Part shown: positions 1 to 64,000 of the stretch, one piece after another
Layout: each line of letters starts with the position of its first letter
Numbering within the stretch: the stretch's first letter is position 1
From: Aliiroseovarius crassostreae
Lineage (GTDB): Bacteria > Pseudomonadota > Alphaproteobacteria > Rhodobacterales > Rhodobacteraceae
NCBI RefSeq assembly: GCF_001307765.1
Contig: NZ_LKBA01000004.1
Coordinates: 1 to 64,000 of the forward strand
DNA length: 64,000 nt
Direction of reading: 5' to 3'
Made by a program: the position numbers and the translations under genes
The notes under the pieces: model-generated
Database searches by the model: none
What the model was told of the DNA's origin: nothing
The model's input: only the letters and a program-made list of their open reading frames with translations

Positions 1-362
1 AAGCCGGTCCATCTGCATCTGACCTCAGGCATCGAGCCGATATTACCCATGCGAATCAATGCCTTGAGCCATATATAGCCAGGGGAACCACCGTCATTGC
101 AGACCGAGGTTACGACGCAAATCACCTGCGCGACTGGCTCGTGCAACGCCAAGGCAACCGCCTGCATCCCACCGCGCAAGAACCGCAAAATGCAATTCGA
201 ATATGACGCAGACCTCTACAAAACCCGCAACATCGTCGAGCGCATGTTCAACCGACTGAAGGACTGGCGACAACTCAGCCTGCGAACATTTCGATGCCAA
301 CAAACCTTCTTGGCAGCAGCCCACCTCGCCGCAACAGTCATTTGGCTCTTATGAGTCTACGC
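1..362 (+). pseudogene. IS5-family (DDE) transposase, C-terminal fragment with frameshift
   Basis: The plus strand encodes the C-terminal third of an IS5-type DDE transposase that enters from outside the window. One frame carries VIADRGYDANHL (around 100-145, the second catalytic Asp region). A shifted frame then carries PPRKNRKMQFEY and YKTRNIVERMFNRLK (about 170-265), which is the Y-x2-R-x3-E-x6-K signature of the family. The two pieces lie in different frames, so at least one frameshift falls near 150-170 and the gene is dead unless programmed frameshifting is used. The translation stops at about 353. The element then abuts the inverted repeat of the next IS through a TA dinucleotide at 365-366. 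Its 5' part and left end are outside the window. Confidence 0.75.
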
Positions 363-365
363 TCT

Positions 366-934
366 AGGCTCAGGCCCCATTAATCGGCTTGAGATCGCAT
401 TGGTCGCATGCTTCACCCCCCCAGACTTTCAGGGGGTATCATGAGCAATCTTTTTTGGCTGACCGACGAACAGATGGCGCGGCTGCGACCGTTTTTTCCA
501 AGAGCCATGGCAAGCCGAGGGGTGATGGTCGGCGGGTGTTGAGTGGGATAATCTTCATCAATCGCAATGGCTTACGGTGGTGCGATGCGCCCAGGGAATA
601 CGGCCCACCGAAGACGCTCTATAATCGCCGAAGACGTTGGAGCGAGATGGGTGTTTTTGCCAGGATATTTGAAGGGGTGGCTGCGGAAGCGACGGACCCG
701 ACGACGATCATGATCGATGCGACCTATCTGAAAGCCCATCGTACAGCGTCCAGTCTGGGCGTCAAAAAGGGGGGCGTGGGCGCCTGATCACTGCCGGGCA
801 GTGATCGAGATCATGTTCGGGCGTCTGAAGGATTGGCCGCGGGTCGCCACCCGATATGACAGATGCCCCAAAGTCTTCCCCTCGGCCATCGCTCTCGCCG
901 CAACAGTTATGTTTTGGTTATGAGGCCTGAGCCT
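366..934 (+). mobile_element. Internally deleted IS5/IS427-like element with matching terminal repeats
   Basis: The ends are exact inverted repeats: AGGCTCAGGCC at 366-376 and GGCCTGAGCCT at 924-934. A TA lies at each outer edge, consistent with the short TA-type target duplication of the IS5/IS427 group. Only about 570 bp separate the ends, and the transposase gene inside is frameshifted and missing its middle, so this is a non-autonomous derivative. Its right end sits inside the IS3-family element at 933-1277, exactly after the last codons of that element's orfA, so it inserted into the IS3 copy. Confidence 0.7.
441..922 (+). pseudogene. IS5-family transposase, frameshifted and internally deleted
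   Basis: The ATG at 441 begins SNLFWLTDEQMARLRPFFP, a typical N-terminus of IS5-type OrfA. A frameshift near 500 moves the rest (GKPRGDGRRVLSGIIFINRNG, then IMIDATYLKAHRTASSLG with the first catalytic Asp) into another frame. After GVKKGG (about 775) the sequence jumps directly to the C-terminal piece IEIMFGRLKDWPRVATRYD (about 805-860), ending ALAATVMFWL at 922. The part carrying the second Asp is therefore deleted. It cannot give an active enzyme. Confidence 0.75.
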
Positions 935-1214
935 AAACCTCATGGCTTTTGGCCCGCGAAGAACTGCGTTGCTTTTTTAAGATCTCCCTCTCCTCCTTGA
1001 GGATGCGGTTCTCGCGTCGTTGCCGGTCATTCTCTTGCGCGAGGCTCAAATCCTCTTTCGACACCACATCCGTGTCTCGGTGTGCCGTCACCCACTTGTT
1101 CAGCGTCGACATGCCAACACCCAGATCGTGAGCCACCTGTTTACGCGTAAGCCCACTCGTCAGCGCGATACGCACCGCATCAGCCCGGAATTCGTCCGTC
1201 CGTTTCAGTCCCAT
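933..1214 (-). CDS. IS3-family transposase OrfA (HTH protein), orfB lost
   Basis: This is an intact 93-residue OrfA of an IS3-family element. It has an N-terminal helix-turn-helix of the transposase_8 type (TDEFRADAVRIALTSGLTRK, then QVAHDLGVGMSTLNKWV) and a C-terminal leucine-zipper-like stretch (ENDRQRRENRILKEEREILKK). OrfA normally works with a frameshift-fused OrfB integrase. Here orfB is absent, because the IS5-like element at 366-934 has replaced everything downstream and its terminal repeat supplies the stop codon. A second copy of the same gene, with a one-base deletion, lies at 60674 in the opposite orientation. Confidence 0.8.
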   Translation of the reverse strand: MGLKRTDEFRADAVRIALTSGLTRKQVAHDLGVGMSTLNKWVTAHRDTDVVSKEDLSLAQENDRQRRENRILKEEREILKKQRSSSRAKSHEV

Positions 1215-1277
1215 AGTCGGCCTCCTTTGTTGCAGTAAATGCTATCAAAGGAGCGGCATCAAACCGCGACAGGTCCA
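933..1277 (-). mobile_element. Left copy of the IS3-family element (5' part only)
   Basis: The end of homology with the copy at 60611 defines the IS terminus. On the minus strand the element starts TGGACCTGTCGCGGTTTGA at 1277, and the same sequence starts the right copy at 60611. Between the terminus and orfA both copies share the stretch around ATTTACTGCAACAAAGGAG, which contains the ribosome binding site. The element reads leftward and is cut by the IS5-like insertion at 934. The sequence from 1278 to the RTX gene end at 1502 shows no gene. Confidence 0.7.
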
Positions 1278-1452
1278 CATTGGGCTACCGCCCACCTGCG
1301 CCAGAGGCCATCGTACCGATGGACCAAAGGCCGATCATGCACTAACTTTCAATATGGACCACTCAAGTGGGGCTGCTCAAAATAGCTCCATCGATTAATC
1401 GTTAACGCACTCAGAAAAGCTGAAAACTGTGCGAAAAGGTGGGACAACTTCA

Positions 1453-1481
1453 CCCAGGGAGACCAGCACAGCCTCCCCGGG
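1453..1481 (-). terminator. Hairpin downstream of the RTX gene
   Basis: Read on the minus strand, CCCGGGGAG (1481-1473) can pair with CTCCCTGGG (1461-1453) around an 11-nt loop, 21 bases after the RTX stop codon. No run of T follows, so this may be a 3'-end stabilising hairpin or a weak factor-independent terminator. Confidence 0.35.
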
Positions 1482-1501
1482 CGTGGTGAGGAAGGTTTCT
1501 C

Positions 1502-4500
1502 TTATAAGAAAAGGAAACTTTCGGCAGAAATCTGGGAACTGACCAAACCTTGAAGCACAACACCTGCTTTAGTGAGGCCCGTGCTATCGGTATCCCACTC
1601 AACAAGAACTCCATTTCTTGTATCTGTTATACTAAGGTCAGCAAAGCTACGCGCCCCCGTATAAAGAAGGAACATGTAATCTTCAGTGGTATCGAAGTCG
1701 GTGATTGCATCTACTCCATCCTCACCACCAAAGAAACTAAACGTATCCTGTCCTGTGCCGCCGATCAGGACATCATTCCCTTGCCGACCCTGGATGTTGT
1801 CATCTCCAGAGCCACCCCAAATAGTGTCATCTCCGATATTCCCAATAAGTCTGTCATCTCCACCCAGTCCAACCAGATAGGCTGCGTCACTTGTATATGT
1901 CAAAAAGTTGTCGCTGTAGCCGCTGCCAATGACGCCCTCAAAATTCCGAACGACATCCCCCTCATTGACAAATCTATTGTCGCGCAAAACATCAAAGCTC
2001 TCGGTCCCAATTTTGTGTTGGATGCCAAATTCGGATCCAGAGAAATCCAGATAGTCAAAGCCTTCACCACCGTCCAAAGTATCCACGCCGGATGATGCCT
2101 TGATGGTGTCATCCCCTCCCATACCGAGGATGTAATCATCTCCGTCGCTTCCGTCGATAAAATTGGAAACTGCGTTGCCTGTTTTTTTACTGCCATTGTC
2201 ACTGGCTTCGACAACCACGGTCGCCTTGCCGCTTAAGATTTGCCTTGCCTCTTCTACTGTTACGCCATGCAACAAGACGGAACTTTCCCCATTGCCGATT
2301 ATAGCAGAGCTTTTAAAGAAGCTTTGGGTTTTGGAAACTGGATCGAATACAAACTGGTCGGCTTCCATTGTTACTGTAAATGCAGTACCCGAAATATCGA
2401 GCGTATCTTCGGCCGCGTTGAAATCGTAAATCGTGTCCAGAGTACCGGCTTCATTCGACCCACCGATTATAAAGGTATCAGCGCCATCACCACCGACTAA
2501 GGCATCATTCCCTTCACCTCCAATCAGAGTGTCATTGCCAGCGCCCCCCACAAGCGTATCCGAACCTGCTCGGCCTGAAAGCCTGTCATTGCCTCCGATG
2601 CCAGAAAGATAGTTTGCAACATCGTCGCCCGAGATTTCGTCATCAAGCTGTCCGCCTACCACACCTTCAAAGTTTCGAAGCTTTATATACGATATAGTCT
2701 CCTTAACGGTACTGGACTGCTGATAAGTGTAGGCCCGTGCGTAACTCCATCCTTCCGGCTTCGCCCCAAGATCAATTTCAATTTGCTCGCCGCTTTCGCC
2801 TTCAAAGCTGACGATGTCGAAGCCCGTCCCGCCATCGAGTGTGTCGGTTTCGTAATCTCTTCCTGTGCTCCTACCAGGGAGCGCACCAGGCAGTATAATA
2901 TCATCCCCACCGCCGCCTGAAATATAGTCGGATCCTCGGCCACCAGAGATGATATTGGCATTGTTGTTACCGGTAATGGTGTCATCCCCAAGGCCCCCAA
3001 TCACACCTTCGAAACCGGAGATATTGTTGATCACATTTGCAGTGCTCGTTCCAGCGGGCGTTTCCTGTACGGATTGCTCACCGTTGAGATCTACATTCTG
3101 ACTTCCTGTAAGCATGTCGAAGCTAAGAATATCGTATCCAGATCCGCCCTCTCGATTGGAACCGGCCTGGATGGTATCATTTCCTGCTCCACCATGGATC
3201 GTATCCGTCTCTGCACCCCCATTAATAGAGTCCGCGCCTCTCGTTCCATTAATCTCTTCGCTGGCATTGGATCCTTCTAACGTCACATCCTGATTGAATA
3301 GCGCAGAAAACACCCCGTCTACATCTGCTTCGCCGTCGGCAGCTACACCTGAATCTTGATCGGATTTTGCCTGCAACCGGGCCAAATTTATGGACAGATT
3401 GATCATCTCTTTCGTAAATTCCACTTCGCCAGACTGGATCTTTCCCTGGCGCGCTGCAGCATTGAAGTAGCCCTCTATTACAATCGTTCGGGACAAATCG
3501 GTCGCGAATTCGGAGGTGATAACAAGATCATTGCCGACCTTCATCGGTTTCAATGAAGCAAAACTGATTTGGGCGGAGAAGAACAAGGTGTCGTCGGCCG
3601 AGAAATCTTTGATACGGAATTCTGTGTTACCTCCGGAGTTGGGCCCGACGAAGTACACATCTGCACCTCCATTTCCAACATAGTCTCCCGGAGAAGTCAG
3701 TACGATAAGATCGCGTTGAGTTCCGCCATTGCCATCCTTGACCAAACCGTCGATCAGGTTTCTATCCAATTCGAATTGGTCATTAAGAAAGTAATACTTC
3801 TCAACTGTATTGTGGTAGTCTCTGATATCAGTTGTACCGGAGAAGGACAGAACATTGTTCGATGTCGGCCCAGCCTGACCATCATAAGATATCGATGTAA
3901 GTGAGTCGATATCGTAAACGCCAGTCAAAAGAACCCGATCACTTCCCATACTTCCTTTGATGGTCATTTCTACGAGGTTCGGGTCACCGTCCCCGTGAAC
4001 GATAAAGAGGTCATCGCCAACTGAACCCACCTGGGATTCCGCCAAGTCACTCGACGGAAGCGATTGCCCTTCTGCAGCCACACGTTCACCGAAAATGTTG
4101 TTGCGCGCATAAGTGAACTCAGTGAGACCTCCAATCCCCAGTGAAACAATTGCATCGCTGGTGAGTTCCACGCTGCTTTCCTGTGCGCCTTCACTGCGAA
4201 TGGTTCGGGTGTCCGTATCACGATTTCCAGAATACTCTTGTTCCAGCCGGAAATCTGACACATCGGTCAAGTCAATGTTCACATAATCTAGAGGGCCAGT
4301 GCTGTCTTCAATCGTGATATCAGTAGTTTTCGAATTGTCCAGATTTACGGCATAAACGTCAGCATATGCTGTGCCGAAAATTACTTGATTAGCTCCTCCA
4401 CCGATCTGGAAATAGGCGGCCGCGTCGCTGTCGATTTGGATCTTTTCGACGCCTGCCGCAGAGATTCCTACTAAATCCGCGTCTGCAGCAGCAGCTTCGC

Positions 4501-7500
4501 CATTCTCTACGGCCTTGTTCAAGCCCTTCATATAGCTCTGCAAATGCGATCCGGCGTTATCACCAAGAAATATTGCCGTCTTTCGACCGTTGAAAGAATC
4601 GATTTGAAGCTCATCGAAGCCTTCACCCCCGACAATGCTGTAGAATCCTCTGCCTGGGCTGTCTATTCGCAGGAGGTCGTTTCCTCCCTTCAGATCGGCA
4701 GAAAATGTCTCCACGCGGAAGCTGTTGTTTATCTCCACGTAATCAGCTTGGTCGCTGCCGATAATTGACCCCGTCTTGTAAGATTTAGCATCTGGTGCAT
4801 CAGAAAGGTAGAGCGGCAGCCTACCGCCGCCGGTCATTGCGAGCGTGAAGCCTTCGCCCTCTTCGGAGTAGAGAATTGCCCGGCTGGTGTCATCCTTCGC
4901 CAGAACGACCATCTCAACGTCTTCGATTGTTGCGACTGAGTCGGTGCTCTTACCTTCTGTTCGCCATGTCAGATCAACTCTGCGATCGCCAGCGGCACTG
5001 GGAAGATCTGAGCTGGAAATGGTCTCACTGGGATTGCCGATTTCAAACCGTTTCAAGGTACTGTCAGTAATTGTCAGCCTGTCCAGATCAGCCGCACCAT
5101 CGCCGGAAACAGAGGAAACCGACCTGAAATCCTGCCAATCTCCCGAAGTAATCCGCAGAAGCTCATCTACATGTCCTGCGATCACGTTGTCACGGCCTTG
5201 GCCAATATTAATGTGATCTACGTTCGGCTTTGCCGCTCCAGGACCATCAATGTACTTACGAAACAGGCGCCACACGTCCTCTTGATAGGCAACCGTTTCT
5301 GTCGTCGTTGCTACACCAGCTTTCCCAATGACAGTTGTACCTGTGATTTCTTTGTACTTTGTTTCGGTTACCGTCCGGCCCTCATACACGAAACCGTATT
5401 TTCGATCGCCGGTGGATTGGTAGATAACTGTATTGTCAATACCTAGGTCATCGTAGAGATAGGCGTCACCTGCATAGTCCGCTCCAATGGCAACAATCGC
5501 CGTATTGGCCTTTATGCTATCGGGCTGGTTGTTAGTCATCCCTAATCGCCAGTCAGCACCGCTTTCTCGCCAGATAGCGGCGCCGGCGGTCGTTGTTTCA
5601 CTTGTTCGGGCTGCTGTCTGATTGGAGTTATCAAGCTCGGTCTGTGTAACTCCGTCCACTATGGTCACGGTGTATTTATATATTTGATCCGCATCATCCC
5701 TGATTGCTTCGGGAACGATTTTATCATATATTTTTTTGGCTTCCGCGTTTGAGGTTAGCATCGAGTAATTCGCCGTCTTGCCAGCCAATACAATCTGCTG
5801 CGCCTGCGGACCAAGATCTTGAATATTGCTGATAAGCTCCGGTTTCTTGGATTCAAAAAAATCCTCGGCAATCTTCTGGTATGAGTTTTGAAGGAATGCA
5901 AAGATATCGCCATCATCCAGAACATTTGGATCTCCAACAACATCGCCGTAGTTTTCTATCAGGTCGCCGGCCACTTCCGTGGCAAGATAGTTATCCCCCC
6001 ATGCGAAAGAAAATGCGTTAAAAATCGGGATGGAGTTGAATATTGCTTGTTTGTAAAGGGCCTCGAACGCGAACTTATCTGCTTCGGATAGGTTGGAATC
6101 GTCCAACATATTGCGATAGTGCTCAGCTTTCTCAATTGCCAAAAGATCAAAACCCGGCGTCAGCAGGTTGGCAATAGACAGGCCTTTCTGTAGGTCGGTA
6201 GCGTTTGGGTCATTAAATGTCTTAACAACTGTTGCAGCCCCAAAGGCCAGATCGGCCACTGCCCCTACGATAGCGCCCGCCACGCCTAACGCTTTTGAGA
6301 ATTTTGCAAACTTCGCAAGACCACTCAAAACATCCAGAACACCACTGATTGCCTCGAGAGAGGCCGACACGACCATAAGGCTCGCAACGGCTTTCTCAGC
6401 ATCGCTCGCCTTGCCTGACGAAAGAACTTTTTCAAGACCAATTGCAGATGAAATTGTAAAGGCCACCCCGCCGATGATTGAGCCGACCCCACCCGCTATG
6501 CCAGCTGCATCAGAAGACGCTCCTGGTTTGTTTATCTTGATATCTGAATCGATTGAAAAATCTGCATCCAATGAACTAAAGTCCAGATTACTTATTTTCT
6601 TTCCAGACTTGCTCGTTAGTGTGAGGTATGTGCCGTCTGCTTCAACTAACTGAATGAAGTTCGTGTGTGTCTTAAATTCGCCCACGGTGGAAGTGTATTC
6701 ACGAAAATCCACATCCAGCGCCTGAGTCTTAGCGGCGATTTTGTCGCGAAGCTCGGAAATCGAATCCGACTTTTTGTACACAACCGTATCGCCGCGGATG
6801 GATATAAATTCACCTTCGATCGTGGTATGGATGCCATTTGAATTGGTAATGACAAACTTGCCCGCTTCGGTGCTCGCATCTTTGTTATATCTTATTCTTT
6901 CGCCACTAAATTCTTGGGTTGCCTGTCCGCTAAGCGCCTCCGAGATAGACTTGTTTGCGGCAATACTATCTGTATAGACCGTTGTTTTGTCGTAGCGATC
7001 AAAGACATTGAATTCCGTTGACTTCGCGATAATATCTTGCTGCTGGTTAATTTTCTCGATTCTCTTCGTCAGCTCCGCTTCGAGATCTTCTAACTCATTG
7101 TGCGTAGCCTTGAGCTTGTCAAATTTCGCTTGCTGGTTAGGCGTCAAGGATATCGGATTGTTACCCATCGCTGTAATGTGCTTATCAAGCTCAAAACGAT
7201 CTGAGGTTGATAATACAAATTCAGATTTGAACTGATTTATCTTGTCAATTAGCGCGCTCGTTTGCTCATATGATAACTTATTGTACGCCGACTGCCCCGA
7301 TGCATAGGGCAGGAGAGTAAGCCCAGCCATCACCTCAGATTTCAATCCATACATTATATCGAAAGCTGCAGCCGCTTTTCCGGAGTCTGATAGGCTTCCA
7401 TCTTGCAGCGATTCAATAGAGCTGGCGATCAGTTTAGTTCCAGCAGTAGCCTTCCCCATTCCATGATAAAGCTTAAACCCCGCAATCGACTTGCCCAAAG

Positions 7501-7756
7501 CGGTAGGTAGATCAGGCTGCAAAGTCGCCAGCGAGGCGAACTCCCCCGCAACAGTATACGACGCTCCCACCGAAAAACTTAGAGAGCTGTAGTCGCTGTT
7601 TTCAGTTAGCGTCGGATCCAGCGCCTGCGCATATTTCTTGAATGCCGCAACGTCAGTTGAGACATAATCCGATACCAAAGCCGACAACTCTTCATCGGAA
7701 AGAACCTTGGATACCAATTGTGATGCTGCGCTTTGCTCGTGGGAATCCATCGTCAT
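1502..7756 (-). CDS. Giant RTX-type calcium-binding protein (2084 aa)
   Basis: A predicted secreted protein. Residues 1-415 have no recognised domain. Residues about 418-518 are a long, small-residue-rich hydrophobic stretch (AAGIAGGVGSIIGGVAFTIS and following), reminiscent of the pore-forming helices of RTX toxins. Residues about 700-1480 are beta-rich and repetitive without a clear family. From about 1515 to the end there are clusters of the nonapeptide GGxGxDxux (for example GGAGNDTIQAGS, GGAGNDTLIGGEGNDALVGG, GGSGDDNIQGRQGNDVLIGG), which fold as Ca2+-binding beta-rolls after export. The C-terminus has an aliphatic ISAESFLFL ending and no N-terminal signal peptide is visible, as in type I secretion substrates. 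No HlyB/HlyD/TolC or acyltransferase gene is in the window, so the exporter must be elsewhere. The gene is visibly AT-richer than its neighbours and lies between IS remnants, suggesting acquisition. It could be an adhesin, a nodulation-like protein or a toxin; the sequence does not decide. Confidence 0.85.
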   Translation of the reverse strand: MTMDSHEQSAASQLVSKVLSDEELSALVSDYVSTDVAAFKKYAQALDPTLTENSDYSSLSFSVGASYTVAGEFASLATLQPDLPTALGKSIAGFKLYHGMGKATAGTKLIASSIESLQDGSLSDSGKAAAAFDIMYGLKSEVMAGLTLLPYASGQSAYNKLSYEQTSALIDKINQFKSEFVLSTSDRFELDKHITAMGNNPISLTPNQQAKFDKLKATHNELEDLEAELTKRIEKINQQQDIIAKSTEFNVFDRYDKTTVYTDSIAANKSISEALSGQATQEFSGERIRYNKDASTEAGKFVITNSNGIHTTIEGEFISIRGDTVVYKKSDSISELRDKIAAKTQALDVDFREYTSTVGEFKTHTNFIQLVEADGTYLTLTSKSGKKISNLDFSSLDADFSIDSDIKINKPGASSDAAGIAGGVGSIIGGVAFTISSAIGLEKVLSSGKASDAEKAVASLMVVSASLEAISGVLDVLSGLAKFAKFSKALGVAGAIVGAVADLAFGAATVVKTFNDPNATDLQKGLSIANLLTPGFDLLAIEKAEHYRNMLDDSNLSEADKFAFEALYKQAIFNSIPIFNAFSFAWGDNYLATEVAGDLIENYGDVVGDPNVLDDGDIFAFLQNSYQKIAEDFFESKKPELISNIQDLGPQAQQIVLAGKTANYSMLTSNAEAKKIYDKIVPEAIRDDADQIYKYTVTIVDGVTQTELDNSNQTAARTSETTTAGAAIWRESGADWRLGMTNNQPDSIKANTAIVAIGADYAGDAYLYDDLGIDNTVIYQSTGDRKYGFVYEGRTVTETKYKEITGTTVIGKAGVATTTETVAYQEDVWRLFRKYIDGPGAAKPNVDHINIGQGRDNVIAGHVDELLRITSGDWQDFRSVSSVSGDGAADLDRLTITDSTLKRFEIGNPSETISSSDLPSAAGDRRVDLTWRTEGKSTDSVATIEDVEMVVLAKDDTSRAILYSEEGEGFTLAMTGGGRLPLYLSDAPDAKSYKTGSIIGSDQADYVEINNSFRVETFSADLKGGNDLLRIDSPGRGFYSIVGGEGFDELQIDSFNGRKTAIFLGDNAGSHLQSYMKGLNKAVENGEAAAADADLVGISAAGVEKIQIDSDAAAYFQIGGGANQVIFGTAYADVYAVNLDNSKTTDITIEDSTGPLDYVNIDLTDVSDFRLEQEYSGNRDTDTRTIRSEGAQESSVELTSDAIVSLGIGGLTEFTYARNNIFGERVAAEGQSLPSSDLAESQVGSVGDDLFIVHGDGDPNLVEMTIKGSMGSDRVLLTGVYDIDSLTSISYDGQAGPTSNNVLSFSGTTDIRDYHNTVEKYYFLNDQFELDRNLIDGLVKDGNGGTQRDLIVLTSPGDYVGNGGADVYFVGPNSGGNTEFRIKDFSADDTLFFSAQISFASLKPMKVGNDLVITSEFATDLSRTIVIEGYFNAAARQGKIQSGEVEFTKEMINLSINLARLQAKSDQDSGVAADGEADVDGVFSALFNQDVTLEGSNASEEINGTRGADSINGGAETDTIHGGAGNDTIQAGSNREGGSGYDILSFDMLTGSQNVDLNGEQSVQETPAGTSTANVINNISGFEGVIGGLGDDTITGNNNANIISGGRGSDYISGGGGDDIILPGALPGRSTGRDYETDTLDGGTGFDIVSFEGESGEQIEIDLGAKPEGWSYARAYTYQQSSTVKETISYIKLRNFEGVVGGQLDDEISGDDVANYLSGIGGNDRLSGRAGSDTLVGGAGNDTLIGGEGNDALVGGDGADTFIIGGSNEAGTLDTIYDFNAAEDTLDISGTAFTVTMEADQFVFDPVSKTQSFFKSSAIIGNGESSVLLHGVTVEEARQILSGKATVVVEASDNGSKKTGNAVSNFIDGSDGDDYILGMGGDDTIKASSGVDTLDGGEGFDYLDFSGSEFGIQHKIGTESFDVLRDNRFVNEGDVVRNFEGVIGSGYSDNFLTYTSDAAYLVGLGGDDRLIGNIGDDTIWGGSGDDNIQGRQGNDVLIGGTGQDTFSFFGGEDGVDAITDFDTTEDYMFLLYTGARSFADLSITDTRNGVLVEWDTDSTGLTKAGVVLQGLVSSQISAESFLFL

Positions 7757-7929
7757 ACCTCTAATCGCTCCATAACCAACAATAACAATAACAATCTCAG
7801 CGCAGCATCAGAGTGTAGGGCCACTTTCTTAGTTGCATAAGACCAGCAAGGGTTGACTGGTCAGGTCATCCCGCCGCCCCCTATTGAGGTTGCGGGCGTT
7901 TCGCGCGATCCGCCACCAACCAGCATTTC

Positions 7930-8530
7930 AGTTTTCTGGCGGAACGCTTTAGGCTTGATCCGCGTGATCTCCTCATCAAACTCCTTCATCCGCGCCATCA
8001 GGCTGGCGTCCATGCCGCCATATTGGGATCACCACTTATAGAAGCTCGCGCTGCTCATCCCATGTTCCCGACACAGATCAGCAACCGGCTCGCCGTTCTT
8101 TGGTTGTTTCATTGGCACTTTCAGCCCCTCTCGCCGCCATAAGCGTTCCACGCGTTTGTCATTCACATGCCAACCTGCGTATCGCAGTAACGCAGCGATC
8201 CGACGATAGCCGTAACGACCATATTAACGTGTAAGCTCGATCATATCAGCCACCAGGCGGTCTTCGTCGGGACGTCCAACAGGCACCTTGCGCTGTGTCG
8301 ATCGGTGCTGTCTCAGAACGAACACGGTCAATGCAAGTACGACGACGATGGGGTTTAGAAATTTCCCTTTGCAGCCTCTACCAAGATCAACTGGTCCAGC
8401 GTCAAATCGAAACAGCCCTTCTCAGTCGCTCGTTGTTCCGCCTGACAAGCGATCCCCCGGATCGTTTGCTTAACCGGCTCCAATTATGCAAACGCTTCAG
8501 TTCCTTCAATTGCTCCACGCCATAAACACC
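7930..8530 (-). pseudogene. Scrambled IS3-family orfA/orfB remnants
   Basis: Minus-strand translation gives, from high to low coordinates, an orfA coiled-coil scrap (around 8350-8520, e.g. KELKRL), then orfB N-terminal pieces with RRRRTCIDRVRSE and RYGYRRIAALLRYAGW (about 8110-8350), and then another orfA piece, PVADLCREHGMSSASFYKW and SQYGGMDASLMARMK (about 7950-8100). In-frame stops and frame changes interrupt all of them. The orfA-orfB-orfA order shows two damaged copies or a rearranged one. No functional product is possible. Confidence 0.7.
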
Positions 8531-9005
8531 CAACCTTAAACACAAAGGGATACGCCAAAGACGTTTATAAATCATGGTTCAATCAATGATTGCATCCTAG
8601 CCCCATAGCTGCTCGTAGGGGAATAGGGCTTCTCATTTTTGGCAACCCGCTTTGGGGTGCGGTATCCCCATAGAAAACCACATGAAAAATAAAGGGATAA
8701 ATCCCTCCAAAAATCACTGTTCAGCGGTTCCTCCACGAAGTTTTGCATTCGGGGGCCGCTGGATTAATCAGTCAGAAGTGATACGGCCGCATCGCAACTT
8801 TGTTGGTTTCAAAGCTGATCCGTGACGATGAACCTGCTCGCATCCATTCCCCCCCTCTTTTGGAAGCTTGAAGCAAAACTCGAGAAATTTGTGAATCCTG
8901 AAACTCAACGACCGCTCTAGCACTACCAGCGACCAAATCCATTTTTCAATTTGATACATCCGGCAAACCTATTGACTTAGGAAACTTATTGCCTGAAATG
9001 AGCCT
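8531..9005. other. Intergenic stretch without recognisable gene
   Basis: Between the IS3 remnants and the cobalamin riboswitch I find no convincing reading frame, no RNA gene and no terminal repeats. A 63-codon minus-strand frame at 8768-8959 has no ribosome binding site and no recognisable protein character. The promoter for the riboswitch transcript should lie in its right part. Confidence 0.5.
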
Positions 9006-9195
9006 TGATGGTTTCCGAAAGACAAATGCGCTTTCGGAATGAAAAGGGAATACGGTGAGGAATAGCCAACAGGCGCCAAAACCGTGACTGCCCCCGCAAC
9101 TGTGAGCGGCGAGCGACCCCGATGAACACCACTGAACGCCCAGCGTTCGGGAAGGTTCGGGCAAGCGACAACCCGCAAGTCAGGAGACCTGCCAT
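9006..9195 (+). promoter_or_regulatory. Cobalamin (B12) riboswitch
   Basis: The conserved landmarks appear in order. A stem begins GGTTTCCGAAAG and pairs with CTTTCGGAATG, followed by AAAGGGAATACGGTG. Next is the C-rich element with CCCCCGCAACTGTGAGCGG (about 9090-9108). Last is the B12-box-like AAGTCAGGAGACCTGCC (about 9176-9192). These are hallmarks of the adenosylcobalamin riboswitch family. It precedes the importer genes at 9311-12496 and so should lower their expression when B12 is plentiful. The switching helix was not modelled; a GC-rich helix CGGG...CCCG and an AGGAGG follow at about 9213-9239, which would suit translational control. Confidence 0.85.
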
Positions 9196-9243
9196 CAAAA
9201 GTGTAACTTCAACCCGGGCGGGGTGTCCCGACAGGAGGCCGTG

Positions 9244-9354
9244 ATGGCTTTACGGATAAAACCGTGTGAAAATCGACCTGTGTTTGCCCCGCTCTATCGC
9301 GGAGGGCGACATGGGCATACCAAATCACAGAATTACCATCTGCACATCATGTAA
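9244..9354 (+). CDS. Possible 36-residue leader peptide between riboswitch and importer genes
   Basis: An ATG at 9244 follows a strong AGGAGG with 5-nt spacing, the best ribosome binding site in the leader. It opens a 36-codon frame beginning MALRIKPCENRPVF and ending HLHIM. The frame overlaps the first 15 codons of the DUF1636 gene in another phase, so its translation could be coupled to that gene. It matches no protein I know, and it may be a regulatory leader or a chance frame. Support is the ribosome binding site and the position only. Confidence 0.35.
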   Translation: MALRIKPCENRPVFAPLYRGGRHGHTKSQNYHLHIM

Positions 9355-9715
9355 ACACAAGGGCAAGACCTGTCGCCCCGGCTATGAACTGATCGAACGG
9401 CTTCGCGCGGCGATTGATGCGGCTGGTGACACGATCAGTGAAGAGTTCGAGATCTCGGGCGTTGCCTGCATGGCGGGCTGTGCGCAGCCCTGCACGATTG
9501 CGTATCACAGCACACGCAAAGCAACTTATCTGTTCGGAGGCATTGACCCCGATCAGGACATTGATGATCTCGTTTCTTTCGCTCAGAAATATGCCGTCCT
9601 GGGGGATGGTTGGTGCTCATCCGTCGATCGGCCCGGTAAGCTGCGCACACATACATTGGCACGGGTTCCGGCCATGATGCTTGCCGTCGAAGACAGCGCG
9701 GCACGCCTGTCATGA
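9311..9715 (+). CDS. DUF1636 family small Cys-rich (metal-binding-like) protein
   Basis: A protein of about 134 residues. It begins MGIPNHRITICTSCKHKG and has Cys pairs CTSC and later CMAGCAQPC, followed by TIAYHSTRKATYLFGGIDP. This pattern is typical of the DUF1636 family, often found beside cobalamin or metal uptake genes and sometimes described as a 2Fe-2S or metal-binding protein; its function is not established. The ATG at 9311 is chosen because GGAGGG lies 7 bases upstream; an earlier in-frame start at 9266 lacks one. Its stop overlaps the start of the ATPase gene (ATGA), which suggests translational coupling within the B12-controlled operon. Confidence 0.8.
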   Translation: MGIPNHRITICTSCKHKGKTCRPGYELIERLRAAIDAAGDTISEEFEISGVACMAGCAQPCTIAYHSTRKATYLFGGIDPDQDIDDLVSFAQKYAVLGDGWCSSVDRPGKLRTHTLARVPAMMLAVEDSAARLS

Positions 9716-10494
9716 GCGCCGCAAGTCTGGTTGCTGACAATATCAGCTGGGCGCCTCATCGGTCTCTGCCGCGTCTTCTCCACCCTGTCAGCTTCGAACT
9801 TCAGCCCGGACAGGTGCTGGGAGTGGTTGGTCCGAATGGCGCGGGCAAGTCCACGCTGTTGCGCATGATCTACCACTACCAGCAACCAACATCAGGGCGC
9901 ATTTTGGTGGACGGAGAGGATATTTGGTCACTTCCGCCACGTGCCGCCGCCCGAAAGGTCGCGGCGGTTTTGCAAGAACAACCCGGCGCCTTCGGGTTAA
10001 CCGTGCGCGATATCGTTACCCTGGGCCGCACACCGCACCGTTTGGGGTTCTCGACCCCCGGTGCGCAAGATGCCGAGATTGTCGACGCGGCCATAGACCG
10101 AATGGATCTTCGGCACCTGATGCATCGGGACCTCGGCACCTTATCTGGCGGCGAACGGCAACGGGTGATGGTGGCTCGCGCGCTGGCACAGCAGCCTCAA
10201 GTGCTGGTTATGGACGAGCCGACCAATCACCTCGACATCCGCCATCAGCTAGAGATCCTGTCGCTGATCCGCACGCTTGGTCTGACCATTGCCGTGTCCT
10301 TGCATGACCTGAACATGGCCGCCGATGTCTGCGACGCCGTTCTTTTGCTTGAAGATGGCCACTGCAAGGGTTTCGGCCCACCCGAGGACGTGCTGAGTGA
10401 GCTTCAGGTGTCCCAAACCTTCCGCGTCACAGCGCATCGCGAAACGCTGAGCCTCAGCAATACTCAACACCTTTCATTTCATCTGCCGAGCTAA
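9712..10494 (+). CDS. ABC transporter ATP-binding protein, BtuD/FecE type
   Basis: The ATPase of a metal-chelate/cobalamin importer, 260 residues. It shows Walker A GPNGAGKST (about residues 43-51), the ABC signature LSGGERQRV (about 144-152), Walker B VLVMDEPTNHLD (about 164-175) and the H-loop in TIAVSLHDLNMA. It overlaps the DUF1636 gene by four bases and is followed after 12 bases by the binding-protein gene. The family imports iron-siderophores, heme or corrinoids. The upstream B12 riboswitch points to cobalamin, cobinamide or a related corrinoid, but the substrate is inferred from regulation only. Confidence 0.88.
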   Translation: MSAASLVADNISWAPHRSLPRLLHPVSFELQPGQVLGVVGPNGAGKSTLLRMIYHYQQPTSGRILVDGEDIWSLPPRAAARKVAAVLQEQPGAFGLTVRDIVTLGRTPHRLGFSTPGAQDAEIVDAAIDRMDLRHLMHRDLGTLSGGERQRVMVARALAQQPQVLVMDEPTNHLDIRHQLEILSLIRTLGLTIAVSLHDLNMAADVCDAVLLLEDGHCKGFGPPEDVLSELQVSQTFRVTAHRETLSLSNTQHLSFHLPS

Positions 10495-10506
10495 AGGAAG
10501 TCCCCT

Positions 10507-11454
10507 ATGAAACTTTCCCAAACCCCACTCGTATCCGGCGCGTTGCTGGCTTTGATGACGACAACGGCCTTTGCGCAAACCACCGTGCAAAGCTGCAACC
10601 GTGAAGTGACCTTTGAAGAACCGCCTAAGGCGGCAATCGCGCACGATGTAAACCTGACCGAGATGATGTTGGTCTTGGGTCTGGCCGACCGCATGGTGGG
10701 CTACACTGGTATCTCTGGCTGGAAAACGCTGGACGAGACGATGACAGCAGGCGTCGAAGAACTGCCCGAGCTGTCTGCGAAATACCCGAGCAAAGAGGTG
10801 TTGATCGGCGCGGATGCGGACTTTTTCTTTGCCGGTTGGAACTATGGCATGAAAGTCGGGGGTGAAGTGACGCCCGAGACGCTCGACCAATTTGGCATCA
10901 AAGTCTATGAACTGACCGAAAGCTGCATCCATATCGGTGAAAAAGACGCCGCCAGCATGGATGATATGTATAATGATCTGCTGAATCTGGGCAAAATCTT
11001 CGGTGTTGAAAATAAGGCCAATGCACTGGTTGAAGGCTATCGCACTGATCTTGCCAACTTCACCACCTCTCTGTCGCCGCTTGCCAAAGCCCCGCGCGTC
11101 TTTGTCTATGACAGCGGAGAGGATGTCCCGTTCACGGCAGGCCGCTATGCTATGCCAAACGCATTGATCGAGGCCGCAGGCGGCACCAACATCATGAACG
11201 ACCTTGAAAAAAGCTGGGCCACCGTGGGCTGGGAAGCCGTGGTCGAGCGCAACCCCGAGATCATTGTAATCGTAAACTACGGCGAGGTAACCGCCGCAGA
11301 AAAACGTGACTTCATGATGTCCAACCCGGCCTTTGCCGATCTGGATGCGGTGAAAAATGATCGCTTCGTGACGCTGGAATATGTCGAGGCCACACCGGGC
11401 CCACGCAACATTGCGGCCGTAAAGACCCTCGCAGCGGCATTCCGAGGCGAATGA
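10507..11454 (+). CDS. Periplasmic substrate-binding protein of the B12-regulated ABC importer (BtuF/FepB type)
   Basis: A 315-residue protein with a Sec signal peptide (MKLSQTPLVSGALLALMTTT, cleavage near AFA-QT). It belongs to the helical-backbone (cluster A-II) family of metal-chelate and vitamin B12 binding proteins, seen in AIAHDVNLTEMMLVLGLADRMVGYTG in the N-lobe and the C-lobe pattern AAGGTNIMNDLEKSWATVGWEAVVERNPEIIVI. The ribosome binding site AAAGGAAG lies just before the ATG. The permease gene starts 2 bases after its stop. It delivers the ligand to the FecCD-type permease. Confidence 0.87.
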   Translation: MKLSQTPLVSGALLALMTTTAFAQTTVQSCNREVTFEEPPKAAIAHDVNLTEMMLVLGLADRMVGYTGISGWKTLDETMTAGVEELPELSAKYPSKEVLIGADADFFFAGWNYGMKVGGEVTPETLDQFGIKVYELTESCIHIGEKDAASMDDMYNDLLNLGKIFGVENKANALVEGYRTDLANFTTSLSPLAKAPRVFVYDSGEDVPFTAGRYAMPNALIEAAGGTNIMNDLEKSWATVGWEAVVERNPEIIVIVNYGEVTAAEKRDFMMSNPAFADLDAVKNDRFVTLEYVEATPGPRNIAAVKTLAAAFRGE

Positions 11455-11455
11455 T

Positions 11456-12496
11456 ATGATCGCGACGACAGCAGGCAACCGAAATACTCGTTTCCGTTTT
11501 GTGATGGGGGGTGGGTTTGTCCTATTGCTTCTCTCAATGTCCGCTGCCGTCAGTGTGGGGGCCATATCTGTGCCCCTGCCAACCGTCTGGGGCGTTCTGA
11601 TCAACAAGATTGCCCCGGATACCATCGCGCAAAACTGGTCCGCCGGGCGCGAGGCTATCGTCTGGGACATTCGCTTTCCCCGCGCTCTTTTGGCGTGTTT
11701 TGTGGGGGCGGGTCTGGCTATGGTCGGCGGTAGCCTTCAGGCGGTCACGCGCAACCCGTTGGCCGACCCTCATCTGCTGGGCATCTCGGCAGGTGGCTCA
11801 TTCGGAGCTATTCTAGCGCTGTTGCATACCGGTATGTTTCTCGGGCTTCTGACGGTGCCTTTGTTTGCATTCCTTGGTGCACTTGGGGCCACGTTGCTGG
11901 TTTTGGGCGTATCGCAATTTGCCTCAGCCACCAGTGCGGATCGCCTGATCCTGGCGGGTGTGGCCGTGTCGTTTATCGTCATGTCGCTGGCCAATATACT
12001 GATCTTTCTGGGTGATCCACGCGCGACCCATACGGTCGTGTTCTGGATGCTCGGCGGGCTGGGACTGGCCCAATGGGGGCAATTGATTTACCCGCTGGTG
12101 ATCTTGGTTTTTTGCGGCAGCTATCTTTGGATGAACGCTCGCAACCTGAACGCCATGACGATCGGTGATGAAACCGCATCGACCCTTGGCATTCCTGTCG
12201 CGCGCTTCCGTTTGATGATATTTATGACCGGTGCTTTAATCACCGGCGTGATGGTGGCGTTCTCGGGCATCATTGGTTTTGTCGGCCTGATGGTCCCCCA
12301 TATCGTGCGCCTTCTGGTCGGTGGAGATTACGCCCGGGTTCTGCCGGCATCAGCACTATTCGGCGCAATCTACCTGCTCTGGTCCGACATAATCGCCCGT
12401 ACAATCCTTGCTCCCGACGACATGCCGATTGGGATCGTTACCGGGCTGATAGGCGGCGTGTTCTTTATTTGGCTGCTTCGACAACGCCCCGGTTGA
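11456..12496 (+). CDS. ABC transporter permease, FecCD/BtuC family
   Basis: A 346-residue inner-membrane protein with about ten hydrophobic helices. Family landmarks are the conserved PRALLACFVGAGLAMVGGSLQ, the NPLADPHLLGISAGGSFGA segment, and the C-terminal SGIIGFVGLMVPHIVRLLVG segment containing the coupling helix that contacts the ATPase. It completes the riboswitch-controlled importer with the genes at 9712 and 10507. The next coding remnant downstream is an unrelated transposase, so the operon most likely ends here. Confidence 0.9.
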   Translation: MIATTAGNRNTRFRFVMGGGFVLLLLSMSAAVSVGAISVPLPTVWGVLINKIAPDTIAQNWSAGREAIVWDIRFPRALLACFVGAGLAMVGGSLQAVTRNPLADPHLLGISAGGSFGAILALLHTGMFLGLLTVPLFAFLGALGATLLVLGVSQFASATSADRLILAGVAVSFIVMSLANILIFLGDPRATHTVVFWMLGGLGLAQWGQLIYPLVILVFCGSYLWMNARNLNAMTIGDETASTLGIPVARFRLMIFMTGALITGVMVAFSGIIGFVGLMVPHIVRLLVGGDYARVLPASALFGAIYLLWSDIIARTILAPDDMPIGIVTGLIGGVFFIWLLRQRPG

Positions 12497-12617
12497 ACTC
12501 GAAATCTTGAAAATAAAAGTTGACGTGCTTGCCAACCAGCTTTTGGGTTGAGGTGATATCTATTTCCGCCTTTAGTGCGCTCCGCAGCATCCGTCATTGA
12601 GCGGGAGAATTCACGTG

Positions 12618-13996
12618 ATGGGACCGAAGCAGGAGGCACAAGCGGCACTGTTCTACGAGTTTTCGCTGGAGGATCATGTCCCGCAAGACCATCTTTTGTG
12701 ATCGATTGATCGGCATCTCGACCTGAGCTGCGTCCGGGGACATCTGGCAGGTTTCTACAGCCATACGGGGTGTCCATTGATCGATCCTGAACTGATGATC
12801 CAGATGCTGCTGGTCGGATACTGTTTTGGTATCTGGTCCGAGCGGCGGCTTTGCGAAGAGGTGCATCTGCACCCCGCCTATCGTTGGCTCTGCCGCCTTG
12901 ATCTGACGGTCAGCATTCCGGATCATTCAACCTTTTCCAAGAATCGTCACGGTCGCTTCCGCGAAAGCGATCTGCTCCGCCATGTATTCGAGGCGACTGT
13001 TGCGCGTTGCATGGACGAGGGGTTGTTCGGTGGTCAGGGCTTCGCGGTCGACGCCAGTTTGATCAGCGCTGATGTTCAGAAGCAGAACTCGAGCAACCCC
13101 GAGGACTGGGCGGCCCGGGAGATCAATCCGAATGATGCACCCCGCGCAGCACAAGAGTATCTCGATACGCTGGATGATGAGGCTTTTGGGGCCGCGACAA
13201 CGGCCAAGCCAAAGTTCGCCGCACATGCTGATCCTGCCAGCCAATGGACAGCCGCGCGCAAAGGACCCGCATTCTTTGCCTATTCTGACAATTACCTCAT
13301 CGACACGGACCATGGGATCATCGTGGACGTGGATGCCAGCCGGTCGAACAAGACCGCTGAGGTCGGCGCGATGAGAAAGATGCTGGACCGGACCGAAGAG
13401 CGCTTTGGCGTGAAGCCAGATTGGATCGCCGCTGACACGGCCTACGAGTCGTCCGACAATCTGGTCTGGCTAACACTGAAGCGCCAGATCCTCCCGTTCA
13501 TCCCCGTCTTTGACAAGGGCGAACGGTCCGACGGGACCTTCTCGCGATCCGACTTCGACTGGGATGATGAGAACGACCGCTACATCTGCCCGGGCGGCAA
13601 AGAGATGCGGCATACATGGCGGACATATTCTGATCCCAAACGGAATGCGCCAGTTTGGAAATCTAGAAACTATCGCGCCTTGAAGTCAGACTGCACAGGA
13701 TGCGCGCTGAAGGCAAAGTGCTGCCCCAACGCCGAAACGCGTTCGGTCCATCACGACAAATATGAGATCGTCAGAGACTTTGCCCGGCAATGCACCACTT
13801 CAGACTTCAATCCCAAGGCTCAGGCGCGACGAAAAAAGGTCGGGATGCTCTCGCTCACCTCAAGCGCATCCTTGGCCTCGGACGGCTCCGATTACGGGGC
13901 CCATGCGGCGTTCAAGATGAGTTCACACTGGCAGCAACCGCCCAAAACCTCCGGAAACTGGCAAAACTCAAGCCGATGGTACCAGCCACAGGATGA
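12618..13996 (+). pseudogene. IS1182-family transposase, disrupted by a nonsense codon and a frameshift
   Basis: The ATG at 12618 starts GPKQEAQAALFYEFSLEDHV but meets TGA at 12699, where relatives have an Arg-like codon before SID. The frame then continues from about 12702 (HLDLSCVRGHLAGFYS, then LMIQMLLVGYCFGIWSERRL, DHSTFSKNRHGRF, AVDASLISADV, DWIAADTAYES with the catalytic Asp residues). A frameshift near 13830 moves the C-terminus (HLKRILGLGRLRLRGPCG, containing the region of the catalytic Glu side) into another phase, ending at 13996. At least two lesions make it inactive. The ends of the element were not found with confidence. Confidence 0.8.
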
Positions 13997-14083
13997 AGGG
14001 CGATCAGGACTTCCACATCCAAGAGGAATCAAAGCGATAGCTTGAACAGAAACGCCAAAATCAGAGAGTTTTTCAACGAAATC

Positions 14084-14177
14084 GGCTCTTTGCGGGATTT
14101 CTCTGCACCTGAGACCAATGGCAGCTATCACGCTGCACTGAAGCGATGGAAACTCTTTGAGTCGCAAAAGGCAAAAC
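14084..14177 (-). repeat. 94-bp dispersed repeat, copy 1
   Basis: Read on the minus strand this stretch aligns without gaps over 94 bp with 61510-61603, with 12 differences (about 87 % identity by eye). The core CTCAAAG...TTTCCATCGC...GCAGCGTGATAGCTGCCATT is best conserved. It is non-coding. It lies just past the IS1182-type remnant, while the other copy lies between an IS3 remnant and an IS6 element, so it may be an unrecognised IS end or a duplicated chromosomal segment. Confidence 0.65.
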
Positions 14178-14283
14178 GATCATGTCCCTCCCCTCTCTGC
14201 CCCCCTTTCGATTCACGAACAGGACATGCAGGTTTGGTATTCCCCAAGATGCATGAGACAGAAACTGAAGCATGATCACCTTG

Positions 14284-15816
14284 TCAGAAACGTATCTCTA
14301 ACACGGCACCGCCCTCGTTCGGGATCACGCACAGCGTTGCGCCATAGATGTCCAGAAGGGCGGATACGATCGCCAGCCCCATCCCAGTGCCCCCTTGGTC
14401 GCGGCGGGTGGTGAAGAAGGGATCAGCCAGCTGCGCGGCATCATTTTCCGAGATCCCCTCGCCATCATCGCGGATGCTCAGGACGCCATTTTGATGCTGA
14501 AGCGTCAGCTGGCGCGCGCCGTGGGCAAGCGCGTTCTGCGCCATGTGCAGCAAGATAATTTCGCCATGTGCGACCGAAAGAGGGATTTCGCGGGTGCTGT
14601 TTTGGGCGATCCGGATCGTCAACCCGTCGATATCCGGCAGCATCGCCGCCAATTCCCCCGGGCCCTTCTGTGTCTCTTGCCGCAGCTGAGACATCTCGCG
14701 CAGCCGTGTCAGCAAGATGTTCATCCGCCCAGTTTCGCTGCTGATATTTCCCAGAAGCTTGGCCCGGTTTTCCGGGCTGAGGTCGCCGCTTTGCAACAGC
14801 TCGGCCGCCCCCAAGATCGACGTGACTGGCGACTTCAATTCATGGGTGACATGATCAGTATAGGTCGCGATCTCATTTGACCTTTGGTCCAGGGTATCCG
14901 CCATCGACAACATGCTTTCACCCAGATCTGCCAGCTCGCGCACACCATAGTGGCGCAAGGGTTCCGAGCGGGGCTTGTCCCCCGCTGCAATCGCGCGCGC
15001 CTCATTGCGCAAGCCACGAATTGGACGGGACATGAGGCGCAGCAACAGTGCCCCGAGCAGCAGCGCACCGGACAGCGTAAAGACACCCATGATCATCAGG
15101 GGGTCACGCTCGCGGAACACAAATTTGCGCAAGCTAAGGGGGGTGCGCGACAGCAGCACAACGCCGATCACACGGTCGTCCGACAGCACTGGATAAGCGA
15201 TGAACACCCGATACCCCGTATCGCGGCTGATCGAGTTCAGAGGGTGGCGGCCATAATCGTCGTCACGGGTGCGCAGGGTGACACCGACCCCCCCGGACAG
15301 GGCGGTCTGAACCTCAGGCAGTCCTGCGAAATCATGCAGCCCGTCTTCGCCCAGCCCGACGCCTTCGTGATCCAGGAAAATCGCCCCGGCCAAAGTCGTC
15401 CGGCCTGCGGCTTCGGCAAGCGCACGAAGGCGGGGCAAGGTTTCCACGTGGCGTGGGTCTGTGTGGGCATCAACCGGGCTCCCGGCGGGCAGAGGGGGGA
15501 GGACCTGTTGTTTTCGAACATCTATTCTGGAGGGAATCGGGTGCAGTGGTTCGCGCCAGAACGCCATCTGTTCGTCACCTACCGTGGGGCCGATCGGGGC
15601 TCCGCCCAGGTTGTCGAACACGGTCCGGTAAACCTCGGCATAGATGGCGCCTTGCTTTAATAGCGACTGCTCGGTTTCGCGGACAAATTGGTTGGATGTC
15701 AGCTGCACGGTCAGCATTGCCGCAAGCGGGATCGACACGAGAGTCACGCAGATAAAGCCGACAACCAAAGCCATCGAGGGGCGCCATTTTTGACGGATCC
15801 GCGTCACAGGCTGCAT
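14284..15816 (-). CDS. Sensor histidine kinase (CreC-like) of the exosortase gene unit
   Basis: A 510-residue membrane kinase. There is a transmembrane helix at about residues 15-36, an extracytoplasmic sensor region to about 235 with a Cache-like look, a second helix at about 237-260, and a HAMP-like segment. The H-box HVTHELKSPVTSI follows (phospho-His near 325), then an N-box HMAQNALAHG, and G-boxes DDGEGI and GGTGMGLAI. The start overlaps the response-regulator stop by 13 bases. It is the last gene of a four-gene unit with the regulator, the VIT/VWA protein and the exosortase, so it probably senses envelope state relating to that surface protein. The CreC resemblance is by layout only. 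Confidence 0.85.
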   Translation of the reverse strand: MQPVTRIRQKWRPSMALVVGFICVTLVSIPLAAMLTVQLTSNQFVRETEQSLLKQGAIYAEVYRTVFDNLGGAPIGPTVGDEQMAFWREPLHPIPSRIDVRKQQVLPPLPAGSPVDAHTDPRHVETLPRLRALAEAAGRTTLAGAIFLDHEGVGLGEDGLHDFAGLPEVQTALSGGVGVTLRTRDDDYGRHPLNSISRDTGYRVFIAYPVLSDDRVIGVVLLSRTPLSLRKFVFRERDPLMIMGVFTLSGALLLGALLLRLMSRPIRGLRNEARAIAAGDKPRSEPLRHYGVRELADLGESMLSMADTLDQRSNEIATYTDHVTHELKSPVTSILGAAELLQSGDLSPENRAKLLGNISSETGRMNILLTRLREMSQLRQETQKGPGELAAMLPDIDGLTIRIAQNSTREIPLSVAHGEIILLHMAQNALAHGARQLTLQHQNGVLSIRDDGEGISENDAAQLADPFFTTRRDQGGTGMGLAIVSALLDIYGATLCVIPNEGGAVLEIRF

Positions 15817-16538
15817 CGGCCAAGCTTGATGCCGACGCCATGGACGGTCACAATGATGTCGTCGCAGCCCACCAATGCGGCCTTGGCCCGGATATTGCGG
15901 ACATGGCTGTCAATTGTGCGGCCCGACATGGTCGAGTTCGCGCCATAGATGGCCTGGATCAGCTGGTTGCGGTCATGCACGTGATCTGGCCGTGCCAGCA
16001 GGCTGGCGAGCAGTTGAAACTCGGTTGCGGTCAAGTCCAGCGTGTGATCGGCAATCCGGCAGACATGCCCGGCATTGTCTAAAGACAGCTGACCGCGGCT
16101 TTGCGGGCGCGATGCCGCGTGGACCCGAGACAGGATCGCCTTGATCCGCAACACCAACTCACGTGGGCTGAAAGGTTTGGGGACGAAATCATCCGCCCCC
16201 AATTGAAAGCCCAGCACGCGGTCAATCTCATCATCGCGGGCGGTCAGGAACAGCACCGGCACATCAGATCGCGCCCGGATCGCCTTGCAGCAATCGAACC
16301 CGTCCATGTTGGGCATTCCGATATCCAGAACGACCAGATCGACCTTTTCGCGCGCGACATGTGTCAGGGCAATCTCGCCGTTCGAGGCTTCGGTCGTGCG
16401 CATCCCTGCGGCCTCCAGCGCGATACGGATGATGTCGCGGATTTTGGGATCATCGTCTACAATCAGAACATGCGTAACCATAGGTGACATGTTGCAAGAG
16501 GCAGGGGTGATGTCCAGCCTTACATGTTGGCCTTTCAT
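15804..16538 (-). CDS. OmpR/CreB-type response regulator
   Basis: A 244-residue two-domain regulator. The receiver domain has the acidic pair in VLIVDDDPKIR, the phospho-acceptor Asp in LVVLDIGMPNMDG, and the conserved Lys in DDFVPKPFSPRELVLR. The C-terminal winged helix is of Trans_reg_C type (DLTATEFQLLASLLARP, then SGRTIDSHVRNIRAK). The ATG at 16538 lies 4 bases after the stop of the VIT/VWA gene; ATGs at 16490 and 16481 are alternative starts closer to the family N-terminus. It overlaps the kinase gene. By position it is expected to control this unit or an envelope response. Confidence 0.87.
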   Translation of the reverse strand: MKGQHVRLDITPASCNMSPMVTHVLIVDDDPKIRDIIRIALEAAGMRTTEASNGEIALTHVAREKVDLVVLDIGMPNMDGFDCCKAIRARSDVPVLFLTARDDEIDRVLGFQLGADDFVPKPFSPRELVLRIKAILSRVHAASRPQSRGQLSLDNAGHVCRIADHTLDLTATEFQLLASLLARPDHVHDRNQLIQAIYGANSTMSGRTIDSHVRNIRAKAALVGCDDIIVTVHGVGIKLGRCSL

Positions 16539-16542
16539 CAGA

Positions 16543-18654
16543 TTACACCTGCTTCATTCGACGCGGCCGCAGCCCCAGCAATGTCATGACCGCGACAAGG
16601 ATCATACCAAGCATGGCTTCGGGTTCGGGCGCCGAAGAGCCGGAAAAGCCCTGCGGATAAGCCTCTTCGCTGACACCAGACACCATAGGCAGGGGGACCC
16701 CGGCAGTGTTTGCTTCGCGGTCAGTATCGTTCACAACCTTCTGCGACACAGCCACGAATGAGGTGTTCTTTGTCTGCAGCGAGAACTCCAGCCCCAGTCG
16801 CGTAATCTCGGCATCCGCTGCCCCGGCGCGGTCACGTACGGCGATGCGACGCTCCATCGTTGCGATCTGATTGCGCGCCCAGATCAGCGGCAGAGCTGCC
16901 TCACCCTTCTGATCGGACAGGACCAGCTTCACCGGCATTTGGGCTTTGCGTCCTTGCACCAGACCGTTCAGCATCACCTGCCCCTGATCCGCCCCCTTAT
17001 AGCGCGCATAGATGCGCAGGCTGTTGCCCGCAAACAGATCCGGGATGCGCGCAGGCGTAATGTCAGAAACCTCAAGCTCGCCCCAGTCAATCTCGATGTC
17101 GGTCAGAAGCGGGGTCTTTAGATTGGCAGCCATGACCTCGGCCACTTCCATCGCGTCTTCGTCCAGCCCGACATAACGTGCGTAACCGCGCCCTTCCTCG
17201 GCCATGGCATCCAGCAGATATCGATTGACCGAGCTGCCAATCCCGAACGCATAGATCCGCGCCTGCCCGATTTGTTCGCGAATGGTGCGTAGGACCTGGG
17301 CCTCACCCCCGATATAGCCATCAGACAGGAAGACCACGATGCGCATGGTATTTGCGGGGCTGGAGGTGGCAAAGGCCGCGTGGATGGCATCGTCGATCTC
17401 GGTCCCGCCACCGGAGGTCAGTTTCGAGACAAACTTTCGCCCCGCTTTGATGTTGCTGCTTGTTGCCGGGGTCGCGCCCTGTGCAAAATGACGGGTCGTG
17501 TCGGAAAACGGGATGATGCGGAAATAATCATCTGGACGAAGCCCCTTCAGCGCCGCATCCATGAACCGTTTGCTGGCGGCCATCGGCTGGCCCGACATTG
17601 ACCCCGAGGTGTCCAGGACGAAGACCAGTTCGCGCGGGGTGGCGGTGGCCTCATTGGGAATTGCAGGCGGCTCGATCATCACGGATAGAAACCCGCCCCG
17701 CTCATCATGATGGGTCAGGGTGGCCGCCTGTAACGCCTCACCGCCCAGCATATAGCGCAGGATAAGATCCTTGTTGTCCATCACCTTGCCCTGAGTGAAA
17801 CGTGCGCCCAGCCGATTATCAGTTTCAGTGATGTCCAGCGGATGGGTCGGGCTGGCAAACTGCGAAACCTCAACGCCCGCGACCATCGTCACGTCCAAAG
17901 ACACGCGATCCGATAGAAAGCTGTCGGGCAGGTCAAGACCCGCCACCTGCGGGTAGGCAGGCAGGGGGCTGATCGTCCATGTGGCGTTTTGCAAGGTGGC
18001 GTCATCATCCTGCGCTAGGGCGGGTTGGTCTGCTGCCGGGTTTTCGTGGCGCGGGCCGACAATCATCGGGATGACCAGTTCATATTGCCCGTCAATTTTG
18101 GGCACCATCTGCACATATTTCAGCGTCACCTCAACCGGCAGTCCGGGCATAAGGTTGGCGATCTTCTGGGTGAACATGTTGGGCCGGTGCTGGGTCAAAA
18201 GCGCAGCTGCTTTGCCGTCTGAGGCCGCTTGCTTGTATTCGGCTTCGGCCACCTGTTTTTCACGAATGACAGCCCGCACAATCTCATCACCCACCTGCAT
18301 GGTCATTCCAAACACGGCGGCGTTCTGGTTCAGTGGGAAAAGATATTCGGCCTCAAGCGGGATCTGAGACGGGTTCGAGAAGGTCTGGCGCAGCTCAACC
18401 GTGGCCATGTCCCCCTCGATATTGACCGAATAGGCACTGTCCAGCATGGGCAGTTCGACCGTCTCGCCACCGACTTGGGCCACAACCCGACCGGCGACGC
18501 CCTCATGATCAGTCTGGGAAAACGCGCTGAGGGGGATGGCAAGGGCATAGGCGACAAGCACGATCAGAAGCGTCACCCGATTGATGCGGGGAAAGCGACG
18601 GCCTGGATTGCGCGGGATATGCCGCTGCGTGTTGCAGGAGGTGAGATTGGTCAT
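16543..18654 (-). CDS. VIT/VWA-domain surface protein with PEP-CTERM-like sorting tail (exosortase substrate)
   Basis: A 703-residue exported protein. It has an N-terminal hydrophobic export signal (about residues 27-47), then a VIT domain (about 60-200) with DMATVELRQTFSNPS and LEAEYLFPLNQNAAV, and a VWA domain (about 340-510) with an intact metal site DTSGSMSG. A further region links to a C-terminal SAPEPEA motif, a hydrophobic helix (MLGMILVAVMTLLGL) and a basic end RPRRMKQV. That tripartite tail is the layout of PEP-CTERM exosortase substrates. The ATG at 18654 is preferred because AAGGAG lies 7 bases upstream; a TTG 8 codons earlier has none. It is encoded directly after the exosortase. 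Related VIT/VWA proteins are known targets of dedicated proteobacterial sortases, which suggests a surface adhesin or matrix-binding role. Confidence 0.85.
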   Translation of the reverse strand: MTNLTSCNTQRHIPRNPGRRFPRINRVTLLIVLVAYALAIPLSAFSQTDHEGVAGRVVAQVGGETVELPMLDSAYSVNIEGDMATVELRQTFSNPSQIPLEAEYLFPLNQNAAVFGMTMQVGDEIVRAVIREKQVAEAEYKQAASDGKAAALLTQHRPNMFTQKIANLMPGLPVEVTLKYVQMVPKIDGQYELVIPMIVGPRHENPAADQPALAQDDDATLQNATWTISPLPAYPQVAGLDLPDSFLSDRVSLDVTMVAGVEVSQFASPTHPLDITETDNRLGARFTQGKVMDNKDLILRYMLGGEALQAATLTHHDERGGFLSVMIEPPAIPNEATATPRELVFVLDTSGSMSGQPMAASKRFMDAALKGLRPDDYFRIIPFSDTTRHFAQGATPATSSNIKAGRKFVSKLTSGGGTEIDDAIHAAFATSSPANTMRIVVFLSDGYIGGEAQVLRTIREQIGQARIYAFGIGSSVNRYLLDAMAEEGRGYARYVGLDEDAMEVAEVMAANLKTPLLTDIEIDWGELEVSDITPARIPDLFAGNSLRIYARYKGADQGQVMLNGLVQGRKAQMPVKLVLSDQKGEAALPLIWARNQIATMERRIAVRDRAGAADAEITRLGLEFSLQTKNTSFVAVSQKVVNDTDREANTAGVPLPMVSGVSEEAYPQGFSGSSAPEPEAMLGMILVAVMTLLGLRPRRMKQV

Positions 18655-18681
18655 GGAAAACTCCTTTTCGTCGGTCAAATA

Positions 18682-20103
18682 TCAAAGGTCCAAGGCGGCC
18701 AGCGCGGCGGCCTCGAAGGCAATGCGCTGGGGCTCGGGCATGGATTTTGGAGTGATGCGCTGGACAGATTGCCAGACGCGCGAGGAACCGTTCAGCCAGC
18801 TCCAGACGGCTTCTCCGACACCGGCGGTCTGGGCGCCGTCTTTTGACACAAAGCTGACGGCAACGGTCCAGACCTGCCCATCAGGCGAGGTCGCCTCGTA
18901 TACCGAGGTCGGCAGCGGGTCGAAACGGGTGCCCAGAAACCGGACGTCATATCCCATCCCCAACAGGCAGGTCGCGGGCGAATGCAGATGGCGCAAGGGC
19001 GACGCCGTGCGCACGATGTTCAGCCCCATCGGTCCGAACTGAGCCTTCTGTGCGGTGCCGCCATAGCTGGCAAAATAATGCTGTTCGGTCGGGGTAAGCG
19101 GGACGGGCTGTGCCGGATTGCCCAGCAATTGATCGGGCACGAAGATCGCTGTCACGCTGTCCGATCGGTCCAGCGGCGTGCGTGGGGCGTTCACCACCGC
19201 CACAGCCATGACAAGCGCCAGCAGGGTCGCGGGCACGTGCAGGATGCCGGGCAGTTTGAACGTGAGGGACGGGGTTTGTCGTAGGGCAACGGGCGGCGGG
19301 CGATAGAAAATCACCACGGGCAAAGCCACCAGCGCAAGAGAGACCAGGCCAATGGCGGAATGCAGGCTGGGCTCCATCGTGTTGATACCCTGGCCCAGCC
19401 CAGTAGCAAGAAGCGTGATCCGCACGCCATTTCCGACCACCGTCGCCAGCCCGATCACAACACCAGCAAGCATCGCGTGCAGAAGACCGGGGCGAAACAG
19501 CACGTTGATGAAAGACCACAGGCTGACCATCAACAGCAGGCCCGATGCGCCGGAACAGGGCAGATCAACCAGCACGTCGATCCCGTTCAGTTGAAGCCGC
19601 ACGCCCTCACAGGTCAGGTCGGCAAAGAAAGGAGTGAGTGCCACACAGGCGACCTCGGCCGACATCATCTGAAGGGGAAAACCCGCAACACGTTGCAAAA
19701 TCGGGGCCAGGGGCAGGCAGAACAGGAAGAACACCGACAACCAGAACGGGGACAGGGAGATCCTGCGCTGATCTAGCCGCAGGAAAGTCGCCAGCGCGAA
19801 GATGTCGATGGCGAGCGCCAGCGCGCTGAGGATGTTGATCGCCAACATCTGCCCCGCCAGCCGGATCGCCGCGGCAATAAGGAATAGAACAAAAACGCGT
19901 CCTCGTGCGTCTGGCCCGCTTGGGGACGAGCTGCAAAGGGACAGGATTGCAAGCCCGACAATCACGGCGCCGTACCAGCCTCCGTTTGACTGGTACGAGG
20001 GATCGCGCCAACTGGTTAACAGCCACCGAACAGGGTCGATGGCCAACAAGGCCGAGGCCGTCGCAAGGCCAATCCACAGCAAGGTATCGCGTTTTTGTTC
20101 CAT
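18682..20103 (-). CDS. Exosortase with fused EpsI-like C-terminal domain
   Basis: A 473-residue polytopic membrane protein of the exosortase/archaeosortase family. The catalytic triad is visible in hydrophobic context: Cys in DLPCSGASGLLL (about residue 184), Arg in VGNGVRITLL (about 226) and His in EPSLHSAIGL (about 248). After about residue 300 there is a soluble region with RHLHSPATCLLGMGYDVRFLGT, resembling the EpsI/DUF3485 domain often fused to exosortases. The enzyme is expected to cut and transfer proteins carrying a PEP-CTERM tail, and the next gene, 27 bases downstream, encodes just such a protein. It is the first gene of the unit. I recall a subfamily called exosortase T in this lineage but cannot confirm membership here, so no symbol is given. 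Confidence 0.87.
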   Translation of the reverse strand: MEQKRDTLLWIGLATASALLAIDPVRWLLTSWRDPSYQSNGGWYGAVIVGLAILSLCSSSPSGPDARGRVFVLFLIAAAIRLAGQMLAINILSALALAIDIFALATFLRLDQRRISLSPFWLSVFFLFCLPLAPILQRVAGFPLQMMSAEVACVALTPFFADLTCEGVRLQLNGIDVLVDLPCSGASGLLLMVSLWSFINVLFRPGLLHAMLAGVVIGLATVVGNGVRITLLATGLGQGINTMEPSLHSAIGLVSLALVALPVVIFYRPPPVALRQTPSLTFKLPGILHVPATLLALVMAVAVVNAPRTPLDRSDSVTAIFVPDQLLGNPAQPVPLTPTEQHYFASYGGTAQKAQFGPMGLNIVRTASPLRHLHSPATCLLGMGYDVRFLGTRFDPLPTSVYEATSPDGQVWTVAVSFVSKDGAQTAGVGEAVWSWLNGSSRVWQSVQRITPKSMPEPQRIAFEAAALAALDL

Positions 20104-20330
20104 ACTGCGGTTTTGCGCAGACAGATGTGCAGATCAGCGATGCAAGATGTGCAGAATATGTGCAGGGGCTGGCTTCGCGCGCCCGACCTTAAACCTGTGG
20201 CACGAATACCCTGCCATGCTTCGCATTCTCGGGACATTCGCGCCACATGATGTTTCAGGGAATAGGCCGGACGCTTTAGATGACGCGATTTATACGTTTC
20301 TTGGGTTTTTTTCTGCGATTGCGAGGCCTA

Positions 20331-20376
20331 AACCGTTTCGGTTTTACCTGATACAGGGGGAAACCGAAACGCTTTA
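20331..20376. repeat. Dispersed palindromic element (REP-like), copy at 20.3 kb
   Basis: CGTTTCGGTTT at 20334-20344 is an exact inverted repeat of AAACCGAAACG at 20361-20371, with a 16-nt loop. The right arm ends in CCGAAACGCTTTA, the same 13-mer found in the palindromes at 29535 and 52176. It lies between the exosortase promoter side and the end of the RidA gene. The remaining 20104-20489 gap should hold the exosortase promoter and shows nothing else. Confidence 0.65.
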
Positions 20377-20489
20377 AGGCTGCCCGCACTCGAACAATCC
20401 TTTATCGTTTCCGCTTTCCGGGTTTGATGGCACACCATTCCCACTGATATGAAGTGTTACACCTTGTTCTGTTTGATCGAGGGGGGCGA

Positions 20490-20828
20490 TCAACAGGCCG
20501 CGGTCACGATGATCTCGACTTTAAGTTCCGGGCGGGCCAGCTTTGCCTCTCCGCAGGCGCGGGCAGGCGCGTGACCGGTCGGAACCCATGCATCCCAGAC
20601 GGCGTTCATCTCGGCGAAATCCGCCATGTCAGACAGCCAGATAACGACCTGCAGCATCTGTTCGCGGGACGATCCGGCCTTTTCCAGAAGCGCATCAACA
20701 CGCGATAGGCAGTCGCGGGTCTGCTCGGTGACAGTCGCACCATCCCCGACCTGACCACACAAATAGGCGACACCGTTATGCTTGACGATCTTGCTCATAC
20801 GTTGGCCGGTTTCGATCCGTTCAATCAT
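20490..20828 (-). CDS. RidA/YjgF-family protein
   Basis: A protein of 112 residues, the normal length for RidA enamine/imine deaminases. It includes [11 protein letters not shown], then [21 protein letters not shown] and the conserved Arg/Cys segment [21 protein letters not shown], where the Arg binds the carboxylate of the imine. Such proteins hydrolyse reactive 2-imino acids released by amino-acid oxidases and PLP enzymes. It stands directly downstream of the three-subunit oxidase genes (9-bp gap), which fits removal of an imine product. A short hairpin, TTGATCG/CGATCAA (20473-20493), overlaps the stop codon. Confidence 0.85.
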
Positions 20829-20837
20829 GTCATTCTC

Positions 20838-22232
20838 CTATTCGGTCGCATCTTGCGCCGCGTCATCCATTGCCGCAAGCTCGCCCAGTGTGACGGGCTT
20901 GAGTGGGGGGCGGATGCGGTAATAGCCTGTCTCATCCGGGGATTGCCCGTTGGCATCGGCCAGTAGCGCCGTAACCGTCAGCCCGCAATAACGACCCTGG
21001 CAAGGGCCCATACCGGCGCGGCCGAACGCCTTTGTCTGGTTCGGCCCCAGGCAACCAAGTTTTGCATATTTGCGGATATCGCCAGCGGTCACTTCTTCAC
21101 AGCGGCAGATCACCGTGCTGTCGGCGGGATCGAGCGCGGATGCATAGGGCGGATAGGCGGCATCCAAAAACGGGCGCGCGGCCCTTTCCCGTGCCAGGGC
21201 TTGGCGCAGGGGCGCGGCCAGACGATTGCAGTCCTGGGGCGACAGGCGTTCGGCATCCTCTGCGATTTTCAACGCCGCCAACCGTCCGGCGTAAACGGCG
21301 ACTTTTGCACCACCAATCCCAGCGCCATCGCCAGCGATGAAAACCCCTGCAACATCACTTTGGCCCCACGCGTCAAGCGCAGGCACAAAGGACCCTTGCG
21401 CCGCGTTCCAGTTGTGGGAAATGCCAAGGGATCGGGCTGCCTGCGTGTTGGGCACAACGCCATGATGAAGAAAAACCGTTTCGCATGCGATCCGCTGTTT
21501 GTGACCCTTGTGGATGAACGTCACAGCCTCGGCCTTGCCATCGCCCTCAATGGCGATGTCTGTCGCTCCCGTATAGCGGGGCACCTTCGCACGCTTGAGT
21601 TCCTTGAGCATTTTCAGACCCTTGGCCATGTAGGGCCAGCCCCGCACTGCGCCGCTGATATGCCGCAATGCACGGATCATGTCACCGTGGGTCTGTGTCT
21701 CGACCAGTGCAGCGGGTGGCATGCCTGCCCGCACCATCTGGGCGGCGATCAGATAAAGAAGCGGGCCTGCGCCGACCAGCACCGCCCCCTGCGCCACAAG
21801 GCCGGATTGTTTTAGCAAAATCTGGCCAGCGCCGGCTGTCATGACACCCGGCAAGGTCCAGCCTGGTATCGGCATCGGGCGTTCCAGCGCACCGGTGGAC
21901 AGCAGGATGCGATCGGTTTTGATCTGCGCAGCACGGCCGTTGCGGGTGTAGGAAATGCGGAATTTCTCTTCGATGGCCCAGACGACAGCACCCGAAATAT
22001 GCTCGACACCGCTCTGTCGCAGATCCTTGGTCAGGTGTCTGCCCTCGGTATAGTCTGTGCCAAGAATGTCCCCGCGCGACTGTGAAGCCAAATCGACATC
22101 GCGGTAAATCTGCCCGCCCGCCCGAGATTGTTCATCCAGCACCGTAACGCTCAGCCCCAGCCCGGCCGCTTCCGCGGCAGCGGCCATGCCCGCGGGACCG
22201 GCGCCGATGATGACAAGATCACGCCTGTTCAT
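20838..22232 (-). CDS. FAD-dependent oxidoreductase with BFD-type [2Fe-2S] domain (HcnB/OoxA-like alpha subunit)
   Basis: A 464-residue flavoprotein. It has an N-terminal dinucleotide fold (LVIIGAGPAGMAAAAEAAGLG, residues about 6-26), a second NAD-type fold around 150, and a C-terminal BFD-like cluster domain with Cys ligands in VICRCEEVT and GMGPCQGRYC. This is the layout of the alpha subunit of hydrogen-cyanide synthase, octopine/nopaline oxidase and D-hydroxyproline dehydrogenase heteromers. It overlaps the small ferredoxin-like gene by 14 bases. The substrate is not given by sequence; neighbours suggest an imino acid or opine. Confidence 0.85.
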   Translation of the reverse strand: MNRRDLVIIGAGPAGMAAAAEAAGLGLSVTVLDEQSRAGGQIYRDVDLASQSRGDILGTDYTEGRHLTKDLRQSGVEHISGAVVWAIEEKFRISYTRNGRAAQIKTDRILLSTGALERPMPIPGWTLPGVMTAGAGQILLKQSGLVAQGAVLVGAGPLLYLIAAQMVRAGMPPAALVETQTHGDMIRALRHISGAVRGWPYMAKGLKMLKELKRAKVPRYTGATDIAIEGDGKAEAVTFIHKGHKQRIACETVFLHHGVVPNTQAARSLGISHNWNAAQGSFVPALDAWGQSDVAGVFIAGDGAGIGGAKVAVYAGRLAALKIAEDAERLSPQDCNRLAAPLRQALARERAARPFLDAAYPPYASALDPADSTVICRCEEVTAGDIRKYAKLGCLGPNQTKAFGRAGMGPCQGRYCGLTVTALLADANGQSPDETGYYRIRPPLKPVTLGELAAMDDAAQDATE

Positions 22233-22527
22233 CTTGCGTCCCCTTTTGGTGTGGGCGGGTGAGGATCATGCCTTCGGTGACATCCATCATGCAGGCCTGA
22301 CGGGTCACGCCGTCGATCTCGATCAGGCAGTCAAAGCAGGCCCCCATCATGCAGTAGGGTGCGCGCGGCGCGCCGGAAACGGGGGTGTGGCGGAACACAT
22401 CCACCCCGGCGGCCAGCAGGGCTGCGGCAAGGTTTGCACCGTCTGGCAGGCGCAGCGGTGTTCCGTCCCATGTCACGTCGACACGCGGACCGCTTTCCAG
22501 CTCATGAAATGGCGAAGCGGTCTTCAT
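22219..22527 (-). CDS. Small [2Fe-2S] ferredoxin-like subunit (HcnA/OoxX-like)
   Basis: A protein of about 102 residues. The cluster ligands are C-x4-C-x2-C in PYCMMGACFDCLIEIDG and a fourth Cys in RQACMM, as in plant-type [2Fe-2S] subunits of HcnA/hydroxyproline dehydrogenase gamma type. The ATG at 22527 is chosen from the ribosome binding site GGAGGT 5 bases upstream. The gene overlaps both neighbours (26 bases with the beta subunit, 14 with the alpha subunit), which is strong evidence for a stoichiometric complex. Confidence 0.85.
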   Translation of the reverse strand: MKTASPFHELESGPRVDVTWDGTPLRLPDGANLAAALLAAGVDVFRHTPVSGAPRAPYCMMGACFDCLIEIDGVTRQACMMDVTEGMILTRPHQKGTQDEQA

Positions 22528-23602
22528 TGAACACCTCCAGGTCTGGGGCTGCGTCAGTGCCTTCCAACCAGTCAGGCAGAAGACGCGCATGGGCAGCTGA
22601 AAGGGTGATGCCACTGTGACAGGTGACAAGGTAAGCGCCTGGCATCTCAGGGCTTTCTTGATAAATCGGCAGGCCATCAGGTGACAGGACGCGCAATGCG
22701 CCCCAGCTGCGCACCAGTTGGGCACGCGCCAATGCCGGATAGGCAGCGATGGCCTCGGCGGCGAGGCCCGAGAGCCCCGGTTGTGTCACGCGGTCATCGA
22801 AACCGACTTCTTCATTGGTGGCGCCAATCTGAATGCCGCCCTCGTCCACCTGCCGTGCAATCAGCGACGGGCGGTTGATCAGTTTTGGCATCTTCTCGGT
22901 GATCAGAACCTGCCCGCGCTGTGGGCGAATGGGGGCTTTGAACCCCATGGTCGGGCCAAGCTGCACGGCCCCGAGACCGGCGGACAGGACCACTTTGTTT
23001 GATGTGACTGACGTGCCATCCGCACAGGTGATGCGAAAGGCATCTGGTTTCGACACGCCGATCACGGTTTTACCGGTTAACACACGTCCGCCCAACCGGC
23101 GCACATCAGCGGCAAGAGCCAGCAGCAGTTTCAGCGGGTTTGCATGGCCGTCCTGGTGGTGCAGGATTGCCCCCACGACTTTGGGGCCGATATGGGGCTC
23201 TTCCTTGCGAAGCGCATTATGACCAAGCACGTCATAGGGGTAATTGCCCCCCAGCTTGGCTTTCAGAACCTCGTATTTTTCAACAGTTGCCGCGAGTGTT
23301 TCTTCGGAGAAGTGCAGATCGTATCCGCCCTTTTGCTCAAGCGACAGGTCATGGCCGGTGTTCTCGCCAAGCTCCTGCGCGAACTCCGCCCAGATTGCGG
23401 CAGAGTGTTGTGACCATTGGGCATAGCGGGGTTGGTTCATGCCTTTGGACTGAACCCAAACCAGGCCGAAATTGCCGCGGCTGGCGCGAAACGATCCGTC
23501 ATCACCATCCAGCACCGTCACGGTCAGGCCACGCTGGAGCAATCCCCAGGCAACCGAAAGGCCCACAACGCCTCCGCCGATGATTGTATAATCGGTGTCC
23601 AT
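22502..23602 (-). CDS. FAD-dependent amino-acid oxidase/dehydrogenase beta subunit (HcnC/DAO family)
   Basis: A 366-residue DAO-family flavoprotein. It has the N-terminal motif TIIGGGVVGLSVAWGLLQRGLTV (residues about 6-28), a FAD/substrate segment with GNFGLVWVQSKG, and a C-terminal GALRVLSPDGLPIYQ and HSGITLSAAHARLLPDWLEG. With the [2Fe-2S] and BFD subunits it matches three-component D-hydroxyproline dehydrogenases, HCN synthase and opine oxidases, which oxidise the C-N bond of a D-amino acid, glycine or N-substituted amino acid. No hydroxyproline epimerase or deaminase is nearby, so hydroxyproline is only one possibility. Confidence 0.85.
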   Translation of the reverse strand: MDTDYTIIGGGVVGLSVAWGLLQRGLTVTVLDGDDGSFRASRGNFGLVWVQSKGMNQPRYAQWSQHSAAIWAEFAQELGENTGHDLSLEQKGGYDLHFSEETLAATVEKYEVLKAKLGGNYPYDVLGHNALRKEEPHIGPKVVGAILHHQDGHANPLKLLLALAADVRRLGGRVLTGKTVIGVSKPDAFRITCADGTSVTSNKVVLSAGLGAVQLGPTMGFKAPIRPQRGQVLITEKMPKLINRPSLIARQVDEGGIQIGATNEEVGFDDRVTQPGLSGLAAEAIAAYPALARAQLVRSWGALRVLSPDGLPIYQESPEMPGAYLVTCHSGITLSAAHARLLPDWLEGTDAAPDLEVFNEDRFAIS

Positions 23603-23667
23603 GACTACAGTCCGTTGGTGTCGGTTTGAAGGTCAGGGCGAACAGGGCCGCCCTGACATAATTCAGA

Positions 23668-24666
23668 TCAGTTGCCTGCGGCAGCCACTTGATCAAGGAT
23701 CGCCTGACCCCACTCAACACCGACATCTTCAAGAACGGCGGGCCAGACCTCTGCACGGGCTTTTGCGGCCATCGCGGCAAGGTCGTCTTCCGTCAACTTG
23801 GCCACGGTGGCCCCCAGTTCATCGACAAGGCGCTGTTCGTTTTTGGCCTGATCTGCTTCAGCCACTTCCCAGCGGGTGGCCTCGAACACGGCGGCCTGTT
23901 CTTTCAGGGCAGCCTGATCTTCATCCGACAGCTCTGCCAGGCTGCTGTTCGAGATGATCATGTACCAGACTTCGAAATGGGTGTTGGCGGGGATGTAGGT
24001 TTTGGTCACGTCGCGGAACGAGGCATAATATCCTTCGGCGCCGGACCCGATCACACCATCAACCACACCGGTCTGGACGGCGGTGAACGCTTCCGAGAAG
24101 GGAATGGGGGCCGGAATATAGCCAAGCGCCTGGCCGGTCAGCTGGAAGCTCTTGATGCCCGGGACACGCACCTTGATGCCGTTTGGTTCAACCGAACCGG
24201 GGTTTGCGTTTTCCACATTAAGGGAGATGCCGCCGAAATAGACCGGATATGCTGCCAGCATGGTGATGTCCTGTTCGGCATAAAGCCCGGCGACCGTTTC
24301 GCGCACCACACCGCCCGGGCCGTAAACTGCGCGGGCCTGATCCCAGTTGCCTGCGAGATAGGGGAAGGAACTGATCTGCATCCGGCGATCCGCAGCAGCC
24401 GCTGCCGGCTGGGTTGCCATGTCAATTGCACCCACGCTGATGCGTTCCTGAACGCTTGTGTAATCCCCAAGGGCCGAGGCGGGGAAGATGTTGATCTTGA
24501 CCTCGCCGTCGGTGGCCTCATCTACCGCTGCTGAGAACGCGCGCAGTTCCACGTCGATCGTGGCATCCTGCGGACGCACGTGGCTCATCTTCAGGTCTGC
24601 TGCGGTGGCGTAGCTGCCAAGCGCCAGAAGAGCAGCGGTGGCTGTGGTTAGGAATGCGTGTTTCAT
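23668..24666 (-). CDS. TRAP transporter substrate-binding protein (DctP family)
   Basis: A 332-residue periplasmic protein with a signal peptide (MKHAFLTTATAALLALGSYA, cleavage near ATA-AD). The family Arg that holds a substrate carboxylate is probably in NGIKVRVPGIKSFQLTGQALG, followed by the typical VQTGVVDGVIGSGAEG. The ATG at 24666 is chosen because GGAGGAAA lies upstream. It is the last gene of the TRAP unit, next to the oxidase genes, so it probably captures the substrate of that oxidase, a carboxylated compound. Confidence 0.88.
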   Translation of the reverse strand: MKHAFLTTATAALLALGSYATAADLKMSHVRPQDATIDVELRAFSAAVDEATDGEVKINIFPASALGDYTSVQERISVGAIDMATQPAAAAADRRMQISSFPYLAGNWDQARAVYGPGGVVRETVAGLYAEQDITMLAAYPVYFGGISLNVENANPGSVEPNGIKVRVPGIKSFQLTGQALGYIPAPIPFSEAFTAVQTGVVDGVIGSGAEGYYASFRDVTKTYIPANTHFEVWYMIISNSSLAELSDEDQAALKEQAAVFEATRWEVAEADQAKNEQRLVDELGATVAKLTEDDLAAMAAKARAEVWPAVLEDVGVEWGQAILDQVAAAGN

Positions 24667-24712
24667 GTGTGTTTCCTCCGTGTTGTGCTTTTTGGGTCGT
24701 TGTTCAGTGGTT

Positions 24713-26023
24713 TCAGGGCGCCACGTCATATCCGAAGAGACGCGGCAGGAAGAGTGAGAGATCCGGCCAGAGCGAGGTCAGGAACACGACCGGCACATAG
24801 CCAAACAGGATGAGTTTCATCGCGGGGGGGATGACCTTGGTCACCTTCACATTGCCGATCCGTGCACCCAGATACAGGATCGAGGCATAGGGGGGTGTCA
24901 CACCGCCCATGGCAGTGTTGACGCCCATGATCGCGGCAAATTGCACCGGGCTGACGCCAATCGCACTCATCAAGGGCAAGAGCAGCGGCGCAATCAGGAT
25001 GATCGCAGTTACGTCATTGACCACCATGCCGACGAGGAACAGCATGATGTTGATCAGGATCAGCAGAATAACTTTGTTCTCAGTGATCGAGAAGATGCCT
25101 TGCACCAGTTGCTGCGGGATGCTCTCGAAAACGAACATCTGGCTGAGGATCATGGAAAACAGGATCATCATCATGATCGCGCCCACGGCGGTGGCGGCTT
25201 CTTTGCCCGCCGACAGGAAGTTGCTCCACCTCAGACCTTTGTAGATCAGGAACCCCACCGGGACGGCGTAGATCACAGCAACGGCGGCGGCCTCGGTCGG
25301 GGTCATAATGCCCCCATAGATGCCGCCAAGGATAATAACCGGCATCAGCAGGGCGGGGAAAGCATGGAAACCACGCCGCGCCACTTCACCGGACAGTTCC
25401 GAGAAGGAGGGTTTGTCATCCAGCACCAGGTCGAATTTGCGCGACATGATGATATTGATCACGGAGAATGCTGTCATGATCAGCAGGCCGGGACCGAGCG
25501 TGGCAAGGAAGCAGGCAAGGATGGACGTGTCCGTGACCCAGCCATAGACAATCATCGTCACCGAAGGGGGGATCAGCAGGCCAAGGATCGACGAGTTGGC
25601 AATCAGCGCAGTGGCGTATTCCCGGGGGTAGCCGCGTTTTTCCATCTCGGGGATCAAAAGCGGGCCGATCGCTGCGATGCCGGTCAGGCCCGAGCCAGAG
25701 ATCGCCCCGATCACGGCGCAAGACACGGCGGCCACCACTCCCAACCCGCCACGGATGTGGCCGATAAACGCGTTCACAAAGCGCAGGAGCGATGCGGCGA
25801 TCCCACTTTCAGACATCACCGTGCCCGCCAGGACAAACAGGGGAATGGCCAGCAAAACCGGGTTGCCCAGCTGTTGCACGCCCCAGAGCATCATCCCCTT
25901 CATGGTCACATCCCCCATGAAATACATGACCATCAGGGCAGAGCCGAAACAGTAGGGCAGGGGCACGCCCAGGGTAAGCGTGATCACCAACAGAGCGATG
26001 GCAAGAAGGGCAATCTCAATCAT
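24713..26023 (-). CDS. TRAP transporter large permease (DctM family)
   Basis: A membrane protein of about 436 residues. It begins MIEIALLAIALLVITLTLGVPL and contains many hydrophobic helices with the family segments AVSCAVIGAISGSGLTGIAAIGPLLIPEM, NSSILGLLIPPSVTMIVYGW and GGVTPPYASILYLGARI. The start at 26023 overlaps the DctQ stop by the ATGA type; upstream in-frame codons belong to the dctQ coding sequence. It forms the Na+-driven translocation subunit with DctQ and is fed by the binding protein at 23668. Confidence 0.9.
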   Translation of the reverse strand: MIEIALLAIALLVITLTLGVPLPYCFGSALMVMYFMGDVTMKGMMLWGVQQLGNPVLLAIPLFVLAGTVMSESGIAASLLRFVNAFIGHIRGGLGVVAAVSCAVIGAISGSGLTGIAAIGPLLIPEMEKRGYPREYATALIANSSILGLLIPPSVTMIVYGWVTDTSILACFLATLGPGLLIMTAFSVINIIMSRKFDLVLDDKPSFSELSGEVARRGFHAFPALLMPVIILGGIYGGIMTPTEAAAVAVIYAVPVGFLIYKGLRWSNFLSAGKEAATAVGAIMMMILFSMILSQMFVFESIPQQLVQGIFSITENKVILLILINIMLFLVGMVVNDVTAIILIAPLLLPLMSAIGVSPVQFAAIMGVNTAMGGVTPPYASILYLGARIGNVKVTKVIPPAMKLILFGYVPVVFLTSLWPDLSLFLPRLFGYDVAP

Positions 26024-26490
26024 GCGGTCTCTCCGGTTTTCAAGCTGAGAATGTGGCGCACAAGGTGCGAGGCGGTGTAGATCATCATCAGCGCCAAACC
26101 GATGACCAGTGCGACATCGGAATAGAATGTCGGGATGTATAGGGTGGGGCTTTCGCGCCAGACCCGCCAGGCATATTGGGTGTAGTCCCAAGCCCAGGAC
26201 AGCAGCCACAGGCCAACGGTCAGGCTGATAATCTCACCAATGATGGCCAGAACGGTGTGCCCGCGCTCTGTCTTGATGAAGATCTCAAGGACATTGGCGC
26301 GGATATGTGTGTTCTCGCGCGAGGCGTTGACGGATCCAAGGATGTAGAGCCATACCGTCGGATAGGCCATTGTCTCTTCCAGCCCCATGACCGGAACCTG
26401 CAAAACATAACGTGTGATGACCTGAACGAACTGACCCAAAGCGACTGAAATGATCAGTGCTGTCAGCAGATATTTGGCAAATCTATCCAT
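26020..26490 (-). CDS. TRAP transporter small permease (DctQ family)
   Basis: A 156-residue protein with four predicted transmembrane helices. The family features are VITRYVLQVPVMGLEETMAYPTVWLYILGS, with the conserved Glu pair, and RENTHIRANVLE. It is the first gene of the TRAP-oxidase run on the minus strand; the divergent LysR gene starts 105 bases away. Translation is coupled to dctM by a four-base overlap. Confidence 0.87.
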   Translation of the reverse strand: MDRFAKYLLTALIISVALGQFVQVITRYVLQVPVMGLEETMAYPTVWLYILGSVNASRENTHIRANVLEIFIKTERGHTVLAIIGEIISLTVGLWLLSWAWDYTQYAWRVWRESPTLYIPTFYSDVALVIGLALMMIYTASHLVRHILSLKTGETA

Positions 26491-26556
26491 CTGTCCCCCG
26501 ACCCACAGGTTTCAAAGTGTGGGTATCCCACCATCACACTGGACATTTGGCATTAA

Positions 26557-26567
26557 ATCAATTTGAT
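26557..26567. promoter_or_regulatory. Candidate LysR-type operator between the TRAP genes and the LysR gene
   Basis: ATCAATTTGAT is a perfect 11-bp inverted repeat (ATCAA-T-TTGAT) in the 105-bp divergent intergenic region. It has the T-N11-A-like spacing of LysR-family sites when the flanking T/A bases are included. Assignment to the neighbouring regulator rests on position only. Confidence 0.4.
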
Positions 26568-26595
26568 AATATCTTTAACTTCATAAATCAGGTTT

Positions 26596-27531
26596 ATGGC
26601 CATGCAATTGTCCTTTCGACAACTTTCCACGTTTCGGGAAGTCATGCGATCTGGTTCGATCAGCCAGGCCGCCCGTGCGGTTGGCCGCACTCAGCCTGCG
26701 GTGTCCACAATGATTCAGACCCTTGAAGATCAGCTGGGCTTTGCCCTGTTTCTGCGATCTCATGGCAAACTGACACCGACGCCGGAAGCCTATTTTCTCC
26801 TTGAGGAATGTGAGGATATCCTGGGTCGGGTCGAGCGCACGGAACGCACACTTGAAAGAATCAGCTCGCTGCAATCCGGCAAACTCAAGATCGCCTGTCA
26901 CCCCGCAGCGTCGAGTGCTTTCCTTCCGCGCCTGCTAACCAGCTTTCTCAAGGACCGGGACAATCTTGATCTATCCTTCATCATGAGGTCCTCAGACGTG
27001 ATCGAAGACCTCATCGCGTCGCAACAATACGACCTTGGATTTGCCGAAACCCCGAAACCGCGCGCGTCGATCCGGCAAACAGATTACAACCTCGAATGCG
27101 TTTGCGTGTTGCCAAAAGACGATCCGTTGGCGCGTGCACAGGTGGTCACGCCGGATGATCTGGATAGCCGCCCAATGGCCGTTCTGTTTGATGAGCACGG
27201 AACCGCGGTGCAAACCGAGGCCGCGTTCCACGCCGCGGGATGCCATTTCAACAAGCGGATCGAACTTCGCACCTTTCTTCCGGGACTGCAGTTTGTCGCA
27301 GCGGGCGTTTGCGTGATGGTTTGCGATATGATCACCGCTTATAGCCATCTGCTTCAAACACCGGAGAACGAACGCCTGACGATACGGCGCTTCAGCCCGC
27401 AAATATCAAACAGCGTCTCAATCCTGACCCCGGGCTACGCCACGCAATCCATGGCAAGCCAGGCCTTCATAGGCAAGCTTCACGCGGCGGTAGAACAGAT
27501 GCAGACCGAGATCCGAGACGCGTTGAAGTGA
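26596..27531 (+). CDS. LysR-family transcriptional regulator
   Basis: A 311-residue protein. The N-terminal winged HTH reads LSFRQLSTFREVMRSGSISQAARAVGRTQPAVSTMIQTLEDQLG, followed by the effector-binding domain (about residues 95-300, with LKIACHPAASSAFLPRLL). It is divergently placed from the TRAP-oxidase operon, the usual LysR arrangement, so it most likely controls uptake and oxidation of that substrate, which may be its co-inducer. A second ATG at 26602 is possible. Confidence 0.87.
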   Translation: MAMQLSFRQLSTFREVMRSGSISQAARAVGRTQPAVSTMIQTLEDQLGFALFLRSHGKLTPTPEAYFLLEECEDILGRVERTERTLERISSLQSGKLKIACHPAASSAFLPRLLTSFLKDRDNLDLSFIMRSSDVIEDLIASQQYDLGFAETPKPRASIRQTDYNLECVCVLPKDDPLARAQVVTPDDLDSRPMAVLFDEHGTAVQTEAAFHAAGCHFNKRIELRTFLPGLQFVAAGVCVMVCDMITAYSHLLQTPENERLTIRRFSPQISNSVSILTPGYATQSMASQAFIGKLHAAVEQMQTEIRDALK

Positions 27532-27658
27532 TAACGGCGGGGCTGCCTCGGAAAGCACGCAGCTCCAGCGATGGCGTTGCAGACGAGGCTGAAGGCACCT
27601 GTTCACTGTGCCTCCGTGATGTCTCGTTTTGGTGCCTCGCTCAACTATCGGGCCCACC

Positions 27659-29320
27659 TTACCGCAATATGCTGTCCGCCATCAGGCGGATGAAGGTGGT
27701 CTGATTGATATAACCCGTGACAGGAAGCTGGCGCGCATCTTGATACCTGCGGATGGCGCGGCGGGTGGCATCGTCAAATTTCCCGTCAATCTTACCCGGC
27801 TTCAGGCCCAGACTTTTCAACCGGGATTCGATCAGTTGTCGGGCGCTTTTGTTCAGGCCCAGCCCCTGCTCAGCGGCTTGCGCCAGTTCAATCCGGGCCT
27901 TGTCTGCATCCGAAACCGACAGGTCCGCTATCCGCGCTTTGGCCTGGTCGGCAAACGCGCCCTTTGGATACTGGGACAGATAGGTCCTGTAAGCCTGCTG
28001 GTCATTTCGGGAACGGGCTCGGTCCCATGCCTCCCGGTCCTGAGCAACCGCCTGAGTACGCTCTCGATCCTCGATCACCTTCAATCTTTCCTGCGCCAGA
28101 TCGGCATAAATTCCATCCGGGAACCGTTCAAGATAGGCCCTGAGCCCGGCCGCATCCCCGGCCGCCCCCGTTTCCTGCCAGAACGCACGGTCACGCTTGT
28201 CCTGTTCAATCTGCCGCAACCGCGCTTCTTCTTCCAGCTCAGCCGCCCGCAACCGGGCCTGCTCCGCCAGCCGCGATATGTGCTGCGCGTTCAGATAGCC
28301 AGACTCCGTAAGACCATTGGCCTTCTGCCAGGTCGTGATTGCGGCGCGAGAGCCGCGCCCGAAAATGCCGTCAATGCCACGGGTATCATAGCCCAGCAGA
28401 GACAGGTTGCGCTGGATTTCACGACGCGCATCACGGCTGAGGTTCAAATTCTCTTCCGCGGTTTTTTCCCGGTAAAACGGGGTTGCCCGCAAAGAGGCAA
28501 GGCGCTGGCGGGCATCCGCTGCGTGGGCCCCGGATGGGTGGCGGTCAAGGTAATCCTGATAGGCTTGTTCAGAGTTTGCAGACAAGGCCCGCGCCCAATC
28601 ATCATCATCCTTGCCATCATTTCGCGCGGGTGGCTGTGCCTGCACCTGTTCAGGCTGATCAAACAAGGAAAGGGTTTGCGGGGCGAAACCCTCCACTGTC
28701 AGATCCGCCCGTCGCGCGGCCCGGATCAGGTCTGCATCGGGTGCTGCAACCACTCCGCCAACAAAACGCGACACATCACTCAGCTCTCCGCGGATCACGG
28801 TGACCCCCTGCGGAATGGTGAACTCCCCGGCTCCCGCGGAAACGGGGCCACTGTTCTGTGCAGACACGTCCCCTTCCGCCAACGCAAGAACGGCGCGTCC
28901 GGGATATTGCGCCAATATCGCAAGGGCCGCATCCAGCGGGAAAGCCTGCATCAGCACCTGGGCCGGGTCCAGCGGGTCCTCGGCATCGACAGGCAACAGA
29001 TAGGCCCCGCCTGCCCCCGCAGCAAACCGCCCGGCCAGAATGATCGCAACCTGACTGGTGTCATCATCAATGCCATCGACAAATTCAGTAAAGGCCCGCC
29101 GCATCTGTGCGGCATTCGCATCCTGCACGCTGGTGACGGATATCCCCTGCGCGGCCAGCGTATCAGCATTTTGTTGCATATCCGCAGGCCGCCCCAGAAA
29201 GCTCAGGAAACCGTAATCTGCATTGCCGACAAAAAAGGCGCGCCCATCGCTCCAACCCGGCGTTGCCAGCGTCATCATGGTTGCCAAGGCGGTGGTCAAT
29301 GTCATTGTAAATCGTGTCAT
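27659..29320 (-). CDS. Secreted caspase-like (pseudo-enzyme) protein with two peptidoglycan-binding domains
   Basis: A 553-residue protein with a signal peptide (MTRFTMTLTTALATMMTLA, cleavage near GWS-DG). Residues about 25-200 resemble the peptidase C14 caspase fold: RAFFVGNADYG, VAIILAGRFAAGAGGAYLLPVDA. The catalytic His-Gly expected after the VAIILAG strand is replaced by Arg-Phe, and the usual DAC/DSC Cys strand reads VLALAEGDVS, so it should be proteolytically dead. Two PG_binding_1 domains follow (about 300-360, EIQRNLSLLGYDTRGIDGIFG; and 490-550, IESRLKSLGLKPGKIDGKFD), separated by a charged coiled coil. The ATG at 29320 is preceded by AGAAGGAG. Relatives often act in envelope maintenance; a precise role is not known. 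Confidence 0.8.
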   Translation of the reverse strand: MTRFTMTLTTALATMMTLATPGWSDGRAFFVGNADYGFLSFLGRPADMQQNADTLAAQGISVTSVQDANAAQMRRAFTEFVDGIDDDTSQVAIILAGRFAAGAGGAYLLPVDAEDPLDPAQVLMQAFPLDAALAILAQYPGRAVLALAEGDVSAQNSGPVSAGAGEFTIPQGVTVIRGELSDVSRFVGGVVAAPDADLIRAARRADLTVEGFAPQTLSLFDQPEQVQAQPPARNDGKDDDDWARALSANSEQAYQDYLDRHPSGAHAADARQRLASLRATPFYREKTAEENLNLSRDARREIQRNLSLLGYDTRGIDGIFGRGSRAAITTWQKANGLTESGYLNAQHISRLAEQARLRAAELEEEARLRQIEQDKRDRAFWQETGAAGDAAGLRAYLERFPDGIYADLAQERLKVIEDRERTQAVAQDREAWDRARSRNDQQAYRTYLSQYPKGAFADQAKARIADLSVSDADKARIELAQAAEQGLGLNKSARQLIESRLKSLGLKPGKIDGKFDDATRRAIRRYQDARQLPVTGYINQTTFIRLMADSILR

Positions 29321-29534
29321 AAAACGGCTTCTCCTTCTGACAACCGACCCCGGCCGGCACGCATTCCCTTCAGCCGCGCCCAACCTTCACAACAGGTCTG
29401 CACGGTCCAACGCGATAAGGTTGGGCCGCAGCAGGGTATCACGTCAAGGTTGGGTGCGGGCAATCGCTCCCCTGTCAGGACCGCTAAGCCGCAATCCGCT
29501 GAAAGGCGGGATGGATCCCCATCATCTGCCGCCC

Positions 29535-29583
29535 AAAGCGTTTCGGGATAAACATGTGTTTCAGGTTTATCCCGAAACGCTTT
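29535..29583. repeat. Perfect 49-bp palindromic element (REP-like), copy at 29.5 kb
   Basis: AAAGCGTTTCGGGATAAAC (29535-29553) is an exact 19-bp inverted repeat of 29565-29583, around the loop ATGTGTTTCAG. The left arm is almost identical to the palindrome at 52176-52221 just upstream of the IS200-type transposase. It lies between the end of the Na/Pi transporter gene and the pseudo-caspase gene. The rest of 29384-29705 shows no gene. Confidence 0.75.
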
Positions 29584-29705
29584 AGGCATTGCAGACGCAA
29601 CCGGGCAGGAGCAGCGCTCAGACCCTCCGCAAAAAGCCCTGCCAGAGCCTTTTGCGAGCAGTTCTACCCACGGGACAGCGACCTGGCACCCGTGGGGAGC
29701 GCCAG

Positions 29706-31382
29706 TCAATCCTCGGCTTCGTTCATGTCTTCGATCAGACGCGTTTCCAGAAGCTGACCATGCTTGTAAAGCAACGGGTAGGCAACCGCCGCGATGTGGC
29801 TGTTGAACTCCCTGAGGGCACGCAGGGTTTCAAGGTGGATATCCGATGTTTCGAAACTCGCCACCTCCCCCATCTGCAACCGCTTCAAATGCTTCTTGCG
29901 GCTTTTCCGTTCCGCACGCTTCACCTCGGTTTTTTCCAAACTCAGGAGCCGCGCGCTTTCCAGGTCATCCGAGACAAGAACATTGCTGGCAAGGTTCAGG
30001 TTGGACAGAATGCTTTCATGCATCCGGGTCAGTTCGGCCCAGCCATCCAACGAGAAGGTCGTATGGGTTTTGGCCATTTCCTGCGCCAGCACACAAAGGC
30101 GCTTGGCCACAACGTCCCCGGCTGTTTCCAGTCGAATGGCGTATTCCATCAGGTCGCGGACCGCCTTTACATTCTCCCGCCCCAGTTCCCGGTTCGGAAG
30201 TGCGGCCACGTAATCCCGGATCCCGGTCAGGCAGTCATTCACCTCGTGATCCAGTGCCTGCACCGCCTTGATCTTTTCCCCGTTATTTTCACGATACAGC
30301 TGCAAGGAAGGGCGGAACATGACCTCGACCATTTCCGACATGCGCAGCAGCTCTTTCTTCAGGCTGGCAATCACCTGGGCGGGCGTTCCGATATTGTCGA
30401 TATCAAGGGCGGACCCCGCACGCAGGTTAATCCCCGCCCCCTCATTCTGACCGGGTTCGGGCATGAACCGCTCAGCACTGGCGGCCAGTGCCTTCCCAAA
30501 GGGCATGGCCATCAGGACCAGCAGGGCATTGAAGGCAATATGTGCCATCACCAACATCTGGCCGGTTTCCGGCAAGACCATCACGCCGGAGCGCAGGAAC
30601 AGGTTCACCGCAAACAGCGCGACAACCGCCCAGACCCCACGCAAAAGCAGATTGGTATAGGGCACTCTTTGCGCCGCAACCCCCATCCCTCGCGTCAGCC
30701 AAACCGGGATCACCGCCGAACCCAGGTTCGCGCCAAGCACAAGGGACAGACCCGCCGCAAAGGGAATGGCATCAATCTGCACCAGGGTCACACACATCAG
30801 AATGGCGGCCACCGAGGAATGCATCACAAAGGCCAGCGCCGCCCCCACCAAAAACGCGGTCAGGTAGTCACGCGCAAGATATTCCGCAATTGCCGGCAGG
30901 AACGCGCTGTCCCGGATCGGATCCATCGCCTCGCGCAGGAACCGCAACGAAATGAGGATAAATGCCACCCCCATCAGGATCCGGCCCGCCTGACGCCACC
31001 GGCGTTCTTCGACCTTGACGAACAGCCAGCCGCCAATGGCCAACAGCACCGGCACCAGCCAATCCAAGCGGAAAGACAGGATCTGGATCACCAGGGCAGA
31101 GCCAAGATCTCCGCCCAGCACAATGGCAAGCGCGGCAGGAAATTGCAGGTATCCTCCCGCCACGAACCCGGATGCGAGCAACGCCACGGCGGCCGAGCTT
31201 TGCAGCACGGTCGCCAGCATGACCCCAAGGGCCGAATTGGACAAAGGGCTACGTTCCTGGGTCATCATGCGCTGGAAAGACGCGCCGAAACTGCGTTCAA
31301 TTCCAGTCCGCACCATCCGCACGGCAAACAGCAGGAGCATGGTGGCGCCCGCAAGGCTCAATAGGAAACTCAGGATCGCCAT
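29706..31382 (-). CDS. Na+/phosphate cotransporter family protein (NptA-type) with PhoU-like C-terminus
   Basis: A 558-residue protein. The first about 310 residues form the two inverted PNaS repeats, with the conserved cores VLQSSAAVALLASGFVAGG and VMHSSVAAILMCVTLVQID. The last about 200 residues are helical and PhoU-like (MSEMVEVMFRPSLQLYREN, then ETAGDVVAKRLCVLAQEM). Family members move phosphate with Na+, and some bacterial ones are thought to limit internal Pi by export. The start shares one base with the stop of the monophosphatase gene (TGATG), and that gene overlaps the DeoR gene, so the three are one operon. Beside a phosphonate pathway that releases Pi, a Pi-balancing role is plausible but inferred. 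Confidence 0.85.
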   Translation of the reverse strand: MAILSFLLSLAGATMLLLFAVRMVRTGIERSFGASFQRMMTQERSPLSNSALGVMLATVLQSSAAVALLASGFVAGGYLQFPAALAIVLGGDLGSALVIQILSFRLDWLVPVLLAIGGWLFVKVEERRWRQAGRILMGVAFILISLRFLREAMDPIRDSAFLPAIAEYLARDYLTAFLVGAALAFVMHSSVAAILMCVTLVQIDAIPFAAGLSLVLGANLGSAVIPVWLTRGMGVAAQRVPYTNLLLRGVWAVVALFAVNLFLRSGVMVLPETGQMLVMAHIAFNALLVLMAMPFGKALAASAERFMPEPGQNEGAGINLRAGSALDIDNIGTPAQVIASLKKELLRMSEMVEVMFRPSLQLYRENNGEKIKAVQALDHEVNDCLTGIRDYVAALPNRELGRENVKAVRDLMEYAIRLETAGDVVAKRLCVLAQEMAKTHTTFSLDGWAELTRMHESILSNLNLASNVLVSDDLESARLLSLEKTEVKRAERKSRKKHLKRLQMGEVASFETSDIHLETLRALREFNSHIAAVAYPLLYKHGQLLETRLIEDMNEAED

Positions 31383-32155
31383 CAGCCATTCACCACTTGC
31401 AGCAATTGTTCATGAAGTTCAGGCGTGGCAGCAGACACCACCCGCCCGTCGGAATGCAGCCCAAGGGGGGCACCGGACCAGTCGGTCATCACCCCGCCTG
31501 CTGCTTCGATCACCACAGACAGGGCCAGGAAATCATAGGGCTGCAGATCATAATCCACCACCGCATTCACATGCCCCATCGCGAGCAGCGCATGGGGGTA
31601 GCAATCATAGGCCATCCGGCGGGTCTGCCCGGTGCGGGTCAGCCGATCAAACAGGGCCGGATGATCCCGAAAGATCTTCTCGCCCTCGTTGATATAGAGG
31701 ATACCCTGCGCCAGATCGGTCTGGTTGGAGGTTTGAACGGGTCGACCATTCAGCCTGGCCCCCTGCCCGCGCTGCCCGATCAGCACTTCCTCCAGCACCG
31801 GCATGCCAATCACGCCGATCTCAGGGGTGCCATCAATCAGATGGGCCAGCAAAAACCCATAAAGCGGGTGGCCTGACAGAAAAGAACGTGTGCCATCAAT
31901 TGGGTCGATCACCCAAAGATGGGCGCTGTCTGTCTGGCTCATCCCCTCTTCTTCGCCAAAAATCCCATGGTCCGGGAATATCGCTGCCAGATAGGCGCGC
32001 AGCTCGGCCTCTACCGCCTTGTCCGCCTGCGTAACCGGGCTTTCATCGGCCTTGAACTCAACCCCCAACGCCCCCCGGAAGTAAGAGAGGGACGAGCGCG
32101 CGGCGATCTGCGCCATTGCCTCGGCATGTTTGGCAAGATGTGACAGTTCCGTCAT
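31382..32155 (-). CDS. Inositol-monophosphatase-family phosphatase
   Basis: A 257-residue Mg2+-dependent sugar-phosphate phosphatase of the IMPase/HisN/CysQ fold. Metal-binding motifs are the Glu-Glu of HGIFGEEEG, DPIDGTRSF, and the C-terminal QPYDFLALSVVIEAAGG. The substrate could be inositol-1-phosphate, histidinol-phosphate, fructose-1,6-bisphosphate or adenosine 3',5'-bisphosphate; the sequence does not decide. It overlaps the DeoR gene by four bases and the Na/Pi transporter gene by one base. That arrangement links dephosphorylation to Pi transport under one regulator. Confidence 0.87.
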   Translation of the reverse strand: MTELSHLAKHAEAMAQIAARSSLSYFRGALGVEFKADESPVTQADKAVEAELRAYLAAIFPDHGIFGEEEGMSQTDSAHLWVIDPIDGTRSFLSGHPLYGFLLAHLIDGTPEIGVIGMPVLEEVLIGQRGQGARLNGRPVQTSNQTDLAQGILYINEGEKIFRDHPALFDRLTRTGQTRRMAYDCYPHALLAMGHVNAVVDYDLQPYDFLALSVVIEAAGGVMTDWSGAPLGLHSDGRVVSAATPELHEQLLQVVNG

Positions 32156-32979
32156 GCTTTCATTCCTCCTTTGCCCGCAGGCACCAATGCGACCTTAACG
32201 CCCCAGCCATCCAGCGCCCGGGTCAATCCCTTGTCTGGCGCTTTATCGACAATGAGAAGGTCCACCCGGTGCGCATCCAGCCCACAATGCGGGGCTTTGA
32301 CCCCGTATTTCTGGTGATCCAACCCAATCACCACACGGTCCGCGCGGTCAGCCACCACCTCGGACAGGGCTGCTTCAACTGGATTGATAAAAAGAAACCC
32401 GCGTTTTTCCGACAGGCCATCCACACTCAGGACCGCAAGGTCAAACGCAAACCGTTGCGCCTGACGTTCCGTGACCGAACCGAAAGTGCCGCGTTCATCG
32501 CTTTTCATTTCTCCGCCGAGGAAGTGCACCCGGTTTCCGGATGTCCCCAGCATTGCCTGCGCGATCGCAATCGAATTGGTCACAACGGTCAGACCCGTGT
32601 GTTTGCGCAGGCGCTCTGCAACAAATGCGGTTGTGGATCCGACATCCAGAAAAACGGTCATATTGTCGGCCACCTGCCGGGCGATCAGCTTGGCAATCTG
32701 CCGCTTTTCTTCCGGATTTCGCGCCATACGCTGAAAGAAACTCGGATCTCCGGCACCGCCAACCAGATAGGCACCACCGTGGACCCTTGCGACCGATCCG
32801 GTCTTGGACAGCGCCTTGATCCCACGGCGCACGGTCTCTTCCGACACATCAAGATGTTTCGCCAACTCGGACGACCGGGCAGCCCCGCCAAGCCGCCGCA
32901 AGGCAGTCAGCAGATCAAGCTCTCTGTGAGACAGGTTGGAAGCGTCGGTCATTTGCATCTTTCGGTCAATTTCGGTCAT
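32152..32979 (-). CDS. DeoR-family transcriptional repressor
   Basis: A 275-residue protein. The N-terminal DeoR HTH spans about residues 15-60 (LSHRELDLLTALRRLGGAARSSEL, then HLDVSEETVRRGIKALSKTG), and the C-terminal sugar-phosphate-sensing DeoRC domain shows NMTVFLDVGSTTAFVAERL and LDLAVLSVDGLS-like segments. DeoR repressors normally respond to a phosphorylated sugar or intermediate, which fits the phosphatase gene it overlaps. It is divergent from the 2-hydroxyacid dehydrogenase gene. Start choice is uncertain (also ATGs 7 and 9 codons later). Confidence 0.87.
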   Translation of the reverse strand: MTEIDRKMQMTDASNLSHRELDLLTALRRLGGAARSSELAKHLDVSEETVRRGIKALSKTGSVARVHGGAYLVGGAGDPSFFQRMARNPEEKRQIAKLIARQVADNMTVFLDVGSTTAFVAERLRKHTGLTVVTNSIAIAQAMLGTSGNRVHFLGGEMKSDERGTFGSVTERQAQRFAFDLAVLSVDGLSEKRGFLFINPVEAALSEVVADRADRVVIGLDHQKYGVKAPHCGLDAHRVDLLIVDKAPDKGLTRALDGWGVKVALVPAGKGGMKA

Positions 32980-32990
32980 TTAACCCACAG

Positions 32991-33010
32991 TTTCCATCAC
33001 TTTCCATTAA
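32991..33010. promoter_or_regulatory. Tandem 10-bp repeats, candidate DeoR operator
   Basis: TTTCCATCACTTTCCATTAA contains two TTTCCATNA units exactly 10 bp apart, 11 bp upstream of the deoR start in the 248-bp divergent region. Tandem repeats with one-turn spacing are typical of DeoR-family operators in this group. The other side of the region should hold the promoter of the dehydrogenase gene. Confidence 0.4.
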
Positions 33011-33227
33011 AAAAGATCTGATGGCGCTCAGATATCAACAAACTCTCCTCGACACTTCCCAATCCACATGACACCAAAATAGCGGCAGGACCTGTCAAAA
33101 CAGGTCTTTGCTCCGCCCATTTGCACAGGTGCATCATAGGCTGCGCTTATGGATCAATTGCAAAAAGGAATTTGTGACCAGCGCCCCCACACCGGAAACT
33201 CGAACGCATGACAGCGGGAGCAGAAAC

Positions 33228-34241
33228 ATGAAAATCGTCCGGACAGATTGCGAGCTCCAGACACCTCTGGTGGACAAGGCCCTGACAGATGCGGGGCATA
33301 GGTTGGTTCTATTGCCGGACGGGATCAGCGAAGAAGACCTGATTGCCGAGATCCGGGACGCCGATCTGCTGTTGATGTGTTATACGCCCATCACCCGCAA
33401 GGTCATCGCATCAGCCCCAAAATTGCGCGGCATCGTGAAATATGGTGTGGGGATTGACGCCATCGACATCCCGGCGGCAAATGAACACGGCGTGACCGTG
33501 GTCAATATCCCCGAATACGCAGAAGAAACCGTGGCCGAAGGTGCCTTTGCACTGCTCATCGCCCTGGCCAAGAAGCTGCCGGCGCTCAATGACCATATGA
33601 ATAAAGAGGGATGGGCCTGGCCTGAACCGACATGGCTGGGCACGGATATCGCGGGAAAGACCCTGGGCATCATCGGATTGGGCAAAATCGGGCGCTCCAT
33701 GGCGCGCATGGCCGGTCAGGGTTTTCGCGCCCGCGTCATTGCCTACAGCCCCCACACCCCGGAAGAAGAGATGCAGGCGATTGGCGTTAAGAAATGCGAT
33801 ACGCTGGACGCGCTTCTGACCGAAAGTGACTTTATCAGCATCCACAGCGTCCTGAATGACGAAACCCGTCACCTGATCGGGGAGCGCGAACTGCGGCTCA
33901 TGAAACCCAGCGCCATCCTGATCAATGCGGCCCGAGGCGCCATCATCGACGAAGACGCCCTGGTGCGCGCCATGTGTGAAGGGTGGATCGCAGGGTTGGG
34001 GCTGGATGTGTTCAGCCGCGAACCCCTATCGCTGACGGATCACCCGATGAGCGCCCTGTTCTCCCTTCCCAACGTGATCCTGTCCCCCCATCTGACCTTC
34101 TATACGAAAGATGCGATGGAGCGACTGGAATGCGAAACTCTGGAACGCTGCCAAGAGCTTATCGAGGGGCGGGAAGTGTTGATAAAATCGACGGATCCAC
34201 GGCTGCACATTCAGACAAAAGGCGTCACGTTCAAGGGCTGA
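33228..34241 (+). CDS. D-isomer-specific 2-hydroxyacid dehydrogenase (phosphoglycerate-dehydrogenase-like)
   Basis: A 337-residue NAD-dependent dehydrogenase. It has the substrate-domain segment VKYGVGIDAIDIPAANEHGV, the Rossmann motif TLGIIGLGKIGRSMARMA, and the catalytic residues Arg in INAARGAIIDEDALV, Glu in LDVFSREPLS and His in ILSPHLTFYT. Members oxidise or reduce D-2-hydroxyacids such as 3-phosphoglycerate, glycerate or hydroxypyruvate. The ATG at 33228 follows GCGGGAG. It is divergent from the DeoR-phosphatase-Pi transporter operon and may supply or remove the phosphorylated acid that this operon handles (inference). Confidence 0.85.
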   Translation: MKIVRTDCELQTPLVDKALTDAGHRLVLLPDGISEEDLIAEIRDADLLLMCYTPITRKVIASAPKLRGIVKYGVGIDAIDIPAANEHGVTVVNIPEYAEETVAEGAFALLIALAKKLPALNDHMNKEGWAWPEPTWLGTDIAGKTLGIIGLGKIGRSMARMAGQGFRARVIAYSPHTPEEEMQAIGVKKCDTLDALLTESDFISIHSVLNDETRHLIGERELRLMKPSAILINAARGAIIDEDALVRAMCEGWIAGLGLDVFSREPLSLTDHPMSALFSLPNVILSPHLTFYTKDAMERLECETLERCQELIEGREVLIKSTDPRLHIQTKGVTFKG

Positions 34242-34290
34242 TATCAAAATGGCTGGCATCGAAACCCGGCAACTCGGGGGTCCTGCCACC

Positions 34291-35130
34291 TTACCGGGTC
34301 AGGGCAATTGCCCCGATCCCCACGCCAACCACAACCGCTGCCAACAGCCGTTGCCCTTTCGGCCCCTCCCCGAACCAGACCACTCCGATCAGGGCCGCAA
34401 AAATGACCGAGGTTTCCCGAAGGGCCGATACGATCCCAAGCGGTGCAATGGATTTCGCGTACAAGACCAGCCCGTAGGCCATGCCGGAAATCAGCCCTCC
34501 ACTTACCCCCAACATCAGGGCGGAACGCGGCATCGCCCGCACCCGTTCCCAGCGGGTTGGAAAGACGTAGAACACGATCACCAGCTTGGCGACAAACAAC
34601 CAGCCGATATAGCTGACCGCATGGCCAGACAGGCGTACCCCGACCCCATCAATCAGCGTATAGCTTGCCACAACCACTCCGATGCCCAGCGCGGCCAGCA
34701 ACGCGCTGCCCGGCAAGGCTCCGGCAAAGGCAGGGCGGGAGAGGATCATGATCCCGGCAGACACGGCAAATATCCCGCCCCAGGCAAACAGGGGAAGGGT
34801 TTCACCCACCCAGACCTGTGCCCCCAACGCCACCAGAACAGGCGCAGCTCCGCGTGAAATCGGATAGATCAGGCTAAGATCCCCCAGCCGATACGCCACA
34901 TTGAGCAGATAGAAATAGGCCCAATGCACCACAATCGATGCGATCATGAACGGCACCGACGCCAAGTCCGGCAAGGGTGAAAGCCCCACTATCACCAGCC
35001 CCGGCACCACATGCCCCAACGCAATGCAGCCCAGCATGATGGTTTTGTCGCCCGCGCTTTTCACCAACGCGTTCCACATTGCGTGCAAAAGCGCCGCGGA
35101 CAGGACCAGAGTTGCGATAGCGGATGTCAT
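34291..35130 (-). CDS. EamA/DMT-family transporter
   Basis: A 279-residue membrane protein with ten predicted helices in two EamA repeats: LHAMWNALVKSAGDKTIMLGC near the N-terminus, YRLGDLSLIYPISRGAAPVLVALGA at the end of the first repeat, and YAKSIAPLGIVSALRETSVIFAALIGVVWFGEG in the second. The family mostly exports metabolites. Its start overlaps the stop of the class-III PLP enzyme gene by four bases (ATGA), so it may move a substrate or product of that enzyme. Substrate unknown. Confidence 0.85.
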   Translation of the reverse strand: MTSAIATLVLSAALLHAMWNALVKSAGDKTIMLGCIALGHVVPGLVIVGLSPLPDLASVPFMIASIVVHWAYFYLLNVAYRLGDLSLIYPISRGAAPVLVALGAQVWVGETLPLFAWGGIFAVSAGIMILSRPAFAGALPGSALLAALGIGVVVASYTLIDGVGVRLSGHAVSYIGWLFVAKLVIVFYVFPTRWERVRAMPRSALMLGVSGGLISGMAYGLVLYAKSIAPLGIVSALRETSVIFAALIGVVWFGEGPKGQRLLAAVVVGVGIGAIALTR

Positions 35131-36479
35131 GCCACCTCTTTGATCTCTTGCACCACGATCTCAAGCGCCTGATCCAGATCCGCCCGCGAGATGGTCAGCG
35201 GTGGGGAGAGGGTCAAAACACAACCTTGCGAGATCTTGAAGCTCAGCCCCGCGTCAAAGCAGCGATAATAGATCTGCTCTGCCAGTGCATTGCCGGGGGT
35301 CTTATCGCTACGATCCTGGACAATTTCAACCCCGAACATGAGGCCCCGCCCACGGATATCTCCGACAATGGGCACATCCCAAAGCCGCTCCTGAAGCACC
35401 GACAGCGCGTGGCGCCCCAATTCAGCAGAGCGGTCGACCAACCCTTCTTCCTCGATGATCTCAATGGTGGTGAGGGCGGCACGGGCGGTGACCGGGTTTT
35501 TCTCATGGGTGTAATGCCCGATGGCAAAATCCCCGCAGACATCCAGATCCCGCCGCGCCACGCAGGCGGCGATGGGCAGAACGCCTCCTCCGAGGCTCTT
35601 CCCCATGGTGACGATATCAGGAACAATGTCATCATGTTCGAAAGCAAACATTTTTCCGGTCTTGCCCAGCCCGGTCGGGATCTCATCCATGATCAGAAGC
35701 GCTCCGCGCGCATTACAGGCCTCGCGCACGGCCTTCCAGAACCCGGCAGGTGGCACATAGGGCACAGCGCGCATAGGTTCGGCGATCACTGCAGCCACGT
35801 CCCCTTCACGTTCCAGCACGAAATCCACCATCTTGGCGCATGCAAGTCCGCAAACATCCGGACCCGTATGGTTGTAGGGGCAGCGATAGCAGGCAAATGG
35901 CGCGACATGCTCTGCGCCGGCAAGCAGGGGGCCGGCAATATGGCTGCGGAACGTGGCCTCCCCCCCGACGCTCGCTGCACCGAACCCGGCGCCATGAAAA
36001 GCATCCCAGAAGCTTACCGTCTTGAACCGCCCCGTGGCCGCCCGTGCGATTTTCAACGCCACCTCGTTGGCATCCGATCCCCCGGTGGTAAGCAGCGTCT
36101 TCCCCAGATCCCCGGGCGCAATGGCCGCGAGTTTCTCCGCCAGTTCCACCGCCGGTTCGTTGGTAAATCGGCGCGGTGCAAACGGCAGATCATCAAGCTG
36201 GGCCTTGATCGCGGCAATCAGCTTGGGATGGCCCCATCCGATGTGATGCACGGAATTGCCATGGAAATCCATGTAACGCCGCCCATCCATATCCTCGATC
36301 CAGATCCCTTCCGCCTTGGCAATGGTGCTGACACAGGGGCTGGAAAGACTTTGGTGCAGAAACACCTCGGCGTCCCGCTCCAGCAGCGGCTCTGATTTTG
36401 GGCCAATGGACTTGCCAAGCCACGCTTTGCGGGCGTCAGACGTATTGGACTCGCCTTCAGTATGAACAATCATCGCCAT
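35127..36479 (-). CDS. Class-III PLP enzyme in the phosphonate locus, PbfA-like ((R)-1-hydroxy-2-aminoethylphosphonate ammonia-lyase candidate)
   Basis: A 450-residue fold-type I PLP enzyme of the class-III aminotransferase family. It shows TTGGSDANEVALKIARAATG (cofactor phosphate side), LLIMDEIPTGLGKTGKMFAFE (the Asp that contacts the pyridine N) and the Schiff-base Lys in DIVTMGKSLGGG. Enzymes of this type beside phnW/phnY/phnA have been shown elsewhere to be PbfA, which deaminates (R)-1-hydroxy-2-aminoethylphosphonate to phosphonoacetaldehyde and so feeds PhnY. An ordinary omega-transaminase remains possible. The ATG at 36479 follows AGAGG. A strong minus-strand terminator separates it from phnY, while it is coupled to the EamA transporter downstream. 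Confidence 0.75.
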   Translation of the reverse strand: MAMIVHTEGESNTSDARKAWLGKSIGPKSEPLLERDAEVFLHQSLSSPCVSTIAKAEGIWIEDMDGRRYMDFHGNSVHHIGWGHPKLIAAIKAQLDDLPFAPRRFTNEPAVELAEKLAAIAPGDLGKTLLTTGGSDANEVALKIARAATGRFKTVSFWDAFHGAGFGAASVGGEATFRSHIAGPLLAGAEHVAPFACYRCPYNHTGPDVCGLACAKMVDFVLEREGDVAAVIAEPMRAVPYVPPAGFWKAVREACNARGALLIMDEIPTGLGKTGKMFAFEHDDIVPDIVTMGKSLGGGVLPIAACVARRDLDVCGDFAIGHYTHEKNPVTARAALTTIEIIEEEGLVDRSAELGRHALSVLQERLWDVPIVGDIRGRGLMFGVEIVQDRSDKTPGNALAEQIYYRCFDAGLSFKISQGCVLTLSPPLTISRADLDQALEIVVQEIKEVA

Positions 36480-36501
36480 ATCAAACCTCTGCATCTCAAG
36501 G

Positions 36502-36532
36502 AAAAAAGTGAGGCCCGACACTCAGGCCTCAC
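36502..36532 (-). terminator. Intrinsic terminator after phnY
   Basis: On the minus strand GTGAGGCC (36532-36525) pairs with GGCCTCAC (36515-36508), an exact 8-bp stem with a 9-nt loop, followed at once by TTTTTT (36507-36502). It sits between the phnY stop (36595) and the PbfA-like gene start (36479). It should end most phnWAY transcripts and make the downstream pair depend on read-through or a very close promoter. Confidence 0.8.
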
Positions 36533-36594
36533 CAGTTACGGGAACAGTCAGGAGAAGCCTCCCCGGAACGGGAAGAACTCATTTTTCAGGCCGG

Positions 36595-38046
36595 TTAATT
36601 CGGCCACGGGAGCGAATAGGTTTTCACATTCGTGAAGAACTTCATGGCTTCGGTGACCCCTTCCTTGACCGCGTTTCCACTGTCTTTGATGCCGCCAAAG
36701 GGCGAGGTCTCGATGCGATATCCGGGTTGCTCCCAGATATTGCAGGTGCCCACGTCAAGCCCGTTGATATAGGCAATGGCGCGGTTCAGGTCATTGGTGC
36801 AGACACCCGAAGACAGGCCAAAATCGGTCGAGTTCGAGATCGCCATCACCTCTTCATCATTGTCCGGCACACGCACGATCGGCACGATGGGCCCGAAGGT
36901 TTCTTCCATCACCAATTCGCTGTCATGGGGCACCTTGTCGACCACAATCGGCGGCAGGAGCGCACCCTGACGGCCGGGATGATAAAGGATTTCGGCCCCC
37001 TCTTTCTCAGCCTGGAAAACACGTTTTTCAAACAGTTCGGCCGCCTGTGCGTGGATCACACAGCCAAGCTCGGTCTCGGGATCCTGCGGATCGCCAAACT
37101 TGATCTTCTTGGCTTTCTCCAGAACCATCGGCACAAACTTGTCGGCCACGCTTTCCTGCACCAGGATCCGTTTGATTGCGGTGCAACGCTGGCCTGAGTT
37201 GCCGGTGGCGCCTGCCACGGCGATCGTGGCGGCTTTCTCAAGATCGGCATCGCTCAAATCGTTGCAGACGATCAGCGGGTCATTGCCCCCCAGCTCCAGC
37301 GCCTGCCGCTTATAGCCAGCCTTCTCGGCAATCAGCTTGCCCACCGGAACACCGCCGGTGAAGGTGATGATGTCGATGTGCTCATTCACCATCATCTCTT
37401 CGCCGATATCCTTCGGCCAGCCGGTCACGATCTGGAACATCTCAGGCGGCAGGCCCGCTTCATAGAGGATATCCGCCAGTGCGATCGCCGTGAGAGGTGT
37501 CAGTTCCGTCGGCTTGCACACCATGCAGTTGTTGGTGGCAATCGACGGAGCGATCTTGTGGCTGACCATGTTCAGCGGGTGGTTGAACGGTGTGATGGCA
37601 GAAATCGCCTTCACCGGCTCGCGCTTGGTAAAGATCTTGCGATCCTTGCCGTTATGGGTCAGGTCGCAGGAAAAAATCTCTCCGTCATCCTGAAGCGACT
37701 GGGCGGCGGCAAACTGATACACGTCTTGGGCGCGTTTGGTCTCATAGATGGCATGCTGGTGGCAAATGCCCAGCTCCAGCGTCAGCCATTTGGCGAGGTA
37801 TTCACGACGTTCCCCGATCAGTTCACCCGCGCGCTGCAGGATCTGGCTGCGTTCATACCGGGTCAGTTTGGATTTGTAATTCGCCGCAATTTCAAAGGCC
37901 TGACGCGCATGTTCGGCGGTGCCCGCTGGCACCGTTCCGACCACTTCATCGGTATAGGGATACTTTACCTCGATCACCTCTTTGGTAAAGACCACCTTGC
38001 CGCCGATGCGCATCCCCTCTTCACGGATCTGGATCTTGTCTTTCAT
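36595..38046 (-). CDS. phnY: Phosphonoacetaldehyde dehydrogenase
   Basis: A 483-residue aldehyde dehydrogenase. It oxidises phosphonoacetaldehyde to phosphonoacetate with NAD+. Visible features are the NAD-binding region [21 protein letters not shown], the general base Glu in [12 protein letters not shown], the nucleophile Cys in [14 protein letters not shown], and [13 protein letters not shown]. The identification as PhnY rests on the family look plus its place between phnA and the PbfA-like gene. The ATG at 38046 begins [16 protein letters not shown]; 18 bp separate it from the phnA stop. Confidence 0.88.
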
Positions 38047-38064
38047 GTGCGTCAGACCTTTCAA

Positions 38065-39309
38065 TTACAGTGCAGCCGCTTCGGTTGCGTAGAAGAACGC
38101 GTCGAAGTTGCGTAGGATGGGGCGTTCGGGCAGGGCCAGAACGCGGTTGCAGATGAACGGTACTTCCTGTTCGGTCAGGCCGCCATGGCTGCGCAGCGGT
38201 TCTTTCAGCGCGGCCAGATCGTGGCGATGTTCCGAGGTGCCGATGCAGATGTTTTCACCCGACAGCATGACGATGTCGCCAATCCGGTCCGACGGCAGCT
38301 CAAAACGCGCCACCGCTTCGGCATTGGTCAGAACCAGTGTGATCCCATCGGTGGCGCGCAGCTTGGCCATGATGTCATCACGATCCGCACCTTCCGGCAG
38401 GTAGCAGGTGGCGAAAGAGCCAAGCGCACCGTGATGCACGACATAGGGGTCGGTGATCGGCAGGATCACGCGGGCTTTATCCTTGCCCAGCCACTCATCC
38501 ATCAGATCCTGACAATAGACCACATTGGGCGAGCCATCGGCATGGTGCTTGGGCTTCATGCCATGATCAGCGGTGACGATAATGGCGGCGCCCAGCTCAT
38601 CCAGCTCCCCAAGATAACGGTCGAACATTTCATAGAAATCGAGCGCACCCTGCTGTTCGGGGGCAAACTTGTGCTGGATATAGTCGGTGGTCGACAGATA
38701 CATCACGTCCGGTTTGAATTCACGCAGCAGCTTCACACCTGCGGCAAACACAAACTCGGACAGTTCCGCTGAGTAGACCTCTGGCACCTCCATGCCCAGC
38801 CATTCCGAGGCATTGTCAATACCGTGCTCTGCCTTGGTGGTTTCACCTGATCGCTCAGATGAGAAGGCCACCGCACGGTCTTCGTCAAACTTCAGGCCAG
38901 CTCCCAACAGCGCGCGCAGTTTGTCTTTGGCGGTCACCATGGCGACACGGGCACCCGCCTCGTAGAATTGCGAGAAGATGGTCGGGGCACGCAGGAAGCG
39001 CACATCGTTCATCATCACCTCTTCACCGGTATCCGGGTCGATCAGGTAGTTGCCGCAAATGCCGTGCACAACCGGCGGACGGCCGGTGGCGATTGACAGG
39101 TTGTTGGGGTTGGTGAAAGACGGGATCACCGAATGGGCTAGACGATCCGTGCCCTCTTCGCGCATCCGCTTGAGGTTCGGCATCAAGCCCTTGCCGATAG
39201 CCACGTCCAGGTATTCCGGTTCGCACCCGTCAAGGCAGATCGCAATCGCGCAGACCTTGGGGGTGGCATAGGCGCGCCCGTTCGCAACAACAGGAGATTG
39301 GATGGTCAT
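38065..39309 (-). CDS. phnA: Phosphonoacetate hydrolase
   Basis: A 414-residue enzyme of the alkaline-phosphatase superfamily that cleaves phosphonoacetate to acetate and phosphate with two Zn2+ ions. The metal ligands and nucleophile known from the Sinorhizobium enzyme are all present in motif form: Asp in ICLDGCEPEYL, Thr in SVIPSFTNPNNLS, Asp/His in STTDYIQHKF, Asp-His in VTADHGMKPK, and His in LRSHGGLTEQ. It lies between phnW and phnY in one minus-strand run, completing AEP breakdown to acetate and Pi. Confidence 0.93.
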   Translation of the reverse strand: MTIQSPVVANGRAYATPKVCAIAICLDGCEPEYLDVAIGKGLMPNLKRMREEGTDRLAHSVIPSFTNPNNLSIATGRPPVVHGICGNYLIDPDTGEEVMMNDVRFLRAPTIFSQFYEAGARVAMVTAKDKLRALLGAGLKFDEDRAVAFSSERSGETTKAEHGIDNASEWLGMEVPEVYSAELSEFVFAAGVKLLREFKPDVMYLSTTDYIQHKFAPEQQGALDFYEMFDRYLGELDELGAAIIVTADHGMKPKHHADGSPNVVYCQDLMDEWLGKDKARVILPITDPYVVHHGALGSFATCYLPEGADRDDIMAKLRATDGITLVLTNAEAVARFELPSDRIGDIVMLSGENICIGTSEHRHDLAALKEPLRSHGGLTEQEVPFICNRVLALPERPILRNFDAFFYATEAAAL

Positions 39310-39329
39310 TCTTATGTTCCTTTATGACT

Positions 39330-40517
39330 TCAGGCGGCCAGTTTGGCGCGTTCTTCGAGGGCCAGCGCGGGCGGGCTTGCATCGGCAACCCCCATCACGT
39401 CCAGCGATTCCTTCGCGGCGGTCACAACCTGCCGCATGATATGTTCATCCATCTGCCCGATACAGCCGACGCGGAAACTGTCAACAACTGTCAGTTTGCC
39501 GGGGTAAATGATAAAACCCTTTTCCTTCATCAGCTCGTAGAAACGATCAAAGATGAAGCTTTTGTCATCCGGGCAGAAGAAGGTCACGATGATCGGTGAC
39601 AGCCAACGATCCTTGAGCAGGGTTTCAAACCCCAGCTCACGCATGCCGGCGACCATCACATCGCGGTTGCGGGCATAGCGTCCGCCACGCCCGGCAACGC
39701 CGCCTTCTTCCTTATGGGCACGCAGCGCTTCAAGGAAGGCTGCGACGACATGGGTTGGCGGGGTAAAGCGCCATTGGCCGGTCTTGTTCATATGCGCCCA
39801 CTGGGCGTGCACATCGAGGCTCAGAGAATGGCTGTTGCCCTTGGCGGCCTCAAGTTCGGTTTTGCGTGCGATGATGAACCCAAAACCGGGGACCCCTTCG
39901 ATACATTTGTTGGCAGAGGACACCATGGCCTCATACCGGATATCCGCCACTTTCAGCTCAATCGCGCCAAAAGCCGACATGCTGTCGATCAGGAGCTTGC
40001 GACCGGCGGCATAGACCGCTTCGGAAATCTCTTCGACCGGGTTCAGGATACCGCTCGACGTTTCACAATGGATCGCAACCACATGGGTGATCGCCGGGTC
40101 ATCCGCGAGGATCTGCGCCACCTCTTCGCCCCGCGGCGGAAGATAGTCCCCTTTGTTCAAAACAACGTGGTCGCGGCCAAGATATTCCAACGTCTGGGCC
40201 GACCGCATCCCATAGGCGCCATTGGCCAAAACCAGCGCCTTGCCATCGCGCGGGATGAACGAGGCCAGCATCGCCTCGACCGAGAAAGAGCCGGAACCCT
40301 GCATCGGTACGCAATCGAATGCATCCCCCCCTTCACCCAGCAGATCCAGCAACATGGTTCGCATTTGACGGGTCATGGCGCGGAAATCATCATCCCAGCT
40401 TCCCCAGTCCCTCAGCATGGCCTCTTTCACGGCATAAGACGTGGTCAGCGGCCCCGGTGTCAGAAGGTAGGGTTCACCCAACCGAGGGGGTTCAATTCCA
40501 GTAATGGGAGCAGTCAT
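39330..40517 (-). CDS. phnW: 2-aminoethylphosphonate:pyruvate transaminase
   Basis: A 395-residue fold-type I PLP enzyme that moves the amino group of AEP to pyruvate, giving phosphonoacetaldehyde and alanine. Features are YLLTPGPLTTSYAVKEAMLRDWGSWD-type N-terminus, VPMQGSGSFSVEAML, the cofactor Asp in LLIDSMSAFGAIEL, the Schiff-base Lys in SSANKCIEGVPGFGF, and a C-terminal RVGCIGQMDE. The ATG at 40517 replaces an upstream in-frame start that would overlap the operator region. First gene of phnW-phnA-phnY, divergent from a LysR regulator. Confidence 0.93.
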   Translation of the reverse strand: MTAPITGIEPPRLGEPYLLTPGPLTTSYAVKEAMLRDWGSWDDDFRAMTRQMRTMLLDLLGEGGDAFDCVPMQGSGSFSVEAMLASFIPRDGKALVLANGAYGMRSAQTLEYLGRDHVVLNKGDYLPPRGEEVAQILADDPAITHVVAIHCETSSGILNPVEEISEAVYAAGRKLLIDSMSAFGAIELKVADIRYEAMVSSANKCIEGVPGFGFIIARKTELEAAKGNSHSLSLDVHAQWAHMNKTGQWRFTPPTHVVAAFLEALRAHKEEGGVAGRGGRYARNRDVMVAGMRELGFETLLKDRWLSPIIVTFFCPDDKSFIFDRFYELMKEKGFIIYPGKLTVVDSFRVGCIGQMDEHIMRQVVTAAKESLDVMGVADASPPALALEERAKLAA

Positions 40518-40577
40518 TTTGCATCTCCGATGTGGTCTGTCAGGAACAGCATTGCAGCAAGATGATCTATATGTGAA

Positions 40578-40619
40578 ATTGCAATTGGCAATCGTTATAT
40601 AGGCTGAGCTTATACAACG
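40578..40619. promoter_or_regulatory. Two inverted repeats in the phnW/lysR divergent promoter region
   Basis: ATTGCAATTGGCAAT (40578-40592) is an ATTGC/GCAAT inverted repeat with LysR-like T-N11-A spacing. Directly after it, CGTTATATA (40593-40601) and TATACAACG (40611-40619) form a second inverted repeat with one mismatch. Two adjacent sites (recognition and activation site) are the usual LysR layout. Assignment to the adjacent regulator is by position. Confidence 0.5.
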
Positions 40620-40647
40620 AGGCCACACCAGATCAGGGGAAAATCCG

Positions 40648-41514
40648 ATGCGCCACAGACAATTGAAAGCCTTTCACCACGTGGCCCGTTTCGGAGGGTT
40701 TTCCCGCGCGGCTGAGGCGCTTTTTCTCACCCAACCGGCCATTTCCGAACAGGTGCGCAAGCTGGAACAGGATCACGATACGCTGCTGTTTCATCGGGAA
40801 CGAAAACGCGTACGGCTGACGGAAACGGGTGAGCAGCTTTTCCTTCTGACCAAGCGATATTTTGAGGTCGAAAGCCAGATCGAGGAATATCTTTCGCAGA
40901 AAGGGGCTGCCATGGAGGGTGAACTGCGGATCCTTGCGGATTCCGCCCACCACGTCACCGAGCTTCTGGGACAGTTCAAAAAAAGATACCCCAAAACAAC
41001 AATTTCCCTACGGGTGGGCAACACGGAAAAAGTTATCGAGGAACTGCGCGCCTACAATGCGGAAATCGGTGTCATCGGCAGCATCTCTCCCGGTCAGGAC
41101 ATAACGGTTCATGATCTGGGTGCGTCTGAAATTGTCGCCTTTGCCGCACATGAGTTGCTGTTGCCCTCTCAGGAGGCGGCCTCTCTCGAAGATCTGGCAA
41201 AATACCCGCTGGTCTTTCGCGAAAGCGGCTCAAAAACTCGACAGAAACTTGAAGAAGAAGCTCTTCGTCAGGGGATCACCTTGACCCCGGCCATCGTGGC
41301 GGAAGGGCGAGAAGCGGTGCGCGAAGTGGTCGCCTCGGGTGCCGGGGTCGGTTTTGTGTCACTTGCCGAATATGTGCATGATGCCCGGTTCAGAAAAATC
41401 AGCTTGTCCGGCGCACAAATCTCGATGAGCGAATCCCTTGTCCACCTGACCCAGCGCAGCGACGTGAAAGTCATTCGTGCTTTCATGGAAATTGCACGAA
41501 AATCGCACCCCTGA
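40648..41514 (+). CDS. LysR-family regulator of the phosphonate locus
   Basis: A 288-residue LysR protein. The N-terminal HTH reads LKAFHHVARFGGFSRAAEALFLTQPAISEQVRKLEQDH, and the effector domain covers about residues 90-285. It is divergent from phnW with paired inverted repeats between them, and so probably activates phnWAY in response to AEP or a pathway intermediate. LysR activators adjacent to AEP genes are known in other proteobacteria. Confidence 0.88.
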   Translation: MRHRQLKAFHHVARFGGFSRAAEALFLTQPAISEQVRKLEQDHDTLLFHRERKRVRLTETGEQLFLLTKRYFEVESQIEEYLSQKGAAMEGELRILADSAHHVTELLGQFKKRYPKTTISLRVGNTEKVIEELRAYNAEIGVIGSISPGQDITVHDLGASEIVAFAAHELLLPSQEAASLEDLAKYPLVFRESGSKTRQKLEEEALRQGITLTPAIVAEGREAVREVVASGAGVGFVSLAEYVHDARFRKISLSGAQISMSESLVHLTQRSDVKVIRAFMEIARKSHP

Positions 41515-41522
41515 CAAAAGCC

Positions 41523-41557
41523 AAAAAAGCTCCGCCACACGAGGGTGTGGCGGAGCT
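41523..41557 (-). terminator. Strong intrinsic terminator between lysR and the AEP transporter genes
   Basis: AGCTCCGCCACAC (41528-41540) and GTGTGGCGGAGCT (41545-41557) form an exact 13-bp stem with a 4-nt loop. On the minus strand it is followed by TTTTTT (41528-41523), so it ends the ABC-transporter transcript. It lies 8 bases past the LysR stop and the stem may also stop plus-strand transcripts, though no T-run follows there. Confidence 0.88.
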
Positions 41558-41577
41558 GTCCCGCGCTATCACAGGTT

Positions 41578-43602
41578 TCAGCGCATGCGCCAGGCCTGTG
41601 TTTTCTGCAAGATCCCGCGCGAGGCAATCAGGTGGATAATCCGCGCCGCCGCATTGGTGTAGAAGATCATCATCCCCATCGCCGCTGCTGGCGCAATATC
41701 TCCGGCATCATCCATATTCAGCACCGCAATAGAAGCGAGTGTGGTCTTGGGTGAATAGAGGAACACCACTGCCGACACCGTCGTCATCGCGTTGACAAAC
41801 AGATAGATCGAGATGTCCAGCACCGCAGGCAGACAAACCGGAACGGTCACCCGTGAGAACAGCTTCAGCGTGGGCTGTTTGAGCGACGCGGACACACTTT
41901 CAAACTCGCGATCCATCTGTTTGAGCGCCGTCACCGCCGTCAGGTGTGACACGGTGTAGAAGTGTGTCACCGTGCAGATCACCAGGATCGCCATCGTGCC
42001 ATAGATTGCATTCAGCGGGTTCGACGGATTGTTGAAAAAGAAGATATAAGCAAGACCCAGCACCATGCCCGGAATGGCCATGGGCAGCATCGCAAACATC
42101 TGGAACACAGCCCGCCCGATGCGAAACCCGTTTGACTTCTCAACCAGGTAGGCCCCGAAGAACACGACCGCCGTACCACAAACCGCGGTCAACAGACCCA
42201 GCTTGATCGAGTTGAAGTAAGACCCCCAGCCGCCGCCATCCATCTTGTCAAAATCGTAGTTGTTGAGGCTCAGGCTCAAATCGTAAGGCCAGAACTTGAT
42301 CAACGCAGCAAACTGACACACCGCCAGCATACCGATGATAAAAAACGCAACCAGGCTGCAGTAGACAAAGAAGATCCGGTCGGTCTTGGCATCCGGGGTT
42401 GGCTGGAACGGCACCGAGCGGGCCGAAAGTGCGGCAACCTGTTTTGACTGCACCATCCGGTCGATGGCAAAAGCAAGGATCGCAGGCACGACAAGCACCA
42501 CCGAGACTACGGCCCCCATTTCAAAATTCTGCTGGCCGATGACCTGTTTATAGATATCCACTGCCAGAACGTTGAACTGACCGCCAATCACCTTGGGCAG
42601 GCCGAAATCGGTGATCACGAGGTTGAACACCACGAAGGCTGCGGAAATCAGGCCATACCGCGCACCGGGAATGGTGACCGTCCAAAAGGTGCGCCACGGG
42701 GTTGAGCGCAGGCTGGTCGCGGCCTCGTAAAGGCGTCCATCCGAAATCGCAAGCGCGGTTGAAATGATCAGGAACGCGTGGGGAAAGGTGAAGAATACCG
42801 ATCCGATCACGATCCCGATCGGCCCATAGATACTGGCCCCAAACAGAAATTCCTTGATCATGCCCTGGTTGCCGAACAGATAGACCAGCGCGATGCCGGG
42901 TAGAAGGGATGGCACCAGGATCGGCGCCATGGCCACCAGACGAAACACGCCTTTGAACCGCATGCAGCTTCGATTGAGCGCATAGGCAAACCAGAAGGCC
43001 AGCGTCACCGTGACAATTGTCGACACCACTGAAATCCAAAGGGAGTTCTTGATTGAATTGAACAGTGCCGGCGTCGAGAAGTAGTTGATGAAGTTATCCA
43101 TCCCCGTGGATTTCATCGGGCGCAGCTGCACCCGGCGGAACGTGTTGCTGTCCAGCGTCACCCACTCGGTCGTGTCCTGCAGGGTCGATCCAACAAGGAA
43201 CCGGCCCGTTTCGGATGTATTGCGGATCTGATACATCACGGGGCTGCGGAAACTGAAATCCGGGAAGAGTTTGGTGACGCCAAGGCGCCCATCCGACCCG
43301 GTGCTGAGATCAAGCTCTTCATAGGCCCCGGTGCGGGTATTCAGCGCGGCCCCGGACAGGATCGTGCCATCAAAGACACCACTGTCATCACTAACCTGGA
43401 ACTCGTATTGCGAAAGCTCAAACCGATAGGTCGAAAAAGATTTCGACAGCATGGAATAAAGCGGAAAGACCAGCGTGGCGACAAGATAAAGGGCGATCAC
43501 GATCATGCCGCTGCGCATCATGATATCGTCGCGGCTGACCTTGCCTTTGATCACCGGGCCTTCCGGCATGGTTGTCAGATTGGTGCTCGGGCTACTCATC
43601 AC
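41578..43602 (-). CDS. 2-aminoethylphosphonate-type ABC transporter permease (two permease units fused)
   Basis: A 674-residue inner-membrane protein with two binding-protein-dependent permease domains. The first has a large loop (about residues 60-170) and its EAA-type segment around LYEAATSLRSTPWRTFWTVTIPGARYGLIS. The second has EFESVSASLKQPTLKLFSRVTVPVCLPAVLD. This fused arrangement is typical of the putative AEP transporters linked to phnWAY loci. It overlaps the ATPase gene by four bases. With the binding protein at 44837 it should import AEP. Confidence 0.85.
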   Translation of the reverse strand: MMSSPSTNLTTMPEGPVIKGKVSRDDIMMRSGMIVIALYLVATLVFPLYSMLSKSFSTYRFELSQYEFQVSDDSGVFDGTILSGAALNTRTGAYEELDLSTGSDGRLGVTKLFPDFSFRSPVMYQIRNTSETGRFLVGSTLQDTTEWVTLDSNTFRRVQLRPMKSTGMDNFINYFSTPALFNSIKNSLWISVVSTIVTVTLAFWFAYALNRSCMRFKGVFRLVAMAPILVPSLLPGIALVYLFGNQGMIKEFLFGASIYGPIGIVIGSVFFTFPHAFLIISTALAISDGRLYEAATSLRSTPWRTFWTVTIPGARYGLISAAFVVFNLVITDFGLPKVIGGQFNVLAVDIYKQVIGQQNFEMGAVVSVVLVVPAILAFAIDRMVQSKQVAALSARSVPFQPTPDAKTDRIFFVYCSLVAFFIIGMLAVCQFAALIKFWPYDLSLSLNNYDFDKMDGGGWGSYFNSIKLGLLTAVCGTAVVFFGAYLVEKSNGFRIGRAVFQMFAMLPMAIPGMVLGLAYIFFFNNPSNPLNAIYGTMAILVICTVTHFYTVSHLTAVTALKQMDREFESVSASLKQPTLKLFSRVTVPVCLPAVLDISIYLFVNAMTTVSAVVFLYSPKTTLASIAVLNMDDAGDIAPAAAMGMMIFYTNAAARIIHLIASRGILQKTQAWRMR

Positions 43603-44711
43603 GACGCCTCCGGACGTTCAAATGCCATCAGCCGGTCTTCGGGCAGTTCGATGACCATGGTCCGACCTTCCCCCAGCCCCAGACGACGCACCGCGTTGAT
43701 CGAGAAGTCGGCAATCAGTTCAGATCTTCCGAACCGTTCATTGCGCAGACGGCAGCGCCAGAAGGACCCCAGGAATTCCATCTCGTGCAGCAGCACATCA
43801 ATGCAGTTGCGGTTTGGATCATCCGAGACATACCCCTCTTCATGCGGGATGACATCTTCGGGGCGAATGGCCGCGACAACGGGGGTACTGTCGGTGAATG
43901 CGTGCTCATGGCAGGCAAAGGTTTTTTCCCCCACCGACAGACGGCCACCTTTGGTGACGGAACTTTCGATCTGGTTCATCTCGCCGATAAAATCAGCCAC
44001 AAACAGGTTCTTTGGCTCGCGATACACCTCGGTGGGGGAGCCAACCTGCTCGATCACACCATGGTTCATCACCACAATCCGGTCGGCCATCGCAAGGGCT
44101 TCTTCCTGATCATGGGTCACCATTACAGTGGTCACACCCAGCTTGCGCTGCAATTCGTGAATTTCGTGGCGCAGGTGGACGCGCACCTTGGCATCAAGTG
44201 CCGAAAGCGGTTCGTCCAGCAACAACAGACCCGGTTTGGTGGCAATGGCGCGCGCCAATGCAATCCGCTGCTGCTGCCCGCCCGACAGTTGCGCCGGGTA
44301 TTTCTTGCCCTGGTCGGGCAGGCCCACCAGTTTCAAAAGCTCATCCACACGGACCGCAATTTCAGACTTGCTGCGGCCGGTGTTTTCCAGACCAAACGCG
44401 ATGTTCTTCTCAATCGTCAGGTTGGGAAACAGCGCGTAAGACTGAAACACGATCCCGAAATCGCGCTCGGACGGGGGCAGGTTGGAAACGTCTTTTCCGT
44501 CTTGCATGACCGTGCCCTTGGTCTGCAGGTCAAGCCCTGCAATCGCACGCAGCAAGGTGGTCTTGCCACAGCCGGAGGGCCCAAGAAAACAGATGAACTC
44601 GCCTTCGTTGATATCGAGCGAGATATCCTTGAGGGCCAGGAAATTTCCGAAAGCTTTCCATAGGTTGTCGATACTGAGGTAAAGCTTGGTGGGGGCGGGA
44701 GCTTGCATCAT
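43599..44711 (-). CDS. 2-aminoethylphosphonate-type ABC transporter ATP-binding protein
   Basis: A protein of about 370 residues. It has Walker A GPSGCGKTTLL, Q-loop FQSYALFPNLT, signature LSGGQQQRIALARAI, Walker B LLLLDEPLSALDAKVR, H-loop VTHDQEEALAMADRIVVM, and a C-terminal TOBE-like domain (IRPEDVIPHEEGY). The start is placed at 44711 (MMQAPAPTKLYLS); the upstream in-frame extension has no ribosome binding site. The gene context (AEP binding protein, fused permease, phnWAY) gives the substrate. Confidence 0.87.
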   Translation of the reverse strand: MMQAPAPTKLYLSIDNLWKAFGNFLALKDISLDINEGEFICFLGPSGCGKTTLLRAIAGLDLQTKGTVMQDGKDVSNLPPSERDFGIVFQSYALFPNLTIEKNIAFGLENTGRSKSEIAVRVDELLKLVGLPDQGKKYPAQLSGGQQQRIALARAIATKPGLLLLDEPLSALDAKVRVHLRHEIHELQRKLGVTTVMVTHDQEEALAMADRIVVMNHGVIEQVGSPTEVYREPKNLFVADFIGEMNQIESSVTKGGRLSVGEKTFACHEHAFTDSTPVVAAIRPEDVIPHEEGYVSDDPNRNCIDVLLHEMEFLGSFWRCRLRNERFGRSELIADFSINAVRRLGLGEGRTMVIELPEDRLMAFERPEAS

Positions 44712-44803
44712 GAGGGGGATCCTTACAACAACGCCAACCGCCAGCCCGACCGGGCATTGCAGCAAGCGTTGCACGCAAAATTTTGGAGTGGCGGAGTGAG
44801 ATC

Positions 44804-44822
44804 GGGGGGCAAGCGGCCCCCC
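44804..44822 (-). other. Intercistronic hairpin after the binding-protein gene
   Basis: Minus-strand GGGGGGC (44822-44816) pairs with GCCCCCC (44810-44804) around a 5-nt loop, 15 bases after the binding-protein stop. There is no T-run. Hairpins in this place often protect the binding-protein message and keep its level above that of the membrane subunits. Confidence 0.5.
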
Positions 44823-44836
44823 GGATCAAGCCTGCA

Positions 44837-45856
44837 TTACTTGGCTTCGGATTTGCCGTCGTAACGCGCTTGCCATTCTTTCAGAATTGCTGCGCGGTTG
44901 TTGGCTGCATATTCGAAATCATTGTCGATCATCGCCTCCAACAGGCCTTCTGGGAAGTATTCGACCGGCTTGGCGACACCCGGATACGCCACAACAGCAT
45001 AGCCCGAGTTATACATCTCGTTGGCTTCTTTGGTGACCGAGAAATCGACCAGTTTCTGTGCAGCTTCCAGATCATCGGTGCCCGCGACAATCGCAGTGGC
45101 TTCCATATCCCAGCCGACGCCTTCGCTCGGCACAATGATTTCCAGCGGCGCACCTGCAGCTTTCGACTTGGCACCGCGGAAGGCAAAGGACACACCGATC
45201 GGAATTTCGCCAGCAGCGGCCAGTTTACAGGGTTTGGAGCCGGAATGCGTGTAGCGCGCAATATTTTCATGCAGCGCATCCATGTATTTCCAACCACCTT
45301 CTTCGCCAAACAGCTGCAGCCAGCTGGACACATCAAGGAAACCGGTGCCCGAGGAATTCGGGTTGGGCATGATCACATGACCTTTATACTGAGCGTCGGT
45401 CAGATCTTTCCACGATGTCGGCGGGGTCAACCCGTTCTTCTCGGCTTCGACCGTATTGTAGCAGACCGCCGCCACCCAGGCATCCATGCCAACCCAGGCA
45501 GGCGGGTTGTCACCGTCAATGAATTTTGCGTCCAGCTTGTCCACCCCGGCAGGAGCATAGGGTTCCAGCATACCTTCGGATTTCAATAGCAGAAGCGACG
45601 TGGCCGCCAGCCCCCAGACAACATCAGCTTGCGGATTGTCACGCTCCGCCAGAAGTTTGGCGGTGATGATTCCGGTCGAGTCACGCACCCAGTTGATCTT
45701 GATATCCGGGTGGGATTTGTTGAACTTTTCAGCGTAGCGGGCAAGATCTTCCGCTTCCACCGCCGTGTAAACGGTCAGTTCCGTTTCAGCCACAGCACTT
45801 GTGGCCACCAATGCACCCGCTGCCACAGCAGCAAGAAGGGATGCCTTACGTTTCAT
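44837..45856 (-). CDS. 2-aminoethylphosphonate-type ABC transporter substrate-binding protein
   Basis: A 339-residue periplasmic protein with a signal peptide (MKRKASLLAAVAAGALVA, cleavage near AVA-ET). It is of the iron/AEP type II binding-protein fold: ELTVYTAVEAEDLARYAEKFN, DVVWGLAATSLLLL, and MPNPNSSGTGFLDVSSWLQLFGEEGGWKYM. The family is the one found with phnWAY transporters (AepX/PhnS-like). The ATG at 45856 follows AGGAGAAATG. Promoter sequence should lie in 45857-46051, where no other feature is seen. Confidence 0.87.
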   Translation of the reverse strand: MKRKASLLAAVAAGALVATSAVAETELTVYTAVEAEDLARYAEKFNKSHPDIKINWVRDSTGIITAKLLAERDNPQADVVWGLAATSLLLLKSEGMLEPYAPAGVDKLDAKFIDGDNPPAWVGMDAWVAAVCYNTVEAEKNGLTPPTSWKDLTDAQYKGHVIMPNPNSSGTGFLDVSSWLQLFGEEGGWKYMDALHENIARYTHSGSKPCKLAAAGEIPIGVSFAFRGAKSKAAGAPLEIIVPSEGVGWDMEATAIVAGTDDLEAAQKLVDFSVTKEANEMYNSGYAVVAYPGVAKPVEYFPEGLLEAMIDNDFEYAANNRAAILKEWQARYDGKSEAK

Positions 45857-46051
45857 TTCATTTCTCCTCTGTTGGTCTTTCAAACCAGGCTCTGGATTCT
45901 TCACGATCATCAGTAGCCACAGGCAGTGTCGCATGTTTCATCAACAAGAAAAGTCGATTAAACCTACAACATCATAAGTTTTGCCTATAGCCGAGGAAAG
46001 CATCGACGGACAGGGGTCAAGCTCTTATTTTTAAACAAAAAATTACAGAAA

Positions 46052-46759
46052 TTACATGGGTGCCAGCCGTCGCATTGGTGTGTCGCCAAAGTTTTTGCGA
46101 TACCTTTGCGAAAAGGACAAATAGGAACCAAAACCACAGGTCAAAGCAATTTCCGGCATTGTTAAACTCGTTCCCTTGATCAACATGTCAGTGCGTTCCA
46201 ATCGCTCGGCCATATAGTAAGCTTTAGGTGACAATCCTGTGACACCAAGAAATTTTCGCTCAAGTTGACGCAAGGATATCCCGACATCGCACGCGATCTG
46301 CGTCAGCAGAACGGGCCGTTCGAGGTTCTGGCGAATAAGCTCAATTGCCTTGCCCACAACCCCGTCACCGGTCAAAGCGGAACAACGGAATGCGGGGGCA
46401 ATTCTGGATACACCACGCCGCGCTGTGCCTCTCTGAAAATGAAGAAACCGCCTGTCCAGCTCTGCGCGCACCGCCTGCCCTGAGGACTGACGCACAAGAT
46501 CTGACAATAGAAACTGAAAGGGCCGGGGTTCACTCTCGATCATACGCGTCTGCATGCGCAGCCCACAGCAGCTTTCCACCTCTCCCCCCATGAAAGAAAC
46601 CACACGGGTTTGAAACAGCAGGCCCGCTTCAAATTGATTGGCGGATTTGAGGTAGTTCAGCGCAACAGACAGCTGTTCAAGAGGGAACCCCTCGAGGCAC
46701 AGAAAGCCAATTGTGGTGACTTTCTGTGCAGGTTTCAGTTCAGCAAGATCATGTTTCAT
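46052..46759 (-). CDS. AraC-family regulator with shortened GATase-like domain (possible pseudogene)
   Basis: A 235-residue protein with an intact C-terminal double HTH (IACDVGISLRQLERKFLGVTGLSPKAYYMAERLERT, then MPEIALTCGFGSYLSFSQRYRKNFGDTP). The N-terminal DJ-1/GATase1-like domain starts normally (TTIGFLCLEGFPLEQLSVALNYL) but jumps from about residue 80 straight to the linker. About 90 residues of the usual 310-320 are missing, which points to an in-frame internal deletion. Full-length relatives (GbdR type) control glycine-betaine/dimethylglycine breakdown, which matches the dimethylglycine-dehydrogenase-like gene upstream. Function is probably impaired. Confidence 0.7.
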   Translation of the reverse strand: MKHDLAELKPAQKVTTIGFLCLEGFPLEQLSVALNYLKSANQFEAGLLFQTRVVSFMGGEVESCCGLRMQTRMIESEPRPFQFLLSDLVRQSSGQAVRAELDRRFLHFQRGTARRGVSRIAPAFRCSALTGDGVVGKAIELIRQNLERPVLLTQIACDVGISLRQLERKFLGVTGLSPKAYYMAERLERTDMLIKGTSLTMPEIALTCGFGSYLSFSQRYRKNFGDTPMRRLAPM

Positions 46760-46787
46760 CTCATGTCCCCGTCAGTTGGCGGGCAAA

Positions 46788-49218
46788 TTACCCGTCCGCC
46801 TTGGTGCGCTCCCCTTTCAGGTCATAGGGCGTGCGCATATGGGCGGTGGCGGCGTATTTCACACCGGCCAGGTCGATCTGGAACGTGCCTGCGCGAATGA
46901 AATCGGCGGTGGCGCGTTCTGGCGCATCCAGTTGACACAGCGCGACCGAAGCCCCCAGCCTGTGACCGTAAGCGGCCGAGCGCACTTCACTGATTTCGAC
47001 CCCGTTATAAAGCACGGCCTCGCCGCCCCAAAGCTGGGCATCGCCATCTTCCAGCACCAGTTGCACGATGCGGGTTTTCAGGTGGTCGGGATCTTCCTTC
47101 GCCGCCAGCAATGCCTCTTTGCCGATGAACCCGCCGGGCTTGTCGTAATCCACAGCGAAGTTCAGACCCGCCTGGATCGGCGTGATGTCCGGGGGCAGTT
47201 CGCGACTCCAGGCGCGGAAACCTTTTTCAATCCGCAGCCCTTCCAGCGCATAATAACCCGCATCGATCATGCCGAATTCGGCCCCTTCGCACATCAGGTC
47301 GTCATAAACGCCCGCAGTGAATTCGACCGGCACAATCAGTTCCCAGCCCAGTTCACCCACATAGGTCATGCGGTTGGCGAGCACCGTGGCAAAGGGGAAG
47401 GCCGCGTTGGACAGATCCGCCTTGGTCAGCTTTTTCAAAACGTCGCGCGATTTTGGCCCCATCACCGACAACACCGACCAGGCAGCGGTCACATCGGTCA
47501 GGAACACATGCGCATCATCGCTGAAGTTCTTACGGATCCAATCCGCGTCATGAATGGTCTGGGCGGACCCGGTGATCAGCATAAACTCCTGATCTTTCAG
47601 GCGCAGCACCGTGAGATCGGATCGTATCCACCTCGTTCGTTCAGCAGGCCAGTATAGACCGTCTGCCCCACCAGCACGTCCACATTCGCGGCACAGATCC
47701 AGTTCAGTTCGGCGCAAGCGTCACGTCCCTGCACCAGCAATTTCGAGAACGAGCTTTGGTCAAACAGCGTCACCGCCTCGCGGGTGGCCTTGTGTTCCTT
47801 GCTCGTATTCTCGTGCCAGTTCTGACGGCCGAAGCTGTATTCGATTTTTGGTTCTTGGCCTTCAGCGGCAAAATAGTTCACCCGCTCCCAGCCAATTTTC
47901 GACCCGAACACGGCGCTTTTCGCAGCCAACCGATCATAAAGCGCCGAGCGACGGAACGGGCGCGCGGTGTCCAGCTCACGGTTCGGCCAGGGCATGGCAT
48001 AGTGCAGACCCAGCGTTTCCTTCACCCGGTCATGCAGCCAGGTCGGGTTGTTGTTGAAGTTGGCAAAGCGGCGAATGTCGACGGCAAACAGGTCTGAGGT
48101 CGGCGCCCCTTCGGCAATCCATTCAGCCAGAGCCTGCCCAGCACCACCGGCACTTGCAATGCCCATCGAGTTGAAGCCAGCCCCCACAAAGAAGTTCTTC
48201 AGTTCAGGCGCTTCGCCCAGCAGATAGTTGTTGTCGGGGGTGAAGCTCTCCGGGCCGTTATAGAACTGACGTACACCTGTATCGGCCATTTTTGGCACCC
48301 GGATCAGCGCGTTTTCCATCAGGATCTCGAACTGGTCCCAATCGTCTTCCAGAGGTTGGAAGAAGAAGTTGTCAGAGATCCCGTCCATACCCCAGGGTTT
48401 GGCGTCGGGTTCAAACCCGCCCATCACCAAACCACCGGTTTCTTCCTTGAAATAGATGTATCCGTCCGGGGCACGCAGCACGGGCAGATCGGGGTTCACG
48501 CCTTCGATCTGTTCGGTCACGATGTAGTAATGCTCGGCCGAGTGCAGCGGCACGTTCACGCCACACATCTTGCCGATATTGCGTGCCCACTGACCAGCGC
48601 AGTTCACCACGATCTCGGCCTGAATGGCGCCCTGAGCGGTCTCGCCCCCGGTGACAACCCCGTCCTTGGTCAGCACATCCGTGACCTTGATGCCTTCGAT
48701 CACCTTGGCGCCGCCCATACGCGCGCCCTTGGCCAGCGATTGGGTCTGGTCGGTGGGGTTAGCCTTGCCGTCGCCGGGCATCCACAACCCGCCCTTGACG
48801 TCGTCCACCTGCATCACCGGCCATTTTCCTGGGCTTGCTCAGGGGTGATCACCTCAACCTCAACGCCCTGTGCACGGGCCGCGGCGGCGGTGCGCAGCAG
48901 CATGGTCATCCGGTCATCCGTGCGCGCCACGGTAACCGATCCACATTCCATCCAGCAGGTCGCCAGGCCAGTTTCCTGTTCCAGCTGGGCATAAAGTTCG
49001 GTTGAATAGCGGATCAGATTGGTCATTGCGGGCTGGCTGCGCAGCTGACCAACCAGACCGGCGGCGTGCCAGGTGGTGCCGCAGCTCAGCTGCCCCTGCT
49101 CCAGCAGGACCACATCTTTGTGCCCCATCTTGGTCAGGTGGTAAGCAACCGAGCAGCCGACAATGCCGCCCCCGATAATGACATATTGCGCTGGGGGAGG
49201 GAGGGGCGTGTCAGCCAT
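46788..49218 (-). pseudogene. Dimethylglycine/sarcosine dehydrogenase-like gene with two frameshifts
   Basis: Three consecutive frames together give a normal-length (about 810 aa) folate-linked FAD dehydrogenase of the DMGDH/SarDH family. The N-terminal FAD site is QYVIIGGGIVGCSVAYHLTKMG with GTTWHAAGLVGQL (the His that binds FAD covalently in relatives). The middle part carries VNCAGQWARNIGKM and VMGGFEPDAKPWGMDG. The GcvT-like C-terminus carries GARSELTVYTG-type segments, EFGMIDAGYYALEGLRIEKGF and KPGGFIGKEALL. The first break lies at about 48825 in an A-run (expected EKWPV, found ENGR stop). The second is at about 47618 (expected GGYESDLTVL, found GGYDPIS). Each is repaired by adding one base. 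They could be sequencing errors, but two damaged regulators flank the gene. Confidence 0.8.
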
Positions 49219-49299
49219 TGCATCGCTCCATGCGTAGGGACTTGTTGCCTCACCCGAGCGACACTTTGCGATATTTGGCAAATGTTTTCTTGTTTTGGC

Positions 49300-49739
49300 A
49301 TGTATGCCAAAATCACACCAACCCCCTGCTGCGCCAAAACCTCGGCCAATTTTCCTGTTGGGCGTTTATCGACCACAACCGAAACGGACGCGGGCAAAGG
49401 CTTCATTCCAACCTGCCCCACCACACCAAACTTGCTATGGTCCGCCAGGATCAGCGGACGCTGGGCCCATCCGGGATCAGCTGTGCAATACGCAGACCGA
49501 TCTTTTTCTTTCCATCCGGGTTGGCCTGAGATCTGTCCGCCATGGGCGGCTCATGCTTGCGCAGGCTCGTGGCGCCACCGCGCACCTAGTTGAGCTCACC
49601 CGCTTCCGCCAGAACCTCGATATCCTTGCGAACCGTTTCGCGTGAGACCCCCCAGCTTTTCTGTCAGGAACCGTATGGAAACAACAGGCTGATGCTCCAC
49701 TTCTCGCAGGATGATCGCATGGCGCTCTGAAGGAAGCAT
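49300..49739 (-). pseudogene. DeoR-family regulator remnant
   Basis: The ATG at 49739 starts LPSERHAIILREVEHQPVVS, a DeoR-type HTH. A run of six G shifts the frame before VSRETVRKDIEVLAEAGELN. An in-frame TAG follows, then VRGGATSLRKHE. The central about 90 residues are absent, and the C-terminus LILADHSKFGVVGQV...GVGVILA is in yet another frame. It has at least three lesions, so it is dead. It probably once regulated the adjacent dehydrogenase. Confidence 0.75.
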
Positions 49740-49973
49740 GGCCGTTCTCCAAGGTTTCAATCGCCAAATATTGCCAAATTATGCAAGCGCGGTTCAGCCC
49801 AACCTGGAGTTTGACCATCTTTACCCGGTCGTTTTCGCCATGCAAACCTTGTCTGCAAACTTGTGCGGGGGGGGCCAGACAATTGCAGGCAAACCCGCAA
49901 TCAAACCTCCTCGAAGGGCGCTGACGCGCGCCCTTTGTCCCCCCTCTCGCCCCCCAACAGGTCGGAAACGGGT

Positions 49974-51596
49974 TCAGAACCGCATCCGGGGAACATCGTG
50001 GGGATCCAGACGCAGCTCAACCAGTGTCGGCCCCGCGCGCGTTTCCAGAGCCGAGATGGCCGCCTCAAGCTCCTCGTCTGAGCGCACTTCTATTCCATGC
50101 CCCCCCAAGGCTGTCGCCAATGCGGCAAAAGACGGCCATTGGAATTCGGACAAACCGGGATCCATCTTGCGATCAAGGAACTGGATATGCTCCGCCCCAT
50201 AGGCACTGTCATTGGCGACGATCACGATCAGATCAAGACCAAGGCGCACTGCGGTGTTGAACTCATTGATGCCCCCCATCATGAAGCCACCGTCCCCGGT
50301 AAACAGCACAACAGGCCGGTCAGGCGCGGCCACACCGGCCCCCACGGCCTCCTGCAACCCCTGCCCGATAGCGCCAAAATTCGCTGTCACAACAAAGCTT
50401 TGCGGATTATGAGCAGAGATCCGACACCAGACCTCCGTCATGAAACGCCCGCCATCCGTGACCAGCACCCGGTCTTGTGGCAGCGCCTCTTCCAGGCGCG
50501 CCAGCGCATGGACAAAATTTACACAGCCATCGGCAGTTTTGTTCGGCCCCACCGGGTGATGGGTCAGGGCAGCCGGGTCAAGGCTCTGGGTAAAACCGCT
50601 TGGGGCAACCTCAGCTTCGTTGAGCCAATAGAGAATGGTTTCAGCCGTCAGGGCCGCATCCGCAACAAGAGCCGCATGTGGGTGGGTGCTCTGACCAATC
50701 GCTTCTGGCGACACATCGACCTGCACAACGCGCTTGCCCTTCATCAGCGCGCCCCGGTCCGAGGTGTAATCATGCAAGCTGGTGCCAAAGCACAGAATGC
50801 AATCGGCCTTTGCAATCGCCTCATAGGTGGCGGGTGTCGAAAGTGTACCGAAAATATCCATGTTGTAGGGGTGATCCTTGAACAGCCCCTTGGCCTTCAA
50901 TGTCGTGGCCACCGGAGCTTCCAGCCGGTCGGCCAGGCGGATGATCTGATCACGGGCATGGATCGCACCCGCACCCGCCAAAATCATCGGACGGCGGGCC
51001 GAGGCAACCATACCGATTGCGTTATCCAGCGTTTCCCCTTCAGCAACCCCGCCGGGTGCTGTGAACACATCCAGCACGCGCTGTTCATGCTCTACCTCCT
51101 GCCACATGAAATCGGCAGGCATATTCAGGACAATTGGGCGGCGCTCGACCTGGGCGCGGTAAATCGCCCGATCCACGTCAGCCGCAATCGTATCCGGTGC
51201 CCGCAGCTGGACAAACCCGGCACCAGTGGTTTTCACCACCTCGCGCTGATCCGTGCTTTGCAAGTGGCGTGGGTTCGAAACCGGCGTATCCCCCGCCAGA
51301 AGCACCATCGGGATCTGCCCCCGCACCCCTTCGGTCAGCGCAGTCACACAGTTGGTCAGAGCCGGGCCATGGGTCACCGTGGCCACCCCCACCTTCCCCG
51401 CAACCTGCGCAAAAGCCAGCGCCATCAGGACCGAGCTTCCCTCATGTGCTGCGGGCACAAATTGCCCCTCACATTCACGGACAAAACTATCCACCATGAA
51501 AAGGTTAGCATCCCCCATCAGGCCGAACATGGTTTTGACACCGTGATCGTGCAAAGCACGGGCGATGGACTGATAGGCATAGACTTTCTGAACCAT
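49974..51596 (-). CDS. Thiamine-diphosphate-dependent enzyme, acetolactate-synthase-like
   Basis: A 540-residue ThDP enzyme. The N-terminal PYR domain has the catalytic Glu region VPAAHEGSSVLMALAFAQVAG. A central domain shows RPMILAGAGAIHARDQI. The C-terminal PP domain has the ThDP motif GDGGFMMGGINEFNTAVRLGLDLIVIVANDSAYG. It belongs to the IlvB/benzoylformate-decarboxylase superfamily but is not a clear match to acetolactate synthase (no small subunit nearby) or to phosphonopyruvate decarboxylase. The ATG at 51596 follows AGGAGGTTCCC. It stands alone between the decayed DeoR gene and the glycan island. Substrate unknown. Confidence 0.8.
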   Translation of the reverse strand: MVQKVYAYQSIARALHDHGVKTMFGLMGDANLFMVDSFVRECEGQFVPAAHEGSSVLMALAFAQVAGKVGVATVTHGPALTNCVTALTEGVRGQIPMVLLAGDTPVSNPRHLQSTDQREVVKTTGAGFVQLRAPDTIAADVDRAIYRAQVERRPIVLNMPADFMWQEVEHEQRVLDVFTAPGGVAEGETLDNAIGMVASARRPMILAGAGAIHARDQIIRLADRLEAPVATTLKAKGLFKDHPYNMDIFGTLSTPATYEAIAKADCILCFGTSLHDYTSDRGALMKGKRVVQVDVSPEAIGQSTHPHAALVADAALTAETILYWLNEAEVAPSGFTQSLDPAALTHHPVGPNKTADGCVNFVHALARLEEALPQDRVLVTDGGRFMTEVWCRISAHNPQSFVVTANFGAIGQGLQEAVGAGVAAPDRPVVLFTGDGGFMMGGINEFNTAVRLGLDLIVIVANDSAYGAEHIQFLDRKMDPGLSEFQWPSFAALATALGGHGIEVRSDEELEAAISALETRAGPTLVELRLDPHDVPRMRF

Positions 51597-51800
51597 GGGA
51601 ACCTCCTGTTGTGCGTCATGCAAGTATATTGAGGACACCATGCAAAGACTGCGCAAAGGGTGCTGAATGGGAGGTTTTTGCGCGTATCTTACGCGTGTTT
51701 TTCAATATTTACGGAAATTTTGCGCATGAAGATAGCAATCCTATCTTCAAATGGCTCTCGATGACCAAACAGAGACGGCTCGGCAGCCAAATGGCTCAGA

Positions 51801-51842
51801 AAAAAGCCCGAGGGGTGACCCTCCGGGAGTTTTGTCCCGGAG
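51801..51842 (-). terminator. GC-rich hairpins with minus-strand T-run
   Basis: On the minus strand CCCGGAGGG (51829-51821) pairs with CCCCTCGGG (51816-51808 region), followed by CTTTTTT (51807-51801), a typical intrinsic terminator. It overlaps a second possible stem, CTCCGGGA/TCCCGGAG (51821-51842), so two exclusive folds exist. No minus-strand gene immediately upstream is recognised; the gene it served may be lost. Confidence 0.5.
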
Positions 51843-51911
51843 CAACACGTCGCAGAAAAATGAAATCGAGACTTTGTTTTTTCAGCTTTTGGCCAATGTC
51901 TCAATTGGCTC

Positions 51912-52211
51912 GTGGAGGCCGTCTTGTCAGAACGAAAGAGGAAAAAGGGCTCTCTCGTGGTCAAGTCTATTCCACAACTCTCGTTGGAGGTAGTGTATCC
52001 TCCAGCCGGATCAAAAATCAACCTCAATACCTGTGCCGATCCCGATTGCGGCAACTATGGTGTTGGGCCGGATTTCTCCATCCCGGTCTTCAAAGGACCG
52101 AACGCGCCGCAGCGAAAACTCGTAGCATCCACCAATATTCCCGCGCTCGTCAGTGGGGCCGGAAACTACACGCTTAAAGCGTTTCGGGATAAACCTGACA
52201 CACATGTTTAG
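51912..52211 (+). CDS. Unrecognised truncated reading frame ending in the palindromic repeat
   Basis: A frame from a GTG at 51912 runs through a Cys pair, NTCADPDCGNYG, followed by a Gly-rich stretch. It then enters the palindrome at 52176, ending in FRDKPDTHV encoded by the repeat itself. The Cys pair followed by GNYG resembles N-termini of some transposases, so it may be a gene cut off by insertion of the repeat/IS200 element. I do not recognise a family. The rest of the 51597-52175 gap holds only the terminator-like hairpins at 51801-51842. Confidence 0.3.
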   Translation: MEAVLSERKRKKGSLVVKSIPQLSLEVVYPPAGSKINLNTCADPDCGNYGVGPDFSIPVFKGPNAPQRKLVASTNIPALVSGAGNYTLKAFRDKPDTHV

Positions 52212-52290
52212 TCCGAAACGCCCACGACATTGATATCTCTTGCAGCGTTTCGATTTTCCCCTGTCTTAGGTTAAAGTCGAAACGCTTTAG
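52175..52290. repeat. Two palindromes flanking the 5' side of the IS200-type transposase gene
   Basis: The first palindrome (52176-52221) begins AAAGCGTTTCGGGATAAAC and ends GTTTAGTCCGAAACGC, a 16-bp stem with two mismatches. The second (52245-52290) pairs GCGTTTCGA with TCGAAACGC and ends in CGCTTTAG. Both carry the GCGTTTCGR core seen in the isolated palindromes at 20331 and 29535. Only the second is next to tnpA (12 bp), as expected for a left-end hairpin. Confidence 0.7.
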
Positions 52291-52302
52291 CGTGAAAGAA
52301 AC

Positions 52303-52719
52303 ATGCAATATGATACCGGCAAACACTGCGTTTTCTATCATCGCTATCACATCGTGTGGTCGACCAAGTACCGCTACAAGGTGCTGCCCAGGGCGCTGCG
52401 CCTTCGGGTGCGCGACATCTGCCGCCAGGTCTGCCGCGAGAACGAGGTCGACATCTTGCGCGGGGTGCTGTCGAGCGATCACGTCCACATGTTTGTGTCG
52501 GTGCGGCCGAAACTTGCCATCTCGGACCTGGTGCGCAAGATGAAGGGCCGTTCGTCCTATCGGGTGCAACGCGAGTTCCCGGCCATCCGGAAGCGATACT
52601 GGGGCTGCCGGTTTTGGGGCAGGGGTTATTTTTCAACCACCAACGGTGCCATCACCGAAGACGTCGTACTTCAGTACTTGGAAAAGCATATCGCTGATCC
52701 TACCGGCGCCAGCCGGTAG
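52303..52719 (+). CDS. IS200/IS605-type Y1 (HUH) transposase
   Basis: A 138-residue TnpA. It has the opening HCVFYHRYHIVWSTKYRYKVL, the HUH metal motif in SSDHVHMFVSV, RKMKGRSSYRVQREFP, and the C-terminal helix EDVVLQYLEKH with the likely catalytic Tyr. Such enzymes cut single-stranded DNA at hairpin-marked ends without target duplications. No TnpB gene follows, as in IS200 itself or REP-associated transposases (RAYTs). The gene overlaps a right-end hairpin and is preceded by two palindromes. Confidence 0.88.
   Translation: MQYDTGKHCVFYHRYHIVWSTKYRYKVLPRALRLRVRDICRQVCRENEVDILRGVLSSDHVHMFVSVRPKLAISDLVRKMKGRSSYRVQREFPAIRKRYWGCRFWGRGYFSTTNGAITEDVVLQYLEKHIADPTGASR
52700..52719. repeat. Right-end hairpin of the IS200-type element
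   Basis: CTACCGGC (52700-52707) and GCCGGTAG (52712-52719) form an exact 8-bp stem with a 4-nt loop at the very end of tnpA, the place where IS200/IS605 elements carry the subterminal hairpin bound by TnpA. IS3 orfA sequence of another element begins immediately after it, which locates the right boundary of the insertion within a few bases of 52720. Confidence 0.55.
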
Positions 52720-52839
52720 TTGTTCAGTTCCTTCAGTTGGTTTGTTCCCATACCGCCATATTGTTTGCGCCAGCGATAGAGCGTCTGCTCTGTAATCTGA
52801 GCCTGGCGGATGGCATCCCTTGGCCTCAAAGCACCTCAA
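52720..52839 (-). pseudogene. IS3-family orfA remnant cut by the IS200-type element
   Basis: Minus-strand translation gives AIRQAQITEQTLYRWRKQYG then GMGTNQLKELNN, the HTH part of an IS3-type OrfA unlike the one at 933. It is truncated on one side by the IS200-type right end and on the other by the epimerase gene end. About 35 codons survive. Confidence 0.65.
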
Positions 52840-53865
52840 CTACGCGAAAATCTCTTCCGGCTTGTCAAAATAATCCCGATACCAGCTGACAAAAGCGGCC
52901 ACCCCGTCTTCGATCGAGGTCTGTGGAGCATATCCCGTCAGTTCACGCAGCAGTGTGGCATCGGCCCAGGTGGCTGGCACGTCACCGGGTTGCATCGGCA
53001 TCAGGTTCTGTGTCGCGGGCATGTCCAGCGCGGTTTCGATTGCGGTGATAAAGCGGGTTAGGGGCACGGCGTTGGAGTTGCCGATATTGACCACCCGAAA
53101 TGGCGCCACCGGCGAGAGGCTGTCGTGCTCTGGGATCGCCGCCTTGGGCCGTTCGGGCACCGCGTCGATCAGCAGGCGAATGGCGCGCACCAGATCCTCG
53201 ACATAGGTGAAATCGCGCCGCATATCGCCGTGGTTGTAGACGTCAATCGGCTGGCCTTCCAAGATCGCCTTGGTGAATTTGAACAGCGCCATATCGGGCC
53301 GTCCCCAGGGGCCATAGACGGTGAAAAACCGGAACATGGTGACGGGCAGGTCAAACAGATGGGCATAGCTGTGCGCCATCGCCTCGGTCGATTTCTTGGT
53401 GGCGGCATAGAACGACATCTGGTGGTCGGCGCGGTCGACCTCCACATAGGGCATCTGTTCGTTGGCCCCGTAAGCGGAGGAGGTTGACGCGAGCAGCATA
53501 TGGCGCGGTGGATGGGTGCGCGCGGCTTCGAGCAACTCAAATGTGCCGACGATATTGCTTTCCAGATAGGCGCGCGGATTGTCGATCGAATAGCGCACCC
53601 CGGCCTGGGCGGCGAGGTGGATCACCACCTCGGGGCGTTCGCCCTCGAACAGTCCCATCAGCAGACCCGGGGTTTCGACCTTGTCATGCACCGCGCGATA
53701 GTCATCATACGCCAGCAACATCGCCTCGCGTGCCCGTTTCAGCTCGACGCTGTAATAATCCGACAGGCAGTCCACCCCGATGACGCGCCAGCCCTCGTCC
53801 AGAAGGGTCTTGCAGACAAAATGTCCGATAAATCCGGCGGACCCGGTGACAAGAGCAGTCGGCAT
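52840..53865 (-). CDS. UDP-glucuronate 4-epimerase-like NAD-dependent sugar epimerase
   Basis: A 341-residue extended short-chain dehydrogenase. It has the NAD motif TALVTGSAGFIGHFVCKTLL, and the catalytic triad as Ser in LASTSSAYGANEQMPYVE and YxxxK in SFYAATKKSTEAMAHSYAHLFDLP, followed by TMFRFFTVYGPWGRPDMALFKF. These segments are typical of the UDP-glucuronate to UDP-galacturonate 4-epimerases (LspL/Cap1J type), which supply galacturonate for surface polysaccharide. The neighbouring glycosyltransferase genes agree. A related UDP-glucose epimerase activity cannot be excluded. Confidence 0.85.
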   Translation of the reverse strand: MPTALVTGSAGFIGHFVCKTLLDEGWRVIGVDCLSDYYSVELKRAREAMLLAYDDYRAVHDKVETPGLLMGLFEGERPEVVIHLAAQAGVRYSIDNPRAYLESNIVGTFELLEAARTHPPRHMLLASTSSAYGANEQMPYVEVDRADHQMSFYAATKKSTEAMAHSYAHLFDLPVTMFRFFTVYGPWGRPDMALFKFTKAILEGQPIDVYNHGDMRRDFTYVEDLVRAIRLLIDAVPERPKAAIPEHDSLSPVAPFRVVNIGNSNAVPLTRFITAIETALDMPATQNLMPMQPGDVPATWADATLLRELTGYAPQTSIEDGVAAFVSWYRDYFDKPEEIFA

Positions 53866-54016
53866 GTGCGGTCTCCAAATTCAATGCAACGGGGAAATTT
53901 GCAGCCCCGCCACTAGCCCGTTGACCATGGGGGCGGGTCGTTGAAGCGCACCAGCCTGGCGCGCCGGGCGCATACGAACAAATGCTAACTATGCACGATC
54001 AATCAAATTGATCCAG

Positions 54017-54910
54017 TCAAGTGGGCAGGTCCGTAAGAAACCGAACTTCTCGCATTCTATTTATCAACTTCAAGTCGTCCATATAGATATCGGTCATTTC
54101 ATCTACTAGCTCCTGATCCCAACCTGGTATATCAATTTCTTCCTCCACAACATCTTCTGAATAAAACCTATTTAGAAAAACCCTATAAATCCCCCTTCTT
54201 TGGCTTTCATTTAGCCATGGCCGATCACCTAGATACTGCTGAAGGCGCGTCATAGCAGCATCCTCTAGAGCGCCTTGAATAATATCCAACTCTCCACCGA
54301 AGCAAAACTCCTTCGGAAGGTCGGCGACTGCCCGCAGTATATTTGGCCAAATCACCGGGGTTTCTTCGTTGCACCAGACAGTCAATGGTGTCTCCGGATT
54401 CGCGTCCAATATATCAATAAGCACTGTTGACCAGCGGAGTGTGATTAAGTCAGAGCCGGAGAGGAACTCCTCCAAGGTTCTTTTCTTTTGCGATCTAAAG
54501 GCGGCGGGTATAAGCGTGGCAGGGTTTTGGATGCTGAGAAAAAACTCCAACTCATATTCCCGAAACAAGCTTCGTAAAGCTTGTGTATTTCGTGCTGCGT
54601 TAGGAAAAAAACATCCTTGGTTCAGCATCCATGCCGCTTCACCGATATAAGAGTGATCAGACAACACAATACGCGACGCTTGATGATCCCCGATCACCTG
54701 CTGTAGAAATAAGCTCCGTTGTTCCTCAGAAAGCTCTCCTTTAAGGAGATCATTGCGTGCCGTCTTAACTTGCTTCTGGTAGGTGCCGGGGCGCCGGATG
54801 AGTAAACCCTCGTCATCAAACAGCTGTGGGTCTTTTCGTAAGGACCACGCGATTTGCTCTCCGTTGGTAAATGGAGAGCCGATGTAGATCGCAATGGGTG
54901 AGGAGTACAC
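54017..54910 (-). CDS. Hypothetical protein, weakly sulfotransferase-like
   Basis: A 297-residue protein without a firm family. The start IAIYIGSPFTNGEQIAWSLRKDPQLF, the segment IVLSDHSYIGEAAWMLNQGC, and LEFFLSIQNPATLIPAAF followed by LRWSTVLIDILDANPETPLTVWCNEETPVIW have the order of strands and helices seen in a group of alphaproteobacterial sulfotransferase-like proteins. The P-loop Gly-Lys-Thr is missing (SPFTNGEQ). No signal peptide is seen. It is encoded between the epimerase and the glycosyltransferases, so a role in glycan decoration is a guess from context. The sequence is AT-richer than the core genes. Confidence 0.5.
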   Translation of the reverse strand: MYSSPIAIYIGSPFTNGEQIAWSLRKDPQLFDDEGLLIRRPGTYQKQVKTARNDLLKGELSEEQRSLFLQQVIGDHQASRIVLSDHSYIGEAAWMLNQGCFFPNAARNTQALRSLFREYELEFFLSIQNPATLIPAAFRSQKKRTLEEFLSGSDLITLRWSTVLIDILDANPETPLTVWCNEETPVIWPNILRAVADLPKEFCFGGELDIIQGALEDAAMTRLQQYLGDRPWLNESQRRGIYRVFLNRFYSEDVVEEEIDIPGWDQELVDEMTDIYMDDLKLINRMREVRFLTDLPT

Positions 54911-55189
54911 TTAAGTCTTCCCTATTGTTTGTTGTGTGTCTGAAGAAATCATAAATACAAAGCTCTTCGGGAATCGCAACCACCATTTGGATTTGTCTCT
55001 TATTGCCTGTTGTCAGAGCTTTTCGGAGAGCTGAAGCCTTATCGGAACGGAGGCTCTGTGGCGGCCTGAGCCCCAAGTTTCCTCCATCTCGCGGAGTTTC
55101 CTTGGGGTTGGTTTGGTGACCTTGCGCGGCCAGTTTGTCCATCGTTTTTTGCTTATCAAACTCTCTGGGCGTCAGCCGGTAGTGGTTCA

Positions 55190-55286
55190 CTTTCTCCTCA
55201 GCTGAGTGGTGCTTGCAGGCCTTGCGCTTGACGCCCCTGACCAGCTTGTCAGCAGCATATTTGGATGTTCCGGAATTCTTGTCCAT
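55190..55286 (-). pseudogene. IS3-family orfA N-terminal remnant
   Basis: The ATG at 55286 starts DKNSGTSKYAADKLVRGVKR, followed by KHHSAEEK, the typical N-terminus of another IS3-type OrfA; homology ends after about 32 codons. The frame continues to about 54816 but without recognisable character. The stretch 54911-55366 otherwise shows no gene; a promoter for the GT2 gene must lie at its right end. Confidence 0.55.
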
Positions 55287-55414
55287 CTTTGCTTCGATGA
55301 GCCAGAAACTCTCCTTTGCTCAAACACTAAACTTGTCAGGTGGATGCTGACCCCACACACTTGTAGTTGGATCTGTTAATTGGTACTGAGTTACTAAATA
55401 AAAGTGAAAAATAC

Positions 55415-57691
55415 ATGGAACTTTCTGCCCGTGACGCAGGGGATGAGGTGGTGGCGATGTCCCAATTGATTGAGCGCAGGGTTGGTTCTCAAACAATTGG
55501 TTCTGCTCGGATTTTGGATGCAATCCAAATTGGTAAGGATCAGTTTCAAGCATTTATCGCGGTGGGCACTTTGGTTAATCAGATCGCCGCTGGAAAGAAC
55601 ACCGAGATTACGGGCCTTCGCAGTATCGGCAATGGAGTGGTTGTTTCGGCCATTGCCTCTGGTCTACCGCATCTTAAGGTGGATGGGGAAGATGGGGCGC
55701 TTGCGATTAATGCAACAGAATGCGAAATTTTTGCCGGCCTAAATGTTGGATTTGCTACGCGGAATGGTGAGGCGGTGGAGGCGGTGCTCGACTGGCTAAG
55801 GTTCCATGCTGCGCGGCAAGGTATGCAGGCTGCCCTGATATTGGATCGCAGCCCACCCGGTCAGGCGAGTTCCTTTTTGAAAGAGCTTGCGGTTGGGCTG
55901 AAGCAAATTCCCGACATAAGTAAAGTGGTGCATCTAACATTTGATACACCACTCGGAGATCCAACGCTGCCTGCAGAATCTCATCCGTTTAATGCGCCTG
56001 ACGGGCCTGGTAAGGACCGAATGGAGGTCCCCGCCGCTTCTCCATGGGAGGCGCCGCAACAGGAGTTACAGCTCTTTGAGTGGGCGCATCAACGGTTTTT
56101 GGGAGCGGCGAGGGCAGTGGCGCTGATCGACATTTGTGACCTAATGGTGCCTGTTGACGGGCGGCCCTCGGTCTTTGATCAGGCGGTGGAATCGACAACC
56201 GGAGCCATCACATTGGCCGGGCGCCATTGCTATCCTTGGCGGGTGCGCAAGGATGAGGCAGTGCATTTTGGCGACCATGTCTGCGTACAGTTTGATGCGT
56301 CGAAACTTCGTCGACGCTGGTGTGTAGCACCAGGCAAGCTTGAAGGGACATCCGTCTGGCGCTTGGCACGGATTGTCGGTGCCAACCCTAAACCCAATGA
56401 ATGGGCTCCCTTTTATCGGTTCATGGCGTTACGTCACCGTACTGACACTATCTCGCGGATTGTGCCCAAAACCTCGTTGGTTGAAGATAAGGCCTTGCTG
56501 TCACTAGCTAAGAGCGAGTTTGGTAAGAAGCCGGTGCGAATGCCTGCGATTGATCAGCCCAAGATTGATGAGACCGCTCATCGTACCTGCATTATCACCT
56601 GCATGAAAAACGAAGGCCCGTTTATTCTGGAGTGGCTAGCCTATCACCGTTCGATCGGGGTTCAGGATGTCATTGTTTATACGAATGACTGCACTGATGG
56701 GACCGATGATCTGTTGGAATTGCTGCAAGAGAAGGGCCTTCTACAACATCGCGACAACCCATTCAAAGGCACCGGACTGAAACCCCAGCACGCTGCTTTG
56801 CAGGCTGGGGAAGAGGAAGATATTGTTAAGAATGCCGATTGGGTAATCTCCATGGATGTTGATGAATTCATCAACGTTAAGACCGGGAATGGCACCTTAC
56901 CTGATCTGTATCGGGCGACAAATGGTGCCAACATGATCTCCTGCACTTGGCGCCTATTCGGCAACAGCGATGTGCATGAATACCGTGATGAACCGGTGAT
57001 GGCTCAGTTCACTTGTTGTGCCGAGGAAATGACCCGCAAACCGCATCAGGCCTGGGGGTTCAAGACGCTGTTCCGAAATATCGGCCTATTCAAGAAATTG
57101 GGGGTTCATAGGCCCAAGGGGCTGAACCCGCAATTGTGGGCCGAAATCAAATGGGTCAACGGATCGGGAACTCCTCTGCCGCGCGACATGTTCCGTAATG
57201 CATGGAGATCAACCGCGCGGACTGTTGGCTATGATCTGGTGCAGCTCAATCATTACGCAGTACGTTCGGCTGAGAGCTTTCTGGTCAAACGCGATCGGGG
57301 GAGGGTGAACCATGTGGATCGAGACCAGGGATTGGCCTACTGGTTTCGGATGAATAACAACGCGGTAGAGGATCGGTCGATCCAACGCATGATCCCGGCA
57401 ATGTTGGCTGAGATGGGGCGATTGTTAGCGGATCCAGAGATTGCAAAGGCGCATGCGCATTCCGTGGCTTGCCACCGGGACAAGATTGCAGAGTTGAAGT
57501 CAACAGAGAACTATTCTAAGTTTTATGCCGACCTAACCAGTGACCGGATGGAGCGGTTGGCTCGGATGCATCATGTATTTGGTGCCAACGTGTTTTTAGC
57601 CGGACCTGATGTCATTCCCGATGAGATTGTGAGGCATGGCCACTCTAAGGGCGTTTTCTTTACCGTGGACAAACCAGATACTGCGCATTGA
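55415..57691 (+). CDS. Two-domain GT2/GT92-like glycosyltransferase
   Basis: About 759 residues from the ATG at 55415; a TTG at 55367 or an ATG at 55460 are alternative starts and none has a strong ribosome binding site. The C-terminal half is a canonical GT-A enzyme (from TCIITCMKNEGPFILEWLAYHRSIG) with the DxD metal motif in WVISMDVDEFINVKTG and an acceptor region TCTWRLFGNSDVHEYRDEP-like. The N-terminal about 380 residues resemble a decayed second GT-A domain, with VALIDICDLMVPVDG where DxDEF would be expected. It heads a plus-strand run of three glycan genes. Acts presumably in the cytoplasm on surface polysaccharide; sugar unknown. Confidence 0.8.
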   Translation: MELSARDAGDEVVAMSQLIERRVGSQTIGSARILDAIQIGKDQFQAFIAVGTLVNQIAAGKNTEITGLRSIGNGVVVSAIASGLPHLKVDGEDGALAINATECEIFAGLNVGFATRNGEAVEAVLDWLRFHAARQGMQAALILDRSPPGQASSFLKELAVGLKQIPDISKVVHLTFDTPLGDPTLPAESHPFNAPDGPGKDRMEVPAASPWEAPQQELQLFEWAHQRFLGAARAVALIDICDLMVPVDGRPSVFDQAVESTTGAITLAGRHCYPWRVRKDEAVHFGDHVCVQFDASKLRRRWCVAPGKLEGTSVWRLARIVGANPKPNEWAPFYRFMALRHRTDTISRIVPKTSLVEDKALLSLAKSEFGKKPVRMPAIDQPKIDETAHRTCIITCMKNEGPFILEWLAYHRSIGVQDVIVYTNDCTDGTDDLLELLQEKGLLQHRDNPFKGTGLKPQHAALQAGEEEDIVKNADWVISMDVDEFINVKTGNGTLPDLYRATNGANMISCTWRLFGNSDVHEYRDEPVMAQFTCCAEEMTRKPHQAWGFKTLFRNIGLFKKLGVHRPKGLNPQLWAEIKWVNGSGTPLPRDMFRNAWRSTARTVGYDLVQLNHYAVRSAESFLVKRDRGRVNHVDRDQGLAYWFRMNNNAVEDRSIQRMIPAMLAEMGRLLADPEIAKAHAHSVACHRDKIAELKSTENYSKFYADLTSDRMERLARMHHVFGANVFLAGPDVIPDEIVRHGHSKGVFFTVDKPDTAH

Positions 57692-57825
57692 TGAGGAGTC
57701 AGACGTGTTTTCGGCGGCATAACGTGAATTTTTTTGAAAAGAATTGTCAACGGCTGTCGTTTCGGAAACAGTTGCGCCAGTTGATGCGGGATGTGTCTTA
57801 GTTATCGAGCAGAGGTGGAAAAATA

Positions 57826-59574
57826 ATGACGAATCTTCCGGAAATCGCAAGTCTTTGGATTGGTGGGCGACTAAGCTGGCTGGAGCAACTCTGCTTGAAA
57901 TCCTTCGCGGATGCAGGTCACCACACGACACTCTATAGCTACTCCCCAATCGACAACCTGCCTCAGGGTGTGCATGCTGGTGATGCTGCCGACATCTTTC
58001 CCTCAAAACCAATGTTGCGACACGCTCGCACCGGAAGCCCGGCCATCCATGCGGATATGTGGCGGTTGCACCTCTTGAAAAAGACGGACAAGATTTGGGT
58101 CGATTCAGATATGTATTGCCACCGAGCATTTGATTTCAAAAAGAAATCCGTGTTCGGTTGGGAAAAACCGGGGCTCATCTGCAACGCTGTGCTGGGTTTA
58201 CCGAAAACCTCGAAAGCTCTGAATGCGATGCTGTCTTTTTTCGAGGATGAGTATGCAATTGCACCATGGTTGAAGGAAGAGCAGCAGGCCGAATTGCGGG
58301 CAGCCCGCGACGCCGGTCGCCCATTACATATGACCGAACAGCCTTGGGGATTTACTGGTCCAACCGCTGTGACTTGGTTTTTGAGGGAAACCGGTGAAAT
58401 CCGCTATGCCGAACCAGAGGCTGCGTTCTATCCAATCTCGTTTCGGCACCGAAATCATATGATCAGGCCACGTTTTAACATCGAAGAGCAACTGTCGCCT
58501 GAGACAAAAGGCGTACATTTCTGGGCGCGCAGGATGAAACCACGCCTACAGGAGAAAGAAAATAACCGGCCCCGTTCCGGGAGCTATATGGCCAAGGTGA
58601 TGGAAAAGCATGGGATTGATCCTGATGCGGCATTGATTCCTGCCAAACCGAACCGCCCTAAACTGACAACGGACAAGGTCTTGCCTGACGTTGCGGCCGT
58701 CAAGGTCGAGGGGGATCATTTGGATGTTTTGCTGGCTCATCTGAAAACAGATCGTCTTACTCGTATTGTGGACGTTGGGGCAAACCCACTTAGCCCCCCT
58801 CCTTATAGTGACCTTCTTGCCCGCAATGGTTGTGATGTCTACGGATTCGAACCGCAAACCGAAGCGTTTGAGAAATTGCAAAGCAGCAAGGGCGAGCGAG
58901 AAATCTATTTCCCTCATGCAGTAGGCGATGGAAGCGATGAAACCCTGTATGTCTATCGCGACAGTGGTCTGACCTCAATTTACAAACCCTATGAAGGCGC
59001 ATTTCACTATCTGAAGCGCTCGCGTCGAAACATGAGGGTTGAGCAAGAAGTCGAGTTGAAAACCGTGCGGCTCGATGACATCGAAGATCTGCCACCATTT
59101 GACGTGCTGAAAATTGACGTGCAAGGAGCGGAAGAAAAAATCTTTCAGGGCGGAGAAACCAAGCTGAGTGAGGCTTTGGTGGTCATTCCCGAGACCCGCT
59201 TTTATCAGCTTTATGAAGGTGAACCCATGTTCGGCCCGGTTGATACCGAACTGCGTCGGCAAGGGTTCCAACTACACAAGTTCCTATTCCAAAAAACCAA
59301 AGTAATCGGAAACTCACAGATCGATAGATTGAAACGTACGCGCCATCGCAATCAGATCATTGACGGAGATGCGGTGTATATTCGAGATCCTGGGCGATCT
59401 GCCAGTTGGACCGACGGGCAGCTCAAGCATCTTGCCATTGCTGCGTCGGGCATCTTTGGAAGCCATGATTTGGTGCTGTACTGTCTAGACGAGCTAGTCC
59501 GGCGGCATGCTGTTGATCCCAAGCTACCAGCCATTTATGTCGACGCCTTGCCCGTTGAGCTGAAAAAGGACTGA
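57826..59574 (+). CDS. Fusion of a GT32-like glycosyltransferase and an FkbM-family methyltransferase
   Basis: A 582-residue protein. Residues about 1-260 are a GT32/capsular-polysaccharide-type transferase: SLWIGGRLSWLEQLCLKSF, IHADMWRLHLLKKTDKIWVDSDMYC with the DxD motif, and NAVLGLPKTSKAL. Residues about 300-520 are an FkbM methyltransferase: RIVDVGANPLSPPPYSDLL (SAM site), VYGFEPQTEAFEKL, and FDVLKIDVQGAEEKIFQGGE. The single chain would add and O-methylate a sugar. RBS AGAGGTGG precedes the ATG. It is 134 bp after the GT2 gene and 22 bp before the next gene, so probably co-transcribed. Confidence 0.85.
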   Translation: MTNLPEIASLWIGGRLSWLEQLCLKSFADAGHHTTLYSYSPIDNLPQGVHAGDAADIFPSKPMLRHARTGSPAIHADMWRLHLLKKTDKIWVDSDMYCHRAFDFKKKSVFGWEKPGLICNAVLGLPKTSKALNAMLSFFEDEYAIAPWLKEEQQAELRAARDAGRPLHMTEQPWGFTGPTAVTWFLRETGEIRYAEPEAAFYPISFRHRNHMIRPRFNIEEQLSPETKGVHFWARRMKPRLQEKENNRPRSGSYMAKVMEKHGIDPDAALIPAKPNRPKLTTDKVLPDVAAVKVEGDHLDVLLAHLKTDRLTRIVDVGANPLSPPPYSDLLARNGCDVYGFEPQTEAFEKLQSSKGEREIYFPHAVGDGSDETLYVYRDSGLTSIYKPYEGAFHYLKRSRRNMRVEQEVELKTVRLDDIEDLPPFDVLKIDVQGAEEKIFQGGETKLSEALVVIPETRFYQLYEGEPMFGPVDTELRRQGFQLHKFLFQKTKVIGNSQIDRLKRTRHRNQIIDGDAVYIRDPGRSASWTDGQLKHLAIAASGIFGSHDLVLYCLDELVRRHAVDPKLPAIYVDALPVELKKD

Positions 59575-59596
59575 CGCCGGTCAGGAAAGGGAGCAG

Positions 59597-60574
59597 ATGC
59601 GCTATTTCCACTTGCAAGATGGTGTGTTGAGGGAACGCAAGCGCCGCATTATTTTGGCTTATAAGGGCCGCTTGCGCAGCACCGGGTCACGCTATATGCG
59701 CTGCGATCAGTTGGCAGGATTTGCGCAGCAGTATTTTGGCGAGACCCACGAGGTCACAGCGATGGTCCTGCCGCATCCGCAACGCAAACCCTCGGTTTGG
59801 AAAAAATTCCTAAAATTGGCGCAAGATGCAGTTGTCGTCACGCTCAAGGGGTCACTGGATATCCTGTCCGACGAAGAGTTGGGCGAATTAAGGGAAGCAA
59901 CAGTGGCACTTGGAATTGATCATGTAGACAGTTTCAAGGGGGGGGGGGTGTTTCAAACTGCCGACCTGCATATTGCCGCAAGCCGTGCTTCACAGGAGTT
60001 CATGCTAAAAAAGTGCAGCCGGATTGCTAAGCGCGATGGGTTTAAGATGCCGCGTATCGAGTTGGTGGATCACCATGCCGATGTGCGTGTGGTGCCCAGT
60101 GCGCACCCAACCGATCTCAACTTGAGAATCGCTTATATTGGTGACCTGAAAAACACTTATATTCCCAATGAGATCCAGTCGGATATGCTGAAATTCAGCG
60201 GTCAGGCGCAGTCTGATTTTGAAAAGACACTACTGGAAATTGATCGGGCACATCTGCATTATTGTGTGCGGCGGGAAACCAAGCTACGCCAGCCCAAACC
60301 GTTCACCAAGGGATTTACCGCCGCGCGAGCAGATCGCAATCTTATCTGCACCCCGATGGTGCATGATGCGGCCCGATTCCTAGGGGATGATTATCCGTAC
60401 ATGGCACTGGGTGATGATCGACAGGACATCATTAATATTGTGGAACATGCGCGAGGCAGTATCGGGTCTGCCGAATGGCAAGAAGGGTTGAGGCGTATTC
60501 GGGAGATGCATCACGCCGTGCTGCCCGAACGGGTAGCACAACAACTACTGGACGCGGTGGATCAGTTCTATTGA
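59597..60574 (+). CDS. Hypothetical glycan-island protein, GT-B-like, with an in-frame 11-G run
   Basis: A 325-residue protein with no firm family. The N-terminal RIILAYKGRLRSTGSRYMRCDQLAG and the C-terminal FTAARADRNLICTPMVHDAARFLGDD and ALGDDRQDIINIVEHARGSIG resemble the end of GT-B glycosyltransferases, where the nucleotide sugar is bound. The ribosome binding site GGAAAGGGAG precedes the ATG. Codons 114-118 (SFKGGGV) are encoded across an uninterrupted run of 11 G at 59938-59948; gain or loss of one G would stop translation soon after. It is the last gene of the run before the IS3 remnant. Confidence 0.6.
   Translation: MRYFHLQDGVLRERKRRIILAYKGRLRSTGSRYMRCDQLAGFAQQYFGETHEVTAMVLPHPQRKPSVWKKFLKLAQDAVVVTLKGSLDILSDEELGELREATVALGIDHVDSFKGGGVFQTADLHIAASRASQEFMLKKCSRIAKRDGFKMPRIELVDHHADVRVVPSAHPTDLNLRIAYIGDLKNTYIPNEIQSDMLKFSGQAQSDFEKTLLEIDRAHLHYCVRRETKLRQPKPFTKGFTAARADRNLICTPMVHDAARFLGDDYPYMALGDDRQDIINIVEHARGSIGSAEWQEGLRRIREMHHAVLPERVAQQLLDAVDQFY
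59938..59948 (+). repeat. Homopolymer tract G11 inside a coding sequence
   Basis: Eleven consecutive G, in frame as AAG-GGG-GGG-GGG-GTG. Runs this long are slippage-prone and, in surface-glycan genes of other bacteria, cause on/off phase variation. Confidence 0.9.
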
Positions 60575-60610
60575 TCAGAAGTCTCGGTCCAGATGTGTAC
60601 CCTGCACTTC

Positions 60611-61313
60611 TGGACCTGTCGCGGTTTGATGCCGCTCCTTTGATAGCATTTACTGCAACAAAGGAGACCGACTATGGGACTGAAACGGACGGACGAATTC
60701 CGCCAGGATGCGGTGCGTATCGCGCTGACGAGTGGGCTTACGCGTAAACAGGTGGCTCACGATCTGGGTGTTGGCATGTCGACACTAACAAGTGGATCAC
60801 GGCACACCGAGACACGGATGTGGTGTCGAAAGAGGATTTGAGCCTCGCGCAAGAGAATGACCGGCAACGACGCGAGAACCGCATCCTCAAGGAGGAGAGG
60901 GAGATCTTAAAAAAGCAACGCAGTTCTTCGCGGGCCAAAAGCCATGAGGTTTAGGTTCATCCACTGCCCGGCAGGGTCATGCGCAGCATGATCCCGAGAG
61001 GGGAAGAGCATACCGCGATTTCCCGACCAACCGTCTTTGCGAGGTCATGGATGTCAGTTCACGTGGTCTGCGGGCCTTCCGCAGTCGTCCCGCCAGCCGC
61101 AGGCAGCGGTCCGATCTGGTGACGCTGGCACATATCAAAGAGCAGTCGCGCCTGAGCTTGGGCAGTTACGGCAGGCCGCGAATGACCGAGGAACTGAAGG
61201 ACGTCGGTGTCGATGTCGGGCACCGGCGCGTCGGTCGCTTGATGCGCGAAAACGGGATTACCAAACCTGCATGTCCTGTTTGTAGATCAAAAGGGGCAGT
61301 CAGAGGTGTTTGA
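60611..61313 (+). pseudogene. Right copy of the IS3-family element: frameshifted orfA and truncated orfB
   Basis: The element begins TGGACCTGTCGCGGTTTGA at 60611, identical to the terminus of the left copy (1277). orfA starts at 60674 (MGLKRTDEFRQDAVRIALTS) but lacks one A near 60790 relative to the left copy, so the C-terminal half (DTDVVSKEDLSLAQENDRQ, ending SHEV) is out of frame. orfB follows (DVSSRGLRAFRSRPASRR, LSLGSYGRPRMTEELKDVG) and breaks off near 61275, long before the DDE residues. Inactive. It reads rightward, opposite to the left copy. Confidence 0.8.
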
Positions 61314-61395
61314 GGGGTGATCGATTCATGCCTGAACATAGAAACTCACTGCTTATTTCAGTGATTTGTGTACCTATCGTGTACCTAAAACCAAA

Positions 61396-61427
61396 CAAGG
61401 CCTCAGCAGTTTAATGCTAAGGCCTTG
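61396..61427. other. Hairpin of unknown role
   Basis: CAAGGCCTCAGCA (61396-61408) and TGCTAAGGCCTTG (61415-61427) form a 13-bp stem with one mismatch and a 6-nt loop. A direct repeat GTGTACCT occurs twice just upstream (about 61366-61385). The minus-strand side is T-rich (TTTGGTTTT), so it may be an old terminator. No gene is recognised between 61314 and 61782 except the 94-bp repeat. Confidence 0.5.
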
Positions 61428-61509
61428 GTGTGGGGCGACACATAGTTTTGCCATTTACGCGCAGCTAAGTCATTGATTTTGAATCAACTGCATTTTCCTC
61501 GGCGCGCTA

Positions 61510-61603
61510 GTTTTACCTTTTGCGACTCAAAGGTTTTCCATCGCATCAGAGCAGCGTGATAGCTGCCATTCGCCTCGAGTGCGGAGAAAGCCCGGAAAGA
61601 GCC
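61510..61603 (+). repeat. 94-bp dispersed repeat, copy 2
   Basis: Ungapped match to 14084-14177 in inverted orientation, about 87 % identical by eye. It is non-coding here also, and is placed between an IS3 remnant and the left end of the IS6 element. Confidence 0.65.
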
Positions 61604-61782
61604 CAAAATTGCGGATGCTGCAAACTGTGTTAAAGTCGGCTTTTGGCAATCCAAACTCGAAGAAGGTAATTTGGTAGGATCTCACCTTTTCGGTGGAATG
61701 TCGGCGCTTGATCTCTTGTTTTGGGCGCAAGAAAGCAACGCCGAATATTTCCCGTCGGATGTGCTAAACTCAATCTTAAAGG

Positions 61783-62597
61783 GACTGTTGCATTAATTGG
61801 AAGATTTGGCCAGTTTCTGGCATTTGAGGCTGATCATGCCAATTAGATCCCCTTTCAAGAACCACCGTTTCCCACGCGACATCATCCTATGCGCGGTGCG
61901 CCGGTACCTGCGTTACCCGCTATCCTATCAGGATGTGGTAGATCTGCTCGCCGAGCGCGGGATCACCCTTGATCGGTCGACAGTGTACCGCTGGGTTCAG
62001 AAATTTGGACCGGAACTGAACAAACGCACCGAGAAACATTTGCGCCGATCCAGCTTGGACTGGCACGTGGATGAAACCTACATCCGCGTCGGCGGTAAGT
62101 GGCGCTACCTGTGGCAGGCTATTGATGCAAACGGCCAGATGGTGGATTTTCGCCTGACCGCACGGCGAGATGCGAAGGCAGCCAAAGTCTTTCTGAACAA
62201 GGCTATTGAGCGTGTCAGGCTCCATCGACCGATAACGATAGTAACGGACAAAGCCCATTCATATCGGCGGGTCATTCGCGAGATCAACCATCGCTACGAT
62301 CCGCATTTTGACAGCATCAAGCACATAGATCGCAAGTGGAGGAACAATTTGATCGAGAGCGATCATGCAGCCATGAAACGGCTGCTCGGCTTTCGTCAGA
62401 GCTTTCGGTCCCTGCTATCAGCCAAGGCGACGTTCAGCGGGATCGAGACCATCAGAACAATCAAACGCGGCCACAGCCATCACAAACAACCAGGCGTTCA
62501 AGGCGAGATCCAGTTCATCAACCAGTTGTTCAATGCGGCGTGAAATGTAAGACGCCGTGGCGCGACATTGATCAAAACCAATTAACGCAACAATCCC
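61783..62597 (+). mobile_element. IS6-family insertion sequence, complete
   Basis: The terminal inverted repeats are GGGACTGTTGCATTAATTGG at 61783 and, on the other strand from 62597, GGGATTGTTGCGTTAATTGG (18 of 20 match). The total of 815 bp is normal for the family. The 8 bp outside each end (ATCTTAAA and GGGATCCT) do not match, so the expected target duplication is missing, suggesting the flanks were rearranged by cointegration or recombination. Confidence 0.85.
61836..62543 (+). CDS. IS6-family DDE transposase
   Basis: A 235-residue transposase that appears intact. It has the N-terminal RFPRDIILCAVRRYLRYPLSYQDVVDLLAERG with an HTH DRSTVYRWVQKFGPEL, then the DDE core: WHVDETYIRVGGKWRYLW (first Asp), TIVTDKAHSYRRVI (second Asp), and NNLIESDHAAMKRLLG (Glu). 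The ATG at 61836 (MPIRSPFKNH) is preferred over a TTG inside the terminal repeat. Elements of this family move by replicative cointegration and often mobilise neighbouring DNA. Confidence 0.88.
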   Translation: MPIRSPFKNHRFPRDIILCAVRRYLRYPLSYQDVVDLLAERGITLDRSTVYRWVQKFGPELNKRTEKHLRRSSLDWHVDETYIRVGGKWRYLWQAIDANGQMVDFRLTARRDAKAAKVFLNKAIERVRLHRPITIVTDKAHSYRRVIREINHRYDPHFDSIKHIDRKWRNNLIESDHAAMKRLLGFRQSFRSLLSAKATFSGIETIRTIKRGHSHHKQPGVQGEIQFINQLFNAA

Positions 62598-62717
62598 GGG
62601 GATCCTAAGGTGGGCGGGCACGGGCAATTCGTGTCCGCTACCTTTTGAACTGAAACACGCAGGTTCACTTTTAGGCTTCGCACAGAACCAGTCCACGTAT
62701 CCTGATGTTGCAGGAGC

Positions 62718-62734
62718 TATAATTAATTTTAGTG
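62718..62734. promoter_or_regulatory. Candidate operator, copy 1 (upstream of the XRE-cupin gene)
   Basis: CTATAATTAATTTTAGT matches 16 of 17 bases of the motif at 63458-63474 upstream of the next gene. It is nearly a palindrome (CTATAATT/AATTTTAG, one mismatched pair). It lies 100 bp before the regulator start, fitting autoregulation. A further region, 62598-62717, shows no gene. Confidence 0.5.
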
Positions 62735-62833
62735 TAAATAAAATCTCGCCGTCTATGTTACCTTGCAAACATAAGTGTTGTTCCGTCAACTAAAACGACC
62801 GGATCGAATAACTTTTGCAAGAATGAGGACGAA

Positions 62834-63430
62834 ATGAGCAATGCGACTGCGCAAGCTGCCGAGAAGCAAAAGGATCAACCAGCCCTGTTGGGAGCTGCAA
62901 TCCGACATCGGCGAAAAGCAATGGGTAAAACACTGGTCGAGGTTGCCAAAGATGCCGAGCTGACGACGGGTTTCATATCGCAAGTCGAGCGCGGAATCAG
63001 CTCTCCGTCCTTGGCATCGTTACTGTCGATTGCTGCGTCCCTTCAAACAAGCATTGAACAATTGTTGAGTGTTCCAGAGGAATATAGTGAGTATATTCAA
63101 AAGGATAAGCGGCAAGCTTACTCGCTTGGGCTGAATGGAAGACTTTATGAGAAATTGGGCCCGGGGTTTGCAGGGGCGTTGTTCCATCCATCCATAATTC
63201 ATCGCCCGCCAGGACATGTTTCGGAAAAGATGTGTCACGCGGGCGAAGTGTTTTGCTACGTGATGGAAGGTCAGATTGAATATCATCTGGGTGATGAGGT
63301 TCACGTTATGTCAGCGGGTGATACCATCCATCACGACACATCCAAACCCCACTATTCAAAAGTCATCAGTGATACAAAAACCGTCGAGATGTGGATCAGT
63401 TCAACGCCAATAAGAAGCATCCCTGAGTAG
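62834..63430 (+). CDS. XRE-family regulator with C-terminal cupin domain
   Basis: A 198-residue protein. The HTH_3 DNA-binding domain spans about residues 20-75 (LGAAIRHRRKAMGKTLVEVAKDAELTTGFISQVERGISSPSL), and the cupin_2 sensor domain spans about 120-190 (HAGEVFCYVMEGQIEYHLGDEVHVMSAGDTIHHDTSKPH). Proteins of this PuuR-like design sense small metabolites such as amines or amino acids and control transport and breakdown genes. The ATG follows GAGGACGAA. The next gene encodes an ABC binding protein, with the same motif upstream of both genes. Confidence 0.88.
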   Translation: MSNATAQAAEKQKDQPALLGAAIRHRRKAMGKTLVEVAKDAELTTGFISQVERGISSPSLASLLSIAASLQTSIEQLLSVPEEYSEYIQKDKRQAYSLGLNGRLYEKLGPGFAGALFHPSIIHRPPGHVSEKMCHAGEVFCYVMEGQIEYHLGDEVHVMSAGDTIHHDTSKPHYSKVISDTKTVEMWISSTPIRSIPE

Positions 63431-63457
63431 CCATATGCTGGAGGTCGAATAGCCATA

Positions 63458-63474
63458 CTATAATTTATTTTAGT
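63458..63474. promoter_or_regulatory. Candidate operator, copy 2 (upstream of the binding-protein gene)
   Basis: CTATAATTTATTTTAGT, followed by AATTATA, which extends the dyad. It shares 16 of 17 bases with the site at 62718 and lies 64 bp before the ATG at 63538, where a repressor would cover the promoter. Confidence 0.5.
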
Positions 63475-63537
63475 AATTATAAAAGTTCGTTTAATATGAG
63501 TTTGATTCCAAAGAATCGTTCAGGGAGGAACTCATCA

Positions 63538-64000
63538 ATGAAACGACACCTACTGCTTGCGACTGCAATCATCTCGACGGCGATCGCTGCACCAGCCTTT
63601 TCCCAGGAACGCGGCGGCGTTTTGAACTTTGCGCGATATGACGGATCGAACTTAATCGACCCGATCTATGCCGACCGCAACCCCGACATCTGGATGGTCG
63701 GCAGCCTGTTTGATACGTTGCTGCGCCCCAGCGCTGACGGAAACTCGGTCGTTGCCGGTTTGGCCGAAGATCATTCGGTATCAGATGACGGCAAGACGGT
63801 TTCACTGACCCTGCGCGATGGCGTGGCCTTTGCGGACGGAACCCCTTTAACCGGCGAAGACGTTGTTTTTTCGCTGGATCGCGCGCGTGAACCTGATCAG
63901 AGCCCTTGGTCGGGACTGTTGGGGTCCATCGAAAGTGTTTCCGCTGAAGGCAATGCTATCACCATCAATTTGAACAATCCCGACCCTACCATTCTGTCGA
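63538..64000 (+). CDS. ABC transporter substrate-binding protein, family 5 (peptide/opine type), partial
   Basis: The first 154 residues of a periplasmic binding protein that continues past the window. It has a signal peptide (MKRHLLLATAIISTAIAAPA, cleavage near AFS-QE), then GGVLNFARYDGSNLIDPIYADRNPDIWMVGSLFDTLLRPS and the family pattern LAEDHSVSDDGKTVSLTLRDGVAFADGTPLTGEDVVFSLDRA. This is the SBP_bac_5 (DppA/OppA-like) family, which binds peptides, opines or nickel. RBS GGGAGGA precedes the ATG. Probably the first gene of an importer controlled by the XRE-cupin regulator. Confidence 0.88.
   Translation, partial: MKRHLLLATAIISTAIAAPAFSQERGGVLNFARYDGSNLIDPIYADRNPDIWMVGSLFDTLLRPSADGNSVVAGLAEDHSVSDDGKTVSLTLRDGVAFADGTPLTGEDVVFSLDRAREPDQSPWSGLLGSIESVSAEGNAITINLNNPDPTILS

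Follow-up and report, generated by a model that had tools for sequence, protein, structure and literature searches.

Why should a marine bacterium keep an exosortase for what appears to be a single protein? Exosortases usually occur in genomes with many substrates, and the enzyme considered here occupies the position that a class GN sortase has with other VIT/VWA proteins. The locus lies in a window of 64,000 nucleotides, the whole stretch of DNA that was analysed, from Aliiroseovarius crassostreae (contig NZ_LKBA01000004.1, positions 1 to 64,000). An earlier note, made from the sequence alone, had proposed four minus-strand genes, and all four are found at the coordinates that it gave: an exosortase, a VIT/VWA protein, a response regulator, and a sensor kinase. 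The answer favored here is that these genes quite likely form a self-contained module under CreBC-like control, which displays one VWA protein at the cell surface.

The enzyme gene (18682-20103, minus strand) encodes a membrane exosortase domain fused to an EpsI-like C-terminal domain. Its product matches NCBIfam NF033770 over the whole length with 673.6 bits (cut-off 250) and Pfam PF09721 with 62 bits (cut-off 25.7). Compared with the named subfamilies, the enzyme is therefore exosortase T (XrtT), from which it differs in nothing. The EpsI-like end had been noticed earlier and is borne out by two EpsI proteins with genes of their own in XrtQ loci, which match the XrtT profile at 290-447 and 284-392. 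The proposed Cys/Arg/His triad consists of C183, R228, and H248; the cysteine that had been placed near residue 184 is real, and its exact position is 183. The triad is invariant in all 17 aligned XrtT loci. At E ≤0.001 the genome holds one exosortase and no second, and a PDB search gives XrtT no matching chain at E ≤1. The exosortase N system (TIGR04476/TIGR04477) has its own dedicated target, a VIT-domain protein of Bacteroidota. Membership of that system is not supported, with 31.5 bits against the XrtN cut-off of 200 and no TIGR04477 match in this genome, the control genomes also having none.

The substrate gene (16543-18654, minus strand) gives 703 amino acids from the likely ATG at 18654, which is preceded by AAGGAG, within a frame that is open from 18678. 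Pfam VIT (108.5 bits) and VWA_3 (69.6 bits) match over cut-off, and the PDB relatives include PARP4 and ITIH chains. The metal-site residues of the VWA domain, D348, S350, S352, T418, and D445 in the 703-residue numbering, are invariant in 17 of 17 loci. The C-terminal sorting signal (16546-16650, minus strand) is composed of GSSAPEP, a hydrophobic helix, and a basic end, in agreement with the PEP, helix, and RPRRMK tail described before. Across the aligned XrtT loci, EP is kept in 17 of 17 and PEP in 16 of 17.

The genome was searched for further PEP-CTERM tails, as the earlier note proposed. PF07589 has no genome match over cut-off; it also misses the window's own tail and is useless as a detector here, so an XrtT-type tail profile was built. 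The profile finds the window's substrate at E 1.3e-19 as its one match beyond noise, the next two genome matches standing at E 0.27 and 1.3, and no second XrtT-type tail was found with it. The EPS-linked exosortase/PEP-CTERM systems (XrtA/EpsH; PMC1569441) share the enzyme family and the PEP-type tail with XrtT. Systems of that kind have many substrates, against one detectable here. The ten flanking frames scanned contain no EPS genes, as the earlier reading of an unattached EPS operon had it.

These features suggest a route of sorting. The VIT/VWA protein would be exported and held in the inner membrane by its PEP motif, helix, and basic tail. XrtT would then cut at or near PEP through its Cys/Arg/His site, with the EpsI-like domain assisting, and hand the protein on for attachment to the cell surface. 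Once displayed, the VWA domain, whose metal-ion adhesion site is complete, may bind a ligand, be it matrix, polysaccharide, or a neighboring cell. A different outcome, which seems unlikely, is that XrtT only cleaves and releases the protein, or that the protein remains in the inner membrane, where it would be the kinase's partner on the periplasmic side. A kinase encoded in the same cassette could read substrate processing, and surface anchoring by exosortases rests on inference in most systems; however, the fused EpsI-like domain and the conserved PEP tail are features of exosortase sorting systems generally. Such an outcome is compatible with the regulatory part of the surface-display explanation, to which the other two genes belong.

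The VIT/VWA gene has XrtT and the response regulator as its direct neighbors. The regulator is an OmpR-family, CreB-like protein (15804-16538, minus strand; Pfam Response_reg and Trans_reg_C), and the sensor histidine kinase is CreC-like (14284-15816, minus strand; HAMP, HisKA, and HATPase_c). All these domains exceed the Pfam cut-offs, as expected of the two-component pair first proposed, and the start of the kinase gene overlaps the end of the regulator gene. The phospho-acceptor Asp72 is kept in 16 of 16 aligned regulators and His325 in 14 of 16 aligned kinases, the other two falling short of the site (L034 at a contig end, L036 at a stop). The best NCBIfam models are CreB (NF008296) for the regulator, with 220.3 bits below a cut-off of 273, and CreC (NF008312) for the kinase, with 154.4 bits below a cut-off of 356. 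True CreBC membership is rejected as neither cut-off is reached, and the claim is thus that the pair may work like CreBC, not that it belongs there. The equation of this pair with that of the dedicated sortase system did not hold, since TIGR03787 (135.1 bits, cut-off 335.7) and TIGR03785 (40.4 bits, cut-off 612.2) are both missed and CreB and CreC score higher.

The pair might stand beside the sorting genes by chance or hitch-hiking, with the regulator controlling something else, and this is improbable in view of the neighborhood. In all 18 XrtT loci examined, the VIT/VWA gene is next to XrtT, and in 17 of the 18 the regulator and kinase adjoin both. This adjacency exceeds chance and extends to loci from four or more additional family codes in the class. 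On the side of chance, the pair is absent from the 10-kb contig of locus L088, and locus L087 has another gene order. Locus L044 has about 1.2-1.5 kb between VIT/VWA and regulator. The flanking genes are not common to XrtT loci: one of ten window flank proteins has low-identity matches, in 3 of 17 loci, and the other nine have no match in the 17 loci at E 1e-15. No inverted repeats of at least 14 bases were found around the neighboring transposase gene, and there is no XrtT match among 72,556 plasmid records.

The region in front of XrtT also bears on this question. Its main conserved block, in 230 bp upstream of XrtT over 10 aligned loci, is a candidate operator (20126-20165, minus strand) with CTGCACA half-sites at 20165-20159, 20154-20148, and 20132-20126 (offsets 0, 11, and 33). 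Of 18 loci, 13 have TGCAC-N6-TGCAC upstream of XrtT and five lack the exact form, and only spacing 6 is enriched among spacings 0-15; the XrtT starts in L042-L044, L086-L088, and L122 were set by alignment or estimate. In 11 loci, an OmpR-type direct repeat lies 59-61 bp before XrtT, which argues against chance neighbors. So does the 3.72-Mb genome, where the 14-base two-site form has a single match at ≤1 mismatch and no second. By chance, a genome as large as this one should have about one such match, so that the single match is no proof by itself and the weight lies on conservation; when the window only was shuffled, a match with ≤2 mismatches turned up in 41 of 100 cases. A few loci also have the half-site pair at places away from XrtT, which favors the chance explanation (5 in 349 kb of XrtT loci versus 0.67 expected); two of the five are the second copies in L039 and L040, which are nearly identical. 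On the side of the module, L039 has a second copy of the 0-11-33 half-site layout elsewhere in the locus.

Under the surface-display explanation, the kinase would sense an envelope or periplasmic state and phosphorylate the regulator, which would bind the TGCAC direct repeats 5' of XrtT and set expression of the operon. With one operator and no other detected genome-wide, the regulator probably serves the XrtT operon alone. About 22 bp lie between the end of the operator and the XrtT ATG, a short distance for activation, and the control may be repression or the transcript may lack a leader.

A parallel is found in another family of the phylum. The XrtQ loci (NF012182) encode exosortase Q, EpsI, and a VIT/VWA protein, which has a PEP tail in 36 of 39 cases. 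The cre tag TTCAC-N6-TTCAC, the published CreB site (PMC3660660), is present in 35 of 39 XrtQ loci and missing in exact form from four, a count that omits L200 (no VIT/VWA) and L210 (truncated). Both systems therefore combine an exosortase, a PEP-tailed VIT/VWA protein, and a direct repeat of 11-bp period. XrtQ systems often have CreB and CreC nearby, over cut-off in all three CreB/CreC pairs scanned, whereas the XrtT pair is CreB/CreC-like below the cut-offs. EpsI is a separate frame in 34 of 41 XrtQ systems and a fused domain in XrtT, and creD is nearby in 8 of 41 XrtQ systems. The half-site is TTCAC for XrtQ and TGCAC for XrtT, and the exact published tag occurs in none of the 18 XrtT loci. 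In step with the half-site, the recognition helix reads SH[IV]RN in eight of nine XrtT regulators viewed (SHIRH in the ninth) and [TA]H[IV]KT in five of five CreB proteins viewed. The chance explanation gains from the XrtQ creBC genes often lying outside the fetched stretch (CreB is found in 24 of 41 and CreC in 27 of 41). No exosortase/VIT-VWA partner was seen in the 8-kb creABCD stretch of E. coli.

The third setting for such substrates is the proteobacterial dedicated sortase system (class GN sortase TIGR03784, target TIGR03788), which like XrtT gives a VIT/VWA target its own sorting enzyme. It differs in the sortase, the PxT-type tail, the TIGR03787/TIGR03785 pair, and the want of a common 11-bp repeat, with no 5-mer repeated at spacing 6 in more than 1 of 19 loci. 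A two-component pair is nearby in 3 of the 19. The suggestion that the target tail has changed to match the enzyme agrees with the counts, a PEP tail in 17 of 18 XrtT-linked substrates versus PxT in 17 of 19 GN-linked ones (PxTA in 14 of 19). Against TIGR03788 the XrtT substrate scores 459.8 bits, under the cut-off of 551.65. No sortase is among the window genes scanned, nor did a local sortase profile find one in the two XrtT loci scanned, L088 and L122. The profile comes from five sequences: three of four scanned are just under the TIGR03784 cut-off of 158.25 (136.9, 157, and 139), the fourth scores 169, and the fifth sequence is an annotated class GN sortase.

In the VIT/VWA tree, the XrtT, XrtQ, and GN substrates form three groups (100/99, 100/100, and 100/100) from 12, 12, and 19 rows, with 6 of 18 XrtT and 27 of 39 XrtQ rows omitted. 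With three groups only, any pairing is a branch, so the tree does not give a sister pair; in an outgrouped tree, one outgroup was very long and two joined XrtQ, whose support there is 72. The VIT profile for locus scans held one wrong-frame row of 46 residues (L036), and the trees used the corrected row. A recent swap, in which a Rhodobacterales GN sortase module lost its sortase, gained an exosortase, and changed its tail, is very improbable. In its favor, the substrate architecture is the same and GN modules exist within the family: 3 of 290 Rhodobacteraceae genomes exceed the TIGR03788 cut-off, with the sortase beside the gene in L077-L079. Against it, the substrates fall into three groups, and a topology that unites XrtT and Rhodobacteraceae GN substrates is rejected (p-AU 9.3e-35). 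The two-component pair also belongs to another family, and the fetched stretches of four GN loci, three from Rhodobacteraceae and one from Rhizobium, contain no such pair. Under the model used, tree and AU test together reject a recent swap for Rhodobacteraceae.

Enzyme replacement within a conserved module, as proposed earlier, thus fails in its recent form. A deep exchange may have taken place: the pairs of regulator and kinase from all three systems group together, in unrooted trees that give no direction. The XrtT, XrtQ, and GN pairs stand apart from ten other E. coli pairs (RR 90/85, HK 97/94). These trees hold only three GN-linked pairs and omit every second XrtQ row; L034 and L036 were dropped from the HK trees, L208 and L192 from the RR trees, and L182 also in one.

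The enzyme family is not new, as XrtT is already in NCBIfam. The operator and the CreBC link are given in no accessible source, though the family comment of NF033770, outside those sources, may describe the neighborhood. The literature listings contain no paper with both exosortase and CreBC and none with exosortase and "VIT domain", and no listed paper is titled on XrtT, XrtQ, or XrtN. Judged by sequence, what is new here is the putative direct-repeat operator TGCAC-N6-TGCAC before XrtT, the XrtQ/EpsI/VIT-VWA loci that carry the published CreB tag, and the trees with three substrate lineages, which speak against a recent swap in Rhodobacteraceae.

A wider and tentative reading, more doubtful than the module itself, is that CreBC-family pairs and VIT/VWA proteins are one old module in which the anchoring enzyme was exchanged among GN sortase, XrtT, and XrtQ. 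The Rhodobacterales version would be a closed circuit of one regulator and operator with one enzyme and substrate, and the CreBC of E. coli would have outlived its surface-display output. One enzyme, one detectable substrate, and an apparently private one-operator switch in marine bacteria make a minimal set-up to dissect exosortase sorting. With three enzymes paired to a single substrate family, the co-evolution of tail and enzyme can be tested, and the handling of VIT/VWA proteins by other enzymes elsewhere makes enzyme exchange testable as well. A link of exosortase and VIT/VWA protein to CreBC-type control is seen in two systems, whose operators correspond without being identical. It offers a candidate for the physiological output of CreBC and, for exosortase systems, a candidate signal, which may be envelope or metabolic stress.

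The four genes that the earlier note had assigned to the minus strand lie at 14284–20103, as claimed. Its exosortase proves to be exosortase T (XrtT), the product of the first gene on that strand, which scores 673.6 bits on NF033770 (cut-off 250). The second gene, also on the minus strand, encodes the VIT/VWA substrate in an open frame from 18678, with a likely start at ATG 18654; a CreB-like response regulator and a CreC-like sensor kinase complete the cassette. The triad whose loss in relatives had been named as grounds against function is kept, with C183, R228, and H248 unchanged in 17/17 aligned loci; H374 and C379, which lie in the enzyme's EpsI-like part, are equally constant. The full set of VIT/VWA metal-site residues is likewise unchanged (17/17), and the tail carries EP in 17/17 and PEP in 16/17 aligned loci, with one further PEP in locus L122. 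Asp72 of the regulator is kept in 16/16 aligned loci and His325 of the kinase in 14/16, the remaining two being cut or interrupted sequences.

NF033770 scores above cut-off in 6/295 genomes of the family and 4/337 of the class, own genome counted; at E 0.001, 80 genomes of the family match, those beyond the six weakly. A collection scan, in which 24 stretches matched a pattern, contributed 10 loci, all labelled Paracoccaceae or Roseobacteraceae, and these together with seven others (L042–L044, L086–L088, and L122) and the window form a set of 18. The VIT/VWA gene adjoins XrtT in all 18, and regulator and kinase adjoin in 17, L088 being without the pair in its 10-kb contig. Within this arrangement, a contig end cuts the kinase of L034, an in-frame stop interrupts that of L036 (a metagenome assembly), L044 has a gap of ~1.2–1.5 kb ahead of the regulator, and L087 has the order regulator, kinase, XrtT, VIT/VWA. 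A genome of the window's own genus (G833) gives no substrate-profile match at E up to 1e-40, so the cassette, as judged by profile, is patchy even inside the genus.

In its own genome (3,721,151 bases, 27 contigs), the cassette appears self-contained. There is one exosortase match and one match to TIGR03788, the GN sortase target family, at E up to 0.001. The search for other PEP-CTERM tails that the earlier note proposed was made with a profile of 16 XrtT-type tails, which recovers the window's substrate tail at E 1.3e-19, the two matches that follow having E 0.27 and 1.3; the Pfam PEP-CTERM profile was unhelpful, as the window's own tail is also undetected by it. The ten flanking frames scanned contain no EPS genes, in agreement with the note's statement that no EPS operon is attached. 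One flank carries an ABC/periplasmic-binding/FecCD-type uptake system and a transposase gene, and the opposite flank RidA-type and FAD/2Fe-2S oxidoreductase genes. Of ten flank proteins of the window compared with the remaining 17 XrtT loci (flanks of ~8 kb or less each), nine give no match at E 1e-15, and the tenth has low-identity matches in three. The transposase gene (Pfam DUF772; 12777–14045, plus strand) lies directly downstream of the cassette and fits movement of the region; no inverted repeats of at least 14 bases were found around it. Elsewhere in the window, 1502–7756 (minus strand) encodes a protein of 2084 aa in which Pfam HemolysinCabind marks calcium-binding repeats of the RTX type.

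Upstream of XrtT there is a candidate operator. In an alignment of 10 loci, a single block of the 230 bp before the gene is clearly conserved. It consists of CTGCACA-N4-CTGCACA and a third half-site placed 33 bp from the first, and in the window it stops ~22 bp ahead of the ATG. TGCAC-N6-TGCAC occurs upstream of XrtT in 13/18 loci, at 59–61 bp in 11 of these, and among spacings 0–15 only 6 is enriched. A search of the own genome for the 14-base two-site form, tolerating one mismatch, found only the site before XrtT, and the reversed control pattern gave no match. Because our own arithmetic predicts about one such match by chance, the weight of this count is the absence of further matches, not the presence of one. 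Away from XrtT, the half-site pair occurs five more times in the 18 loci (0.67 expected): one lies in L086, two sit side by side in L040, and L039 (7506–7521) and L040 (7505–7520) each carry a second copy ~440 bp ahead of the XrtT operator. These two loci are near-identical and their second copies count as one observation; that of L039 has the full 0-11-33 layout, to about 7544. Small open frames follow the second copy, one of 55 aa with what we take to be a resemblance to seed-maturation-type repeats, and a further regulated gene there is possible.

VIT/VWA substrates are also paired with other enzymes. A profile of 17 substrates, run on 349 genomes of the phylum, matches 35 genomes in 37 places at E up to 1e-40. 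The 20 stretches in which enzyme neighbours were looked up (21 of the 37 places) hold a GN-kind sortase in 15, XrtT in one, another exosortase in three, and no enzyme found beside the substrate gene in one. The three other exosortases are exosortase Q (XrtQ; NF012182, 335–370 bits, cut-off 270), with substrates whose tails are of the PEP type. In genome G194, the VIT/VWA gene lies in two pieces at two contig ends (C96 and C6; L080 and L081), probably an assembly break, with a GN sortase on one of the contigs (169 bits, cut-off 158.25). On a Pontibacter plasmid (L089, 6421–11115), a gene annotated as a SusC/RagA-type outer membrane protein contains a VIT/VWA region that is 33.8% identical to the substrate in the window.

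XrtQ is above cut-off in 1/303 genomes in the class of one of these first loci and in 40/260 of its family. The family search matched 42 genomes, two of them among the first loci; with two below-cut-off matches left out, 38 further loci bring the set to 41. VIT/VWA adjoins XrtQ in 40/41 (exception L200), and EpsI is present in all 41, in seven of them fused to XrtQ or sharing its reading frame. Within the fetched stretches, CreB is found in 24/41 and CreC in 27/41, and the three CreB/CreC pairs scanned (L139, L176, and L207) exceed NCBIfam cut-offs.

The tag TTCACnnnnnnTTCAC has been published for CreBC (PMC3660660). Among 5-mers repeated at spacing 6 ahead of the VIT/VWA gene in XrtQ loci, TTCAC ranks first (31/39), in a script that also looked for the cre tag (TTCAC-N6-TTCAC), known beforehand. 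Spacing 6 stands out among 0–15 with 32/39, the best count at any other being 8. In the 500 bp that precede the VIT core, the tag occurs on the gene's strand in 35/39, three more than 32/39, as open frames extend upstream in those loci. Near forms occur in two of the four others (L205 and L206), and neither tag nor near form was found upstream of the VIT/VWA gene in L186 and L123. The 19 GN-sortase loci have no recurring 5-mer at spacing 6. A creD homologue is nearby in 8/41 XrtQ loci versus 0/18 XrtT loci. In these eight (L173, L174, L179, L188, L191, L194, L195, and L209), creD adjoins the VIT/VWA–XrtQ genes divergently and cre tags lie in their common upstream region; this arrangement suggests membership of the XrtQ surface protein in the creBCD regulon in that bacterial family. 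The recognition helices examined read SH[IV]RN in 8/9 XrtT regulators and [TA]H[IV]KT in 5/5 CreB proteins, and their relation to the half-sites is a correlation only.

The earlier note read the cassette as replacement of the processing enzyme within a conserved module. In a tree of 12 XrtT, 12 XrtQ, and 19 GN rows, the substrates form three groups (support 100/99, 100/100, and 100/100, respectively). All 79 rows with three outgroups give the same groups, with XrtQ support falling to 72 and two outgroup rows placed with XrtQ. The AU test rejects a clade of XrtT with Rhodobacteraceae GN substrates (p-AU 9.3e-35), and it also rejects a clade that unites XrtT substrates with every alphaproteobacterial GN substrate of the set (p-AU 1.5e-37). 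The two-component pairs of the three systems, with just three GN-linked pairs included, form a cluster that excludes 10 other E. coli pairs (regulators 90/85, kinases 97/94), with no support either way for the order within. Given these groups, rejections, and clustering, a recent swap is rejected, and a deep exchange of the enzyme in an old module is possible.

XrtT is already a named family, the enzyme itself is not new, and a gene-neighbourhood description may already exist in the NF033770 family text. The literature searched yielded no paper joining an exosortase with CreBC or with 'VIT domain', and no title about XrtT, XrtQ, or XrtN under those names; within the reach of these searches, novelty lies in the operator, the tree test, and the parallel between XrtQ loci and the cre tag. 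We infer operator binding, the sign of control, cleavage, and the ligand. Most likely, XrtT would cut the one PEP-tailed VIT/VWA protein and then pass it on for surface attachment, and the CreBC-like pair would control the operon via the TGCAC repeats.
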